From Lentimicrobiaceae bacterium (lineage in GTDB: Bacteria; Bacteroidota; Bacteroidia; Bacteroidales; F082): a stretch of DNA of 60,101 bases. Positions 1 through 60,101 of this stretch are shown in pieces. The notes under the pieces were generated by a model, which saw only the letters and a program-made list of their open reading frames with translations, did no database searches and was not told the DNA's origin. A program made the translations under genes and the position numbers. The stretch spans positions 1-60,101 of the forward strand of contig JABJIE010000088.1 in NCBI GenBank assembly GCA_018661505.1. The letters are read 5' to 3'. Numbering within the stretch: position 1 is the stretch's first letter; each line of letters begins with the position of its first letter.

Positions 1-1403
1 ATATCGATTGTTCCATCAATATCATTTGATTGCAATACCATTTTTCCTGTTACAGAATAAATATGAAGGCTTTCTAAATCAGTATGGTTCTTAATATTTA
101 ATACACTTGAAGCTGGGTTAGGATAAACTTCCATAACCTGATATTCATTGTCATTAAGGCCTGAAGCATCTGCTCTAACAAGAATAAAACGCCAGTAACC
201 AGGATCTGCGATCGCAATATCAAGGGTCATTGTATCTTGAGTATCGTTCCATGTTACCATGTAAGTAATTGATTCTGGTGCAGTAGTACCTTCTGCTGAT
301 AGCTCACCTCCATTGAATACTTTTGCAAGACCCATGTAAGCACCTACACCATGTAAGGTAAGTGAGCCAGAGTTCGCATTACTAGCTTCATATGACCAAG
401 TAGCGGCAATTGACCCATTATGAGGTGCAACTGGTGTACCACATCCTTCAGGATCCATACCTTGCCATGGCTCTATCCATGTTTCAAATCCATGATCTTC
501 ATCTTCAAGGATATTTTCGAATGCTCCATCTTCAGCAAAATAATATATATCATCAAAATAACATCCTCTTGTAATAACATCATCAGCACTATTTGACCAC
601 CAAGAGATATCGCCCATACCTGGACCAACGCCAAGGGCACCTGCCATTGGAGCCATTTCCCACATACCGTCAAGAGCTACATTCATTTGATTTTGACCCC
701 AGTAATCATTAAGATCTAATGCAACTGAATCAACTGTAACTGTGCGGTTATCCATACCGCTCCACTCACCATGATCCCAACTTGGTTCACTGTCTATTAC
801 TCGGAAGAATTTGTATTCAACATTTCCAGGATAAACAAGAAGTGTAAGTGAATAGTTAACATCATCATTTGTCGAAAGCATAAATGCACTAACTGTGCCA
901 GGTTGTGCCCACATATTAGCCATTGTACCTGCAACATATACAGCATCTGTTGCTGGATTAAATTCAGTTGCAGTGCTCATATTTACATTAAATGTAACTG
1001 ACATTGGCTTATTGGCCCAAACATTTTCATAAGTAGCATCACCAGTTGGATATACTGTACGATTAGGATCACCTCCCCATTCGCCATGATCCCAATTTGG
1101 CACTCCTTCACTTACAATAAAATATTTATACATTACCATATCAACAACCTCTACAGCTAGAGTTAAGCTGTAAACGGTTCCTCCTTCTTCTATTGGGGTC
1201 AACATAAGTGCCTCATTTGTGCCTGGTTGATCCCATCCTGTTGGCCCTGAGATATAAACAGCATCAGTTGTAGAATTAAAAGATGGTACGCCAGCCATTT
1301 CTACCTGAAAGGTTAAGTTAAAAGTGGGAGATTGGGCCATTAGAATATTCCCCATCATGAAGAATGCAGCTAAGACCAAAAATTTAAAAGTAAATTTTTT
1401 CAT
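1..1403 (-). CDS. T9SS-secreted protein with two starch-binding-like repeats (3' end outside window)
   Basis: The reading frame opens at ATG 1403 and runs off the left edge, so about 467 codons are visible and the C-terminus is missing. It begins with a signal peptide (about residues 1-23, ending NILMAQ). Two homologous repeats of about 100 residues follow (roughly 25-125 and 130-235). Each has the pattern DAVY(I/V)(S/A)G, then W..PGT, then YK(Y/F)F, WDHGEW and NRTV, which resembles the beta-sandwich starch-binding modules (CBM20/CBM48-like) of Bacteroidota alpha-glucan proteins. A third domain (about 237-395), rich in Trp and Gly (GALGVGPG, DISWW, GCGTPVAPH), resembles a module of secreted polysaccharide-utilisation proteins. 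A T9SS sorting domain with VYPNPASS starts near residue 424. It is probably a cell-surface or secreted alpha-glucan-binding protein. The adjacent LacI gene and the operator-like site at 1571 support this. Ligand specificity is inferred. Confidence 0.8.
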   Translation of the reverse strand, partial: MKKFTFKFLVLAAFFMMGNILMAQSPTFNLTFQVEMAGVPSFNSTTDAVYISGPTGWDQPGTNEALMLTPIEEGGTVYSLTLAVEVVDMVMYKYFIVSEGVPNWDHGEWGGDPNRTVYPTGDATYENVWANKPMSVTFNVNMSTATEFNPATDAVYVAGTMANMWAQPGTVSAFMLSTNDDVNYSLTLLVYPGNVEYKFFRVIDSEPSWDHGEWSGMDNRTVTVDSVALDLNDYWGQNQMNVALDGMWEMAPMAGALGVGPGMGDISWWSNSADDVITRGCYFDDIYYFAEDGAFENILEDEDHGFETWIEPWQGMDPEGCGTPVAPHNGSIAATWSYEASNANSGSLTLHGVGAYMGLAKVFNGGELSAEGTTAPESITYMVTWNDTQDTMTLDIAIADPGYWRFILVRADASGLNDNEYQVMEVYPNPASSVLNIKNHTDLESLHIYSVTGKMVLQSNDIDGTID

Positions 1404-1468
1404 AATATTTATCATTTAGTTAATTAATAAAATTCATTCTTTGGAAGAATGCATGTGAATATTACTCA

Positions 1469-1476
1469 CAAAGATA
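1469..1476 (-). promoter_or_regulatory. -7 promoter box of the starch-binding-like gene
   Basis: Read on the minus strand this is TATCTTTG, an exact match to the Bacteroidota -7 consensus TAnnTTTG. It lies 65 bases before the start codon at 1403. No TTG (-33 element) is found at the usual 19-nt spacing, which fits a promoter that needs an activator. Confidence 0.65.
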
Positions 1477-1570
1477 GCTAATTAAGTATTAAAAAGCCAT
1501 TAAAGTTTTTAGTTTTTAGGATATTAAACCTGTAAGGGGTGTAATAATAGAAAATTTTTGTAACATGCAA

Positions 1571-1586
1571 TTGCAATCGTTTGCAA
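1571..1586. promoter_or_regulatory. LacI-family operator-like palindrome (site A)
   Basis: TTGCAAT-CG-TTTGCAA is a nearly perfect palindrome around a central CG, the typical form of LacI-family operators. On the minus strand it contains TGCAAACGATT, a core found again at 24591 and 58311. The centre lies 102.5 bp upstream of the -7 box of the starch-binding-like gene and just beyond the 3' end of the lacI-type gene. Confidence 0.65.
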
Positions 1587-1590
1587 TGAA

Positions 1591-2598
1591 TTAACTGGAC
1601 CCTCTAACAATAAGCTTTGTTTTTATAACATGTTTCACGGGTTCGTAATTAACCGTATCATCTTTCATTCTCTCCAACAAAATAGATGCAGCTTTTTTAC
1701 CAAGGGTATATCCAAACTGATCAACAGAGCTAAGCTCGGGCTCAGTTAAAACAGAATTTCGACTATTTTCAAACCCTACAATCTTAAGTTCTTCTGGAAC
1801 ACTAAGTCCAAGTTTTTTTGCAACTTTCATAACACCCAAAGCAGTCAGGTCATTAACCGCAAAAACACCATCAGGCTTGTCCACTTTTTTTAATACACTA
1901 TTTGATATTTTAATTGCTGACTCATAGGAATCACATGAGTATACTAAATTCTTGTCGTATATAATACCATATTTTTCAAGAGCATCAATGTAACCTTGTA
2001 ATCTATCTTTACCCAATATTAAGTGTTGAGGTGCCGAGTAAAATGCTACTCTTCTACAACCTTTGCTTAGCAGATGATTAACAGCATCGTATGCCCCAGT
2101 ATAATCATCAACAACAACCATATCAGCTTTTAAATTAGTTATTGCACGATCATAAAATACTATGGGAATTTCATTGTCAATAATTTGCTGGAAATGAGAA
2201 AAATCTTTAGTTTCTTTGGAAAATGAAACCAACATTCCATCAACTCTATTGCTAAGCAATGTTTGAGAGTTAAGCACCTCTCTCATGTAAGACTCATTTG
2301 ATTGAACCACTAAAACATTGTAATTGTGCTCGTAAGCAACATCTTCTATTCCGCTAATAATTTTTGAAAAGAAGTGATGTTCAATTTCTGGTACAATTAA
2401 CCCTATCGTATTTGTACGACTATTTTTTAAGTTTAAAGCTATCAAATTTGGCTTATATCCTAGAAGCTTTGCAAGTTCTTTTACAGCATTTCTTGTTTTT
2501 TCACTGATATCTGGATGATCTTTTAGTGATCGTGAAACAGTAGATGGCGATATTCCAAGTTTTTCTGCAATGTCCTTAATTGTAACTTGACGCTTCAT
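1591..2598 (-). CDS. LacI-family transcriptional regulator
   Basis: A regulator of 335 residues from ATG 2598, where the canonical start MKRQVTIKDIAEKLG begins. An in-frame ATG ten codons upstream would add an atypical leader and was not chosen. The N-terminal helix-turn-helix (about 4-50) has the family pattern IKDIAEKLGIS.STVSR. A hinge helix follows (about 50-60), then a periplasmic-binding-protein-like sugar sensor domain (TNTIGLIVPEIEHHFFS, GIEDVAYEH, DGVFAVNDLTALGVM, VGFEN). It lies downstream of, and on the same strand as, no other gene of the glucan set, but sits against operator-like site A. By context it probably senses a sugar from alpha-glucan breakdown and controls the genes carrying the TGCAAACGATT core. 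The effector is unknown. A weak -7-like TAATTTG lies about 30 bases upstream. Confidence 0.88.
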   Translation of the reverse strand: MKRQVTIKDIAEKLGISPSTVSRSLKDHPDISEKTRNAVKELAKLLGYKPNLIALNLKNSRTNTIGLIVPEIEHHFFSKIISGIEDVAYEHNYNVLVVQSNESYMREVLNSQTLLSNRVDGMLVSFSKETKDFSHFQQIIDNEIPIVFYDRAITNLKADMVVVDDYTGAYDAVNHLLSKGCRRVAFYSAPQHLILGKDRLQGYIDALEKYGIIYDKNLVYSCDSYESAIKISNSVLKKVDKPDGVFAVNDLTALGVMKVAKKLGLSVPEELKIVGFENSRNSVLTEPELSSVDQFGYTLGKKAASILLERMKDDTVNYEPVKHVIKTKLIVRGSS

Positions 2599-2779
2599 AG
2601 TATAATTGTAATCTGAAAATTTCTGCAAATTACTTCTTTTTTTTTGAAGTTTGCGATGAAGTCCCTTTATTGGGGTTCCAAAAATCTGGAATAAAATCTT
2701 ACAAGGTAATACTTTAAGATAATTTAATATTTTTCTAAACTAACTGATGTTATAGTGCCTTCGTATCAATTTTTTACAC

Positions 2780-3805
2780 TCATATGGAAATTTCTCCTCT
2801 TAAAGACTTTTGCAATAACCTAACTATTTTATCATTCTCATGACCACTACCCAATAGATACATCATTTTTGCCAATGCTGATTCTGTTGTAATATCACCA
2901 CCACTCACCACACCCGCTTTATCCAACTTAACACTTGTTTCATATTTTCCATGCTCAACCGCACCTGTCATACATTGTGTAACGTTTAATATTATTATCC
3001 CTGATTTACTGGCATTTTTAAGAATATCGATAAACCATTTTTCAGATGGGGCATTACCTGAGCCAAAGCTTTCTATAATTACGCCTTTTAACCCTTCAGT
3101 TTTGAAGAATGAATCAACGAATTGTTTATTGATACCTGGATATAATTTTAATATGGCCACATTAGTATCAAAATTGACATGAACTTTTAATTTTGTAAAA
3201 CTCGGTCTTAAAATTATATTTTTATTGTACTTTATATAAACTCCAACGTCAGCAAGTAACGGCAAGTTGCCCGAAACAAATGCATTGAAATTCTCAGCAT
3301 TGTATTTGGTAGTTCTGTTTCCCCTCATCAAATGATTCTCAAAATAAATGCATACTTCTGGCACTATTGGGGTATCCTCATCATTTGCAGCAGCAATCTC
3401 AATGGCAGTAAGTAGGTTTTCTCTCCCATCTGTTCTCAGCACACCAAGTGGAAGTTGAGAGCCAGTAAATACTACGGGCTTATTTAGGTTTTCAAGAATA
3501 AAACTTAATGCAGATGCAGTGTAAGCCATAGTGTCGGAACCATGCATAATTACAAAGCCATCATAATCTTCATAATAGCTTTTTATGATTTGACCAAGTT
3601 CAATCCATGTTTCAACATTCATATTAGATGAATCCAATAACGGATCAAAGCAATGGAAACCAAGTTTATATCTGAATCTTTTTAATTCGGGAATGTGGTT
3701 GTTTATATTGTCGAAATCAAATGGTATAAGGGTACCTGTTTCCTCATCTGCAATCATTCCAATTGTACCACCTGTATATATTAATAATATAGCCGTTTCT
3801 TCCAT
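2780..3805 (-). CDS. ansA: Type I L-asparaginase (cytoplasmic)
   Basis: Hydrolyses L-asparagine to aspartate and ammonia. The 341-residue length and lack of a signal peptide fit the cytoplasmic type I family. The first catalytic threonine is T14 in YTGGTIGM, and the second catalytic motif HGSDTMAYTASALSF follows near residue 90. FTGSQLP supplies the conserved substrate-pocket segment. The start lies 3 bases after the tatD stop, so the two genes are almost certainly co-transcribed from the tatD promoter. No close functional link between the two is known; the pairing looks like housekeeping organisation. Confidence 0.92.
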   Translation of the reverse strand: MEETAILLIYTGGTIGMIADEETGTLIPFDFDNINNHIPELKRFRYKLGFHCFDPLLDSSNMNVETWIELGQIIKSYYEDYDGFVIMHGSDTMAYTASALSFILENLNKPVVFTGSQLPLGVLRTDGRENLLTAIEIAAANDEDTPIVPEVCIYFENHLMRGNRTTKYNAENFNAFVSGNLPLLADVGVYIKYNKNIILRPSFTKLKVHVNFDTNVAILKLYPGINKQFVDSFFKTEGLKGVIIESFGSGNAPSEKWFIDILKNASKSGIIILNVTQCMTGAVEHGKYETSVKLDKAGVVSGGDITTESALAKMMYLLGSGHENDKIVRLLQKSLRGEISI

Positions 3806-3808
3806 TAT

Positions 3809-4582
3809 TTATGGTTTCAAGTTAAATAGTTTAATGGCATTGGCACTTGTTTTCTCTACAACATCATTCACTTTCATTCCATGTATTTCAGCCAATTTTA
3901 CGGCTATGAAGTTGAGATAGGAACTCTCATTTCTTTTGCCTCTGTGAGGGGAAGGAGTTAGAAAAGGAGAGTCTGTTTCCAGAATCATAAAATCCAACGG
4001 AATTGATTTACACACTTCACCAAGTCCTGAATTTTTAAATGTTACTATCCCTCCAATTCCCATGCTAAATCCAATATCCATAATTTTAAAAGCCTCACTC
4101 TTATTTCCTGTGAAGCAATGAAACACACCTAATAACTCATCGGTAGTTTCTTTTTTAAGGATATTGTAAACTTCATTAAATGAGTCTCTCGTGTGAATAG
4201 CTATTGGGAGATTATACTTTTTTGCCCATATAAGCTGTCTTCTAAACGCGTCTTTTTGCTGGTCACTATGAGCATCATCCCAATATAAATCAATACCTAT
4301 TTCACCAATTCCAATGTATTTATCTTTTTCAAGCTCTTTTTCTACAAAAGCTAATTCATCCTCATAATTATCCTTAACAGATGTTGGGTGAAGACCTATC
4401 ATTGGCAGGCAATTGTTGGGGTAACTTTTTGTTAAATTCATCATTTCCTCAAAGGTGGAACTGTCAATTGACGGAAGTAACATTTTAGTTACACCTTGGT
4501 TAATAGCTCGCTGAATTACCGAATCCCTATCATCTTTGAATCTATCTAAATATAGATGTGTATGTGTATCTATTAAGAACAT
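3809..4582 (-). CDS. TatD-family metal-dependent hydrolase/DNase
   Basis: A metal-dependent TIM-barrel hydrolase of 257 residues. TatD proteins have 3'-5' exonuclease activity on DNA and are linked to DNA repair and fragmentation. Metal ligands are visible: H7 and H9 in DTHTH, the Glu of GEIGID, the His of IHTRDS and HCFTG, and the Asp of LETDSPFLTP. It is the first gene of a two-gene minus-strand operon with ansA. A perfect -7 box (TAATTTTG, minus, 4587-4594) ends only 4 bases before the ATG, so the mRNA may be leaderless. It is close to the YcfH/TatD subgroup; tatD itself and ycfH cannot be separated from sequence alone. Confidence 0.9.
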   Translation of the reverse strand: MFLIDTHTHLYLDRFKDDRDSVIQRAINQGVTKMLLPSIDSSTFEEMMNLTKSYPNNCLPMIGLHPTSVKDNYEDELAFVEKELEKDKYIGIGEIGIDLYWDDAHSDQQKDAFRRQLIWAKKYNLPIAIHTRDSFNEVYNILKKETTDELLGVFHCFTGNKSEAFKIMDIGFSMGIGGIVTFKNSGLGEVCKSIPLDFMILETDSPFLTPSPHRGKRNESSYLNFIAVKLAEIHGMKVNDVVEKTSANAIKLFNLKP

Positions 4583-4586
4583 GTGG

Positions 4587-4605
4587 CAAAATTAATCTAA
4601 TTTTG
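4587..4605. promoter_or_regulatory. Divergent -7 boxes for tatD-ansA and the LOG gene
   Basis: TAATTTTG is present on both strands within 19 bases: minus at 4587-4594 facing tatD, plus at 4598-4605 facing the LOG gene (ATG 4627). The two promoters share DNA, so RNA polymerase binding to one should hinder the other. Confidence 0.65.
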
Positions 4606-4626
4606 TGATCCAAAATATTGTTATTT

Positions 4627-5229
4627 ATGAAGAGAATTTGTGTTTTTTGTGGATCCAGCATGGGATCTTTGGATGATTTTAAAATTGCAGCTAAAAAAGT
4701 AGGTGAGTATTTTGTTGAAAATGACATTGAACTTGTTTACGGAGGAGCAAATGTTGGATTAATGAAGATAGTAGCTGATGAAGTCCTAGCAGGAGGAAAG
4801 AAGGTGGTAGGGATAATGCCTCATCTACTTTTAGAGAAAGAGGTTGAGCATAAGGGAATAACGGAGTTAATAGCTGTTGATACAATGTCTGAAAGAAAAG
4901 AAATAATGTCAAATATATCCGATGGTTTCATTGCATTACCGGGGGGATTAGGTACACTTGATGAATTGTCAGAAATTTTTATTTATAATCAATTAAGAAT
5001 ATCCGACAAACCCATTGGATTGTTAAACACTTGTGGTTATTATGATAACCTTCTAAAGTTCATTGATTCTGGGGTTACTTATGGTTTTATAAGACCTGAA
5101 CATAGACAAAATATTATTGCTGATGATAATATTGAAAATCTAATAAAGAGGATGTATTCTTATGAGCCAGTAGTTATGGGCAAATGGATAAAAGATATTA
5201 AGATGGAAAGTAATGGAAATTCTCAGTAA
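4627..5229 (+). CDS. LOG-family nucleotide phosphoribohydrolase
   Basis: A 200-residue Rossmann-fold protein of the LOG (Lonely Guy) / TIGR00730 family. Such enzymes cleave the N-glycosidic bond of AMP-type nucleotides, including cytokinin riboside monophosphates, to base plus ribose 5-phosphate. Visible motifs are the N-terminal CVFCGSS, GGANVGLM, SERKEIM, and the diagnostic PGGLGTLDELSEI. Start ATG 4627 is chosen because MKRICVFCGSS is the usual family start; a TTG three codons upstream is less likely. Its own promoter lies at 4598-4605. The P-loop kinase gene starts 36 bases downstream and is probably co-transcribed. Confidence 0.9.
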   Translation: MKRICVFCGSSMGSLDDFKIAAKKVGEYFVENDIELVYGGANVGLMKIVADEVLAGGKKVVGIMPHLLLEKEVEHKGITELIAVDTMSERKEIMSNISDGFIALPGGLGTLDELSEIFIYNQLRISDKPIGLLNTCGYYDNLLKFIDSGVTYGFIRPEHRQNIIADDNIENLIKRMYSYEPVVMGKWIKDIKMESNGNSQ

Positions 5230-5265
5230 TAATATATGTTATTCAATAATTTAAGGTGAGTTAAA

Positions 5266-5814
5266 ATGAAGGTTATTGGCATTACAGGAACTCTTGGAGC
5301 CGGAAAAGGAACAATTGTAAAATATTTAGTAAATAATATGGGATATAACCATTTTTCAGTTAGAGAATATCTAACAGAAGAGATTAAGAAAAGAGGCCTG
5401 GTTGTAAACCGTGATTCAATGACAGATGTTGCAAACGAATTGAGGTCAAAACATTCACCATCATATATCATTGAGCAATTATATGAAAGAGCAATAATAT
5501 CTGGTAATAATTCAATTATTGAAAGTATAAGAACACCAGGCGAGATTGACTATCTTGAAAAGAAAGGGAACTTCCTATTAATTGCTGTAGATGCAGATCC
5601 CAAAATTAGATATGATAGGATATTAATTCGAGGATCTGCAACTGATAATATTAGCTATGATACATTTATTAGTAATGAAAAACGAGAATTAACATCTACT
5701 GATCCAAATAATCAGAATTTAAGTGCTTGTGCAAAAAGAGCTGATATTAAATTATATAACAATTCAACAGTGGACGACCTAGTAAAAAAACTCACTAAAT
5801 CTCTTTCAGAGTAA
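5266..5814 (+). CDS. P-loop nucleotide kinase-like protein (dCMP-deaminase-fusion type)
   Basis: A 182-residue P-loop protein with Walker A at residues 8-16 (GTLGAGKGT). The downstream pattern (FSVREYL, RGLVVNRDSM, ANELR, IIESIRTPGE, VDADPKIRYDRI, RGSATD, FISNEKRE) matches a kinase-like domain that in other bacteria and eukaryotes is found alone or fused to deoxycytidylate deaminase. The fold suggests phosphate transfer to, or sensing of, a nucleoside monophosphate, but the substrate is not established. It follows the LOG gene on the same strand, so the pair may act on nucleotides. Dephospho-CoA kinase and adenylate kinase annotations are possible but less fitting. Confidence 0.75.
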   Translation: MKVIGITGTLGAGKGTIVKYLVNNMGYNHFSVREYLTEEIKKRGLVVNRDSMTDVANELRSKHSPSYIIEQLYERAIISGNNSIIESIRTPGEIDYLEKKGNFLLIAVDADPKIRYDRILIRGSATDNISYDTFISNEKRELTSTDPNNQNLSACAKRADIKLYNNSTVDDLVKKLTKSLSE

Positions 5815-5865
5815 TATTTTTTTACTTACTTAGCACGCTTTTTAAATAACTCAAAACAAACAAAC

Positions 5866-6534
5866 ATGAAACGAATATTTTTAGTAACCGCTTTTGTGAT
5901 ATTTACATCTATAATAGCTGTTTCTCAGAACGACAATTTTTATACTACTACGGGAGGTGAAATGATTTTCTCCTTTGCAACTATTGAAGATAACGGATCG
6001 GATAATGGAAACGTTATGAGATGGTCTCCCTTCTTTAATGTTCAAACGCATGGTAATTATGACGTTAATAAGAACCTAGGATTTATTTTTGGACTTGGAA
6101 TTAGAAACGTTGGTTTCATATATAATGAGCCTGGATCAAGCACAAAGAAAAAGTTTAGAAATTACAATTTAGCCATTCCCGTTGGGGTTAAATTAGGGAA
6201 TCTTAATAAGGTTTTCTTTTATGGAGGTTATGAGATTGAATTTCCATTTAATTACAAGGAAAAGACCTACATAGACGAACAAAAGACCAAATTTAATGTG
6301 TGGTTTAGTAAACGTGTTCCTTCATATTATAATACGGTTTTTGTAGGAGTTCAATTCCCATATGGGCTTAGTTTGAAGTTTAAATACTATCTGTCTGAGT
6401 TTTTTAACCAAGGATATACCGAAAGTGATGGTACTCAACCATACAAAGGGTTAAAGGCTAATGTATTTTACTTTTCTATAACATCATCTCTATTTAGAAA
6501 CACTACGGCGGTTTACAAGGAAGACTGGGATTAA
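5866..6534 (+). CDS. Putative outer-membrane beta-barrel protein
   Basis: A 222-residue protein of unknown function. A signal peptide is clear (about 1-20, ending IAVSQ). The rest alternates aromatic and polar residues in short beta strands (for example LGFIFGLGIRNVGFIY, VFFYGGYEIEFPF, NTVFVGVQFPYGLSLKFKYYL) and ends in strand-like aromatic segments, as in small porin-like outer-membrane proteins of Bacteroidota. No catalytic motif is seen. It lies 51 bases after the kinase gene and its stop directly abuts the stop of the convergent tsaB gene, with no terminator between them. Confidence 0.65.
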   Translation: MKRIFLVTAFVIFTSIIAVSQNDNFYTTTGGEMIFSFATIEDNGSDNGNVMRWSPFFNVQTHGNYDVNKNLGFIFGLGIRNVGFIYNEPGSSTKKKFRNYNLAIPVGVKLGNLNKVFFYGGYEIEFPFNYKEKTYIDEQKTKFNVWFSKRVPSYYNTVFVGVQFPYGLSLKFKYYLSEFFNQGYTESDGTQPYKGLKANVFYFSITSSLFRNTTAVYKEDWD

Positions 6535-7251
6535 TTACATTCTTAAACCTTTAACTTTTGATATGCCAGCAACAAAATCCTTTAAGTAGTAAGGCTCGAA
6601 GTAAGCAGAATTATCAAAATCATCGTTATTGAATTTATCATTAGCTAAATTGCATAAGTAAGATGCTGATGGGTGAAAATCATCCAAAAATATTGCATTC
6701 TGATTGTGGGAAAGGCTTTGCTTACATTTTTCTGCTCCATCACCTGCAAAATATACATTATTGTCCTTTAAAAAATTGCCATAGGAAGAGCTGTCAATTA
6801 TTTTGGCCATTGTTTCTTCAATAATTTTTAATTTCAATGAAAAAACAGAAGAATAAACCTCCATTCTTCTTGCATCAATCATAGGGCATATAAGTGCGTC
6901 TGATGTGGTTGGGTTATCAGTCTTATTAATAAGATTAATCATGCCATTAGCCATTGCTTCCAAAGTGTTGATACCAATTAAGGGAATATCAAGTCCATAG
7001 CATAATCCTTTTGCGGTTGAAACTCCTATTCTCAGGCCAGTGTAAGATCCTGGTCCTTTGCTAACAGCTACAGCATCAAGTTCCTTGGTAGTTATACCAG
7101 ATTTATTCAGAACTTCTTCAACAAATAATGTTATTTGCTCGGCATGGGAATTCTTAGTGTGGGATTCCTTTAATGCGATTAATTTACCATCTATGGAAAC
7201 ACCAACGGAACAAACTCTTGTTGCAGTTTCAATGTTAAGTATTACAGCCAA
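6535..7251 (-). CDS. tsaB: tRNA threonylcarbamoyladenosine biosynthesis protein TsaB
   Basis: TsaB is the catalytically inactive ASKHA-fold paralogue that dimerises with TsaD. The TsaBDE complex transfers threonylcarbamoyl to A37 of tRNAs reading ANN codons. The 238-residue protein has the N-terminal INIETATRVCSVGVS and the diagnostic SKGPGSYTGLRIGVSTAKGL segment (about residues 65-84), with the usual weak C-terminal half. Its start is only 3 bases downstream of the adaptor gene stop, placing this essential translation gene last in a TolC-adaptor-tsaB transcription unit. Its 3' end abuts that of the outer-membrane protein gene. Confidence 0.92.
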   Translation of the reverse strand: MAVILNIETATRVCSVGVSIDGKLIALKESHTKNSHAEQITLFVEEVLNKSGITTKELDAVAVSKGPGSYTGLRIGVSTAKGLCYGLDIPLIGINTLEAMANGMINLINKTDNPTTSDALICPMIDARRMEVYSSVFSLKLKIIEETMAKIIDSSSYGNFLKDNNVYFAGDGAEKCKQSLSHNQNAIFLDDFHPSASYLCNLANDKFNNDDFDNSAYFEPYYLKDFVAGISKVKGLRM

Positions 7252-7254
7252 TGG

Positions 7255-8625
7255 TTAGTTATCTTTATCTGATTTAAAAAGTTCTTCTTTTTTAACTTTT
7301 TCAACATCATCGTTATTCTTTAGAGTTTTTGAGACTGATCTATAGGGTGCCACTATTACTTCATCTCCATCTTTTAAGCCTTCTGTTACTTCGATGTATT
7401 TATTATCTTGTATACCAGTCTTAACCTTTATTAGTTTTGCCTTGCCGTCCTCCAAAAGGAAAACATATTCTTCAATTTTATCATTTGACTTGGCGACCCC
7501 TTTCTCGGAACTTAGCCTTTCCTCCTCTCGTTTTTCTTTAGCTGTTTTTACCCTACCTGAGGTGTCAGCACGTGTTGTAACTGCTTGTATAGCTATGGTT
7601 TTTATGTTGACTGCAGTTTCAGTTTCAATTTCCACAGTTGCAGACATTCCAGGTCTGAAAGGTGAAGATATTGCGGCATCAGTTCTTATAAGATCTTCAT
7701 AGGAGGGTTTTAGCATCTTAATCTTTACATCAAAGTTTGTAACCTGATCGGCACTAACTCCAACCGTATTTGCTGAGGTTGCTATCTCTGTTACCAACCC
7801 CTTAAAATCTCGATTAAGATATGCGTCAACTTCAATTATAGCTGTGTCAAGTAAATTTACCCTAACAATATCATTTTCATTCACTTCCACATTCACTTCC
7901 AGGATATCAAGATCTGCAATTCTCATTATTTCAGTACCTGCAGAAAATGTAGACGCTCCAGTAACTCTTTCTCCTACATCAACACTTAATTTTGATACGG
8001 TTCCATCATTTGGAGCGTATATGGTAGTTCTATTTAGATTTTCTTTTGCCTCCTTAAGGGAAGCTCTAGCACTGCTAACCTGAAATTGTGATGATTTATA
8101 ACTTTCTTTGGCAGCAGCCACATCAGCTTTTGAAACATCGTAGTTAGATTTTGCAGTTTCAAAATCGCTATCAGAAATTACTTTCTTATCCCAGAGTGTT
8201 TTACTTCTCTTAAAATCGAGTTCAGATTTCACAAACTGTGCCTTACTTTGAGATAATCTTGCGTTTGAATTAGCTTGATTTGCCTGAGAAGTTTTTAAGG
8301 AAGCTTCAGTTTTTTCATAGGCTCTGAGATAAATTTCAGGATCAATCCTTGCAAGTTTGTATCCTTTCTCAACAAATTCACCTTCCTTAACATATAACTC
8401 TACAACTTCACCAGAAATAAATGGGCTAATTTTTATGTCTTTAGCTGGCTGTATCTTTCCGTTTGCAGATACCGTTTCGACTATTTTTCTTAATTCAACA
8501 AATTCCGTAGCTACTTTTGTGCTTTTGGAATTATTTCCTTTCTTTATTGCTAGCACAGTAACAACTGTAACAACAACTACAATGGATATTAACAACCATA
8601 CTCGTTTTTTACTTTTTGCTGCCAT
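7255..8625 (-). CDS. Periplasmic adaptor (membrane fusion) subunit of a tripartite efflux/export system
   Basis: A 456-residue HlyD/MacA/AcrA-type adaptor linking an inner-membrane transporter to a TolC-like channel. An N-terminal membrane anchor spans about residues 9-28 (VWLLISIVVVV...). A lipoyl-like half motif follows (GKIQPAKDIKISPFISGEVVELYVKEG), then a long coiled coil rich in Ala, Ser and Lys (about 100-200), the second lipoyl half (IYAPNDGTVSKLSVDVGERV), and beta-barrel and membrane-proximal domains. A charged insert of about 35 residues (near 355-390) interrupts the C-terminal part. The TolC gene lies 75 bases upstream, and no permease or ATPase gene is adjacent, so the energised partner must be elsewhere. 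MacB-type ABC or RND partners are both possible. Confidence 0.88.
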   Translation of the reverse strand: MAAKSKKRVWLLISIVVVVTVVTVLAIKKGNNSKSTKVATEFVELRKIVETVSANGKIQPAKDIKISPFISGEVVELYVKEGEFVEKGYKLARIDPEIYLRAYEKTEASLKTSQANQANSNARLSQSKAQFVKSELDFKRSKTLWDKKVISDSDFETAKSNYDVSKADVAAAKESYKSSQFQVSSARASLKEAKENLNRTTIYAPNDGTVSKLSVDVGERVTGASTFSAGTEIMRIADLDILEVNVEVNENDIVRVNLLDTAIIEVDAYLNRDFKGLVTEIATSANTVGVSADQVTNFDVKIKMLKPSYEDLIRTDAAISSPFRPGMSATVEIETETAVNIKTIAIQAVTTRADTSGRVKTAKEKREEERLSSEKGVAKSNDKIEEYVFLLEDGKAKLIKVKTGIQDNKYIEVTEGLKDGDEVIVAPYRSVSKTLKNNDDVEKVKKEELFKSDKDN

Positions 8626-8700
8626 TTTGTGTTGATTTAAAATTTAGTTTAAAACGATCATAAAAATAGATTTTATTATGATTCATCGCTTAGATTAGTT

Positions 8701-10083
8701 TTACTTAATATTGGCAATATCTTTCAGAGTTAAGCTTTTTCCTAAGTAAAAATCTAGAATTTTAACTTTGAAGATATAGTCAAATTTTGAAGAGGTAAGA
8801 TCCGATACAGCATTTGCTAATTGTGTTTTTACAACATTATAATCGGTGGAATTAACCATTCCTACATTAAACTTCTCTTCGGTATATTTAAATGATTCTT
8901 TAAATGCATCTACACTTTTATTTCTCGACAAGAATGTTTGATATGCAGCTATTGCGTCAGCATATGCAGACTCAATATTCTTTCTCAAACGTAATTTTTC
9001 AGACTCTAATTCTAAGTTAACTACATCCAAGTAAATCTTAGATTTCTTAATGTTGGTACTTACTTGATAACCGTTGAATAATGGAATTGATACTCCTAGG
9101 CTTAGAGTTCCATTTCTGTGTTCTTTGAACTGATCCCCAAAAGGAATTTTTTCATCATAACCTGGTTGTCCAGGAATAAAACTTTTAACTAATTGATCTG
9201 AATAGTTAGTTCCATAAGAGCCATTTGCGTATAGCCTTGGGCTTCTCATTCCTTTCACTATGGAAAGGCTCTTATTTGCACTTTCAAGCCTATACTCAGC
9301 ACTCTTTATCTCTGGCATTATCATAACAGATTTATTATAAATCATTTCTGCTGGTAGTAATGTGGGTGTACTGGTAATTTCAAGGATTGGTTTTTCCACA
9401 TCAAATTCTACATTTGATTCAATATCCAAGAGTTGCATCAAATCTAGATAAGCAAGCAGAACATTATTTTTTGAGTTAACCAACACTGCTTCATCAGAAG
9501 CTCCTTGAGCCTCAATGTCGTATAACTGACCCTGTGCAAGAGCTCCAGCATCAACTTGTTTTTTTGTTTTTTCAATTTGCTCGTTGGATATATCAACCTG
9601 TCTTTCTGCATTTTTTGCAAGTTCTATATTAAATAAAATCTGAAGATATGCAGCAGCAACGTTTAGGGACATATCGTTTCTGATTTTGTCGGAATTGTAT
9701 TTCTCAGCTAAGTAGTCAAATTGTTTTTGCCTCACATTGTTTATGAGTTGAAAACCGTTAAATAGGGTAACCTGAGAATTAATCGAAAAATATGATTGTT
9801 GTGTATTATTATTTGCATATCTGTTTGCTGATTGATCGTATGATCTTCCCCATCCGTATTGATGAGATGCAGTTGCATTTAGGTTAGGAGCCAAACCATA
9901 TTTGCTTTGAGTAACATCCCTATCTGCAGAATTAACATTAAGCACACTTTGCTTAATCTGAATATTGTTATCAAAAGCATATTCAATACATTCTTCAAGT
10001 GTCCATTGCTTTTGTGCTTGAACATTGATACCAATCACAAGTAAAATGGATGTCAAAATGAAAATGACTAATCTGGATTTCAT
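8701..10083 (-). CDS. TolC-family outer-membrane channel
   Basis: A 460-residue outer-membrane efflux protein that forms the exit duct of a tripartite pump. A signal peptide (about 1-23, ending INVQAQ) is followed by the classic start WTLEECIEYAFDNNIQIKQS. Two repeated OEP domains follow, with long alpha-helical stretches and beta-barrel segments such as SQVTLFNGFQL and LSLGVSIPLFNGYQV. It is the first gene of the TolC-adaptor-tsaB unit. A -7 box (TAAATTTG, minus, 10131-10138) lies 48 bases before the ATG. Confidence 0.93.
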   Translation of the reverse strand: MKSRLVIFILTSILLVIGINVQAQKQWTLEECIEYAFDNNIQIKQSVLNVNSADRDVTQSKYGLAPNLNATASHQYGWGRSYDQSANRYANNNTQQSYFSINSQVTLFNGFQLINNVRQKQFDYLAEKYNSDKIRNDMSLNVAAAYLQILFNIELAKNAERQVDISNEQIEKTKKQVDAGALAQGQLYDIEAQGASDEAVLVNSKNNVLLAYLDLMQLLDIESNVEFDVEKPILEITSTPTLLPAEMIYNKSVMIMPEIKSAEYRLESANKSLSIVKGMRSPRLYANGSYGTNYSDQLVKSFIPGQPGYDEKIPFGDQFKEHRNGTLSLGVSIPLFNGYQVSTNIKKSKIYLDVVNLELESEKLRLRKNIESAYADAIAAYQTFLSRNKSVDAFKESFKYTEEKFNVGMVNSTDYNVVKTQLANAVSDLTSSKFDYIFKVKILDFYLGKSLTLKDIANIK

Positions 10084-10130
10084 GATTTAAGTTTTTATAA
10101 TTTAGATCTATAGAATGTAATAATTCGTCG

Positions 10131-10138
10131 CAAATTTA
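10131..10138 (-). promoter_or_regulatory. -7 promoter box of the TolC-adaptor-tsaB unit
   Basis: Reads TAAATTTG on the minus strand, matching TAnnTTTG. It is the only good match in the 217-base divergent gap before the M1 peptidase. No TTG is seen at the ideal upstream distance. Confidence 0.5.
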
Positions 10139-10300
10139 ACTAATTGGTTATAAATTCTAGATTAATTAATGTTAAATAAAATTTTTATCTATAACTATGA
10201 TCTATTAACATTATTTTAATCAATTTCGTACATATTTAAGTGCAATTTTTCAATTACTTTTACAAACAAGTTTCTTAATCTATTAATTTAATCAACTAAA

Positions 10301-12634
10301 ATGAAGAAGTTAATTCTATTTGTACTCGTATTTATTACGTTACAGAGCAATGTTATTGCTGAAACAGCTGCAGCTATAGGAGACTCTATTCATGCCATTC
10401 ATTATACAATTAATATCGATGAGATTAATACCTCAGATAAAACTATAAATGGATGGGCTGAAGTTATAATTACTCCCAAAATAAATCAAATACAGCAAAT
10501 AAAACTAGATCTAAAGGATCTTACTGTCGACTCTGTATTTATTAACCAATTAATCAGGCCTTATACCCATTCTAATGATGAAATCATAATAGATTTGAGT
10601 GAAAGCATATCCATTGGAGATACTATTGCTTCAAGGGTGTATTACCATGGCCAGCCTTTTCATGAAGCATGGGGAGGGTTCCATTTTTCTGGTGATTATG
10701 CTTTTAATTTAGGTGTGGGATTTGAATCAATTCCTCATAATCTTGGTAAAACCTGGTTCCCATGTATTGATGATTTTACCGATAGAGCTACTTATGATGT
10801 TATTGGTACAGCAGAAACAGGATTAACAATTACAGCTGGTGGTAGGCTTCTGGATACAATAAATAATGGTAACAATACCACTACTTGGCATTGGAATATA
10901 CCATATCCAATTCCAACATATTTGGCTTCCATAACCATTGGCGATTACGTTGAATACAAAGATGTACATGCTGGTATTGAAGATAGCATACCAATAATTA
11001 TTTACACAAAACCCTCAAGTGCAGGAAATGTAGCTGGTTCATTCATCAATCTTCACGAGATAATAGAATTCTTTGAGACGAGATTTGGTCCCTATCCATT
11101 TGAAAAAATTGGCTACACTGGAACAGCTATTGGAGCCATGGAGCATGTTTCAAATATTGCATATCCTAATTCGGCTATTAATGGCGGAACTTCCTCAGAA
11201 TATCTGTATACTCATGAGTTATCCCATATGTGGTTTGGGAACAAAGTAACATGTTCAACCGCCGAAGACATGTGGTTAAACGAGGGGTGGGCAACATTTT
11301 GTGCTATTTATTATAAGGAAGTACTTTATGGTCATAGCACATTTTTAGATGAGATGCGTTCTAATCACAAGGATGTTCTTCAGAATGCTCATATTGCCGA
11401 TGGCGGATATTGGGCAGTTAGCAATATACCTCAGGAGGTTACTTATGGTAAAACAGCTTATGATAAAGGTAGTACCGTAGTAAACACATTAAAAAATTAC
11501 CTTGGAGATTCATTGTTTTTTGATGCAATGACAGCATACTTAACCAATGATACAATTGCCTACTCATCGAGATCATCTGAGGAGCTACGCGATTTTTTAA
11601 CTGCACATACAGGAATTGATATGTATTCATTTTTTGATGCCTGGGTAATGAGTCCTGGAACACCCCACTTTTCAATTGATTCAATGAATGTTGTCGAGGA
11701 AGGAGAAGATTATATTATTGACATTTGGACTAAGCAAAAATTTAAAGGGTTTGATTTCCTTGCCAATGATAATATTTTGGAGGTTACATATATAGATGAA
11801 GATCTTAGACTATTTTCAGATACCATTCATTTCTCAGGAAAAACAGGCCATTCCGTAAAGGTTTATAATAAAAATTTAGTGCCATCTGAACCTATCTTAG
11901 TTTTCTTGGATTTATTTGAGAAAATAAATGACGCTACAACAGACAACTATTCATATTTCAGTGAACCAACAGAATATACTTTCCCATCAACTTATTTTAC
12001 TCTTTATGTTGAAGAATTAACGGATTCAGCTATGATTAGAGCAACACATAGTTGGGTCAAGCCAGACTCCCTAAAGAATCCAATCGAAGGGTTAAGACTT
12101 TCACCATATAGGCACTGGAAAATCGAAGGTATTTTCCCAGAAAACATTGATGCGAGTGGTAAATTCTTTTATTCGATAAGTAGTAATCTTGATAATGAAT
12201 TAATAACCTCAGCAATTGACTCAATAGTAATATTATATAGAGAAAATACTGCAGATGAATGGAAGTCAGTACCTCAAACACGCGTAGGCGTTTGGTCCGT
12301 AGGTAACATTATTGTAGATGAAATATTACCTGGTGAGTATACAATGGCTGTTTGGGATACACAAATTGTCGGTAGAAAAGATGATAACCAATTGAATGAA
12401 ATTAAAATCTATCCGAATCCATCAAAGGGGGAAATTAATTTTGAGTTTACTCGGAAGGGAAATTATGAATTAAAATTATTTGATAACCAGGGCAGGATTC
12501 TAGATAGCACAGTAATAAATTCCATAAGTGGTGTATGGAATCTGCAAAGCAGAAATTATTCGGGTATACATCTAGTTGAAGTTTTTGAGAGGGGGGAATT
12601 AATTATATCTAAAAAAATTATTTTTACAGACTAG
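10301..12634 (+). CDS. Secreted M1-family metallopeptidase with T9SS sorting domain
   Basis: A zinc aminopeptidase of the M1 (gluzincin) family, exported through the T9SS. Signal peptide about 1-20 (ending SNVIAE). The N-terminal beta domain is followed by the exopeptidase motif GAMEH (278-282) and the zinc site H305-E306-L-S-H309 with E328 in NEGWA, the exact HExxH-x18-E spacing. A catalytic Tyr is likely in the following helical region (VTYGKTAYDKG). The final ~80 residues form a C-terminal sorting domain beginning IKIYPNPSKGEINFEF. At 777 residues it is shorter than PepN, as is common for secreted Bacteroidota members. It should release N-terminal residues from peptides outside the cell or at its surface. 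It is monocistronic, and the gene downstream is convergent. Confidence 0.92.
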   Translation: MKKLILFVLVFITLQSNVIAETAAAIGDSIHAIHYTINIDEINTSDKTINGWAEVIITPKINQIQQIKLDLKDLTVDSVFINQLIRPYTHSNDEIIIDLSESISIGDTIASRVYYHGQPFHEAWGGFHFSGDYAFNLGVGFESIPHNLGKTWFPCIDDFTDRATYDVIGTAETGLTITAGGRLLDTINNGNNTTTWHWNIPYPIPTYLASITIGDYVEYKDVHAGIEDSIPIIIYTKPSSAGNVAGSFINLHEIIEFFETRFGPYPFEKIGYTGTAIGAMEHVSNIAYPNSAINGGTSSEYLYTHELSHMWFGNKVTCSTAEDMWLNEGWATFCAIYYKEVLYGHSTFLDEMRSNHKDVLQNAHIADGGYWAVSNIPQEVTYGKTAYDKGSTVVNTLKNYLGDSLFFDAMTAYLTNDTIAYSSRSSEELRDFLTAHTGIDMYSFFDAWVMSPGTPHFSIDSMNVVEEGEDYIIDIWTKQKFKGFDFLANDNILEVTYIDEDLRLFSDTIHFSGKTGHSVKVYNKNLVPSEPILVFLDLFEKINDATTDNYSYFSEPTEYTFPSTYFTLYVEELTDSAMIRATHSWVKPDSLKNPIEGLRLSPYRHWKIEGIFPENIDASGKFFYSISSNLDNELITSAIDSIVILYRENTADEWKSVPQTRVGVWSVGNIIVDEILPGEYTMAVWDTQIVGRKDDNQLNEIKIYPNPSKGEINFEFTRKGNYELKLFDNQGRILDSTVINSISGVWNLQSRNYSGIHLVEVFERGELIISKKIIFTD

Positions 12635-12653
12635 ATTTTACGGGCAAGGATAC

Positions 12654-12950
12654 CTATTTATAGGCTAATTTAATATCATTTATTTCTGTATAATAAACTG
12701 ACGCATTTTGTCCACAAATAGGACAAAAATCTAAAATTTCTTTTGTTTCGGTCTTACAAGAGGTACAAACACTTTTCATTTTATAATGGTGGGTTATAAT
12801 GTTTTTTTTGGCTCTGATGATACTTATTAAACCAACAAAAGGTGTTAGAAAAATGTTTATCATCAGAGCACCAAAAAAACTTATCCTTTTTCCAAAAGAG
12901 AAAAAAGATATCATAACTGAAATAACTAAATATGCTAAAATGTAAATCAT
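12654..12950 (-). CDS. Small membrane protein with C-terminal zinc ribbon
   Basis: A 98-residue protein of unknown function. Two hydrophobic segments (about 3-18 and 24-45) form a helical hairpin. A cytosolic or periplasmic zinc ribbon with two CxxC pairs (CTSC near 62-65 and CPIC near 76-79) follows. Such zinc-ribbon membrane miniproteins recur in Bacteroidota but no role is established. It is convergent with the M1 peptidase (19 bases between stops) and appears monocistronic. A CAATTT-TGC-AAATTG inverted repeat at 12968-12982 lies just upstream and could be an operator. Confidence 0.7.
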   Translation of the reverse strand: MIYILAYLVISVMISFFSFGKRISFFGALMINIFLTPFVGLISIIRAKKNIITHHYKMKSVCTSCKTETKEILDFCPICGQNASVYYTEINDIKLAYK

Positions 12951-12967
12951 ATAAGCTTATTTAGTCT

Positions 12968-12982
12968 CAATTTTGCAAATTG
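12968..12982. repeat. Short perfect inverted repeat upstream of the zinc-ribbon gene
   Basis: CAATTT-TGC-AAATTG is a perfect 6-base inverted repeat with a 3-base spacer, 18 bases before the start codon at 12950. It could be a repressor site. In AT-rich DNA it could also be chance. Confidence 0.35.
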
Positions 12983-13120
12983 CATGCCTAATTTTGTAAA
13001 AAATAGCTAATCAGGCGTGTATGGTTTAATTCAAAAAAAAAATGTACTAATAATTACGAAATCGGAGTTCGATTATGGATTTTTAAGAGTATTACAGGTA
13101 AAACCATCTAACTCATTTAC

Positions 13121-13128
13121 TATTTTTG
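13121..13128 (+). promoter_or_regulatory. -7 box of the serine hydrolase gene, nearly leaderless
   Basis: TATTTTTG matches TAnnTTTG and ends 7 bases before ATG 13136. With a start site 4-7 nt after the box, the transcript would carry almost no leader. Confidence 0.6.
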
Positions 13129-13135
13129 TGCGCCA

Positions 13136-14347
13136 ATGAAATTAAAACTTTCAAAATATTTATTTGTTTTTGCACTTGCACTATCTGCTTATTCTTGTGG
13201 CGAAAGTAATGAGAGTTACACTAACGATAATTTTGTTTTGGTTGATATTAATGATTCCATAATATCAAGTCTTGATAGCATTATAATTATGAATAAAGCA
13301 ATTGAACTTGACAATAAATTTTCTCGTCTTACTCGTCTAACTGGTTTTAACGGAACTGTACTATACTCTGAAAAGGGTAAAATTATATTCAAGAAGGCAT
13401 ATGGATTTAAGAATGTAAGAAGGAAAAAAGATAGTCTGAAAACGTCTGATGCCTTTCAACTAGCGTCCGTATCAAAAATGTTTACGGCGATGGCCATAAT
13501 GATACTTAAAAATGACGGGAAGATTGAGTATGATGTTGATATTCGCAGATATATCCCTGAATTCCCATATGAGGATGTTACTGTTAGGCTATTACTAACT
13601 CACAGAGCTGGCTTACCCCGATATATGAGTTTGGCCCATGAAAAGTGGACCAATAAAAAGGTTCCCATGGATAATGATGATATGCTTGATTTATTTGTAG
13701 AGTATGTTCCTGATAGCTACTTTACGCCTGATAATGGTTTTCATTATTGTAATTCAAATTATTCCATTCTTGCAAATGTTGTTGAACGAACATCTGGGCA
13801 GAATTTCGAGGATTTTATGCGCGAAAGAGTATTTGACCCATTGGAAATGAACGATTCTTTTGTATACAACATGAGAGACGACTCCTCCGTATCTCTATAT
13901 GTTAAGGAGGGAGTCGCAGGATATTATCACCGTGGTTGGAGATGGCGTGAGATGACAAATGAGTATTTGAATGCTGTGATGGGAGATAAGGGAATATACA
14001 CTTCCGTTGACGACATGTTTAAATTTGATCAGTCCCTTGATAACTTCACCCTTTTGCCAGATTCAATAATAAGAGAGGCATTTATGCCTGGAAATCCATC
14101 CTATTGGAAAAGAAAGGATAATTACGGCTTTGGATGGAGGGTAAAAGAAGACCGCGATAGTACGGTTTTTCACTTCGGATGGTGGAAAGGGTTTCGAACA
14201 TTCTATATTCGTGATATGAAATATCAAAAAACACTGGTTGTTCTCACAAACAAGGATAAGGGCCCTAGTTCATCTCACTTATGGAACATAATAAAATCAG
14301 ATACTCTGCCACTGGGTAGGGTTTGTAAGTTACCCGACATAAAATAG
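13136..14347 (+). CDS. Serine hydrolase lipoprotein of the class C beta-lactamase/DD-peptidase family
   Basis: A 403-residue penicillin-binding-fold serine hydrolase. The N-terminus is a lipoprotein signal ending in LSAYSC, with Cys about residue 21 as the lipidated residue. All three active-site motifs are present: S111-V-S-K114 (nucleophile Ser and general base Lys), Y204-C-N206, and H346-F-G348 in place of KTG. The HxG variant is typical of esterase and peptidase members rather than resistance beta-lactamases, so cell-wall peptide or ester hydrolysis in the periplasm or at the surface is more likely than drug resistance. It is transcribed alone from the box at 13121 and is convergent with the response-regulator gene. 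Confidence 0.88.
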   Translation: MKLKLSKYLFVFALALSAYSCGESNESYTNDNFVLVDINDSIISSLDSIIIMNKAIELDNKFSRLTRLTGFNGTVLYSEKGKIIFKKAYGFKNVRRKKDSLKTSDAFQLASVSKMFTAMAIMILKNDGKIEYDVDIRRYIPEFPYEDVTVRLLLTHRAGLPRYMSLAHEKWTNKKVPMDNDDMLDLFVEYVPDSYFTPDNGFHYCNSNYSILANVVERTSGQNFEDFMRERVFDPLEMNDSFVYNMRDDSSVSLYVKEGVAGYYHRGWRWREMTNEYLNAVMGDKGIYTSVDDMFKFDQSLDNFTLLPDSIIREAFMPGNPSYWKRKDNYGFGWRVKEDRDSTVFHFGWWKGFRTFYIRDMKYQKTLVVLTNKDKGPSSSHLWNIIKSDTLPLGRVCKLPDIK

Positions 14348-14402
14348 CAAACTACAGATCATAGATACACTTTAAATTCGTTAACCCTATCTATGGTTTA
14401 CT

Positions 14403-15092
14403 TCAACTAACTACAAGTTTAAATCCAACTCCATGGACATTTATAAGCTCAACGCTTGCATCCCCTTTTAAATATTTACGAAGTTTGGTTATGTATACAT
14501 CCATGGAGCGAGCGTTAAAATAACTGTCATCAAACCAAATTTTATTTAGAGCAACAGTTCTATCAAGAACATTGTTCATGTTCTCGCAAAGAAGCTTAAG
14601 AAGTTCTGCCTCTTTTGATGTTAACTTCTGCTCACCATCGCTCGTTGATAGCATTTGCCTATTATATTCAAATGTATAATTTCCAAATTTAAACTCTGTT
14701 GGGCTATTGTCAGTTTCTTCGGGCCTACTTCTACGTACTATTGCATTTATTCTGAAAATAAGTTCTTCCATACTAAAGGGTTTAGTTAGGTAGTCATCAG
14801 CTCCAATTTCAAACCCTTGTTTTTTATCTTCCTGCATCGCCTTTGCACTCAGAAATAAGATTGGTATGTTCTTGTCTATTTTTTTTATCTTCTTTGCTAA
14901 AGTAAATCCATCCATTTCTGGCATCATTATATCTAGAACACAAAAGTCAAATTTCTCTCTTTTAAATGCTTCATAAGCTTCTTTACCATCCTGACATAAT
15001 AATGTTGGATAATTTTTAGCTTCGAGATATGCTTTTAAAATGGTTCCTAAATTTTTATCATCCTCCGCAAGAAGTATTCTAGTATTTTCCAT
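14403..15092 (-). CDS. OmpR/PhoB-family response regulator (RprY-like)
   Basis: A 229-residue two-domain regulator. The receiver domain has the acidic pair D11/D12, phospho-acceptor D54 in VLDIMMPEMDG, and the conserved Thr/Ser and Lys of LFLSAK. A winged-helix DNA-binding domain follows (about 128-229: LTSKEAELLKLLCEN, RSMDVYITKLRKYL, NVHGVGFKLV). It directly follows the histidine-kinase gene, with one base between stop and start, so the two are translated from one mRNA. Architecture and partner resemble RprXY of Bacteroides; the target genes cannot be read from this window. Confidence 0.93.
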   Translation of the reverse strand: MENTRILLAEDDKNLGTILKAYLEAKNYPTLLCQDGKEAYEAFKREKFDFCVLDIMMPEMDGFTLAKKIKKIDKNIPILFLSAKAMQEDKKQGFEIGADDYLTKPFSMEELIFRINAIVRRSRPEETDNSPTEFKFGNYTFEYNRQMLSTSDGEQKLTSKEAELLKLLCENMNNVLDRTVALNKIWFDDSYFNARSMDVYITKLRKYLKGDASVELINVHGVGFKLVVS

Positions 15093-15093
15093 G

Positions 15094-16524
15094 CTAATTT
15101 GTTTTTATGGGAAGTTTAATTGTAAATGTGGATCCTTTTCCCATTTCCGAATCCACTGAAACCTCGCCATTATGTTGATCAATTATTGCCTTTACATAGC
15201 TAAGGCCCAGTCCAAAACCTTTAAAATTATGAACGTTACCGGTGGGTACTCTATATAATTTTTCAAAGATTTTTTTTCTGTTAGTATTGCTTATTCCTAT
15301 GCCGTTATCTTTTATTCTAATTAACAAGGATTTATTACTATTTATTGTGTTTATAACGATATCAGGTTTTTCCAAGCAATACTTTATGGCATTATCTAGA
15401 AGGTTAATTATGACATTCGTCAAGTGAATATTATCACCCATTACTTCGTCATTCTGAGCTCTAAGCTGAGCTTCTATTTTACCACCTTTATTTTCAATAG
15501 CTATGGTTTTACTACCCATGGCAGCATTGATAATATCATGTATATTGTTAAGGGATTTTTGAATTTTAAGTTGTCCCTTGTCAATGATGGCAGTTTGTAA
15601 TATCTGCTCCGACATAAGCCCTAAACGGCCATTTTCCTCATCAATAACACCAACGTAGTTCTCATATAAAGATTCTGTTTTTTGAATATCTTTATCCTTT
15701 AGAGCCTCGCATGCCAATGCTATTGTTGATATAGGTGTTTTAAATTCATGAGTCATATTATTAATAAAATCATTTTTCATTATTGAAAGCCTCTTTTGCC
15801 TGAAAATAGTATAAATACTAAAAGAAAATGATATTATTATCACGAGAAACAAGACTACTGATACGGCAAGTAGTATCCATAACTGACTTATAAGAAACTT
15901 TTTTTCATTTGGAAAAAATATAAGTAATTTGTTTGGCAATGAAAACAATGATCCAACAGGATTAAGGTCGAAAATAAAACTATCATTTAAGAGTTCCTCA
16001 GGGTATTTGCCTGTTTTTTGAAAAATCATAGAGTTTGTTGCTGGACTGTATATCCCAAATTCAAAGGATGTATTGATATCCTTATTTTTTAACTCATAAG
16101 TAAGCATTGATTCAATGAGGGCTTTTTTTGAGTGGTAGAAGTTTTCAGGGTCTTTTTGATTGTAACCAAAGGTTAAATCATTAATAAGTTTATTGGCCAT
16201 ACTTGAGTTATGCAAAATCATATCGATATCAGTCTGACTGCTAATGTTTTGGAAGTTGTAGAACATAACTCTATTCAATGAATCATATATTTGGAAGCTA
16301 CTCTGGTTTTCCTCTATAAACTTTCTTCTATTCTTTATTCTTTCCTCCAACCTTAATTTATCCAGATCATAAACAACTTGGGTTATTGCTTGCTTTACGT
16401 CCTTTACAAAAATGGCCTCTTTTAACTTTACGGCGTCTCTTATCCATCTCACTTGTATCATCATCAAACCAATCGTTGCAATGGTAACAAGTATTAGCAA
16501 TATATAATATGACCACTTCTTCAT
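15094..16524 (-). CDS. Membrane sensor histidine kinase (RprX-like)
   Basis: A 476-residue sensor kinase. A transmembrane helix at about 6-25 and a second at about 215-237 flank a periplasmic sensor of about 190 residues. The HisKA domain carries phospho-acceptor H259 in NNMTHEFKTPIS. The ATPase domain has the N box (NVIINLLDNAIKY), G1 (IKDNGIGIS) and G2 (FKGFGLGLSYVK). It should autophosphorylate and pass phosphate to D54 of the regulator encoded next to it. The signal is unknown. A -7 box (TAAATTTG, minus, 16529-16536) ends 4 bases before the ATG, suggesting leaderless mRNA. Confidence 0.92.
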   Translation of the reverse strand: MKKWSYYILLILVTIATIGLMMIQVRWIRDAVKLKEAIFVKDVKQAITQVVYDLDKLRLEERIKNRRKFIEENQSSFQIYDSLNRVMFYNFQNISSQTDIDMILHNSSMANKLINDLTFGYNQKDPENFYHSKKALIESMLTYELKNKDINTSFEFGIYSPATNSMIFQKTGKYPEELLNDSFIFDLNPVGSLFSLPNKLLIFFPNEKKFLISQLWILLAVSVVLFLVIIISFSFSIYTIFRQKRLSIMKNDFINNMTHEFKTPISTIALACEALKDKDIQKTESLYENYVGVIDEENGRLGLMSEQILQTAIIDKGQLKIQKSLNNIHDIINAAMGSKTIAIENKGGKIEAQLRAQNDEVMGDNIHLTNVIINLLDNAIKYCLEKPDIVINTINSNKSLLIRIKDNGIGISNTNRKKIFEKLYRVPTGNVHNFKGFGLGLSYVKAIIDQHNGEVSVDSEMGKGSTFTIKLPIKTN

Positions 16525-16528
16525 GAGG

Positions 16529-16536
16529 CAAATTTA
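16529..16536 (-). promoter_or_regulatory. -7 box of the two-component operon, abutting the start codon
   Basis: TAAATTTG on the minus strand is followed by four bases and then ATG 16524. This spacing places the transcription start at or within 1-2 nt of the start codon. Confidence 0.6.
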
Positions 16537-16620
16537 AGGCATCAAACAGTTGATACACAGCTTTTAACTTTTATTAACAGTTGTTATATTCACTTAACAT
16601 TTTATGTAAACAATGTAATG

Positions 16621-16737
16621 TACTTTTGTAATTGAACTAGTTAACAAATTAATTAAAAGATTAGCTTTAGGGCTAATTAGATTTCTGCTTTATTCGATAA
16701 TTGATGGTTTAAGTCCCGCTTCGGCGGGATTTTTTTT
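16621..16737 (+). ncRNA. Candidate small RNA with own promoter and terminator
   Basis: TACTTTTG at 16621-16628 matches the Bacteroidota -7 box. About 85 bases further on is a textbook intrinsic terminator: stem TCCCGC/GCGGGA with a TTCG tetraloop (16714-16729) and a run of 8 T (16730-16737). Between them lies a second hairpin, ATTAGC (16660-16665) / GCTAAT (16672-16677). Both neighbouring genes are on the minus strand, so this plus-strand unit serves neither of them. No plausible ORF is seen. The predicted transcript is about 105 nt, starting near 16632. No -33 TTG is seen. I cannot assign it to a known RNA family. Confidence 0.6.
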
Positions 16738-16767
16738 GCTTAAAATACAATAAACTCCAATAAAAAA

Positions 16768-16803
16768 GCCACATACAAGCACTAATAAATGCAAATATGT
16801 GGC
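16768..16803 (-). terminator. Terminator of the aldehyde dehydrogenase operon
   Basis: GCCACATA (16768-16775) pairs with TATGTGGC (16796-16803), with an inner GCA/TGC pair. On the minus strand the stem is followed by TTTTTT. It lies 24 bases past the stop of the second dehydrogenase gene. Confidence 0.8.
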
Positions 16804-16826
16804 TTATGTTTATCTAAGTTAATTCG

Positions 16827-18377
16827 TTAAAGATCGAACTTAATACCTTGTGCTAATGGTAATTCACTACCATAGTTAATGGTGTTAGTTTGTCTGCGCA
16901 TATAAACTTTCCATGCATCAGAACCTGATTCGCGACCACCACCTGTTTCTTTTTCGCCACCAAATGCTCCACCTATTTCGGCGCCAGATGTACCTATGTT
17001 AACATTGGCAATTCCACAATCTGAACCTCCATGAGATAGAAATTTTTCAGACTCGATTAAAGAGTTTGTCATAATTGCACTTGAAAGACCTTGAGGAACA
17101 TTGTTTTGTATCTCAATAGCATTTTCAACACCTCCAGAGTATTTTAACAAGTATAAAATAGGAGCAAAGGTTTCTGATTGCACAATTTTAAAACTATTGT
17201 CGGCTTCTACAATTACCGGTTTAACATAGCACCCTGAAGTATATTCATCACCTTCCAGAACTTTACCATCCACTAACACATTACCCCCTTCAGCTTTTGC
17301 GGATTCGATAGCTTTTAGATAACTATCAACAGCAAGCTTGTCAATTAATGGGCCCATGTGTTTAGACTCGTCCAATGGGTTTCCTATTTTTATTTGATCA
17401 TAAGCTGAAACAACAGCGTTTTTAACTTTATCGTAGATGCTCTCATGAATTATTACTCTTCTTGTTGACGTGCACCTTTGACCAGCTGTTCCAACAGCTC
17501 CAAAAACCACGCCTGGAACAACAATTTTTAAATCTGCACTAGGTGTAACAATTACAGCATTGTTGCCTCCTAATTCTAATAATGATTTTCCAAGTCTTTT
17601 TCCAACGGCTTCCCCAACGGATTTACCCATCCTAGTTGACCCAGTTGCACTTATTAGAGGAACCCTCTTGTCGTTTGACATTTTTATTCCTAGATCAGCT
17701 CCGCCAATAACAAGACAGGACACTCCTTCAGGAACATTATTATTTTCAAAAACTTCTTGAGTTATTTTTTGACAAGCAATCGCAGTTAAAGGAGCTTTTT
17801 CAGAAGGTTTCCATATGCAAACATCACCACAAACCCATGCTAGAGCAGTATTCCAGCTCCAAACGGCTACAGGGAAGTTAAAAGCAGATATAATGCCCAC
17901 AATTCCCAATGGATGATATTGTTCGTACATTCTGTGCAGTTCTCTTTCCGAATGCATAGTTAAACCATGCAATTGCCTTGATAATCCGACTGCAAATTCA
18001 CATATATCAATCATTTCTTGAACCTCTCCAAGTCCTTCTTGTAATGATTTTCCCATTTCAAAGGAAACAAGCTTGCCTAAGGCGTCTTTTTTCTCTCTTA
18101 ATTTATCTCCAAGTTGTCTGACAACTTCTCCTCTTTTTGGAGCAGGTACTTCTCTCCATGTTTTGAATGCTTCCTGTGCCTTTTCAACAACAACATCATA
18201 ATCTTGAAGTGTTGCATTTCTAACCTTTGCAAGCTCTGTACCATCAATGGGAGTGTATGAACTGGTAATGTCTCCATCTGTTTTTATCCAGTTGCTACCA
18301 GTTGATACTCCATTGTTGATTTCAGCAATAGCTAGACTTTTTAGTAGATCAGTTTTATTTAATCCTGATGTGTCCAT
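16827..18377 (-). CDS. ALDH7-type aldehyde dehydrogenase (probable aminoadipate semialdehyde dehydrogenase)
   Basis: A 516-residue NAD(P)-dependent aldehyde dehydrogenase. The general-base Glu is in LLELGGNNAVIV and the catalytic Cys in GTAGQRCTSTRR. The NNA signature and the GTAGQRCT(S/T)TRR block are typical of the ALDH7 (antiquitin) group, which oxidises 2-aminoadipate 6-semialdehyde / piperideine-6-carboxylate in lysine catabolism. It follows the P5C-dehydrogenase-like gene by 24 bases and shares its promoter and terminator, so the two probably degrade cyclic-imine-forming semialdehydes from lysine and proline/ornithine. The cytoplasmic location follows from the lack of a signal. Substrate is inferred from family resemblance. 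Confidence 0.88.
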   Translation of the reverse strand: MDTSGLNKTDLLKSLAIAEINNGVSTGSNWIKTDGDITSSYTPIDGTELAKVRNATLQDYDVVVEKAQEAFKTWREVPAPKRGEVVRQLGDKLREKKDALGKLVSFEMGKSLQEGLGEVQEMIDICEFAVGLSRQLHGLTMHSERELHRMYEQYHPLGIVGIISAFNFPVAVWSWNTALAWVCGDVCIWKPSEKAPLTAIACQKITQEVFENNNVPEGVSCLVIGGADLGIKMSNDKRVPLISATGSTRMGKSVGEAVGKRLGKSLLELGGNNAVIVTPSADLKIVVPGVVFGAVGTAGQRCTSTRRVIIHESIYDKVKNAVVSAYDQIKIGNPLDESKHMGPLIDKLAVDSYLKAIESAKAEGGNVLVDGKVLEGDEYTSGCYVKPVIVEADNSFKIVQSETFAPILYLLKYSGGVENAIEIQNNVPQGLSSAIMTNSLIESEKFLSHGGSDCGIANVNIGTSGAEIGGAFGGEKETGGGRESGSDAWKVYMRRQTNTINYGSELPLAQGIKFDL

Positions 18378-18401
18378 TTGTAAGATTTTTTTAAAGATTT
18401 T

Positions 18402-20030
18402 TTATTTTTCTAGGAATGGATATCTATAATTTTTTGGGGGTAACAAACACTCTTTAATAGTGCGTGGACTAACCCACCTTAATAGGTTTAACTTTGATCC
18501 AGCCTTATCATTTGTTCCCGAACCACGAGCACCACCGAATGGTTGCATATTAACAACAGCCCCTGTTGGCTTATCATTAATGTAAAAGTTTCCAGCCGCA
18601 TGATTAAGGCGTTTGAGCACTTTCTCAATTATATACCGATCCTTGGAAAATATTGAACCAGTTAATGCATAAATAGATGTTGTATCAACCAAATCAATAA
18701 CTTCATCAAAATCCTTTGGGTCGTAAACGTAAATTGTGAGAACAGGCCCAAAAAGCTCTTCCTCCATGGTTATGTAATGGGGATCTTTGGTCAAAATAAT
18801 TGTAGGTTCAATAAAAAATCCCTTTGATTTATCACAATTACCACCGTGGATTATTTTGGCATTTTTATCTTTTTTTGCATTGTTGATAAACATTTCAAGT
18901 TTGTCAAAAGATGCCTCATCTATAACTGCATTTACAAAGTTTGATAAATCTTCAACACTCCCCATTTTGATTGAGTCCATATCAGATTTAACATCATTCC
19001 ATATTTGATCCCATAAATTAGAGGGAATGTAAGCCCTTGATGCTGCTGAGCATTTTTGACCCTGATATTCAAATGCGCCTCGGGTCAGCGCTGTTGCAAC
19101 CTCACGAGGGTTTGATGATTCATGAACAAGAACAAAATTTTTGCCTCCAGTTTCACCAACTATTCTAGGATAGGATTTGTATTTATGAATGTTATTGCCA
19201 ACTTCTTTCCAAATATTTTGAAAAACACCCGTGGAACCTGTGAAGTGAATTCCTGCAAAATCAGGATGAGAGAATATAACTTTTCCCGCAACAGGTCCAG
19301 AAACAAAAACAAGGTTTATAACGCCTTCAGGTAAACCTGCTTCCATAAAAATATCCATTATTATTGCTGCCGAATATACCTGGGAATTTGATGGCTTCCA
19401 TACCACTGTGTTACCCATAAGTGCTGGAGCAGATGGTAAATTACCCGCAATTGCGGTAAAATTGAAAGGAGTTAAAGCAAATACAAAACCTTCTAGTTCA
19501 CGCTGCTCAAGCCTATTCCAATTAATTTCATCAGAATTAGGTTGCTCGGTATAAATCTCTGTCATATACCTAACGTTAAACCTTAAAAAGTCAGCTAATT
19601 CACAAGCAGAATCAATTTCAGCCTGATGAGCCGACTTGGATTGAGCCAACATTGTTGCGGCATTAATTCTTGCTCGGTATGGCCCAGCAATCATTGCAGC
19701 AGCCTTCAAAAATATTGAAGCTCTTTGTTTCCATGACACTGATGCCCATTGCTTTTTAGCCATTAAAGCTGCATTTATAGCATCTTCAACATGACTTTCA
19801 TTACCACGATGGTAGTAACCCAATACATGATCTCGCTCATGCGGTGGGTTCATCATAATTTTTTCATCTGTTCTAACTTCTTTACCATTTATTATCATCG
19901 GAATATCAGCTTCATATCCCTTTGCGCATTTTAATGCCTCAATTAGCTTTTCCCTTTCAGGAGAACCGCTTATGTATGATAATACTGGTTCATTTTTTAC
20001 CGGAGGTACTGAAAATAAACTCTCTTGCAT
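18402..20030 (-). CDS. pruA: L-glutamate gamma-semialdehyde (P5C) dehydrogenase
   Basis: Oxidises glutamate 5-semialdehyde/P5C to glutamate with NAD+, the second step of proline degradation. The 542-residue length is that of the monofunctional P5C dehydrogenases of Bacteroidota and eukaryotes (ALDH4 type), not the fused PutA. The catalytic Glu is in VGETGGKNFVLVH and the Cys in YQGQKCSAASRAYIP. KPTGAVVNMQPFGGARGSGTNDKAG near the C-terminus is the family substrate-binding block. First gene of a two-gene operon. The -7 box (TATTTTTG, minus, 20092-20099) is followed by a perfect inverted repeat at 20065-20082 in the leader. No proline dehydrogenase gene lies nearby. Confidence 0.92.
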   Translation of the reverse strand: MQESLFSVPPVKNEPVLSYISGSPEREKLIEALKCAKGYEADIPMIINGKEVRTDEKIMMNPPHERDHVLGYYHRGNESHVEDAINAALMAKKQWASVSWKQRASIFLKAAAMIAGPYRARINAATMLAQSKSAHQAEIDSACELADFLRFNVRYMTEIYTEQPNSDEINWNRLEQRELEGFVFALTPFNFTAIAGNLPSAPALMGNTVVWKPSNSQVYSAAIIMDIFMEAGLPEGVINLVFVSGPVAGKVIFSHPDFAGIHFTGSTGVFQNIWKEVGNNIHKYKSYPRIVGETGGKNFVLVHESSNPREVATALTRGAFEYQGQKCSAASRAYIPSNLWDQIWNDVKSDMDSIKMGSVEDLSNFVNAVIDEASFDKLEMFINNAKKDKNAKIIHGGNCDKSKGFFIEPTIILTKDPHYITMEEELFGPVLTIYVYDPKDFDEVIDLVDTTSIYALTGSIFSKDRYIIEKVLKRLNHAAGNFYINDKPTGAVVNMQPFGGARGSGTNDKAGSKLNLLRWVSPRTIKECLLPPKNYRYPFLEK

Positions 20031-20064
20031 TTTTTTGTGAATTAAATTTATTAACTAAACCGTC

Positions 20065-20099
20065 ATACAATATGTGTTGTATTTCGGAATGCAAAAATA
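20065..20099 (-). promoter_or_regulatory. pruA promoter with inverted repeat at the start site
   Basis: The -7 box TATTTTTG (minus, 20092-20099) is followed by ATACAA-TATGTG-TTGTAT (20065-20082). These are perfect 6-base arms placed about +3 to +20 of the transcript. The position suits a repressor operator or an RNA hairpin; the sequence alone does not decide between them. Confidence 0.55.
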
Positions 20100-20133
20100 T
20101 TACTATTATTTCTAATAATATCCAATAAGATTC

Positions 20134-20168
20134 AAAAAAGACCATTCTTTATTTTAGAATGTCTTTTT
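20134..20168. terminator. Bidirectional terminator after the GH31-GH13 operon
   Basis: AAAAAGACCATTCT and AGAATGTCTTTTT form a stem with one bulged C. There are T runs on both strands. On the minus strand it lies 27 bases after the GH13 stop, ending the glucan operon before the pruA promoter. Confidence 0.7.
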
Positions 20169-20194
20169 ATAATATAATCTAAAGAAAAGGAGTG

Positions 20195-21577
20195 TTATTT
20201 AACTAGGACTAAATAATCCCAGGCATCCATATTTATGACTGTTTTTCCTTGTATTGTGATTGTTTCTCCTTTGATTGCATCCATGTAATCTCCATTTATG
20301 TTTGAGCTTTCAAATTCAAATGATTGTGGCTTATTACTCAAATTAAGAATTGAAATAACATTGTTATTGTCTGCTTCTCGGTAAAATGCGAAAACATATT
20401 GATTAGATTCGTCGCCAAGTCTAGTAATTGATCCCCCATATTCTCCATTCCAGAGGGCTGGATTATCCTTTTTTAATTTATTTAAGGTTGAGTACAGATT
20501 ATAATAGGGCATTTCATCCCATGAGATTGTGTCTTTTTCAAAAAACGCTAGCCGTTTATTAAGTCCCGCTTCCTGCCCATTATATATCATACCCATACCA
20601 GGGATTGTATATGATAGCACAGCCATAACTTCCGCAGCATCACCCATTCTCTCTTGTACTGTTCCATTCCATGAGTTTTCATCATGATTAGATGTAAAAT
20701 ACATACGATATGAGTAACTGGGGTATATGCTATCATTCCAATCAAAGTAATCCCATATATCATTGGAGTTTTGTTTTCCTTGTGCTATTTCATTCATTAT
20801 GTGGTGTAATTTCCATCCATAGTTCATGTCGAAAGCCTTTCTAAGTAGATCATCATTATCTTCATCTTCAGCTAACATAAAAACGGGCTTGATTGAATCC
20901 AATTCATATCTCACCCTATTCCAGAAATCAACAGGAACCATGCCTGGAAAATCACATCGGTAACCATCAATATCCGTTTCACTTACCCAGAATTTTAAAG
21001 CATCCATCATTGAATCACGTAGGACAGGGTTGCTATAGTCAAATGCAATAACATCAGTCCAATCATATGGTGAAACAAAATTTCCATCATCATCTTTTTT
21101 ATACCAATCAGGATGCCTTGTGGCCCATGGATTATCCCAAGCACTGTGGTTTGCAACCCAGTCGAGGATAACATACATGCCTAAATCATGTGCCTCATCT
21201 ACTAGATTTTGGAGATCTTCAATACTTCCAAACTCAGGGTTTATTTGCTTGTAGTCCTTAACAGCGTAGTAACTACCAAGCGTCCCTTTTCTATTAACTT
21301 CTCCAATTGGATGTATAGGCATAATCCACAATATATCAACACCCATTTCTTTGAGACGAGGTAAATGTTTGCGAAATGCATTTATGGATCCTTCATTTGT
21401 AAATTGACGAATATTTACCTCATAAATATTGGCATTCTTTGTCCAGTATGCGTGCAATTGATTAATGTTTTCCTGATGATTTGACCTCTCTTCAGAGTTG
21501 TAATCACATGATATTATTAGTGCCAAAATAAGCACTAAAACAACAGAGGAAAACGCTCGAGTTTTTAATTTTTCCAT
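20195..21577 (-). CDS. Lipoprotein GH13 alpha-amylase
   Basis: A 460-residue glycoside hydrolase family 13 enzyme. The N-terminus is a lipoprotein signal (hydrophobic about 11-22, then IISC), so it is membrane-anchored in the periplasm or on the surface. The (beta/alpha)8 barrel motifs are intact: region I GMYVILDWVANHS, region II GYRCDF (Asp nucleophile), region III FMLAEDED (Glu acid/base) and region IV FTSNHDEN (transition-state Asp). It should hydrolyse alpha-1,4-glucan. The start lies 19 bases downstream of the GH31 gene, so the two form one operon under operator-like site B. Exact product specificity is not visible. Confidence 0.92.
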   Translation of the reverse strand: MEKLKTRAFSSVVLVLILALIISCDYNSEERSNHQENINQLHAYWTKNANIYEVNIRQFTNEGSINAFRKHLPRLKEMGVDILWIMPIHPIGEVNRKGTLGSYYAVKDYKQINPEFGSIEDLQNLVDEAHDLGMYVILDWVANHSAWDNPWATRHPDWYKKDDDGNFVSPYDWTDVIAFDYSNPVLRDSMMDALKFWVSETDIDGYRCDFPGMVPVDFWNRVRYELDSIKPVFMLAEDEDNDDLLRKAFDMNYGWKLHHIMNEIAQGKQNSNDIWDYFDWNDSIYPSYSYRMYFTSNHDENSWNGTVQERMGDAAEVMAVLSYTIPGMGMIYNGQEAGLNKRLAFFEKDTISWDEMPYYNLYSTLNKLKKDNPALWNGEYGGSITRLGDESNQYVFAFYREADNNNVISILNLSNKPQSFEFESSNINGDYMDAIKGETITIQGKTVINMDAWDYLVLVK

Positions 21578-21596
21578 GCTTCGTTATATTATATTA

Positions 21597-24449
21597 CTAT
21601 TTAATTTTACCAATTTGAATTAATTCTACCTCTTGCCCGTCCCATTTAAAATTAATATTCCATATTCCTTTTTTTGCGTCATATGAGTATCCTGGATTGC
21701 CGGTCGTATGATTTTTAATTTGTATTAATTTTTCTTCATTTAAATAAAGCTCATCAATATCTAAGGCATCTAAACCAATGATTTCAATGCTTACATTTCT
21801 AATGTCTGGTTGCTCTTCGTAGCCTTTACCATCGGACTTTATTATATATTTATATTTCTTTTCGGAAATAAATTCTCTTTCCAATATAATATATATAAAA
21901 TTATTATTTTCTATTGTACCATACGTTTTCCCATCATCCTCAAACATGGTGTAACTATTTGTTTTATCGGAGTGGTCAAAATAGTATTTGATTAGCAAGT
22001 CCGTTTTTGAATAATTATCAGTGGTATTTACATAGTTAGTGTATGGAATAAAGGCTCCTGCTTTAATAAAAATTGGGATTGTTTCCAAGTCTATTTTTTG
22101 TGTTATGCTCTTACCACCAGAGTAAATATGATTATCCCATAAACTATACCAATCAGATTCTTTGGGTAAATATATCTCTGCATATTTTTGTTCTTTTTCA
22201 ACAATAGGAAAAACTAAAATATCCTCACCAAACATATATTCATTTCCAATATCATATGTATTCGTATCTTTTGGAAACTCAAAAAATAATGGTCTAACAA
22301 TTGGATAGCCCTTAATTGTTGCTTCTGCTGCCAGATTATAAATGTATGGAAGCAGTTGATATCTAAGTTGCATAAACTTTCTAACAATTTGCTTTGTAGT
22401 ATCATTAAAATAAACTGGTTCAGAAGGAATATCTGAACCATGGGGTCTCAATATTGGTGAAAAACATGACATTTGAAGCCATCTGGTATAAAGTTCATTA
22501 TCCATAGTTCCCTGAGCAAATCCACCTGCATCTGAATGGATAAATGGTAGTCCGCATAGGCCCATGTGTATCATTAAAGGAACTTGTGCTTGCAGGCCAC
22601 CCCAACTCCTGCTTACGTCTCCTGTCCATGGGTAAATGGAGTAGCGTTGAGATCCAGCAAATCCAGCTCTGTTGAGATTGAAAAGCCTCATCTTTGGATA
22701 ATCTTCTCTCATATTTTCAAATAGAGCTTTATGCCAATAGTGACCATAAATATTATGCACTTCGTCAGCACTTCCATTAATATGAATCTGGTCCGAAGGA
22801 TGATTTTCTGGTTCACCCAAATCACCCCACCATCCAGCAACACCAATCTCAATTTGGGGTTTATATTTATCCCATAACCAAAGTCTAGCCTCGGGTTTAA
22901 AAATATCTATAAGAGCACCATCTCCAAAATAAAATTCTGAATTCACATAACTATTTCCTAGAGAATCCAATGCAAGTAAGCCCAAACTATCAGTAATATG
23001 GAAATTTTCAATAGAGTCTAGTATGTAGGGTTCTGTTATAAGAACAACTTTAATACCTTTCTTGCTTAAATCTGATATCATCTTTTCTGGGTTAGGCCAA
23101 TTGGGTTTATACCAGTCAAGCCTTCCCATTGTTCCTAAAAGACTATCTCCAAACCAATATAGGTCAATTATCATTGCATCCAGAGGAAAATCCTGTTCGA
23201 TGGTGAAATTTGCTATTGAGTCTGTTTCTTCTTGTGTTCTATATCCCATCCTGGATTGCAGGTTACCAAGAACCCATATCGGTGGCAATGGCTGGAAACC
23301 CGTTAGTACTGCATAATTAGTTGCGATCATTTTATGATTACTTCCACCTATTACGACATACTTCATAGTTCCACCAATGGCCCCAAATTCAAGAATACCA
23401 GATTCTGCTTCTCCTACATCAGCATATCCTTTTTGAGGGTTATCAAATAATAACAGATATTTTTTTGATGATACAATTAGAGGAACTGAGTAATTTAAAT
23501 TTTTTGCTCCAATCTCATACCCATATTTGGGTCTATTGTACAGCTTGTATCTCCCTCCAATTAGGTCCGGAGAAACGGCTCTTTCACCCAATCCAAATAT
23601 TTTTTCATTGGCATCAATTTCAAATCGTATTCCATCTGTGTCGCTCCTTCTAAAATATCCTTTTTCCTCCTTGATGATAGTATCATTATCGTATAAGAAT
23701 GATATAAAAAAAGGATTTTTGTTTACTATAACTGATAAACTATCGGTTAATAATTTCAGATAATTAGTTTCATCTATAATACTATTAAAAGTGCCCTCTG
23801 GTTTTAAAATAACGGCATCTGATTTCTCTTCTTTTGGAGCATTTTGTGGGTAATGCCTTATCTCTATAATATTACTTTCATAAGGGACTATTTGTGTGGT
23901 ACCATGGTCGGTAATTACTTCAACAATACTGTCATAGTCAAAATGAGTAATATATCTTCTTGCATTGTAGTCATAAATTTTCTCAGTTTTAGCAGGAGGA
24001 TAATAGCCGTTTACTGGTAGGAAAAAATCTTCGTTATTTGATGTTTTACCGACCATTGAACCATTTGCGCTTCTAAAAACAAAGGCAAGCTGCTGTATGT
24101 CCTCATCTTCACGGAGATTATAAAAAGAACTTATTGAAAACTTATACTGGTATAAGCCATTTCCAATATTAGTCATCCTGGTTTGTTCATCATCTTTACC
24201 CCAATTGCCAATAATGTGCTTCCAGTCACCACCATCTATACTTTTTTTGGTTATGGCACCCGTATGAAAGTGAATTTCACCATCATAACCTGATAAACCA
24301 CCATTACCCAAATTTGAATTATATGTTAAGGTAACAGTATCATCTATGGGAGGATTTTCAGGTGTTAACCAGGCCACCTGGGAGAAACTTGCTTGCGTAA
24401 TTGCAAAAACAAAAATCATTAGATGAATATAAAACTGCATTTTATGCAT
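21597..24449 (-). CDS. Exported GH31 alpha-glucosidase
   Basis: A 950-residue GH31 enzyme releasing glucose, or transferring glucosyl units, from alpha-glucan ends. Signal peptide about 1-23 (ending TQASFSQ). The N-terminal ~130 residues form an extra carbohydrate-binding-like beta domain (PPIDDTVTLTYNS..., DEQTRMTNIGNGLYQYKFSI). The GH31 N-domain and barrel follow, with nucleophile Asp in GWWGDLGEP, acid/base Asp in YPWTGDVSRSWGG, and substrate residues VWVLGNLQSRMGY. C-terminal beta domains end without a YPNP sorting motif, so periplasmic residence is likely. The start could also be the ATG three codons on. First gene of the operon with GH13; promoter TATTTTTG at 24487-24494 (minus). Confidence 0.92.
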   Translation of the reverse strand: MHKMQFYIHLMIFVFAITQASFSQVAWLTPENPPIDDTVTLTYNSNLGNGGLSGYDGEIHFHTGAITKKSIDGGDWKHIIGNWGKDDEQTRMTNIGNGLYQYKFSISSFYNLREDEDIQQLAFVFRSANGSMVGKTSNNEDFFLPVNGYYPPAKTEKIYDYNARRYITHFDYDSIVEVITDHGTTQIVPYESNIIEIRHYPQNAPKEEKSDAVILKPEGTFNSIIDETNYLKLLTDSLSVIVNKNPFFISFLYDNDTIIKEEKGYFRRSDTDGIRFEIDANEKIFGLGERAVSPDLIGGRYKLYNRPKYGYEIGAKNLNYSVPLIVSSKKYLLLFDNPQKGYADVGEAESGILEFGAIGGTMKYVVIGGSNHKMIATNYAVLTGFQPLPPIWVLGNLQSRMGYRTQEETDSIANFTIEQDFPLDAMIIDLYWFGDSLLGTMGRLDWYKPNWPNPEKMISDLSKKGIKVVLITEPYILDSIENFHITDSLGLLALDSLGNSYVNSEFYFGDGALIDIFKPEARLWLWDKYKPQIEIGVAGWWGDLGEPENHPSDQIHINGSADEVHNIYGHYWHKALFENMREDYPKMRLFNLNRAGFAGSQRYSIYPWTGDVSRSWGGLQAQVPLMIHMGLCGLPFIHSDAGGFAQGTMDNELYTRWLQMSCFSPILRPHGSDIPSEPVYFNDTTKQIVRKFMQLRYQLLPYIYNLAAEATIKGYPIVRPLFFEFPKDTNTYDIGNEYMFGEDILVFPIVEKEQKYAEIYLPKESDWYSLWDNHIYSGGKSITQKIDLETIPIFIKAGAFIPYTNYVNTTDNYSKTDLLIKYYFDHSDKTNSYTMFEDDGKTYGTIENNNFIYIILEREFISEKKYKYIIKSDGKGYEEQPDIRNVSIEIIGLDALDIDELYLNEEKLIQIKNHTTGNPGYSYDAKKGIWNINFKWDGQEVELIQIGKIK

Positions 24450-24486
24450 TCTTTCGAAACAATTAATTATCAGATAATTCGCTTGC

Positions 24487-24699
24487 CAAAAATATAATAA
24501 AAAAGCCGGTTGATTAAATTAATGACCTAAATTAAACCTTGTTACTATTAGATTTTATATACTACCACATTTTTATTTTAAAGTATCCTATGCAAACGAT
24601 TGATATAAACATACTGATAACTTAAATTATGAGTATTGTTGGATTGAAACCATTATTGGGCTATTGGCGTAATAATCAACATTTATTCAACTAATTTTG
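24487..24699. promoter_or_regulatory. Divergent glucan promoter region with operator-like site B
   Basis: The minus-strand -7 box TATTTTTG (24487-24494) faces the GH31 gene. The plus-strand box TAATTTTG (24692-24699) faces the trehalose-synthase-like gene. Between them, TGCAAACGATTG at 24591-24602 repeats the core of site A. Its central CG is 103.5 bp from the GH31 box and 94.5 bp from the other box. This explains most of the 276-base gap. Confidence 0.6.
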
Positions 24700-24725
24700 T
24701 CGTATCAAAATATCTGATAAAATTA

Positions 24726-26423
24726 ATGACAACAAAACTTAAACTCTATAATTACTGGAATCAACTTTATCCGGATCTACCCGCTGATAAACTGGATGTT
24801 TTTATTTCTAATATTAATGTCTCGGACAAAAAGGAAGTCTCAAAAGACTGGTTTAAAGATGCCATTGTCTACTCCTTGTATGTAAATCTTTACAATGAAG
24901 ATTTTTATGGATTAACGGAAAAGCTTGATTATATAAAGAACCTTGGAATTAATTGTTTGTGGCTATTACCAATACTTCAATCACCAATGCGTGATGCAGG
25001 TTTTGATATTAGTAAATATGACAGAATTAGACCTTCGCTACTTGGATTGTCTGATGAAAGTACTCGTGGTGATCAAGAAGTTGTATTTGGTTCATTTCTT
25101 GAGGAGGCACACAAAAGAGGAATCAGAGTTATATTTGATGTTGCAATCAATCATACTTCCGATGAGCATCCATGGTTTATTGATTCCCAAAAGAACGATG
25201 TAAATGAGTATACGGATTTTTATATTTGGAGTGATAAACCAGATAAATATTTGGATGCACGCTTATTGTTTAAGGGTATAGAAGACTCAAACTGGGAAAA
25301 GTTAGAAGATAAATACTATTTCCATAGATTTTTTAGTTTCCAGCCAGATCTTAATTACAGAAATCCAGATGTCTTGTTGGCAATGACAAAAAATTTACTC
25401 TATTGGCAAGAAAATGGTGTTGATGGATTCAGGGCTGATGCAATACCTTACTTGTGGAAAGAGGATGGTACAGATTGTGAAAACTTGGAAATGACACATA
25501 TAATTGTCAAGTTTTTTAGAGCTGCTCTCGAATATGTAAACCCAGAAACATTACTATTGGCTGAGGCTTGTCAAAAACCAAAAGAGGTTGTGAAATACTT
25601 AGGCAACAATGATGAGTGCCATGCAGCATATCACTTCCCGCTTATGCCAATGATATATAAATCCATAGCAAGCGCTAATTCTGAACCCATAAAACATACT
25701 TTAAGTAATGCTTTTACTCCAGAAATAAGCGATAGTAATCAATGGTTTACATTTCTTAGAGTTCATGATGAGCTTAGCTTGGAATTGGTATATGTTAGTG
25801 AGGAGGATAGAAAATATATCTATGATAGTTATTGTCATGATCCTTCATGGGACTTTAGGGTTGGTGAAGGAATATCTGCAAGATTATCAGAGTTAATGCA
25901 AAAAGATGTAAATAAAATAGGTCTTGCTTATTCTATTATGCTAACTCTTCTTGGAACACCCGTTATCTATTATGGTGATGAGTTTGGTAAACTCAATGAC
26001 AAGAATTACTATAAGAACCAAATAAAACTTACAGGAAAGGATGATACAAGATTTCTTGTTCGTGGTAAAATTGACTGGATGAATCTAGAGCAAGACCTTA
26101 AGCAAGAAGATAATTTTCATTCACAGGTATTTGGCATGATAAGTAGTATGTTAAATACACGAAAAGACTTTACTTCATTTGGCAGAGGAGATCTTAATTT
26201 CATCGATGTTGTTACAGATAACCCCCATGAAATTCTATCATATGTTCGCAAATATTCGGACGAAAAAATATTAGTTTTAAATAATCTATCAGCTGAAAAA
26301 CAAGTGCTAAGAAATCCCTTACCGGATAATAACCTCGCTGTTTTAAATATGAATGGCTTTGTTATGGATAATGATCATATTATACTTGAACCTCATGGCT
26401 TTGTATGGATTCTTGTGATATAA
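24726..26423 (+). CDS. Trehalose-synthase-like GH13 enzyme (cytoplasmic)
   Basis: A 565-residue GH13 enzyme without a signal peptide. Catalytic regions: VIFDVAINHTSDEHPWF, DGFRADAIPYL (Asp nucleophile), LLAEACQ (Glu) and LRVHDELSLELV (Asp). The last motif and the following EEDRKYIY resemble the LRNHDELTLE...ERDYMY block of trehalose synthase (GH13_16), which interconverts maltose and trehalose. No maltokinase domain is fused. It is transcribed away from the GH31-GH13 operon through the shared control region, so it probably handles maltose or short dextrins once inside the cell. An intracellular alpha-amylase/alpha-glucosidase is the main alternative. Promoter TAATTTTG at 24692. Confidence 0.82.
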   Translation: MTTKLKLYNYWNQLYPDLPADKLDVFISNINVSDKKEVSKDWFKDAIVYSLYVNLYNEDFYGLTEKLDYIKNLGINCLWLLPILQSPMRDAGFDISKYDRIRPSLLGLSDESTRGDQEVVFGSFLEEAHKRGIRVIFDVAINHTSDEHPWFIDSQKNDVNEYTDFYIWSDKPDKYLDARLLFKGIEDSNWEKLEDKYYFHRFFSFQPDLNYRNPDVLLAMTKNLLYWQENGVDGFRADAIPYLWKEDGTDCENLEMTHIIVKFFRAALEYVNPETLLLAEACQKPKEVVKYLGNNDECHAAYHFPLMPMIYKSIASANSEPIKHTLSNAFTPEISDSNQWFTFLRVHDELSLELVYVSEEDRKYIYDSYCHDPSWDFRVGEGISARLSELMQKDVNKIGLAYSIMLTLLGTPVIYYGDEFGKLNDKNYYKNQIKLTGKDDTRFLVRGKIDWMNLEQDLKQEDNFHSQVFGMISSMLNTRKDFTSFGRGDLNFIDVVTDNPHEILSYVRKYSDEKILVLNNLSAEKQVLRNPLPDNNLAVLNMNGFVMDNDHIILEPHGFVWILVI

Positions 26424-26453
26424 AGTCATGTATTTTTAATTTGTAAAAACATC

Positions 26454-26482
26454 ATAAGTCATAATAATATTTCGTGACTTAT
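26454..26482 (+). terminator. Possible terminator hairpin after the trehalose-synthase-like gene
   Basis: ATAAGTCA (26454-26461) and TGACTTAT (26475-26482) form a perfect 8-bp stem with a 13-base loop, 31 bases after the stop. There is no clean T run, so termination would be weak. Confidence 0.4.
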
Positions 26483-26557
26483 TTAATGTTATAAAATGAC
26501 ATTATCATTAATTTGTGTCAATTCGTTAATTAATAATTATAATATTATCAACAAATC

Positions 26558-26565
26558 TAATTTTG
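26558..26565 (+). promoter_or_regulatory. -7 promoter box of priA
   Basis: TAATTTTG matches TAnnTTTG and lies 46 bases before ATG 26612. Confidence 0.5.
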
Positions 26566-26611
26566 GTGATTTTTTTTACTGACCTTTGTTTTTGGTTATT
26601 CTAATATTATA

Positions 26612-29095
26612 ATGGAACAGATTACACTTTTTGCTGATGTGCTATTACCTTTACCCATTAGGGGGACTTTTACGTATCGTGTTCCAAGAGATTTGAATGA
26701 GTTTATAAAGCCAGGACATAGGGTAAGTATACAGTTTGGTAAAAGAAGAATTTACGCTGGATTAGTAAGGAAGATACACACAAATGTACCTCACGACACA
26801 ATTCCAAAATACATCATAACATTATTGGATGAACATCCAATTGTAAATGAAATTCAATTTAATTTTTGGGAATGGTTATCATCCTATTACATGAGTACTT
26901 TGGGTGAAATTATGAATGCTGCTCTACCAAATGCCTTTAAACTCGCAAGCGAGTCAAAAATAGCCCTTTCCCCTTTATTTGTGCCCGATAAGAGTTCATT
27001 GAATAAATCCGAATATCAGATAACTGAGGCATTAATGACTAACAGTAAACTTACAATTGGAGACATTACTAATATTGTTGGTTATAAGAAGGTACTCCCT
27101 CTGATTAAAACAATGATCGAAAATAAGATGGTTGTTATGGAGGAAGAATTAAAAGAGATTTATAAACCAAAAATCAAAAAGTATATAAGTCTGAATAAAA
27201 AATTCCATGGTGAGGAAAAGCTTCATGTGCTAATGGATGATTTGGGTAAAAGAGCTCATAAGCAATTGGAGATACTCATGTCATTCATAGCTCAAGCAGG
27301 AATTCCAATTGAAGATGATTTTGAAATTAGTCAAAAAGAATTACTACAAAGGTCGGGTGGAAGTGATTCAGCAATGAAGGCCCTAATCACAAAAGAAGTT
27401 CTGATTTGTAATGAAAGAATTGTAAGTAGGTTAGATACTGGCAATTTATCTAAAACTATTATCGAGGTTATTCTGAGCGAACATCAGGAGAAAGCCTACA
27501 GTAATATACAATCCCATTTTTCCAAACATAATGTGGTTTTACTCCATGGTGTTACTTCGGGTGGTAAAACAGAATTGTATATCAAACTGATTTTTGAGAT
27601 GATTGCAAAAGGTAAGCAGGTTTTATATTTACTCCCTGAAATAGCCTTAACTACTCAAATAATATCCAGACTACGCCAATATTTTGGTGATAGAGTAGGG
27701 GTATATCATTCCCGATATAGTCAGAATGAAAGAGTTGAGGTTTGGAATAATATCAATGGTAACGGTGATGGGAATTATTTTGATATAATTCTTGGTCCAA
27801 GATCGTCCCTATTTTTACCATTTGATAATCTAGGATTAATAATAGTTGATGAAGAACATGACAGCTCCTATAAACAATACGATCCATCACCAAGATACAA
27901 TGCTAGAGATGCAGCAATTTATCTTGCCACATTGCATGGAGCTAAGGTGTTACTTGGTTCTGCTACTCCCTCCATTGAAAGTTATTACAATGCTTTAAAC
28001 GGTAAATATGGACTCTCGGAAATAACTCAAAGGTATGGTAATATTAAACTCCCTCGTGTTTCAATTGTAAACCTAAAGGAGGAACACAAGAGGCGAATGA
28101 TGAAGTCCCACTTTTCATCGGTTATTATTAGTGAGATTACTAATGCCTTGTCAAATGGCAAACAATCAATATTATTTCAAAATAGACGTGGGTTTTCCTT
28201 GCGTATTGAATGCGATATTTGTCATTGGGTTCCCGAGTGTAAGAATTGCGATGTCACCCTTACATACCATAAATTTAGTGAGCTGATTAAATGTCATTAT
28301 TGTGGTTACTCAACAACAATACCCCAAGCATGCCCAGATTGTGGTAATTCCAATTTAAAGATGCAGGGATTTGGTACCGAAAAGGTTACCGAAGAATTGG
28401 GCCTTCTTTTAAAGGATGCGAGAATTGATAGAATGGATTTGGATACAACAAGAGGTAAAAACTCATACAATAAAATTATATCTGATTTTGAGCAACATAG
28501 AACAGATATATTAGTGGGTACGCAAATGGTGACCAAAGGGTTGGATTTTGATAATGTTTCTGTTGTTGGCATTTTGAGTGCTGATAGCATGCTCAATTTT
28601 CCTGATTTTAGGGCTCATGAAAGAAGCTTTCAGCTTATGTCACAGGTAAGTGGAAGAGCAGGAAGGAAGGAGAAACAAGGGATTGTAATTATTCAATCTT
28701 GGAAACCTGATAATCTCATTTTAAGAGATGTTGTAAATCATGATTTTCAGGGGATGTACCATAGGATATTGGAGGATCGTAAAAAGTTTTTATACCCACC
28801 ATTTTACCGACTTATAGTTGTGAGAATGAAACATCGTAAAACAGAAGTAGTGAATCATGCATCAACCGCCTTTGTAAAATGTCTGAGAGATAAATATGGC
28901 AATTTAGTTTATGGACCAGAATATCCTTTGGTTGGAAGAATTCGTAATTTTTACATAAAACAAGCGATGATTAAGATTCCCAAAGGAATGAACTTGTCCG
29001 AAGTAAAAAATTACATTCATAAATCAGTAGCAATTACCAAAACAATTTCTGAATACAAGTCTGTTATTTTTCAATTTGATGTTGACCCACTATAA
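26612..29095 (+). CDS. priA: Primosomal replication-restart helicase PriA
   Basis: A 3'-5' DNA helicase that reloads the replisome at stalled forks. 827 residues, slightly longer than E. coli PriA. The N-terminal 3'-DNA-binding domain begins FADVLLPLPIRGTFTYRVP. Walker A is GVTSGGKTELYI and the DEAH-type box is IVDEEHDSSYKQYDP. Helicase motifs GSATPSIES and GRAGR are present. The zinc-binding insert has eight cysteines in CDICHWVPECKNC ... CHYC ... CPDC, all intact. It is transcribed alone from a box at 26558, and the bidirectional terminator at 29188 closes it from the convergent Omp28-type gene. Confidence 0.95.
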   Translation: MEQITLFADVLLPLPIRGTFTYRVPRDLNEFIKPGHRVSIQFGKRRIYAGLVRKIHTNVPHDTIPKYIITLLDEHPIVNEIQFNFWEWLSSYYMSTLGEIMNAALPNAFKLASESKIALSPLFVPDKSSLNKSEYQITEALMTNSKLTIGDITNIVGYKKVLPLIKTMIENKMVVMEEELKEIYKPKIKKYISLNKKFHGEEKLHVLMDDLGKRAHKQLEILMSFIAQAGIPIEDDFEISQKELLQRSGGSDSAMKALITKEVLICNERIVSRLDTGNLSKTIIEVILSEHQEKAYSNIQSHFSKHNVVLLHGVTSGGKTELYIKLIFEMIAKGKQVLYLLPEIALTTQIISRLRQYFGDRVGVYHSRYSQNERVEVWNNINGNGDGNYFDIILGPRSSLFLPFDNLGLIIVDEEHDSSYKQYDPSPRYNARDAAIYLATLHGAKVLLGSATPSIESYYNALNGKYGLSEITQRYGNIKLPRVSIVNLKEEHKRRMMKSHFSSVIISEITNALSNGKQSILFQNRRGFSLRIECDICHWVPECKNCDVTLTYHKFSELIKCHYCGYSTTIPQACPDCGNSNLKMQGFGTEKVTEELGLLLKDARIDRMDLDTTRGKNSYNKIISDFEQHRTDILVGTQMVTKGLDFDNVSVVGILSADSMLNFPDFRAHERSFQLMSQVSGRAGRKEKQGIVIIQSWKPDNLILRDVVNHDFQGMYHRILEDRKKFLYPPFYRLIVVRMKHRKTEVVNHASTAFVKCLRDKYGNLVYGPEYPLVGRIRNFYIKQAMIKIPKGMNLSEVKNYIHKSVAITKTISEYKSVIFQFDVDPL

Positions 29096-29187
29096 GTGAG
29101 TTTTTTTAAAATATCTGTAAATAATAATGCCTCACTTATTTCAAATATTGTAAGCTCTTTCCATCAAACCTGAAATTTATCAATAAA

Positions 29188-29221
29188 AAAATCGCCATAC
29201 ACCTATGTGCATAGCGATTTT
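29188..29221. terminator. Strong bidirectional terminator between priA and the Omp28-type gene
   Basis: AAAATCGC...GCGATTTT extends through wobble pairs to about 15 bp around an ATAG loop. The minus strand has the longer T run (7 T), serving the Omp28-type gene. The plus strand has four T, serving priA. Confidence 0.85.
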
Positions 29222-29241
29222 AAATTATTAAATAACTGAGT

Positions 29242-30972
29242 TTATTTAGTTACTAGTACCTTTTTAGTAATTGTGTTGTTATCAATTTGAAGCTTAACAA
29301 AATAAATACCTTGGATTAAGTCCCTAGAATTCAATTTTATGGTATGTGAACCACCATTTATATCTCCGCTAAATACGTCTAGTACCTTTTTGCCTAATAT
29401 ATCAAATAGCGATATGTTGACATTTGATAAGTTATCCAACGTAAATTCTATATTAGCAGTTGCGGAAATTGGATTAGGATGTATGGATATATCCTCTGCT
29501 GCAATCTCAGTATTAATATCTACGATCATGCCACGAGCAAGCTCGGCTTTAGCTTGGAATGTAAAATCAGAACCTTCCCAAATAATATCATTATCTTCAT
29601 CGGTGATTAGATAAAAACCTCCCGACAATCCCTCTCCTGAGGCATCGTTTAATGTTAGCTCATAGCATCCTACTTCTGATAAATCTATTGGTGATATTTG
29701 AAACCCTGTGTTTGAGTATGGACCACCTTCTGCTATTATGTCACCAACACTATTTGACACATTCCAAGTAATATCTTCTGGATTAGCGTCAATTTTAACA
29801 CCAAAATTTATATTCTGCGGGTAATTTTGAGAACCCTGACCAACTCCATTAAAATAATCATTTTGAGGTAGTTCATCCTGCTCACCATTAGGTAGGTCAC
29901 ATTGTACGTGTAACAAATTTTCATCAGTAGGTGTGTAAGTCATAGTAGGAAGCTCAATTACCTCGCTTTCTAGCTGAGCGAGGTTTCCGGTCCATGAATA
30001 TGTCATTTCATCATCATCATTTATTGAGTATGTAAACTCTAAGCTTGTGAGATTAATTTCCCCGTAGTTTTTTAAGTTTACAGTTGGTGTTAATTCATCA
30101 AAGCAATATGTTTGAGGAGCAATCACAGATGTTATTGCAGCATCATAATCATTGGATTCCACAAAAGTTATATCACCAGCTGAGTTACCGCTAATAATTT
30201 CTTGAGTTGTTTCAGCTACAAAGGCAATTATTTCAAGGTTATCTAAGACAAGGTCGACACCATTATAATCTAATGGTAACTCATATGCAAAGGTATTTGA
30301 ATAAAAAGACCCAGTAGAAGTTTGTGTAAGTTCTATGCCCCACTGCCCTGTCATAAGATGACGCAGCATGTGCATATGCTTGTAGTTGTTTCCAGCACCT
30401 CCACCTGATTGTGGCCCATAAACATTGTTTTGAAGGATGGCAAGATTTAATTTATTGGTTGGTTCTGGACTATCGCCAGTGTAATAAACTTCAACCTCAA
30501 CAACAAGTTGTCTTGTTGAAGTTACTATGGTTGCTTCCAATGCAACATTTAAATAGCTACTCTCGGCTAAAATGACATTTGAGGCTGAAGACCATCTGCC
30601 TCTACTCATGGCAGTTCCGCCTCCCATGGACCAACTTCCGAAATCGTGTCTATTAACAGTACCAGCAGGATATCCAGCAACCCCAGCTTGGCCATCTATT
30701 GCAGCACCCCATGGAGTTCTGTAGTCAGGCTCATTGCCTGAAGGAACTGCATATCCGCCTGCGTGAATGTTAATTAAAAATACCTCACCCGGATTTGCGT
30801 TTTGAATTCCTTGAGCGATTGCATGTCCATCAGGACAATATCCGCAGTGAATCCCCGTGAATTCTTCAAGAATTACCTTCTTGTTTTCAGGATCTGTACT
30901 TACAAATGTTTGAGCATTCACAAATGTGAATGTAGCAATTATTAGAAAAATTAATGTAGAAATTTTTTTCAT
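29242..30972 (-). CDS. Omp28-related thioredoxin-fold protein with T9SS sorting domain
   Basis: A 576-residue secreted protein. Signal peptide about 1-20 (ending TFVNAQ). The N-terminal domain (about 25-250) has EEFTGIHCGYCPDGHAIAQ, the CGYC redox-like pair of the Omp28 family, on a thioredoxin-like fold. A middle beta-rich segment (about 280-470) resembles the adhesion-like repeats of these proteins. The last ~80 residues are a T9SS sorting domain (ISIHPNPISATANIEF, then IYFVKLQIDNN.ITKKVLV). Omp28 was first described as a surface protein of Porphyromonas; its function is unsettled, with disulfide handling or adhesion proposed. A -7 box (TAAATTTG, minus, 31054-31061) lies 81 bases upstream. 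Confidence 0.88.
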   Translation of the reverse strand: MKKISTLIFLIIATFTFVNAQTFVSTDPENKKVILEEFTGIHCGYCPDGHAIAQGIQNANPGEVFLINIHAGGYAVPSGNEPDYRTPWGAAIDGQAGVAGYPAGTVNRHDFGSWSMGGGTAMSRGRWSSASNVILAESSYLNVALEATIVTSTRQLVVEVEVYYTGDSPEPTNKLNLAILQNNVYGPQSGGGAGNNYKHMHMLRHLMTGQWGIELTQTSTGSFYSNTFAYELPLDYNGVDLVLDNLEIIAFVAETTQEIISGNSAGDITFVESNDYDAAITSVIAPQTYCFDELTPTVNLKNYGEINLTSLEFTYSINDDDEMTYSWTGNLAQLESEVIELPTMTYTPTDENLLHVQCDLPNGEQDELPQNDYFNGVGQGSQNYPQNINFGVKIDANPEDITWNVSNSVGDIIAEGGPYSNTGFQISPIDLSEVGCYELTLNDASGEGLSGGFYLITDEDNDIIWEGSDFTFQAKAELARGMIVDINTEIAAEDISIHPNPISATANIEFTLDNLSNVNISLFDILGKKVLDVFSGDINGGSHTIKLNSRDLIQGIYFVKLQIDNNTITKKVLVTK

Positions 30973-31053
30973 GATACAATAAATTTTTTTTTTAGTGTAA
31001 AACCATTATGACTCTGTTGCTTATTTTGAGACTAATTTAATATTTGGAGACGC

Positions 31054-31061
31054 CAAATTTA
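31054..31061 (-). promoter_or_regulatory. -7 promoter box of the Omp28-type gene
   Basis: TAAATTTG on the minus strand matches TAnnTTTG. A TTG lies upstream at 15-nt spacing, shorter than the ideal 19. Confidence 0.45.
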
Positions 31062-31264
31062 TATAAAAATAGTTAACAATATGCTTTCTTCATTTTACAT
31101 ATTAAAGTAATATGACACTTCTAACTCTAAGATGGTTGTCTTTGCTCAAATTATTTACTATTATCTTATCCAATTACATTCATAGCAAATGTTAAATATT
31201 ATTGTCAATTGAGCAACCTAATCGTTTTTACTAATGTCTTTAACATAGTGATTAAATATGGAAG

Positions 31265-31294
31265 TTGTTAGAAAGGTAAATATGTTTACTTTTG
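31265..31294 (+). promoter_or_regulatory. Full consensus promoter (TTG-N19-TACTTTTG)
   Basis: TTG at 31265-31267 and TACTTTTG at 31287-31294 are separated by exactly 19 nt, the best Bacteroidota spacing. It drives the T9SS gene at 31355 with a leader of about 55 nt. The rest of the 382-base gap upstream shows no gene. Confidence 0.8.
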
Positions 31295-31354
31295 CGGTGA
31301 ATTTGGTAAAGAATTTGTTTAATCACAATTTTAATTACAAATAATTTTAAACTC

Positions 31355-32086
31355 ATGAAGAAAATACTACTATCCTCCATCATTTCATTTATGATTGTGT
31401 TCTCACTAAATGCTCAGTCCTTTTCGCTTTCCTGGGATGATGTAGCTCTGGGAGACACTGTTATTTTGTCTACTGTTGAATGGCCTCAACCCGAGTTAGT
31501 TTTTCATGCTGTAGTTCATAATAACTCAAATGACAATGTTAATGTTGGAGTGATAAGAAAAAGGATTGAAATTATTGAAAACTCCTCCGATTACTTTTGT
31601 TGGGGTGCATGTTATCCTCCGTTCCTGGATACCGCAGGAACTACGATACTAATAAACGCTGGAATGCAGTCAGCAGATGAGGACTTTAGTGCTCATTATG
31701 AGATCCATGGAACTTTGGGAGTTTCTACCGTAGAGTATACCTTTTACAATGTTGCAACACCTGAAGATCAAATAAGTGTTTTTGTTAAATATAATACTTT
31801 ACCGAATGATATTAGTGAGACAATTTTTAGTAACACCGAAATTTCAGACATATATCCAAATCCGGCATTGAATTTTGCTGAAATTAAGTTTGACTTTCCA
31901 AAAGAAGTTAAATCAGCGAAACTAAAATTTTCTAATATTCTTGGTGCAACAATTAAAGAGATTAATATTGAAGAAAGAAATGGAAAACTGGATATTGATG
32001 TTTCAGATCTAAATACCGGTGTTTACTTTTATTCACTTATTTTAAATGAGAAAATTTTCCAAACAAAGAAATTAATAATTAAGTAA
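31355..32086 (+). CDS. T9SS-secreted protein of unknown function, paralogue 1
   Basis: A 243-residue secreted protein. Signal peptide about 1-20 (ending SLNAQ). A single beta-sandwich-like domain (about 25-150) contains GDTVILST, FHAVVHNNSND, a cysteine pair in FCWGACYPP, and GVSTVEYTFYNV...ISVFVKYNT. A T9SS sorting domain follows (ISDIYPNPALNFAEIKF, GVYFYSLILNEK). The domain clearly matches that of the next gene. No enzyme motif is visible, so a surface or adhesive role is only a guess. A strong promoter precedes it and a strong terminator follows. Confidence 0.75.
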   Translation: MKKILLSSIISFMIVFSLNAQSFSLSWDDVALGDTVILSTVEWPQPELVFHAVVHNNSNDNVNVGVIRKRIEIIENSSDYFCWGACYPPFLDTAGTTILINAGMQSADEDFSAHYEIHGTLGVSTVEYTFYNVATPEDQISVFVKYNTLPNDISETIFSNTEISDIYPNPALNFAEIKFDFPKEVKSAKLKFSNILGATIKEINIEERNGKLDIDVSDLNTGVYFYSLILNEKIFQTKKLIIK

Positions 32087-32123
32087 TTTCATTTGACATT
32101 TCTTAATTATATTTACATAATAT

Positions 32124-32154
32124 AAACCCGGCGTCAAAAATGCCGGGTTTTTTT
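32124..32154 (+). terminator. Intrinsic terminator between the paralogous T9SS genes
   Basis: AAACCCGGC (32124-32132) pairs with GCCGGGTTT (32142-32150), a perfect 9-bp stem followed by a T run. It lies 38 bases after the first gene and 49 before the start of the second, so the two are separate units or are linked by read-through. Confidence 0.92.
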
Positions 32155-32202
32155 GTGATATTTGCGTCAACATTTTTTAAGCATATAAAATCTCCGATTA
32201 TC

Positions 32203-32937
32203 ATGAGAAAGATATTATTTTCAATTTTTGTTATAGCCTTTACTTTAAACGCATATAATCAGAATTTTCAGATATTGGTTAATGATGAAGTATATAAAGA
32301 TGGTGATACCTTAAAAGTATATGGTGATCCTGCTAGTAATATATTTAGCCTAAAAGCAATTTTTAATAATAATACGGGTAACGGATCCAACATAAAAGTT
32401 GCTCGTGAGGAAGTTTCAATCTATGAAGGTGTTACAAATTATTTTAAATGGGGAGAGGTATATAGCACTGAAACTGATACCTCCTTAAAATATTTGTTTG
32501 TTCCTGCTGGCGGTAGTAGTCCAGATGACTTTTTTGAAGCCTACATAAATCCAAACAATACAATAGGTAGTTCCATCATAAAATATGTTTTCTATAATTT
32601 AGACTTTGAAGCCGAGCAAGTATCAGTATTTGTTGAATTCAATACAATATCCTTTGGTATTGATGATGACTTTTATTCTATAAGTAGGGACTTTAGTATA
32701 TATCCCAATCCTTCCACTGGTTGGATCTCACTAGATTATGACCCTTCTAGTAGCTTAAATGGTGATTTCTTTTACAATATAAATAGTATGATGGGAAATG
32801 TTATAAAGAATGGCATTATTGATAGAGGAGAAAGTAGTTTAAAATTGAATCTGTACGATGTGCCCAAAGGAGTTTATTTAGTTTCAGTTATATATGGTAC
32901 AGATATTATTGTTACCAAAAAACTAGTTGTAAATTAA
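32203..32937 (+). CDS. T9SS-secreted protein of unknown function, paralogue 2
   Basis: A 244-residue secreted protein starting at ATG 32203, where a signal peptide begins (MRKILFSIFVIAFTLNAYNQ). The longer frame from 32140 runs through the terminator and was rejected. The domain aligns with paralogue 1: DGDTLKVYG, SLKAIFNNNTGNG, YFKWGEVYS in place of YFCWGACYP, and SSIIKYVFYNLDFEAEQVSVFVEFNT. The cysteine pair of paralogue 1 is lost. The C-terminus is a T9SS sorting domain (FSIYPNPSTGWISLDY, GVYLVSVIYG.IIVTKKLVV). It looks like a tandem duplicate that has diverged. Confidence 0.75.
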   Translation: MRKILFSIFVIAFTLNAYNQNFQILVNDEVYKDGDTLKVYGDPASNIFSLKAIFNNNTGNGSNIKVAREEVSIYEGVTNYFKWGEVYSTETDTSLKYLFVPAGGSSPDDFFEAYINPNNTIGSSIIKYVFYNLDFEAEQVSVFVEFNTISFGIDDDFYSISRDFSIYPNPSTGWISLDYDPSSSLNGDFFYNINSMMGNVIKNGIIDRGESSLKLNLYDVPKGVYLVSVIYGTDIIVTKKLVVN

Positions 32938-32975
32938 TTAAATAGGCTAATTATTATTTCAATTAACTATTTTAC

Positions 32976-33002
32976 AAAAAAAAAGGAGTGGTTTCCCACT
33001 CC
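32976..33002 (-). terminator. metK terminator
   Basis: GGAGTGG (32985-32991) and CCACTCC (32996-33002) form a perfect 7-bp stem with a 4-base loop. On the minus strand a run of nine T follows. It lies 12 bases after the metK stop. Confidence 0.9.
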
Positions 33003-33014
33003 AGTTAATGTTTT

Positions 33015-34301
33015 CTAGATGCCAAAAGCACTCTTAACTTTATCTACATAGTCTAGTTTCTCCCATCCAAAAAATTCTACATCTTTGGAATAAATATCTA
33101 TCCCATTTCGCTTTTCTTTGAAACTAGTATCCTCAGACTTGTATAGTACCTCAACCTCTTTAATATAAGGACTGCGACCAAAGTGACCATATGCAGCCGT
33201 TTTCTCAAAAATAGGATTCTTTAATCCAAATCTTGACACAATCGCATATGGTCGCATATCAAATATGTTTTCTAGATTTCGAGCAATCTCGCCATCATTT
33301 AGATCAACATTAGATGTTCCATAGGTATCAACAAAAAAGCCCACAGGATCAGCAACTCCTATTGCATACGCTACCTGAACAAGAACTTTGTCGGCAACAC
33401 CAGCGGCCACAAGATTTTTTGCTATGTGCCTTGTTGCATATGCCGCAGACCTATCAACCTTTGATGAATCTTTTCCTGAAAAAGCCCCACCACCATGGGC
33501 GCCATGACCACCATAAGTATCAACAATAATTTTCCTTCCTGTTAAACCAGTATCGCCATGTGGACCACCGATTACAAACTTACCAGTTGGATTAACTAAA
33601 ATTTCCATTTCACTATTAAATAATGCCTTAACCTTATCTGAATATTGTTTCTTTACCCTTGGGATTAAAATATTTTCAACATCAGATTTTATTGTTTTTT
33701 GCATTTCTTGTTCGGAAGCAAAATCATCATGTTGAGTAGAAATTACAATTGTCTTAATTCCAATGGCATTATGATCGTCGTCATATTCCAGTGTAACCTG
33801 TGATTTAGAATCTGGGCGCAGATATAGCATTTCTTTACCTTCACGTCTGATATTTGCCATTTCATATAAAAGGTCATGTGATATTCCTGCTGTAAATGGC
33901 ATATAATTATCCATTTCCTTATTTGCAAAGCCAAACATCATACCTTGATCACCAGCTCCCTGAGCTTCAGCAGAATCTCTATCAACCCCTTGGTTTATGT
34001 CTGCGCTTTGATCATGCAATGCTGATAATACAGAACATGAATCAGCATCAAACCTATATTCGGCTTTCGTATAACCAATTCTTTCTATTACTCGTCTTGC
34101 AACCTTTTGAAGATCAACATAAGCCGTCGATTTAACTTCTCCTGCAATCATCGCAAGCCCTGTTGTAACAAGTGTTTCACATGCTACTTTGGAATCTGGG
34201 TCCTGACGTAACATTTCATCAAGTACACCATCTGAAATTTGATCTGAAACCTTATCTGGATGTCCCTCTGATACCGATTCCGATGTAAAAAAATATGACA
34301 T
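33015..34301 (-). CDS. metK: S-adenosylmethionine synthetase
   Basis: Makes SAM from methionine and ATP. 428 residues, the usual size in Bacteroidota, beginning [23 protein letters not shown] with the ATP-site His in EGHPDK. Other family blocks: [33 protein letters not shown] (phosphate-binding) and [27 protein letters not shown]. It is monocistronic. The leader carries a SAM-II-like riboswitch (34364-34411), so expression should fall when SAM is high. Terminator at 32976. Confidence 0.97.
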
Positions 34302-34329
34302 ATAAGTGCTTTTTTAAAATAAATAATTT

Positions 34330-34435
34330 CAAGTGGTAGGATGATTGCGGGTAGAGGATCATTGCTTTAGCATTTTTTCTCGTGGTTGCAATCAATCAAA
34401 TTTTTCCACTTATCGTTTTGCGAGCTGCAAAAATA
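34330..34435 (-). promoter_or_regulatory. metK promoter and SAM-II-like riboswitch
   Basis: On the minus strand the -7 box TATTTTTG (34428-34435) is followed by an aptamer-like segment. A P1 stem AGTGG/CCAC (34410-34406 with 34385-34382) closes a loop with TTTGATTGATTGCAA, and GAGAAAAAATGCTAAAGC follows. The order P1, GATT, TTGCAA, P1', A-rich segment, GCTAAA is the SAM-II (metA) motif. ATTGC in the loop can pair with GCAAT after GCTAAA to form the pseudoknot. Downstream, CCACTT (34336-34331) and GCAATCAT (34347-34340) are complementary to the 5' half of the aptamer and can compete with it, a likely expression platform. Confidence 0.72.
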
Positions 34436-34481
34436 TAAAAATTATATTATGCAAGTTCTTTTTTACAAATAGTATACTTAA

Positions 34482-35393
34482 TTAGTTTGTTAAATTCTGG
34501 AAAATGTCCTCCATTTTTTGTTCATCAACAGATAGAGAAAGCACATTGTAGTTATTTTTTACCGCGAATTTAAATATATCCTCACGTAAGTCAATTTTCG
34601 ATGATGAAGAAAGTAACCATTTATTTCCACCTATATTTTTTGCGTTTAATATACCTTTTATACCCTCCAATGATTTCTTGCTAATAACCTCTTTAAACTC
34701 AACATGATAATCAGTTGATGCTCTTTTTGTTTTGCTAAGGTTTTTTGGAGAATCATCAGCAACAATATTGCCTTTATCTATTATTATAACTCTATTGCAT
34801 AAGGCTTCTACCTCTTGCATTATATGGGTTGAAAGAATTATTGTTCTTGATTTCCCCAAATCCGTAATGATTTTTCTTATTTCGACAAGTTGATTTGGAT
34901 CAAGTCCAGATGTTGGTTCATCAAGTATGAGAATGTCAGGATTGTGTATAAGTGCTTGGGCAAGACCTACTCTTTGTCGATAACCTTTGGAAAGCATGCC
35001 AATTTTCTTTTTTTGTTCTGGACCTAAACCGGTAAGCTCAATTATATCCTTGATTACAGTTTTATTATTTTTAGAACCGGGATATGTGTTTAAAACAAAA
35101 TTCAGATATTCTTTTACATACATATCATGATATAAAGGATTATGCTCCGGCAGGTAACCAATCCTTTTTCTAATTTCAAGAGGTTTTTCTTGTACATCAA
35201 AGCCTTCAATACTTACTTTTCCAGATGTGGGTGGAACAAATGAGGTTATTATTTTCATTAGAGTTGATTTTCCTGCACCATTAGGACCAAGTAGACCCAC
35301 AACCTCTCCTTTTTTAATGGAAAGGGTTACCTCATTTAAGGCCTTTTGTTCACCATAATATTTTGTAATTGATTTTATATCAACTGTGACCAT
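34482..35393 (-). CDS. gldA: Gliding motility-type ABC transporter ATP-binding protein GldA
   Basis: A 303-residue ABC ATPase. Walker A is GLLGPNGAGKSTLMK, the signature is LSKGYRQRVGLAQAL, Walker B is ILILDEPTSGLDPNQ, and the switch His is in IILSTHIMQEVEAL. Length, the start VDIKSITKYYGEQKALNEV and the C-terminal tail (DEQKMEDIFQNLTN) fit GldA, which with GldF and GldG forms an ABC system associated with gliding motility in Bacteroidota. No gldF or gldG is adjacent. The general ABC-2 type export ATPase class remains possible. Promoter TACTTTTG (minus, 35410-35417), 16 bases upstream of the start. Confidence 0.82.
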   Translation of the reverse strand: MVTVDIKSITKYYGEQKALNEVTLSIKKGEVVGLLGPNGAGKSTLMKIITSFVPPTSGKVSIEGFDVQEKPLEIRKRIGYLPEHNPLYHDMYVKEYLNFVLNTYPGSKNNKTVIKDIIELTGLGPEQKKKIGMLSKGYRQRVGLAQALIHNPDILILDEPTSGLDPNQLVEIRKIITDLGKSRTIILSTHIMQEVEALCNRVIIIDKGNIVADDSPKNLSKTKRASTDYHVEFKEVISKKSLEGIKGILNAKNIGGNKWLLSSSSKIDLREDIFKFAVKNNYNVLSLSVDEQKMEDIFQNLTN

Positions 35394-35409
35394 CTGACAA
35401 TGTTTTTTG

Positions 35410-35417
35410 CAAAAGTA
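35410..35417 (-). promoter_or_regulatory. -7 promoter box of gldA
   Basis: TACTTTTG on the minus strand matches TAnnTTTG, in the 78-base gap after the helicase gene. It indicates that gldA is not solely a downstream operon member. Confidence 0.6.
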
Positions 35418-35471
35418 ATAATATGAAAGTTTTTAATTACTAATTATTTCATAAAGAATCTAAAAGCTATT

Positions 35472-37745
35472 CTAAACAATTTTTAGTTTGGCAAATCGTA
35501 ATAAGAGGTTTTTATTTCCAACACTATTAAAAAATACAGTTGCTTTCATATTCGGACCGCTACCTTCAATTGATATTATTTTACCTCGGCCAAACTTAGC
35601 ATGTTCCACATCAGCTCCTGATTTTAGCTCAGAGATATCTGAATCTTCCGTCGGTTCGGCACCACTATTACTTAATGGCATGAGGTTTCGTTTTTTGAAT
35701 GAATGCTGACCAGTATCAGACTGAGTTTTTGAAAAGTTACTCTCTCGATTGGATAGATTAAGACTTTCTTTGGGCTTATCTATCAGGCCTTCTTCTATTT
35801 CATCAAGAAATCTGCTTGGTTCAGTTATAGTAAAATTACCCCATCGATATCTGGTCTCCGCATGAGATAAAGTAACTGTCTCCATTGCACGCGTTAATGC
35901 AACATAAAATAGCCTTCTTTCTTCTTCTAGTTCTGTGCGTGTTGTAATTGATTGAATGGAAGGAAATAAGTTTTCTTCAAGACCTACAATATAAACATGT
36001 GGGAATTCTAAACCTTTTGAGGCATGAATAGTCATCATCATAACCTTGTCACGATCTTCATCATCATCAGAATCAGCATCTGTTAAAAGTGCAACATCTT
36101 CCATGAACTCATCCAAGGTTTTGTGAACAGACATATCACCCTCGCTTTTTTCTATTGCTTTTTCTGTAAACTCTTTGATTCCATTAAGAAGTTCCTCAAT
36201 ATTTTCGACTCTGCTTATTGCCTCAGGTGTGTCTTCTTCTCGAAACATTTTTAGCAGCCCTGACGATACCGCAATATGATTTGCAGTTTCATATGCATCT
36301 TTACTTTTGTTTACAACACAAAAGCTATTAATCATTGTGCTGAAGTTGTTTAATTTTAAAACAATTCCAGAGTTTACCTTCAGATCATATTGTGCTGGAT
36401 TATTAATAACCTCCCAAATATTAACATTGTTGATGTCGGCCGCAACAATAATTTTCTCAATTGTTGTTTTACCTATACCACGAGCAGGTGTATTAATAAT
36501 CCTTTGAAGGGCATCTTCATCGTTATTGTTAATGACTAATCTAAAATAGGCAAGCAAATCTTTTATTTCTTTCCTTGTATAAAAGGATTGCCCACTATAT
36601 ATTCTGTAGGGAATGTTTTTCTTTCTTAAAGCCTCTTCAATACTTCGAGACTGAGCATTGGTGCGGTAAAGTATTGTAAATTTATCATTGGATAACTGTT
36701 CATTCATTTTCTTTTCAAAAATGGAATCGGCTATCATTTTTCCTTCCTCAGTATCACTTTGAGCCTTGAAGTAACCAATTTTATTTCCAGTATTATTATC
36801 TGTCCAAACAGTTTTTTTTATCTGTTCCTTATTGAAAGTAATAACCTGATTTGCCGCTTCAACAATCGTTTTGGTTGATCTGTAATTTTGTTCTAATTTG
36901 AACATCTTGAAATCAGGATAGTCACTTTTAAAATTCAAGATGTTACTGATGTTTGCACCTCGAAAACCGTAAATGCTTTGTGCATCATCTCCAACAACAC
37001 ATATTTGTTCAGTATTGGCGGCAAGTTTTTTTACAATTAGATACTGAGCGTGGTTTGTATCTTGATACTCATCAACCAATGTGTATTTAAACTTTTGCTG
37101 GTATTTATACAGGACTTTTGGAAATCTTGAAAACAGTATGTATGTATTAAAAAGGAGATCGTCAAAATCCATCGCATCAGCTCTCTTGAGCCGTGATTGA
37201 TATCTTGAGTAAATTTCTTTTATGTAGGGCTTTCGAGCACTTTCATCAGCAGACTGTATGTCAGAATCATTTGCGTACTCATCAGTGCTAATTAGTGATG
37301 ACTTTGCCATTGAAATTCTGCTCGATACATATGATGGAGAATACTGTTTAGTATCAAGCTTCATATCAGATATAATGTTTTTTATGAGCCTTTTACTGTC
37401 ATTACTATCATAAATTGTATAATTTGATGGGTATCCTAAATAATGTCCTTCAATACGAAGAATTTTAGCAAAAATTGAGTGAAAAGTACCCATCCAAACA
37501 TTTCTTGCGTCACCATCACCTATAAGATTTATGACTCTTTCTTTCATTTCTCTTGCAGCCTTATTTGTAAATGTTAGCGCGAGAATGTTAAAGGGGTCAA
37601 TACCTTTGGATAATAAGTAGGCAATACGATAAGTTAAAACTCGTGTTTTTCCTGACCCTGCTCCAGCAATTACCATGGTTGGACCATTTATTTGAGTAAC
37701 GGCCCTAAGCTGGTCTTTGTTTAATTGTTTTAAAAAATCGCTCAC
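35472..37745 (-). CDS. UvrD/PcrA-type 3'-5' DNA helicase
   Basis: A superfamily 1A helicase for nucleotide excision repair, mismatch repair or removal of recombinases. 757 residues. Q motif LNKDQLRAV, Walker A GAGSGKTRVL, motif Ia LTFTNKAAREMKERV, Walker B TLVDEYQDTNHAQY, motif III VGDDAQSIYGFRGA, motif IV QNYRST, motif V TIHASKGLEF, motif VI VALTRA. A C-terminal Tudor-like PcrA domain follows (VEHAKFGRGKIISIEGSG...). The start is GTG 37745; no in-frame ATG nearby keeps the LNKDQLRAV motif in place. It is divergent from the glycosyltransferase gene; -7 box TAATTTTG (minus, 37766-37773). Confidence 0.94.
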   Translation of the reverse strand: MSDFLKQLNKDQLRAVTQINGPTMVIAGAGSGKTRVLTYRIAYLLSKGIDPFNILALTFTNKAAREMKERVINLIGDGDARNVWMGTFHSIFAKILRIEGHYLGYPSNYTIYDSNDSKRLIKNIISDMKLDTKQYSPSYVSSRISMAKSSLISTDEYANDSDIQSADESARKPYIKEIYSRYQSRLKRADAMDFDDLLFNTYILFSRFPKVLYKYQQKFKYTLVDEYQDTNHAQYLIVKKLAANTEQICVVGDDAQSIYGFRGANISNILNFKSDYPDFKMFKLEQNYRSTKTIVEAANQVITFNKEQIKKTVWTDNNTGNKIGYFKAQSDTEEGKMIADSIFEKKMNEQLSNDKFTILYRTNAQSRSIEEALRKKNIPYRIYSGQSFYTRKEIKDLLAYFRLVINNNDEDALQRIINTPARGIGKTTIEKIIVAADINNVNIWEVINNPAQYDLKVNSGIVLKLNNFSTMINSFCVVNKSKDAYETANHIAVSSGLLKMFREEDTPEAISRVENIEELLNGIKEFTEKAIEKSEGDMSVHKTLDEFMEDVALLTDADSDDDEDRDKVMMMTIHASKGLEFPHVYIVGLEENLFPSIQSITTRTELEEERRLFYVALTRAMETVTLSHAETRYRWGNFTITEPSRFLDEIEEGLIDKPKESLNLSNRESNFSKTQSDTGQHSFKKRNLMPLSNSGAEPTEDSDISELKSGADVEHAKFGRGKIISIEGSGPNMKATVFFNSVGNKNLLLRFAKLKIV

Positions 37746-37765
37746 AGTAAATTTTATTGTGTCGG

Positions 37766-37834
37766 CAAAATTAAGTTTTTAGATAAAGAAAAAAGGTGCT
37801 TTAAAGATGGTTTTTCAACAATTAATTAATTTTG
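37766..37834. promoter_or_regulatory. Divergent -7 boxes for the helicase and the glycosyltransferase
   Basis: TAATTTTG is present on the minus strand at 37766-37773 (helicase, leader about 16 nt) and on the plus strand at 37827-37834 (glycosyltransferase, leader about 6 nt). Confidence 0.6.
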
Positions 37835-37844
37835 TATCCGAACT

Positions 37845-39797
37845 ATGAAAGAATTCATTAGAAAGTTTCCGCTTAGTAACAAATATGAATACTACTTATT
37901 ATCAATTATCATTTTGGTAGGTGGTTTTATTCGCTTTTGGAATTATGGAGATATGCCTTTTATGCATGATGAGCTTAGTGCTTTAAGTAGATTGCAATTT
38001 GATAATATATTTGATGTAATAAAGTATGGAGTAATGCTTGGAGATACCCATCCAGCAGGTGTCCAGATATTCCTTTATTACTGGATAAAATTGGGTGGAA
38101 CATCAGAAATATGGGTAAAATTACCCTTCATCCTTTCAGGAATATTATCGATATGGCTTGTTTACAAAATTGGAAAATTATGGTTCAGTAGTGCTGTGGG
38201 CCTTTTTGCTTCTGCAATGATTTCAACCACTCAGTTTTTTGTTATGTATAGTCAGATTGCTAGACCATACTCAAGTGGACTGCTAATCACTTTGATTATG
38301 GTGTTATTTTGGAGTTTGTATTTTTTTGAAAAGAGAAGTTACAGATACCTTATACCTTATGTTTTATTTTCAGCTTTAGCGGCTTATAATCACCACTTCA
38401 GCTTATTGTTTGCTGCAATTGTAGGTTTCAGCGGAGTGATTTTTATAAAATCAAAAAAGGATTTATTACAATATGGTCTAGCTGGTGTTATAATATTCAT
38501 TTTGTATTTACCTCACTTGAAAATATTTTTACACCAATTATCCGAAGGTGGTATCGGAGGATGGCTTTCTAAGCCCGAATGGTCATTTGTTTTTGATTAC
38601 TTCAATTATATGGTTCACTTTTCCATACTAAATTGGATAGTTTTAATAATTATTATAATAGTTGTTGTGTCCATGAGGGGAAATTCTTTTTTAATAAAGG
38701 ATAGCATACTCAAAAGAGCATTATTAATTATATGGTTTATATTACCAGTAACCATAGGCTACTTATATTCAGTGTTGAGAAATCCAATTATACAATACTC
38801 AATGCTAATTTTCTCCACTCCTTATATATATATTTATATTTTCTCATTCCAAAAAAGAATAAAACCCATTATTATATCTATTCTAATAATAGTTTTAATG
38901 TCTGTTAATATTTATGTCTTAGTTAATGAGAGAAAACATTACATGGTTTTCTATAAGCAGCCCTATCAAGAGCTTTTTAATACATCTATAGTTACTAATT
39001 CTGACAAAGATGTACACATAATAGATGATTGTATACCATATTTTCACGATTATTATTTTGATAAATATAATGGAACAGTTGATTATTTCACAAAACGTAA
39101 TAATAACATTAGCTTATTAGAATTTAGTAGTTATGTAGATAGCATTAAAAATGATGTAGTTATTACACATGCGCTAACAGGCTCTGAATTGCAAATTGTT
39201 CAAAATAAATTCCCTTATCATTTAGGTGTCCAGAATGGTTTTACCTATGATATTAATATCTTTTCACGGAAAATGCCAATGGACAGCAATGTAATTGTCA
39301 AAGATACAATTGCATCAACCAATTTTGAGAATAATTATGGTAATTGGCAATATAAATCTTCTGCGGTAAAGCATGACACTGTATATGGTTATTATGTTGA
39401 GTTGGACTCAACAACAGTGTGGGGCCCATCCATTACCTTTGATCTTGAGGAGATTTTAAGAAATAATTATGATGTCTTAGATATTGCTGCTGAGTTTCGT
39501 GTTCCGGAATTTGATTCAAAAACTCTTTTGGTTGGATCTGTTTATAGAGATAATAAAGCTATGTTTTGGAATGCTTCGAATTCCGCAGAGTTTAACTTAA
39601 AAAATGATTCAGTAAAAAATGTATTTCTTACCATTGATATGCGATTAGCACTAAAAAATATTAAATCCTTGGAGGGCATAAAGCTCAAAATATTTGTTTG
39701 GAATAAGAGTAAGTCTTTGGTAGATATTAATAATATTACAATAACATCTCGCCCAGGCAATATGTTTAAATACGGCTTATACAATAGATTACAATGA
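37845..39797 (+). CDS. GT39/ArnT-like membrane glycosyltransferase
   Basis: A 650-residue integral membrane protein. About ten hydrophobic helices occupy residues 15-360. The first extracytoplasmic loop has the acidic motif MPFMHDELSALSRLQ, and the next helix region starts GDTHPAGVQIFLYYWIKLGG, as in PMT/ArnT-fold enzymes that use a polyprenyl-phosphate sugar donor. The C-terminal ~270 residues are soluble and probably periplasmic. It should add a sugar to a lipid, glycan or protein on the outer side of the inner membrane; the acceptor is unknown. It is monocistronic, and the strong rpsL promoter region follows. Confidence 0.78.
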   Translation: MKEFIRKFPLSNKYEYYLLSIIILVGGFIRFWNYGDMPFMHDELSALSRLQFDNIFDVIKYGVMLGDTHPAGVQIFLYYWIKLGGTSEIWVKLPFILSGILSIWLVYKIGKLWFSSAVGLFASAMISTTQFFVMYSQIARPYSSGLLITLIMVLFWSLYFFEKRSYRYLIPYVLFSALAAYNHHFSLLFAAIVGFSGVIFIKSKKDLLQYGLAGVIIFILYLPHLKIFLHQLSEGGIGGWLSKPEWSFVFDYFNYMVHFSILNWIVLIIIIIVVVSMRGNSFLIKDSILKRALLIIWFILPVTIGYLYSVLRNPIIQYSMLIFSTPYIYIYIFSFQKRIKPIIISILIIVLMSVNIYVLVNERKHYMVFYKQPYQELFNTSIVTNSDKDVHIIDDCIPYFHDYYFDKYNGTVDYFTKRNNNISLLEFSSYVDSIKNDVVITHALTGSELQIVQNKFPYHLGVQNGFTYDINIFSRKMPMDSNVIVKDTIASTNFENNYGNWQYKSSAVKHDTVYGYYVELDSTTVWGPSITFDLEEILRNNYDVLDIAAEFRVPEFDSKTLLVGSVYRDNKAMFWNASNSAEFNLKNDSVKNVFLTIDMRLALKNIKSLEGIKLKIFVWNKSKSLVDINNITITSRPGNMFKYGLYNRLQ

Positions 39798-39869
39798 TGC
39801 AGATCTTTTTGAATGGACTCAAAAACTCTGTAATCGCCCAAAAAAAAACAAAAAATTATCCCCAAAGTA

Positions 39870-39899
39870 TTGTTAATAAAAAATATATTTTTACCTTTG
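39870..39899 (+). promoter_or_regulatory. Distal promoter of the ribosomal supercluster (TTG-N19-TACCTTTG)
   Basis: TTG 39870-39872 and TACCTTTG 39892-39899 are spaced exactly 19 nt. The next bases, GCAGCCCGTTTTAAG, closely match those after the promoter at 60058. Confidence 0.8.
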
Positions 39900-39902
39900 C
39901 AG

Positions 39903-40100
39903 CCCGTTTTAAGTGAGTAATAGACGAAACTTACTGAAACAGTAATAGTTAAAGGGACCTGACAAGGTAAAACGATATAGGTTTCCGGCTCAGCAAAAAA
40001 CAGTTTTTACTGAGTGGTTTAAAAAACCCTTCCGGATTATATTTACCTTAAAAGTTTTCTAAGATTATTAGCAGTTAACAAAGTTCTGCGTTGAAAGATT
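39903..40100 (+). promoter_or_regulatory. Structured leader upstream of rpsL
   Basis: Several hairpins lie between the two promoters. AGTGAGT (39912-39918) pairs with ACTTACT (39929-39935). ACCT-GACA-AGGT lies at 39957-39968. A three-way junction is closed by TCCGG (39984-39988) with CCGGA (40032-40036) and contains CTCAG(C)AAAAA/TTTTT(A)CTGAG and GGTTT/AAACC. No ORF of note is present. It is a candidate regulatory leader or small RNA; I do not recognise the family. Confidence 0.5.
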
Positions 40101-40103
40101 TAA

Positions 40104-40111
40104 TACTTTTG
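40104..40111 (+). promoter_or_regulatory. Proximal promoter box of the ribosomal supercluster
   Basis: TACTTTTG followed by CGCGCTCTTAAAA, 41 bases before the rpsL start. No TTG at 19-nt spacing is visible. Confidence 0.6.
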
Positions 40112-40151
40112 CGCGCTCTTAAAAACAATAGGATTAAAATTAGTATTTAAT

Positions 40152-40526
40152 ATGCCTACAATACAGCAATTAGTAAGAAAAGGACGGAAGAAACTCGTAG
40201 ATAAGAGTAAATCTCCTGCCCTTGATGCATGCCCACAACGTCGTGGTGTATGTGTTAGAGTATATACGACAACTCCTAAGAAGCCTAACTCAGCAATGAG
40301 AAAAGTGGCAAGGGTTAGACTTACAAATCATAAAGAGGTTAATGCATATATTCCTGGGGAAGGGCATAACTTACAGGAACACTCCATTGTTATGATTAGA
40401 GGTGGCCGTGTAAAAGATCTTCCAGGAGTAAGATATCATATCATTCGCGGTGCGCTTGATACATCAGGTGTTGAGGGTAGAACTCAGCGTAGATCAAAAT
40501 ACGGTACTAAACGTCCAAAAAAATAA
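40152..40526 (+). CDS. rpsL: 30S ribosomal protein S12
   Basis: Decoding-centre protein of the small subunit, 124 residues. The family block [18 protein letters not shown] is intact, with lysine at position 43, and [13 protein letters not shown] is present, so the classic streptomycin-resistance positions look wild type. First gene of the str-S10-spc-alpha supercluster, preceded by two promoters and a structured leader. Confidence 0.98.
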
Positions 40527-40548
40527 TTAACAGCATAAGCTTTATAAC

Positions 40549-41016
40549 ATGAGAAAAGCGAAACCAAAAATACGCATCATCCTTCCAGACCCAAAGTACA
40601 ATGATGTACTTGTTACTCAGTTTGTAAATAACATGATGTTTGGAGGTAAAAAAAATACAGCATACAGGTTATTTTACGAAGCTATGGATATCGTAGCGGA
40701 TAAGACAAATGAAGATCCTGTTGATGTTTGGAAAAAAGCTTTGGCAAACGTTACTCCTAATGTAGAAGTTAGAAGTAGACGAATTGGTGGTGCTACCTTT
40801 CAGATTCCTTCTGAGATTAGATCAAGTAGAAAAATGTCAATAGGAATGAAAAACCTTATAGGATTCTCACGCAAGCGTCATGAGAAAAGTATGGGTAAAA
40901 AACTAGCCGGTGAGATTTTAGCTGCTTACAAGGAAGAAGGTGCTGCTTTCAAAAAGAAAGAAGATACTCACCGTATGGCCGAGGCTAACAAAGCGTTTTC
41001 ACATTTCAGATTTTAA
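40549..41016 (+). CDS. rpsG: 30S ribosomal protein S7
   Basis: Primary 16S rRNA 3'-domain binder that nucleates head assembly. 155 residues; typical segments [44 protein letters not shown] and the C-terminal [15 protein letters not shown]. 22 bases after rpsL, same transcript. In many bacteria S7 represses its own operon; no obvious S7 site can be named here. Confidence 0.98.
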
Positions 41017-41037
41017 GAAAAGACTCTATTTAGACTA

Positions 41038-43152
41038 ATGGCAACCCATAACGAAAATACAAGCAAACTTAGCCTGAACCGCAACATCGGTATCATGGCT
41101 CATATAGATGCTGGTAAAACTACCACAACTGAGCGTATCCTATATTACACTGGACGTAATTATAAAATGGGAGAAGTACATGATGGTGGAGCTACCATGG
41201 ACTGGATGGTTCAGGAGCAAGAAAGAGGGATCACTATAACCTCTGCAGCCACAACAGTATATTGGCAGTTGTTTGGTAAGAAATATAAGATTAATATTAT
41301 TGATACACCTGGTCACGTTGACTTCACAGTTGAAGTTGAACGTTCGTTGCGTGTATTAGATGGTGCAGTTGCTCTTTTTTGTGCAGTTGGTGGTGTGGAA
41401 CCCCAATCTGAAACAGTATGGAGACAGGCTGATAAATACAAAGTGCCAAGAATTAGTTTTGTTAACAAGATGGACCGCTCTGGTGCTGATTTCTTTGGCG
41501 TTATTGAGCAGATGAGAGATAGATTAGGTGCTAACCCTGTTCCAATTCAAATTCCAATTGGTGCTGAAGATGACTTTCAGGGAGTTGTAGATCTAGTAAA
41601 GGATAAAGCGTTTGTTTGGGAAGAAGGTTCAGATGGAACTACAGTAGTTGAAGTGCCAATTCCAGAAGATCTTGAGCAAATTTCTCAAGACTATCGCATG
41701 AAACTCATAGAAGGTGTTGCTGAAGAAAGTGATGAGTTACTTGAAAAATTCATGGAAGACCCACACTCCATTACTGAAGAGGAAATGATTAACGTTATTA
41801 GAACCTCTACTCTAAATATGAGTATTACTCCTGTAATGTGTGGTTCGGCGTTCAAAAATAAAGGAGTTCAAATGCTTCTAAATGCTATCATAGAGTTTCT
41901 ACCAAGTCCTCTTGATGTAGAAGATGTAGCAGGCATCAATCCTAAAACTAACAAAGAAGAATATCGTAGTGCAGACCCAAGTGATAACTTTAGCGCACTG
42001 GCTTTTAAAATTGCCACTGATCCGTTTGTTGGAAGAATTTGTTTTTTCCGAGTTTATTCAGGTAAACTAAAAGCTGGTTCATATGTTTACAACGTATCCA
42101 CTGGTAAAAAGGAACGAATAAGTCGAATAATGCAAATGCACGCTAATAAGCAAGAGCCTTTGGAGGTTATTGAGGCTGGTGATATAGGTGCTGGTGTTGG
42201 ATTCAAAAAAATTCATACTGGTGATACACTAACAGAAGACAAGCATCCTATTATATTGGAGGCTATGAGCTTTCCAGATCCAGTTATAAGCATTGCAATT
42301 GAGCCTAAAACTCAAAAGGATATTGATAAAATGTCTCTTGCTTTGGCAAAGCTTGCTGAGGAAGACCCAACTTTTAAAGTTGCTACAGATGTGGATTCAG
42401 GCCAGACTATAATTTCTGGAATGGGTGAGTTACACCTTGATATTCTTGTTGATAGGTTGAAAAGAGAATTTAGTGTTGAATGCAACATAGGTTTACCACA
42501 AGTTAACTACAAGGAAGCTGTAACGGTAACTGTTGATCATAAGGAAACATATAAAAAACAAACAGGTGGTAGAGGAAAGTTTGCTCAAATTCAATTTGAG
42601 TTAGGCCCTGTTGACGAAGGAGAAGAAGGATTGCAATTTATTGATGAAGTTAAGGGAGGTAATGTTCCTAAAGAATTTATACCATCAGTAAAAAAAGGTT
42701 TTCAGAATGCCATGCAGAATGGTGTTCTTGCTGGTTATGCAGTAGACAATTTGAAAGTAACACTAAAAGACGGATCATTTCATCCGGTTGATTCAGATCA
42801 ACTAGCATTTGAAATGGTTGCAAAAGTTGGATATAAGATTGCGGCAAAGATGGCAAAATCAGTATTGATGGAGCCAATAATGAAAGTTGAAGTCGTTACC
42901 CCTGAGGATTATTTAGGAGACGTGACAGGAGATTTAAATAAAAGAAGAGCAATATTAGAAGATGTTTCAGCAAAAGTAGGTTACCAAATCGTAAAAGCTA
43001 AGGTACCATTGTCTGAAATGTTTGGATATGTAACTTCATTACGTTCACTTACATCAGGTAGAGCTACATCAAGTATGGAGTTTGATTCATTTAAAGAAGC
43101 TCCAGCATTTGTTTCAGAAGAAGTGATTAAGAAAATTAAAGGAAATTATTAG
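41038..43152 (+). CDS. fusA: Elongation factor G
   Basis: Translocation GTPase, 704 residues. G1 is [15 protein letters not shown], switch II is DTPGHVDF, G4 is NKMDRSGAD. Domains II-V follow, with [18 protein letters not shown] (domain III) and the domain IV loop region GGRGKFAQ. The ribosomal context between rpsG and rpsJ favours canonical EF-G over the recycling-only EF-G2. tuf, often next in other phyla, is absent here. Confidence 0.97.
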
Positions 43153-43168
43153 ATAAATTCATACTATC

Positions 43169-43474
43169 GTGAGTCAAAGAATTAGAATAAAGCTGAAATC
43201 CTACGATCATAATCTGGTTGATAAATCAGCAGAAAAGATTGCAAAGGCGGTAAAATCAACAGGAGCTGTTATTAACGGTCCCATTCCTTTACCAACTCAT
43301 AAAAAAGTATTTACTGTTAACCGTTCGACTTTTGTAAATAAAAAGTCACGCGAACAGTTCGAGTTAAGCACTTATAAGAGATTAATGGATGTATTTAACT
43401 CGTCTTCAAAAACCATAGACTCATTGATGAAGCTTGAGCTTCCAAGTGGTGTTGAAGTAGAGATTAAAGTATAA
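43169..43474 (+). CDS. rpsJ: 30S ribosomal protein S10
   Basis: Small-subunit head protein that also binds NusB in antitermination. 101 residues, with [20 protein letters not shown] and [29 protein letters not shown]. The start is GTG 43169, as no upstream in-frame ATG preserves the family start SQRIRIKL. First gene of the S10 block, 16 bases after fusA. Confidence 0.97.
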
Positions 43475-43501
43475 CTATAAACGGTTTAAAGATTTTTAAC
43501 G

Positions 43502-44125
43502 ATGTCAGGATTATTAGGTAAGAAAATCGGTATGACCTCAATATACGACGAGCAAGGACGAAATGTTCCTTGTACTGTGATTGAGGCTGGACCGTGTGTT
43601 GTAAGCCAAGTTCGTACAAAGGAAGCTGATGGCTACGAGGCGATACAGCTTGCTTTTGAAGACAAAAAGGAAAAGCATACATCAAAGGCAATGAAAGGGC
43701 ATTTTGATAAAGCAAAAACAACACCGAAAAGATATTTAGCTGAATTTAGTAGATTCGAGGAAAAGAAGAGTTTTGGCGATATATTAACCGTAGAGGTTTT
43801 TAACGAAGGAGAATTCGTTGATGTTGTTGGAACATCAAAAGGTAAAGGTTTTCAAGGAGTTGTCAAAAGATATAATTTCCGAGGTGTAAATGATGCAACT
43901 CATGGTCAGCATAACAGGTTAAGAGCTCCTGGTTCCATTGGAGCATCTTCATATCCATCACGTGTATTTAAAGGTATGCGTATGGCTGGCCGCACAGGAG
44001 GAGACAGGGTTAAGATTACTAACCTTCAGGTGATGAAAATTATTCCTGAGAAAAATGTAGTTGTAGTAAAAGGAGCTGTTCCAGGTCCTAATAATTCACT
44101 AGTAATATTAGAAAGATGGAGTTAG
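43502..44125 (+). CDS. rplC: 50S ribosomal protein L3
   Basis: Early-assembly protein near the peptidyl-transferase centre, 207 residues. Family start [29 protein letters not shown], and the central loop [15 protein letters not shown]...[15 protein letters not shown]. Its end overlaps the rplD start by 10 bases, implying translational coupling. Confidence 0.98.
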
Positions 44126-44748
44126 TAGTTCATAAGGTAAACGGAGAAGCAACTTCAAGAAAGGTGAAGCTTGATGATTCCATCTTTGGAATAGAGCCCA
44201 ATGATCATGCAATATATTTAGATGCAAAACAATATATGGCTGGTCAACGTCAGGGTACTCATGATTCCAAGGAAAGAAGCGACATAATTGGAAGTACACG
44301 TAAGATTAAGCGTCAAAAGGGTACTGGTACTGCAAGAGCAGGTAGCATAAAGAATCCTTTATTCCGTGGTGGAGGTAGAATATTTGGCCCACATCCACGT
44401 AATTACTCCTTTAAACTAAATAAAAAGGTAAAACGCTTGGCAAGAAAATCTGCATTATCATACAAAGCACAAGAAAAGAATATTCTTGTTGTGGAAGATT
44501 TTAAGTTAGAAAATCCTAAAACAAAGGATTTTAAGGAAATATTGAAAAATTTTAACATAGACAGTAATAAAACCTTAGTTGTTTTGAATAACTCTGACGA
44601 GAATATCTACTTGTCAGCTCGTAATCTTCAAAAAGTTAAGGTTCTGAGAGCAGAAGGTATAAATACTTACGAAATACTTAATGCTAAGAAAATTGTTTTT
44701 GTTGAAAGTTCATTGAAAACCATCGTTGAAGTATTCGCGAAAAATTAA
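44116..44748 (+). CDS. rplD: 50S ribosomal protein L4
   Basis: Exit-tunnel protein, 210 residues. The extended tunnel loop [36 protein letters not shown] is intact. The start ATG lies inside the last codons of rplC (10-base overlap). In Enterobacteria L4 represses the S10 operon; no such site is evident here. Confidence 0.97.
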
Positions 44749-44760
44749 AACTGAGAAAAG

Positions 44761-45051
44761 ATGGGTATAATATTAAAACCGGTAATTACGGAAAAGATGA
44801 CCGCAAAAGGTGAGGATCTAAACCAGTATGGGTTTATTGTTGATAAAAGAGCAAATAAACTACAGATTAAGGGTGAGGTTGAAACTCTTTACGGTGTTGA
44901 AGTATTATCCGTAAATACTATGAATTATTCAGGTAAAAGGAAATCACGTAATACAAAGTCTGGCGTAATTTCTGGTAAGACAAATGCCTTCAAAAAAGCT
45001 ATTGTAACTTTACAAGAAGGTGAAACTATTGATTTCTTTAGCAATATTTAG
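44761..45051 (+). CDS. rplW: 50S ribosomal protein L23
   Basis: Protein at the tunnel exit that docks trigger factor and SRP, 96 residues. Typical start [12 protein letters not shown] and the segment [19 protein letters not shown], then [13 protein letters not shown]. 12 bases after rplD, 2 before rplB. Confidence 0.97.
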
Positions 45052-45053
45052 AA

Positions 45054-45878
45054 ATGGCTCTCAAAAAATATAAACCGACAACACCTGGTCAGCGCTTTAA
45101 AATTATAAGTGCATTTGACGATATTACTACCAGTAAACCAGAGAAAAGTCTTCTTTCAGGGAAGAAAAGTACTGGGGGTAGAAATAATAAAGGTAAAATG
45201 ACAATCCGCAACGTTGGTGGAGGTCATAAACAGAAATATAGAATCATTGACTTTAAAAGGGACAAAGAAGGAATCCCTGGTATTGTTAAGACAATCGAGT
45301 ATGATCCAAATCGTACTGCACGTATTGCTTTAATAAACTATGTTGATGGTGAAAAAAGGTACATTGTAGCTCCTCATGGATTAGAAGTAGGCCAGAAAAT
45401 TATGTCTGGAAAAGAAGCTACACCAGAGGTTGGAAATACAATGTATTTAAGTGAAATACCATTTGGTACAGTTATTCATAATATTGAGCTGCGCCCAGGA
45501 CAAGGTGCTAAGATGTCACGTAGTGCTGGTTCATATGCCCAATTGATGACTCGCGAAGGAAAGTTTGCTATCATTAAGCTACCTTCAGGAGAAACTAGAA
45601 TGATTTTACAAACTTGTAAGGCTACCATAGGAATGGTTTCTAACATTGATCATAACCTTGAGAAATCAGGTAAAGCTGGTCGTAGTCGTTGGAAAGGCCG
45701 TCGTCCGAGAGTACGTGGTGTTGCCATGAACCCTGTAGATCACCCAATGGGTGGTGGTGAAGGAAGAGCTTCAGGTGGACATCCACGTTCACGTAAAGGT
45801 TTACCAGCAAAAGGTTTCCGCACGCGATCTAAGAAAAAAGCGTCGAACAAGTACATTGTAGAAAAAAGAAAGAAATAA
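45054..45878 (+). CDS. rplB: 50S ribosomal protein L2
   Basis: Conserved subunit-bridge protein next to the peptidyl-transferase centre, 274 residues. Contains [52 protein letters not shown] with the functional His, and a basic tail [17 protein letters not shown]. Confidence 0.98.
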
Positions 45879-45903
45879 TTAAGGAGTATTAATTGAACTT
45901 AAT

Positions 45904-46182
45904 ATGAGCCGATCATTAAAAAAAGGACCATTCATTGACATTAAGCTTGAGAAAAAAGTTTTGATGAATGTAGAAGCTAGTAAGAAAACTGTAATAAAAA
46001 CCTGGTCGAGAGCATCTATGATCTCGCCTGATTTTGTAGGTCAAACAATTGCAGTGCACAACGGTAATAAATTTATACCAGTATACATAACCGAGAACAT
46101 GGTTGGACATAAGCTGGGAGAATTTGCACCAACAAGATTATTTAGAGGTCATGCTGGTAAAAAGAATAAAGGTAATAAATAA
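45904..46182 (+). CDS. rpsS: 30S ribosomal protein S19
   Basis: Head protein in complex with S13, 92 residues. Start [11 protein letters not shown]; core [25 protein letters not shown] and [16 protein letters not shown]. Confidence 0.98.
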
Positions 46183-46193
46183 AGTACAGAATA

Positions 46194-46637
46194 ATGGGAT
46201 CAAGAAAACACATAAGTGCAGAGAAAAGGAAAGAAGAGCGTAAATCACTTTACGTTGCGCGTCTTCGTAATGTACCTACTTCTCCACGTAAGATGCGTAT
46301 TGTTGCCGATCTGGTTCGGGGTATGAATGTTGAAAGTGCAATGAGTGTACTTGAACACTCACCAAAAGAGGCCTCAGGCAGACTGTACAAATTATTACGT
46401 TCAGCAATTGCAAACTGGGAGGTTAAAAACGAAGGAGAAAGAGTTGAAGATAACCAACTTTTCATTAAAGAGATTAGCGTAGATAGTGCAAGGATGTTGA
46501 AAAGAATACAACCTGCTCCTCAAGGTAGAGCGCATCGTATACGTAAAAGATCAAATCACGTTACCCTAATATTAGGCAATAGAGTTCAGAAAGTAGAAGA
46601 AGTAGAAGAAGTTATTACCGAAAACACAGATAAATAA
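46194..46637 (+). CDS. rplV: 50S ribosomal protein L22
   Basis: Exit-tunnel protein, 147 residues. Contains [23 protein letters not shown] and the tunnel hairpin [26 protein letters not shown] short acidic C-terminal tail ([14 protein letters not shown]) extends it. The stop overlaps the rpsC start (TAATG). Confidence 0.97.
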
Positions 46638-47347
46638 TGGGACAAAAAACAAATCCAATAGGTCTAAGGCTAGGAATTATCAAAGGATGGAGTTCCTACT
46701 GGTACGGAGGAAAAAACTTTTCAGGAAAGCTTGTTGAAGATGGAAAGATTAGAGAATATCTTACAGCGCGTCTTGTTAAAGCTGGAGTTTCGAAAATAAT
46801 GATCGAGCGTACACTTAAACTTGTAACAATTACAATTTTCACTGCTCGTCCCGGTATTATAATAGGTAAAGGGGGCTCAGAAGTTGATAAGCTTAAGGAA
46901 GAGTTAAAGAAACTTACTCAGAAAGAAGTACAAATCAATATCAGTGAAATTAAGCGTCCTGAATTGGATGCACATATAGTTGCTACTAGTATTGCACGTC
47001 AGATAGAAGGAAGAGTTAGTTTCCGTAGAGCTATTAAGACATCAATTGCTTCAACAATGCGCTTAGGTGCTGAGGGTATAAAAGTACTTATCTCTGGTAG
47101 AGTTGGTGGTGCAGAAATGGCCCGCAGTGAAATGTACAAAGAGGGACGTATTCCACTCCAAACACTTCGTGCTGACATTGATTACTCACTTGTTGAAGCA
47201 CATACAACATATGGTCGTATTGGTATTAAGGTTTGGATATTCAAGGGTGAAATTTATGGTAAGCCTGAATTAGTTTCTGCTAATGTGCCAAGCTCCAAAT
47301 CAAGACAGTCTGGTCCAAAAGGAGGCGGTAGACAAAGAAGAAGGTAG
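46637..47347 (+). CDS. rpsC: 30S ribosomal protein S3
   Basis: mRNA-entry protein, 236 residues. N-terminal start [12 protein letters not shown]; the KH domain with [19 protein letters not shown]; the C-domain [29 protein letters not shown]. The TAATG overlap with rplV implies coupling. Confidence 0.98.
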
Positions 47348-47384
47348 CAGAAAATTTATTAGAAATTTATAAAGTCAAATAGGA

Positions 47385-47816
47385 ATGTTACAACCTAAGA
47401 AAACGAAATACAGAAAGCAGCAAAAAGGTCGAATGAAAGGCAATGCCCAGAGAGGTCATCAATTGGCTTTCGGATCATTTGGCATTAAAACTCTTGAGGA
47501 GGGATGGATAACATCACGTCAAATAGAGGCTGCACGTCAGGCCGTTACGCGTTATATGAAACGTGAAGGTCAGATCTGGATAAAGATATTTCCTGATAAG
47601 CCGGTTACAAAAAAACCAGCAGAGGTTAGGATGGGTAAAGGTAAGGGTGCACCTGAGTACTTCGTTGCACGTGTTACACCAGGAAGAATTTTATTTGAAG
47701 CAGAAGGAGTTCCTGTAGCTGTTGCAAAAGAAGCTATGAGACTTGCTGCGCAAAAACTACCTGTAACTACCAAGTTTGTTGTTAGAAGAGATTACACTGA
47801 GCAAAAAATAGGATAA
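47385..47816 (+). CDS. rplP: 50S ribosomal protein L16
   Basis: Contacts tRNA near the A site, 143 residues. Start [18 protein letters not shown]; core GRIWI-type segment [33 protein letters not shown]. The stop overlaps the rpmC start by one base (TAATG). Confidence 0.98.
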
Positions 47817-48022
47817 TGAAGCAAGAAGTTATAAAAGAGCTTAGCAAGGCTGATATCGTAGAGCGTCTTGAAGAAGAACGCAAACATTTAACAAAACTAA
47901 AGTTAAATCATGCAGTTTCTCCTTTGGAAAATCCACACGATATCAGTACAAACAGGAAAACTATTGCAAGACTTGAAACGGAGTTAAGGAGTAGAATCAT
48001 AGCAGAAACTAATAATAAGTAA
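47816..48022 (+). CDS. rpmC: 50S ribosomal protein L29
   Basis: Small helical protein beside the tunnel exit, 68 residues. Two long helices and the family segment [31 protein letters not shown]. Translationally coupled to rplP. Confidence 0.96.
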
Positions 48023-48029
48023 TCAGAAG

Positions 48030-48287
48030 ATGGAAAAGAGAAACTTAAGGAAAGAAAGAACCGGTCTTGTGGTAAGCAATAAAATGGATAAGTCTATTGT
48101 GGTTCAGGTTGAGCGTCGCGTTAAGCATCCTGTTTACGGTAAATTTATTAAAAAGTCTACCAAGTTTACTGCTCATGACGAAAAGAATGACTGTGGAATA
48201 GGTGATACTGTTCGTATTATGGAAACACGTCCACTGAGCAAAAATAAGAACTGGAGATTAGTAGAAATAATAGAAAGAGCTAAATAA
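48030..48287 (+). CDS. rpsQ: 30S ribosomal protein S17
   Basis: Primary 16S rRNA binder with an OB fold, 85 residues. Contains [37 protein letters not shown] and [18 protein letters not shown]. Confidence 0.98.
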
Positions 48288-48289
48288 CC

Positions 48290-48658
48290 ATGATACAACA
48301 AGAATCAAGACTTGCTGTTGCAGATAACAGCGGAGCTAAGGAAGTACTTTGCATCAGGGTGCTTGGCGGAACGAAACGCCGTTATGCATCAATTGGCGAT
48401 CAGGTGGTTGTTACTGTAAAAAGTGCATTACCATCCGGAAATATAAAAAAGGGTGCAGTTGCAAGGGCAGTAGTTGTTAGAACTAGAAAAGAAGTGCGTC
48501 GTAACGATGGCTCTTACATTCGATTTGACGACAATGCTGTAGTATTATTAAATGCAGCAGGTGAAATGATGGGTACTCGTATTTTTGGACCCGTTGCGCG
48601 TGAATTACGTGAGAAACAGTTTATGAAGATAGTATCACTAGCACCTGAAGTGCTTTAA
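48290..48658 (+). CDS. rplN: 50S ribosomal protein L14
   Basis: Intersubunit-bridge protein, 122 residues, the near-universal length. Start [27 protein letters not shown]; end [17 protein letters not shown]. First gene of the spc block, 2 bases after rpsQ. Confidence 0.98.
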
Positions 48659-48675
48659 AAGAAAGAAATTTAGTT

Positions 48676-48996
48676 ATGGCTAAGTTACACATAAAAAAAG
48701 GGGATAACGTAATGGTTATTGCAGGGAACAACAAAGGACAGTCAGGCCGTGTGCTTGTTGTTGATGTTGAAACTAGCAGAGCTATCGTAGAAGGTGTTAA
48801 TATGATATCGAAAAACACCAAACCCAACGCTAATAATCCCAAAGGTGGGATTGTAAAGCAAGAAGCTTCTGTGCACATGTCTAATCTAATGGCTGTAGAT
48901 AAGAATGGTCAACCAGCTCGTACGAGTGTTCAGTTAGATGAAAGTACAGGAAAAAAAGTTAGAATTTCAAAAAAATCAGGGGAGGCTATTAAGTAA
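48676..48996 (+). CDS. rplX: 50S ribosomal protein L24
   Basis: Assembly-initiator protein with a KOW motif, 106 residues: [25 protein letters not shown], then [25 protein letters not shown]. The stop overlaps the rplE start (TAATG). Confidence 0.97.
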
Positions 48997-49556
48997 TGGA
49001 AGCAACACCAAGATTAAGAAAGAAGTATACTGAAGAAATCATTCCTGCATTGATGAAAGATTTCGAATATAAATCAATAATGCAGGTTCCAAAAATTACA
49101 AAGATTTCTTTGAATCAAGGCATCAGTGCTGCCCTAACCGATAAGAAACTTATCGAAATGGGTGTAACAGAAATGTCTGCGATAACAGGTCAGAAGGCTG
49201 TTCCAACAATCTCTAAACGTGATGTAAGTAATTTTAAATTACGTAAGGGAAATGCAATAGGCGTTAGAGTTACACTCCGTGGCGTGAAAATGTATGAATT
49301 TTTGGATAGACTTATCAGTGTGGCTTTGCCTCGTGTACGTGACTTCAGAGGAATAAACGACAAGGGTTTCGATGGAAGAGGGAATTATTCGTTTGGTGTT
49401 ACCGAGCAACTTATATTCCCTGAAATAGACATTGACAAAGTGAATAATATAAATGGTATGAACATAACAATTGTTACTGACGCCACTTCTGATCAGGAAG
49501 CGTTTGGATTGCTTAAAGCATTTGGACTACCGTTTAAAAATCAGAAAAAAGCATAG
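48996..49556 (+). CDS. rplE: 50S ribosomal protein L5
   Basis: Binds 5S rRNA and contacts P-site tRNA, 186 residues. Contains [34 protein letters not shown] and [21 protein letters not shown]. Confidence 0.98.
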
Positions 49557-49559
49557 CTC

Positions 49560-49829
49560 ATGGCAAAAGAATCAATGAAAGCGCGTGAGCGCAAAAGAGA
49601 AAAAATGGTAGCTAAATTTGCAGATAAACGTGCTGCATTAAAAGCAGCCGGAGATTACGAGGGTTTACAAAAACTACCTCGTAACGCTTCTCCAGTGCGC
49701 CTGCATAATCGCTGTCAATTAACAGGAAGACCGAAAGGTTATATGAGACAATTTGGAATCTCACGTATTAATTTTCGTGAAATGGCTCTTCAAGGCTTGA
49801 TTCCTGGAGTTAAAAAAACCAGTTGGTAA
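49560..49829 (+). CDS. rpsN: 30S ribosomal protein S14
   Basis: Head-assembly protein, 89 residues, the longer zinc-free form: the core [30 protein letters not shown] has one Cys only and no CxxC pairs. Starts 3 bases after rplE. Confidence 0.97.
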
Positions 49830-49854
49830 AAAATATTTAATAAAGTTTAGTCAG

Positions 49855-50253
49855 ATGATAACCGATCCAATTGCAGATTATTTAACTAGAATTAGAAATG
49901 CTGTGACATCAAAGCACAGAATGGTCGAAGTACCCGCTTCTAATCTTAGAAAGAATATCACTAAAATCCTTTTTGAAAAGGGATATATCCTCAACTATAA
50001 ATTTGAAGATGAGGGCTTTCAGGGAACAATTAAAATTGCATTAAAATATCACCCTGTAACTAAATTATCAGCTATTACCGAACTGAAAAGAGTATCGCGA
50101 CCTGGTTTGCGTCAATATGTGAACTCAAATCAATTGCCACGTGTTCTAAATGGTTTAGGAATTGCTGTACTATCAACTTCAAAAGGTGTAATAACCGATA
50201 AAGAAGCCAGGAAACTTGGTGTTGGTGGTGAAGTAATTTGTTACGTAAGTTAA
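49855..50253 (+). CDS. rpsH: 30S ribosomal protein S8
   Basis: Central-domain 16S rRNA binder, 132 residues. Start [16 protein letters not shown]; end [31 protein letters not shown]8 represses the spc operon in E. coli; a site is not evident here. Confidence 0.98.
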
Positions 50254-50270
50254 TAAGAAGGAGTAAGACA

Positions 50271-50828
50271 ATGTCACGTATAGGAAAAATGCCGATAACT
50301 TTACCAGAAGGTGTGGAGGTTAACATAACCGACACAAACCGAGTTCAAGTTAAAGGAAAATTAGGAGAATTAGAACAACTAGTTAACCCAGCTATCAGTG
50401 TGAAAAATGTAGATGGGACACTAGTTCTTGAGAGAGCAACAGAAAAAAAGGAGCATAAGTCAATGCACGGACTTTATAGAGCATTGATTGCCAATATGGT
50501 TAAAGGAGTGTCAGAAGGTTTTAATGTTGTTCAAGAACTTGTTGGTGTTGGTTATAAAGCCGAAGCTAAAGGTCAACTTTTAGACTTATCGTTGGGATAT
50601 TCTCACCATATATATATTGAGCTACCATCAGAAATTAAAGTAGAAACTGTATCCGAGAGAGGTAAAAATCCTCTAATCAAAATGTCTTCAGTGGATAAAC
50701 AACTTCTGGGTCAGGTGGCAGCAAAAATTCGCTCTTTACGTAAACCTGAGCCGTATAAAGGTAAGGGAGTTAAATTTCAAGGCGAAGAACTTAGGAAAAA
50801 AGCTGGTAAAGCTGCTGGTGAAAAATAA
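50271..50828 (+). CDS. rplF: 50S ribosomal protein L6
   Basis: Protein near the GTPase-factor site, 185 residues. Start ATG 50271 gives the family start SRIGKMPITLPEGVEV. An ATG 33 bases upstream would overlap rpsH and was rejected. Also present: KGVSEGFNVVQELVGVGYKAEAKG and the end RKPEPYKGKGVKFQGEELRKKAGKAAG. Confidence 0.97.
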   Translation: MSRIGKMPITLPEGVEVNITDTNRVQVKGKLGELEQLVNPAISVKNVDGTLVLERATEKKEHKSMHGLYRALIANMVKGVSEGFNVVQELVGVGYKAEAKGQLLDLSLGYSHHIYIELPSEIKVETVSERGKNPLIKMSSVDKQLLGQVAAKIRSLRKPEPYKGKGVKFQGEELRKKAGKAAGEK

Positions 50829-50867
50829 TAAACTATTGAAACTGTTAACAGGTAAAAGCTAATAGTA

Positions 50868-51230
50868 ATGGGAATAAAGAATAAAAAGGCATATAGCAGG
50901 CTCAAAATAAAGAGAAGAATCAGAAAAACTGTTGTTGGTACTGCTGATAGACCACGAATGTCGGTTTTCAGAAGTAATAAGCAAATTTATGTCCAACTCA
51001 TAGATGATAGTACTGGTTCAGTTTTGGTTTCAGCATCTTCAAAAGTTGCAGATGCCAAGGATGCCAAAGTGAATAAAATAGAGCAGGCTAAATTAGTTGG
51101 TACGGCCATAGCTGAAAAAGCAAAAGCCGCTGGTGTTGAAACAGTTGTTTTCGACAGAAACGGATATTTATATCATGGTAGAATCAAATCATTAGCTGAT
51201 GCTGCCAGAGAAGGAGGACTTAAATTTTAA
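50868..51230 (+). CDS. rplR: 50S ribosomal protein L18
   Basis: 5S rRNA-binding protein, 120 residues. Basic N-terminus, then [20 protein letters not shown] and [27 protein letters not shown] at the end. Confidence 0.98.
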
Positions 51231-51236
51231 TCGATC

Positions 51237-51755
51237 ATGACAAACGCAAATATAAAACGTGTTAAATCCAGCGAAATCGAATTTAAAGATCGCTTGGTAA
51301 GCATTCAAAGAGTAACAAAGGTTACCAAAGGTGGACGTACTTTCAGCTTTTCAGCAATTGTTGTTGTAGGAAACGAAAATGGAGTTGTTGGTTATGGTCT
51401 GGGTAAAGCTAAAGAGGTAACCTCGGCAATTGCAAAGGGAATTGATGATGCCAAGAAGCATCTAGTGAAAGTTCCTGTTTTAAAAGGCACATTACCGCAT
51501 CAACAAATGGGAAAATACAGTGGGGCAAAAGTTTATGTTCAACCTGCTGCTCCTGGTACAGGTGTTATTGCAGGTGGTGCTATGCGTGCTGTTTTGGAGA
51601 GTGTGGGTGTTAAAGATGTTCTTGCAAAGTCAAAGGGCTCCTCAAATCCTCATTCGGTTGTTAAAGCAACAATAGACGCTCTTACTAAAATGAGAGACCC
51701 ATATACAGTAGCTCAATTGAGAGGTGTTGAACTTGACACTGTTTTTAACGGTTAA
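51237..51755 (+). CDS. rpsE: 30S ribosomal protein S5
   Basis: Accuracy and mRNA-helicase-associated protein, 172 residues. Contains [43 protein letters not shown] and [23 protein letters not shown]. Spectinomycin-site residues lie in the first segment, which looks unaltered. Confidence 0.98.
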
Positions 51756-51776
51756 CAGTCAAAACTAAGGAAGGAA

Positions 51777-51956
51777 ATGAAGAAAGTTAGAGTAACACAA
51801 GTAAGAAGTGCAATTAATAGACCTCAGAGGCAAAAATTGACACTAAAGGCATTGGGGATTAAAAAACTCAATAGGCCAAAAGAGCATGACCTTACACCAC
51901 AAGTGGAGGGAATGATTAATAAAGTGAAGCATTTATTGAAGGTAGAAGAAATTTAA
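51777..51956 (+). CDS. rpmD: 50S ribosomal protein L30
   Basis: A 59-residue protein from ATG 51777 to TAA 51956, short enough to be missed by length filters. The translation begins [18 protein letters not shown], followed by [16 protein letters not shown], the L30 signature, and ends [11 protein letters not shown]. It sits at the conserved place between rpsE and rplO. Confidence 0.96.
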
Positions 51957-51969
51957 AAAGGATATTATA

Positions 51970-52416
51970 ATGGATTTAAGTAATCTTAAACCTGCAGAAG
52001 GTTCTGTAAAGAACAAAAAAAGAATTGGACGTGGACAAGGTTCTGGACGTGGCGGCACATCCACTAAAGGGCATAAAGGAGCCCAGTCTAGATCAGGTTA
52101 TAAACGTAAGATAGGTTTTGAAGGTGGCCAGATGCCATTATTTAGACGCGTTCCTAAATTTGGATTTAAAAATATAAATCGCAAAGAATACAGAGGTGTT
52201 AACTTGAGTGTTCTTCAGGAATTAGCAGACAATAAGAAAGTTACTCAAATCAATAAGGAAATACTTATTGAGAATGGCTTAGCATCAAAAAATGACCTAA
52301 TCAAAATTCTAGGTAATGGTGAGCTTAAAGCTAAATTGGAAGTAACAGCAAATGGATTTACTAAAACAGCGCAGGCTGCCATTGAAGCTCAAGGTGGTAC
52401 TGCAACAAAAATCTAA
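51970..52416 (+). CDS. rplO: 50S ribosomal protein L15
   Basis: Late-assembly protein, 148 residues. The Gly/Arg-rich start [26 protein letters not shown] is diagnostic; then [17 protein letters not shown]. Six bases before secY. Confidence 0.98.
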
Positions 52417-52422
52417 GAATAG

Positions 52423-53778
52423 ATGAGGAAGTTAATCGAAACCATAAGGAATATAAATAAGATCGATGAACTAAGGAATCGTATTCTTTACACCCTTGGT
52501 ATTATTCTGATCTATCGTTTAGGATCCTATGTGGTACTACCAGGTGTTGACCCCAATATGCTTGCAAATCTGCAACAGCAAGGTTCAGGTGGGCTTATGG
52601 GTCTATTGAATATGTTTTCCGGTGGTGCTTTTTCCAATGCCTCAATATTTGCATTGGGTATTATGCCCTACATTTCAGCATCTATTGTTATTCAGTTGCT
52701 GGGGATGGCGATTCCATATTTTCAAAGGCTACAACGTGAAGGTGAAAGTGGAAGACGTAAGATTAACCAAATAACAAGATATCTAACAGTTATAATCGTA
52801 GGGCTTCAGGCTCCTGGATATATAGCTAACCTGGTATCTCAACTTCCATCCGAAGCAATAACTCCATTTAGCGCAGCAGTAACCTCGCCGGATTTCTTCT
52901 TTTGGATATCATCCACTATTATTCTAATCGCGGGGACACTATTCGTTATGTGGTTAGGTGAAAAAATTACTGATAAGGGTATTGGAAATGGAATATCACT
53001 CATTATTATGATTGGAATCATTGCCTATCTACCACAATCACTGGTACAGGAGTTTGCTTCAAAAATGGGAGCTCTCGGTGGTGGACTTGTATACTTCCTA
53101 TTAGAAATTGTAGTTCTGATATTTGTTATACTCTTTACCATACTATTAGTGCAGGGAACCAGAAGAGTTCCCGTACAATATGCCAAAAGAATTGTTGGAA
53201 ATAAACAATATGGAGGTGTAAGACAGTACCTTCCACTTAAGGTAAACTCAGCAGGTGTTATGCCGATTATTTTTGCTCAAGCAATTATGTTCTTGCCAAT
53301 AACACTAGTTGGTTTTGCAGAATCAGATTCATTGACTGGATTTGCTTCAGCTTTCTCTGATTTTACTGGATTTTGGTACAATTTTACTTTTTTCATAATG
53401 ATTATATTATTTACCTATTTCTACACCGCTATTACAATAAATCCTAAGCAGATGGCTGATGATTTGAAAAAGAATGGTGGATTTATTCCAGGTGTTAAAC
53501 CAGGTAAAAAAACAGCAGAGTATCTTGATAATATTCTCTCACGCATAACATTACCAGGATCTATATTCTTGGGAATTATTGCAATCATGCCTGCATTTGC
53601 TATGATTGCTGGAGTAAACAGTGGGTTTGCACAATTTTATGGCGGCACCTCATTGTTAATTCTTGTGGGTGTTGTTCTTGATACACTGCAACAAATTGAA
53701 AGTTATTTATTGATGCGTCATTATGACGGACTGACTAAGTCAGGAAGAATTAAAGGCAAATCACCATTTAATATGTAA
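52423..53778 (+). CDS. secY: Protein translocase channel subunit SecY
   Basis: Pore of the Sec translocon, 451 residues with about ten transmembrane helices. Contains the plug/TM2 region GGAFSNASIFALGIMPYISASIVIQLL, GIGNGISLIIMIGI (TM5) and the cytosolic loop GTRRVPVQYAKR...GGVRQYLPLKVNSAGVMPIIFA. The signal peptides in this window depend on it. Usual spc-operon position. Confidence 0.98.
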   Translation: MRKLIETIRNINKIDELRNRILYTLGIILIYRLGSYVVLPGVDPNMLANLQQQGSGGLMGLLNMFSGGAFSNASIFALGIMPYISASIVIQLLGMAIPYFQRLQREGESGRRKINQITRYLTVIIVGLQAPGYIANLVSQLPSEAITPFSAAVTSPDFFFWISSTIILIAGTLFVMWLGEKITDKGIGNGISLIIMIGIIAYLPQSLVQEFASKMGALGGGLVYFLLEIVVLIFVILFTILLVQGTRRVPVQYAKRIVGNKQYGGVRQYLPLKVNSAGVMPIIFAQAIMFLPITLVGFAESDSLTGFASAFSDFTGFWYNFTFFIMIILFTYFYTAITINPKQMADDLKKNGGFIPGVKPGKKTAEYLDNILSRITLPGSIFLGIIAIMPAFAMIAGVNSGFAQFYGGTSLLILVGVVLDTLQQIESYLLMRHYDGLTKSGRIKGKSPFNM

Positions 53779-53796
53779 TTTAACTTCCTCCGGTTT

Positions 53797-54573
53797 ATGA
53801 TTTATATTAAAACTGAAGAAGAAGTTGAAATACAAAGAAAGAGTTCTTTACTTGTTGGAAAAACTTTAGCCGAAGTAGCCAAAATAATTAGGCCAGGCAT
53901 AAAAACATTGGAGCTGGATAAGGTTGCTGAAACCTATATCCTTGACAATGGTGCCGAACCTGGTTTTAAAGGATACGGAGGGTTTCCTGCAACACTATGC
54001 ATCTCAGTAAATGATGAAGTTGTGCATGGAATACCTGGTAATCGAGAGTTAAGAAACGGAGACATAGTTTCGATTGATTGTGGTACCTATATGAATGGGT
54101 TTTACGGCGATTCTGCTTATACATTTGCTGTTGGTGAGGTGAAAGAAGAAATACTCTTACTGCTTCAAAGGACAAAGGAGTCATTGTATTTGGCAATCGA
54201 TCAAGCAATTGTTGGAAAAAGAGTTGGAGATATAGGCAACGCAGTTCAAACATATGTTGAAGGATTTGGATATTCTGTTGTGAGAGATTTAGTTGGACAT
54301 GGTGTTGGTAGAAATCTGCATGAAAAACCAGAAATTCCAAACTATGGACGACGAGGATCGGGGATAAAGTTAAAGTCTGGAATGTGTTTGGCAATAGAAC
54401 CAATGATTAATCTCGGAGTTAAAGAGGTTATTCAGGATAATGACGGTTGGACAATCCGTACCATGGATAAGCAGCCATCAGCTCATTTTGAGCATGATGT
54501 TGTGGTAAGAAAAGGTAAGGCAGATATATTGTCAACATTTGAATATATTGAACAAGAATTAAATAACAAATAG
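53797..54573 (+). CDS. map: Methionine aminopeptidase type I
   Basis: Removes N-terminal Met from new proteins, 258 residues. Di-metal ligands are visible: the two Asp of IDCGTYMNGFYGDSAYTF, His in GHGVGRNLHEKPEIPNYG, Glu in AIEPMINLG and Glu in AHFEHDVVV. There is no N-terminal zinc-finger extension. It lies between secY and infA, as in many bacteria. Confidence 0.97.
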   Translation: MIYIKTEEEVEIQRKSSLLVGKTLAEVAKIIRPGIKTLELDKVAETYILDNGAEPGFKGYGGFPATLCISVNDEVVHGIPGNRELRNGDIVSIDCGTYMNGFYGDSAYTFAVGEVKEEILLLLQRTKESLYLAIDQAIVGKRVGDIGNAVQTYVEGFGYSVVRDLVGHGVGRNLHEKPEIPNYGRRGSGIKLKSGMCLAIEPMINLGVKEVIQDNDGWTIRTMDKQPSAHFEHDVVVRKGKADILSTFEYIEQELNNK

Positions 54574-54582
54574 TCAGTAACT

Positions 54583-54801
54583 ATGGCAAAGCAAAAGTCA
54601 ATTGAACTGGATGGTACGGTAATTGAATCTCTTGGAAACGCAATGTTTCGGGTGGAGCTGGAAAATGGACATATAATAACTGCTCATATTTCAGGAAAGA
54701 TGAGAATGCATTATATAAAAATATTACCTGGAGATAAAGTAAAATTGGAAATGTCTCCATATGATCTGACAAAAGGTAGAATAACATTCAGATACAAATA
54801 G
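54583..54801 (+). CDS. infA: Translation initiation factor IF-1
   Basis: OB-fold factor occupying the A site during initiation, 72 residues, the canonical length. Contains [24 protein letters not shown] and [33 protein letters not shown]. Confidence 0.98.
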
Positions 54802-54810
54802 ATTAGTAAG

Positions 54811-54927
54811 ATGAAAATAAGAGCATCAATAAAAAAAAGAACACCTGACGATAAATTAGTTCGTCGTAAAGGTAAATTGTATATTATTAATAAAAAGAAT
54901 CCAAAGTATAAACAAAAGCAGGGTTAA
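54811..54927 (+). CDS. rpmJ: 50S ribosomal protein L36 (zinc-free form)
   Basis: A 38-residue protein from ATG 54811 to TAA 54927, below usual ORF length limits. The translation starts [15 protein letters not shown] and ends [12 protein letters not shown], which aligns over the whole length of L36. The three Cys and one His that bind zinc in the classical form are all replaced, so this is a C-minus type. Position between infA and rpsM is conserved. Confidence 0.95.
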
Positions 54928-54960
54928 TCTGTTTTCGTTTAACTGATAAAAATAATAATT

Positions 54961-55338
54961 ATGGCTAGAATTGCTGGAGTAGATATCCCAAATAAAAAGA
55001 GAGGAGAAATCGCCTTAACTTATATCTACGGAGTAGGTAGAAGTACTGCACAAAAAATACTCACTAAAGCGGGTGTTGATTGGAATCTTAAAGCAGAAGA
55101 ATGGACGGATGATCAGCAAAATGATATCCGTAACGTGCTTAGCGAAAACTACAAAGTTGAAGGTGAGTTACGCTCTGAAACTCAAATGAACATTAAACGT
55201 TTAATGGACATTGGAACTTACAGAGGTATTCGCCATCGTTTAGGCTTACCTCTTAGAGGACAGAATACTAAAAATAATGCACGTACCCGTAAGGGTCGTA
55301 AGAAAACTGTTGCCAATAAAAAAATGGCTGTTAAATAA
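54961..55338 (+). CDS. rpsM: 30S ribosomal protein S13
   Basis: Head protein contacting the P-site tRNA and the L5 bridge, 125 residues. [33 protein letters not shown] at the start; [31 protein letters not shown] at the end. Confidence 0.98.
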
Positions 55339-55378
55339 TATTAATTAATCAATTCATAGTCTAGTAATAAGTAGAAAG

Positions 55379-55768
55379 ATGGCACAAAGGACCAGAAGTA
55401 CAAAAAAAAGAGTTGTTAAGGTAGACCCCATAGGAAAGGCCTATATTAAAGCATCGTTCAATAATATTATTATATCATTGACCAATGATACAGGACAGGT
55501 TATCTCATGGGCCTCTGCAGGTAAGATGGGTTTTAGAGGTTCAAAAAAGAACACCCCTTATGCAGCCCAAATGGCAGCAACTGATTGTTCAAAAACTGCA
55601 TATGACCTAGGTCTCCGTAAGGTTAAAGTTTATGTAAAAGGACCAGGAGCAGGAAGGGAATCAGCAATTAGAACTATTCATTCCTCAGGAATTGAAGTTA
55701 CTGAAATTATTGATGTAACCCCAATGCCACATAATGGTTGTCGTCCACCTAAAAGAAGAAGAGTTTAA
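55379..55768 (+). CDS. rpsK: 30S ribosomal protein S11
   Basis: Platform protein, 129 residues. [44 protein letters not shown] and the C-terminal [18 protein letters not shown] are intact. Confidence 0.98.
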
Positions 55769-55803
55769 TTTCTCTTATTAATAACTAGCAAAAAATCTAA
55801 GCT

Positions 55804-56409
55804 ATGGCAAGATATACAGGACCAAAATCCAAAATTGCACGAAAATTTAATGATCCTATTTACGGACCTGATAAGTTTCTAGAGAAGAAAGCATTTCCTC
55901 CTGGACAGCATGGTACTAATAAAAGAAGGAAAAAGCAATCTGAATATGGTATTCAGCTTCAAGAAAAGCAAAAAGCTAAATATACATATGGAATTCTGGA
56001 AAGACAATTCCGTAATGTGTTTAAGCTTGCAACTCGTAAAAAAGGAATTACTGGTGAAAACCTTCTAAAGTTGATTGAAGCTCGTCTTGATAACACTGTT
56101 TTTAGATTGGGAATTTCTCCAACAAGATCAGGAGCTCGTCAGTTAGTTTCGCATCGACACATAACAGTAAATGGTAGCATTGTTAATATACCTTCATATT
56201 CCTTAAAAGAAGGTGATGTTATTGGTGTTAGAGAAAAATCAAAAAGTCTAATTGCAATTACAGATTCACTTGAACAATCACATAAAAGCTTTTCTTGGTT
56301 GGAATGGGATTCTGATAAACTCCAAGGCAAATTTCTAAACTATCCTCCACGTGAGGAGATACCGGAGAATATTAAAGAACAACTTATTGTTGAGTTATAC
56401 TCAAAATAA
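55804..56409 (+). CDS. rpsD: 30S ribosomal protein S4
   Basis: Assembly-initiating and accuracy protein, 201 residues. S4 RNA-binding domain [39 protein letters not shown]; the C-terminus [14 protein letters not shown] is typical. No zinc-binding cysteines at the N-terminus. S4 is a known autogenous regulator in other bacteria. Confidence 0.98.
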
Positions 56410-56446
56410 TAAATAATTAACTATTTAATTCTAAAATAGATAAACT

Positions 56447-57439
56447 ATGGCAATATTAGCATTTCAGAAGCCTGACAAGGTTGTAATGAATGAAGCCGAT
56501 GAGTTCCGCGGTATATTTGAATTCCGCCCATTGGAACCAGGTTTTGGTATAACTATAGGTAATGCCCTGAGACGTATTTTATTATCATCACTTGAAGGGT
56601 TTGCCATTACATCAGTAAAAATCGATGGCGTTGTACATGAATTTTCTACTGTAAAAGGTGTTGTTGAAGATGTTACTGAGATAGTGCTGAACCTTAAGAA
56701 AATTCGCTTTAAGCAACAAATTCAAAGTGAAAATAGCGAAAAGGTTAACATCATTATTGGTGATCAAGAAGTATTCAACGCTGGAGACATAAATAAATTT
56801 CTCTCTGTATTTCAGGTGTTAAATCCTGAAGAGGTTATTTGTAACCTAGATCCTTCTGTAAAGTTAAGTCTTGAACTTACAATAGGAAAAGGTAGGGGCT
56901 ATGTTCCTGCTGAAGAGAATTTAGACGAGGATGCGTTGGTTGGAACGGTTGCTATCGATTCGATACATACTCCCATAAAGAATGTTAAATATCACGTTGA
57001 AGATTTTCGTGTTGAACAAAAAACCGATTATGAAAAATTGGTATTTGATATACAAACTGATGGATCCATTCATCCAAAGGAAGCTCTAAAGGAAGCAGCT
57101 AAAATATTAATTCAGCACTTCATGTTATTCTCAGATGAAAGGATAACACTTGAAACCGAGGAAAAATCGGTTAATGAAGAGTTTGATGAGAATACACTGC
57201 ACATACGTCAATTGTTAAAATCTAAGCTTGTTGACTTAGACCTCTCTGTAAGAGCTCTAAACTGCTTGAAAGCTGCAGATGTTGAAACACTTGGTGAATT
57301 AGTTGCTTACAATAGAAATGATTTACTTAAGTTTAGAAACTTTGGTAAAAAATCTCTTACCGAGCTAGACCAGTTGGTTGAACAAAAAGGTCTTGAGTTT
57401 GGTATGAATACAGCAAAATATAAATTAGATAAGGATTAA
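56447..57439 (+). CDS. rpoA: RNA polymerase alpha subunit
   Basis: Scaffold of RNA polymerase, 330 residues. The N-terminal dimerisation domain (1 to about 230) has [25 protein letters not shown]. The C-terminal domain (about 250-330) has [23 protein letters not shown] and [25 protein letters not shown], which binds UP elements and activators. That matters for the far-upstream operator-like sites noted here. Confidence 0.98.
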
Positions 57440-57444
57440 GCGAG

Positions 57445-58236
57445 ATGAGACACAGAAAGAGTTTTAATCATTTAGGAAGAACATCCTCACATAGGAAAGC
57501 AATGCTCGCTAATATGGCAGCATCGTTAATATTGCATAAGCGAATAACAACTACAGTTGCTAAAGCAAAAGCCCTTAGAGGTTATGTTGAACCTTTGTTA
57601 ACAAAATCAAAAGAAGATACCACTCACTCTCGTAGAGTTGTGTTTAGTTATCTTAATGATAAATATGCGGTTACTGAACTTTTCAGAAATATTTCTGGTA
57701 AAATTGCTGATCGCCCAGGAGGTTACACTCGAATAATAAAAATTGGTAAACGTCAAGGTGATAATGCTGAAATGGCAATGATTGAGTTGGTTGATTACAA
57801 CGAACTATTACTGACAGACAAATCCAAGAAAGCAAAATCAACTCGTCGTCGTAGAGGCGGTGGTGCCAAAAAACAAGAAGCTGTTACTGCTATAAAGGAT
57901 GAGGCACCATCAGTTGTAGAAGATATTCTAGAGGAAGATCTTGTGGGTGAAATAGTAGAAAAGAAAGAGCCCAATACAGAAGAAGTAAAGGCAGAACCTA
58001 AAGTTGAAGCCAAGGAAGAAAAGCCAAAGGCTGCTAAGAAAGCTGAGCCTAAAGTTGAAGCTAAGGAAGAAAAGCCAAAGGCTGCTAAGAAAGCTGAGCC
58101 TAAAGCTGAAGCTAAGGAAGAAAAGCCAAAGGCTGCTAAGAAAGCTGAGCCTAAACCTGAAGCCAAGGAAGAAAAGCCAAAGGCTGCTAAGAAAGCTGAG
58201 CCTAAAGCTGACGATAAGGCAAAGGAAGATAAATAG
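57445..58236 (+). CDS. rplQ: 50S ribosomal protein L17 with long repeated charged tail
   Basis: 263 residues. The first ~120 are ordinary L17 ([34 protein letters not shown], then [32 protein letters not shown]). A tail of about 140 residues follows, first basic ([15 protein letters not shown]), then acidic, then four copies of a 17-residue unit of the type [17 protein letters not shown] plus a partial fifth (nucleotides 57991-58212). Extended tails on L17 occur in other Bacteroidota. The tail is probably disordered and its role is unknown. Last gene of the supercluster; terminator at 58261. Confidence 0.96.
57991..58212 (+). repeat. Four and a part 51-bp tandem repeats inside rplQ
   Basis: Units at 57991-58041, 58042-58092, 58093-58143 and 58144-58194 are nearly identical at the DNA level, with a partial unit after them. 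The length is a multiple of three, so copy changes keep the frame. Confidence 0.95.
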
Positions 58237-58260
58237 ACTGCATAAAATCTAATGTAAGTT

Positions 58261-58292
58261 AAGGATAAGAGTACTGCTCTTATCCTTTTTTT
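58261..58292 (+). terminator. Terminator of the ribosomal supercluster
   Basis: AAGGATAAGAG (58261-58271) pairs perfectly with CTCTTATCCTT (58277-58287), 11 bp with a 5-base loop, followed by T. It lies 24 bases after rplQ. Confidence 0.93.
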
Positions 58293-58310
58293 GTGACTTT
58301 AAATTTGTAG

Positions 58311-59740
<1,430 letters not shown>

Positions 59741-59760
59741 AGTTTTTATAATAATTCATA

Positions 59761-59790
59761 AAAAGCCGGCCTATGTCGGCTTTTTTTTAT
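59761..59790 (+). terminator. Terminator of eno
   Basis: AAAAGCCG (59761-59768) pairs with CGGCTTTT (59777-59784) around an 8-base loop and continues into a T run, 21 bases after the stop. Confidence 0.92.
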
Positions 59791-59863
59791 TTGATGTAAT
59801 TACCACATAATCAAGTCAAAATAAATTCAATTATTTTTTTTCAAAAATATTTCTCAAATCTAT

Positions 59864-59893
59864 TTGCATAACTGAAATATATATCTACTTTTG
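59864..59893 (+). promoter_or_regulatory. Strong promoter after eno (TTG-N19-TACTTTTG)
   Basis: TTG 59864-59866 and TACTTTTG 59886-59893 have exactly 19 nt between them. The transcript would start near 59897 with CCGCTTTAAG. No ORF of note lies in the next 150 bases, so it drives a small RNA, a long leader or a gene beyond the window. Confidence 0.78.
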
Positions 59894-60035
59894 CCGCCGC
59901 TTTAAGCATTAGTTCATATACAAAGCTGAGTAATATTTAGATGATTATTATTGGTTATTTCACTGTAATATAGCGGTGTAAATAATTGGTTTTAAAGGCG
60001 AGAAAAAAAAAGATTATTTTTTTTCAATATTTGTT

Positions 60036-60065
60036 TTGTCAGTAAAAAAAAGAATATTACTTTTG
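60036..60065 (+). promoter_or_regulatory. Second strong promoter at the window end (TTG-N19-TACTTTTG)
   Basis: TTG 60036-60038 and TACTTTTG 60058-60065 again have 19 nt between them. The following GCAGCCCCTTTTTAAG is nearly identical to the start region of the rpsL distal promoter. The transcribed gene lies outside the window. Confidence 0.78.
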
Positions 60066-60101
60066 CAGCCCCTTTTTAAGGGAAAAACTAGAAGAAGTTT
60101 C

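Follow-up and report, generated by a model that had tools for sequence, protein, structure and literature searches.

An intergenic palindrome beside a LacI-family gene raises the question of whether the encoded regulator could act on carbon-metabolism promoters from a distance, and whether it would activate or repress them. The window analysed here, a stretch of 60,101 nucleotides, is the whole of contig C20 in the assembly of a Lentimicrobiaceae bacterium (2.46 Mb in 100 contigs, 95.7% complete). The operator TTGCAATCGTTTGCAA (1571-1586, unstranded) is located between the end of a lacI-type ORF (1591-2628, minus strand), whose 3′ end is four bases away, and a same-strand gene for a secreted protein. 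Like its 14-base form, it is an even palindrome with a central CG, which is the form of LacI/GalR operators. Its 11-base core, TGCAAACGATT, is found exactly at 1575-1585 (minus strand), 24591-24601 and 58311-58321 (both plus strand), and the palindrome and these recurrences are as the original prediction had described them. That prediction held that a LacI-family protein acts on several promoters from a fixed distance of about 103 bp as an activator, and not as a blocking repressor.

The promoter mark employed is an exact TAnnTTTG box, the −7 consensus of Bacteroidetes. Recomputing the four predicted distances from operator centre to −7 box reproduces the values of 102.5, 103.5, 94.5, and 103.5 bp. 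The first belongs to the −7-type box TATCTTTG (1469-1476, minus strand) of the secreted-protein gene (3-1403, minus strand), a predicted target truncated by the contig end; it had been labelled starch-binding-like, whereas Pfam reveals only a Por_Secre_tail sorting domain. Relatives from the same genus also have a site beside lacI, separated by 96.5-104.5 bp from an exact box. A second operator, ATGCAAACGATTGATA (24590-24605, unstranded), is conserved in orthologues and separates two divergent predicted targets, encoding a GH31 alpha-glucosidase-like protein (21597-24449, minus strand) and a GH13 alpha-amylase/trehalose-synthase (TreS N-terminal)-like protein (24726-26423, plus strand), the latter scoring 451 bits against the TreS model, under its cut-off of 678. 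The operator centre is 103.5 bp from TATTTTTG, the −7 box belonging to the GH31 operon (24487-24494, minus strand), and 94.5 bp from the box TAATTTTG of the GH13 gene (24692-24699, plus strand), and these two values are not fully independent because one operator serves two divergent promoters. The remaining value comes from a weaker operator, GTGCAAACGATTTAAT (58310-58325, plus strand), upstream of the enolase gene eno (58448-59740, plus strand), also a predicted target. Its candidate −7 box, TACTTTCG (58421-58428, plus strand), lies 103.5 bp from the operator centre and is inexact, having three of the four letters of TTTG, and an exact TAAATTTG starts 17.5 bp upstream of that centre. Three values in one window, one of them measured to a non-exact box, are a small sample, a point for the chance explanation, in which common AT-rich words happen to be similarly spaced in a few promoters.

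A scan of the whole 2.46-Mb assembly for the core, which had been proposed as a check, finds five exact copies compared to one for the reversed control. Four of the five are intergenic and one is inside an ORF; three are in the window, one is on contig C8 (susC-like/amylase), and one is on contig C2 in the ORF divergent from gapA. The genome itself breaks the 103-bp rule, as the perfect C8 site is 220.5 and 329.5 bp away from exact boxes, and the amylase box on that contig has a weak site with three mismatches, CGCACACGATTGCG, at 96.5 bp. About eight candidate transcription units are present in this genome, several of them with weak sites. Matches to the 16-mer with up to three mismatches (55 versus 22 for the control) were treated as largely background because most are inside ORFs. 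On contig C28 (53011-53026; L057:3512-3527), a palindrome, TTGCATACGTTTGCAT, sits directly on a TACGTTTG box; the gene after it is lipoprotein-like and is followed by a susC-like gene, and the palindrome may be a repression-type site.

The motif is strongly enriched across the family: TGCAAWCGWTTGCA, allowing one mismatch, occurs at 463 places in 60 genomes, compared to 35 for the reversed pattern, which argues against chance. Among 132 unique sites in the collected loci, 92 are intergenic and 40 are inside ORFs, and at least 18 of the latter are a recurrent gapA site, judged by ORF length and position. For the family sites lacking a locus, 60 of the 65 among the matches listed were added, as were 20 of 22 for the genus, where the two left out have no CG centre. 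In 135 site-gene pairs, exact boxes face outward, towards the gene, in 99 cases and inward in 11. The first cluster-level tests on this mixed set were not significant, a point in favour of chance; agreement to 1 bp between non-homologous targets gave p = 0.10-0.22, and a Rayleigh test at periods of 10-11.2 bp gave p = 0.99. Because the first test on the mixed set was negative, orthologues of individual targets were taken regardless of their sites. Outside the family, a genome from another family of the order (G049) carries two near-perfect palindromes 101 bp apart (L152:936-949 and 1037-1050) upstream of a susC-like gene, and the regulon may thus reach beyond the family.

For the permutation tests on orthologues, one pair was taken per locus, with the fewest mismatches and then the box nearest the start, the box being 12-75 bp from the ATG and 15-140 bp from the site. 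No pair came from loci truncated by a contig end or having a doubtful start, and L320 was counted as 76.5 bp under the one-pair rule though 61.5 bp is also present. In GH13 orthologues, a site with up to three mismatches is 94.5-97.5 bp from an exact box in 21 of 30 loci; three further loci have a four-mismatch site at 94.5 bp, and one locus pairs at 130.5 bp. In the 24 loci pre-selected at 90-100 bp, the variance of the operator-to-box distance is 0.61 bp², compared to 23.2 bp² for box-to-ATG. Without selection, the standard deviation is larger for operator-to-box (7.6) than for box-to-ATG (5.1), owing to the single outlier locus at 130.5 bp. In permutation tests free of that selection, agreement as close as that observed was reached in 0 of 5000 runs for GH13, and likewise for amylase (0/5000). 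The 85-bp GH13 spacers themselves are nearly unrelated, with a median identity of 0.31 versus 0.27 when shuffled. A divergent box within 150 bp was found for 17 of the 24 loci with a GH13 site, at 93.5-94.5 bp in five and 103.5-108.5 bp in nine, with 85.5, 120.5, and 125.5 bp once each; L297 entered the phase test described below at 108.5 rather than 144.5 bp. Amylase orthologues show 93.5-96.5 bp in 15 of 30 loci, 89.5-90.5 bp in three, and 106.5 bp in one, where three of the 15 values (L399-L401, from this genome and two others of the genus) use a three-mismatch site and a stronger site is 207.5-329.5 bp away. The susC-like genes, at distances from 61.5 to 512.5 bp, are not locked, and seven of their 21 pairs have no exact box.

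Locking extends to glycolytic genes, at other distances. PPDK orthologues fall into two classes, 16 of 30 loci at 61.5-63.5 bp and eight (genera g15 and g3) at 103.5-105.5 bp, and 13 of 20 additional loci are at 60.5-63.5 bp. The agreement is significant by permutation (p = 0.0006), and the spacers at 62.5 bp are less diverged (identity 0.43 versus 0.34 shuffled). The two classes differ by 42 bp, which corresponds to four turns of 10.5 bp. FBA gave a pair in 17 of 30 loci, ranging from 73.5 to 103.5 bp with no significant locking (permutation p = 0.13). Enolase was rejected as a strong case, since a site with an exact box is found in only three of 30 loci, in a set where the gene is unreadable in seven loci (one of which, L113, has 62.5 bp) and ten come from other families of the order. 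Six loci of a membrane H+-pyrophosphatase gene, one copy of which was checked by Pfam, carry the motif 31.5-38.5 bp upstream of the start codon, and no exact −7 box separates the two (L161, L199, L217, L223, L252, and L273); a site there would fit a link to PPDK-based glycolysis.

The gapA operator is located within the ORF divergent from gapA, 131 nt past its start (L003:1501-1516, corresponding to C2:38493-38508 of this genome, and orthologues L369-L398). An exact gapA box is 176.5-178.5 bp from the operator in 29 of 30 loci, the lone miss being L375, which has a mis-called ORF start, and the same box is 78-173 bp from the gapA start codon. This spacing may owe something to the overlap, as the distance from site to start is fixed by coding. 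This ORF forms the N-terminal portion of a ~1,380-residue protein, a later part of which matches PPDK at ~39%; the part carrying the operator has no match in Pfam or NCBIfam. The four operator codons are each represented by a single codon in 30 of 30 genomes, compared to only one of 36 other columns with an invariant residue, and this invariance also counts against chance. In genera g4, g6, g8, and g13, GCA-nnC-GAT-TGC is kept in all 15 readable loci, with Asn, Thr, or His as the second residue (L442 is not among the loci passing the peptide filter of this comparison). Some gapA sites in g6, g8, and g13 have ACC (L440, L443, L446, and L447) or CAC (L441 and L448) for AAC, exchanging Asn for Thr or His. 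PPDK sites in related genomes read like TTCAACCGATTGCA. This looks like a shift in operator preference, with an altered residue in the protein.

Taken together, the comparison of orthologous upstream regions, another check that had been proposed, shows operator-to-box spacing locked at GH13, amylase, PPDK, and gapA, which is the arrangement of a Class-I-type activator, an operator upstream of the core promoter at a conserved spacing. The claim that the spacing is hard to explain by chance is thereby supported by orthologues, while its single distance of ~103 bp is wrong, as positions near 62, 94.5, 104, and 177.5 bp are also conserved.

The motif is tied to the regulator by a natural loss. No LacI match was found in G020 and G033, the two genomes searched of the four in genus g14. 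In all four (G020, G033, G069, and G078), the surrounding protein is kept but the codons of the gapA operator have drifted, and no PPDK site within three mismatches is present; the genomes of this genus also have fewer motif matches (one-sided p = 0.005). The sites are lost in a genus where the regulator was not found in the two genomes searched. Some counter-examples exist: G033 still has seven motif matches, G011 has the regulator and no PPDK site, and G003, of the same genus as the window, has no close LacI relative (best identity 28-29%), yet a perfect gapA site, perhaps because its fragmented assembly of 520 contigs misses the gene. With the motif enrichment, spacing locked across diverged spacers, invariant operator codons, and site loss in g14, chance is already contradicted, and we give it next to no probability.

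The original prediction described the distance as about ten helical turns, which is compatible with the data, though the periodicity tests vary with grouping. When modes were merged within 3 bp and required in at least three loci, the best period was 10.4 bp, with R = 0.98, a value that none of 4000 jittered sets reached; other groupings gave p from 0.003 to 0.39. Over nine groupings of the orthologues, p ranged from 0.39 to below 0.001, with the best period at 10.4-10.5 bp in eight and 8.2 bp in one. Modes at 89-89.5 and 98.5 bp are out of phase. Helical phasing of the operators is probable, though it depends on how the modes are grouped.

A minority of sites occupy the core promoter. In 10 of the 135 pairs, the exact −7 box is just 15-30 bp (17.5-27.5) from the operator centre, so that the site covers the promoter. 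These sites belong to lacI itself (two of five lacI pairs), a POR-type oxidoreductase (three), an aminotransferase (two), an aromatic amino acid hydroxylase (one), an enoyl-CoA hydratase (one), and one protein outside the Pfam run. By analogy with CcpA (PMC3463425) and PckR (PMC4052901), a site upstream suggests activation, and one that overlaps the promoter suggests repression. An upstream-acting LacI-family activator is still the best reading of the positions, as had been proposed, and denying the protein any role as a blocking repressor was too strong in view of these ten pairs. A missing −33 TTG, taken as a mark of activator dependence, proved not distinctive; the counts are 17 of 114 operator-linked promoters versus 15 of 64 controls (p = 0.16), and narrower windows gave p = 0.65 and 0.41.

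The protein encoded beside the first operator is a LacI/GalR-family regulator of 345 amino acids (1591-2628, minus strand) with an N-terminal LacI HTH and a Peripla_BP sensor domain in Pfam; scores of 52.6 bits for PF00356 (cut-off 27), 105.9 for PF00532, and 104.9 for PF13377 place it in the family. It gives the one match at E ≤ 0.001 in its own genome and is thus the only LacI-family protein found there. Its closest named relative is from a Lentimicrobiaceae MAG (95% identity) and its closest solved sequences are those of CcpA, while it remains below the curated cut-offs of all 18 NCBIfam models matched, including CcpA, Cra, MalI, and TreR. Profile matches extend to residue 344 of 345, and this together with the length leaves no space for a tetramerisation tail of the LacI type, so the regulator is predicted to be a dimer.

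The protein's architecture bears on the possibility that its upstream sites serve repression, through a DNA loop or interference with another activator, until a sugar relieves it. Most LacI-family proteins are repressors, which speaks for this possibility together with the ten core-promoter pairs. An upstream cre of the lev operon is also reported to repress by blocking an activator (PMC3463425). Looping requires two operators, whereas most GH13 and PPDK loci show one site within three mismatches, an argument weakened by some amylase loci with two or three; it would also need the tetramerisation extension, which is seemingly absent. A looping tetramer is therefore disfavoured by protein length and by the mostly single sites. 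Locked spacings of 62, 94.5, and 104 bp suit a contact with polymerase and are unneeded for a roadblock. We consider repression from upstream unlikely.

The distances themselves raise a further point. Direct contact with RNA polymerase would be a long reach from 94-177 bp, which counts against our preferred explanation and could be accounted for by a second, unseen factor between operator and promoter that sets the spacing, the LacI protein being only an anchor. There is a parallel in ackA, for which a requirement for further upstream sequence besides the cre box is reported (PMC3463425). On inspection, the diverged GH13 and amylase spacers show no conserved block, and we hold this alternative to be improbable, slightly more so than repression from upstream.

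The explanation that we consider likely, with good though not full confidence, is a global LacI-family regulator, comparable to CcpA and Cra, which activates the promoters of starch and glycolytic genes from a small number of upstream positions and probably acts as a repressor where its site overlaps the promoter. Bound as a dimer ahead of the core promoter, it would help RNA polymerase at the starch genes, namely GH13, GH31, amylase, and perhaps a SusC-like transporter, and at the glycolytic genes for GAPDH, PPDK, enolase, and in part FBA. The positions used would be those that, in several orthologous promoters, keep their distance from the −7 box to within about 1 bp, at ~62, 94.5, 104, and 177.5 bp, with 73.5 bp in one group of FBA. 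An operator on the core promoter, as for lacI in some genera, the POR-type oxidoreductase, the aminotransferase, the aromatic amino acid hydroxylase, and enoyl-CoA hydratase, would lead to repression. The effector is probably a sugar or sugar phosphate. Activation is deduced from position, and we infer physical binding, the sign of regulation, polymerase contact, and the effector alike.

Comparable systems are known in other phyla. CcpA of the Firmicutes, a LacI/GalR-family protein and the closest solved relative by sequence, is a global dual regulator reported to activate from upstream of −35 and repress from overlapping sites, depending on the helix face (PMC3463425). The present regulator differs in phylum, in scoring 192 bits against the ccpA equivalog cut-off of 442, and in that starch and glycolytic genes are here predicted to be activated. 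In Proteobacteria, Cra/FruR, PckR, GapR, and GluR are global LacI-family regulators of central carbon metabolism, similarly placing one such protein over glycolytic genes, and GluR also over ppdK; for PckR, the sign of regulation was likewise predicted from site position (PMC4052901). Cra and PckR are described there as repressing glycolysis and activating gluconeogenesis, whereas the positions found here predict activated glycolysis and starch use, and the regulator reaches 125 bits against a cut-off of 385 for the Cra model. By the definition of the same source, a global LacI-family regulator has over 15 target genes, spread across seven or more operons and several pathways, and it places such regulators with position-dependent sign in Firmicutes and Proteobacteria (PMC4052901). 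In Bacteroides, starch genes are controlled by SusR, a membrane protein, and BT4338, of the Crp family, is a proposed multi-sugar regulator, both sharing the phylum with the present case; the four LacI proteins tabulated there, KdgR, UxaR, UxmR, and UxuR, are uronate regulators, none of them for starch or glycolysis (PMC3878776). A LacI-family uronate regulator is also described for Algoriphagus (PMC5507952). No report of a LacI regulator of starch plus glycolysis in Bacteroidetes was found among the papers listed from the open-licence literature, which is weak evidence of absence.

A broader picture can be proposed tentatively, with doubt somewhat outweighing belief. One LacI-family master activator would govern starch breakdown and glycolysis in Lentimicrobiaceae, with sites spaced by whole turns and reaching ~177 bp upstream of the −7 box. 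At the site within a divergent coding sequence, the operator rather than the protein would constrain the codons, Asn giving way to Thr or His in line with an apparent change of operator preference. On promoters that it covers, the same protein would repress the catabolism of amino acids and fatty acids, making it a sugar-versus-amino-acid switch. The case offers a lineage with natural loss and a coding stretch apparently held in place by a transcription-factor site. It also provides a testable rule, that fixed operator-to-promoter distances predict activation, and sequence-based prediction of gene expression would benefit in this phylum, where promoters are unlike those of E. coli.
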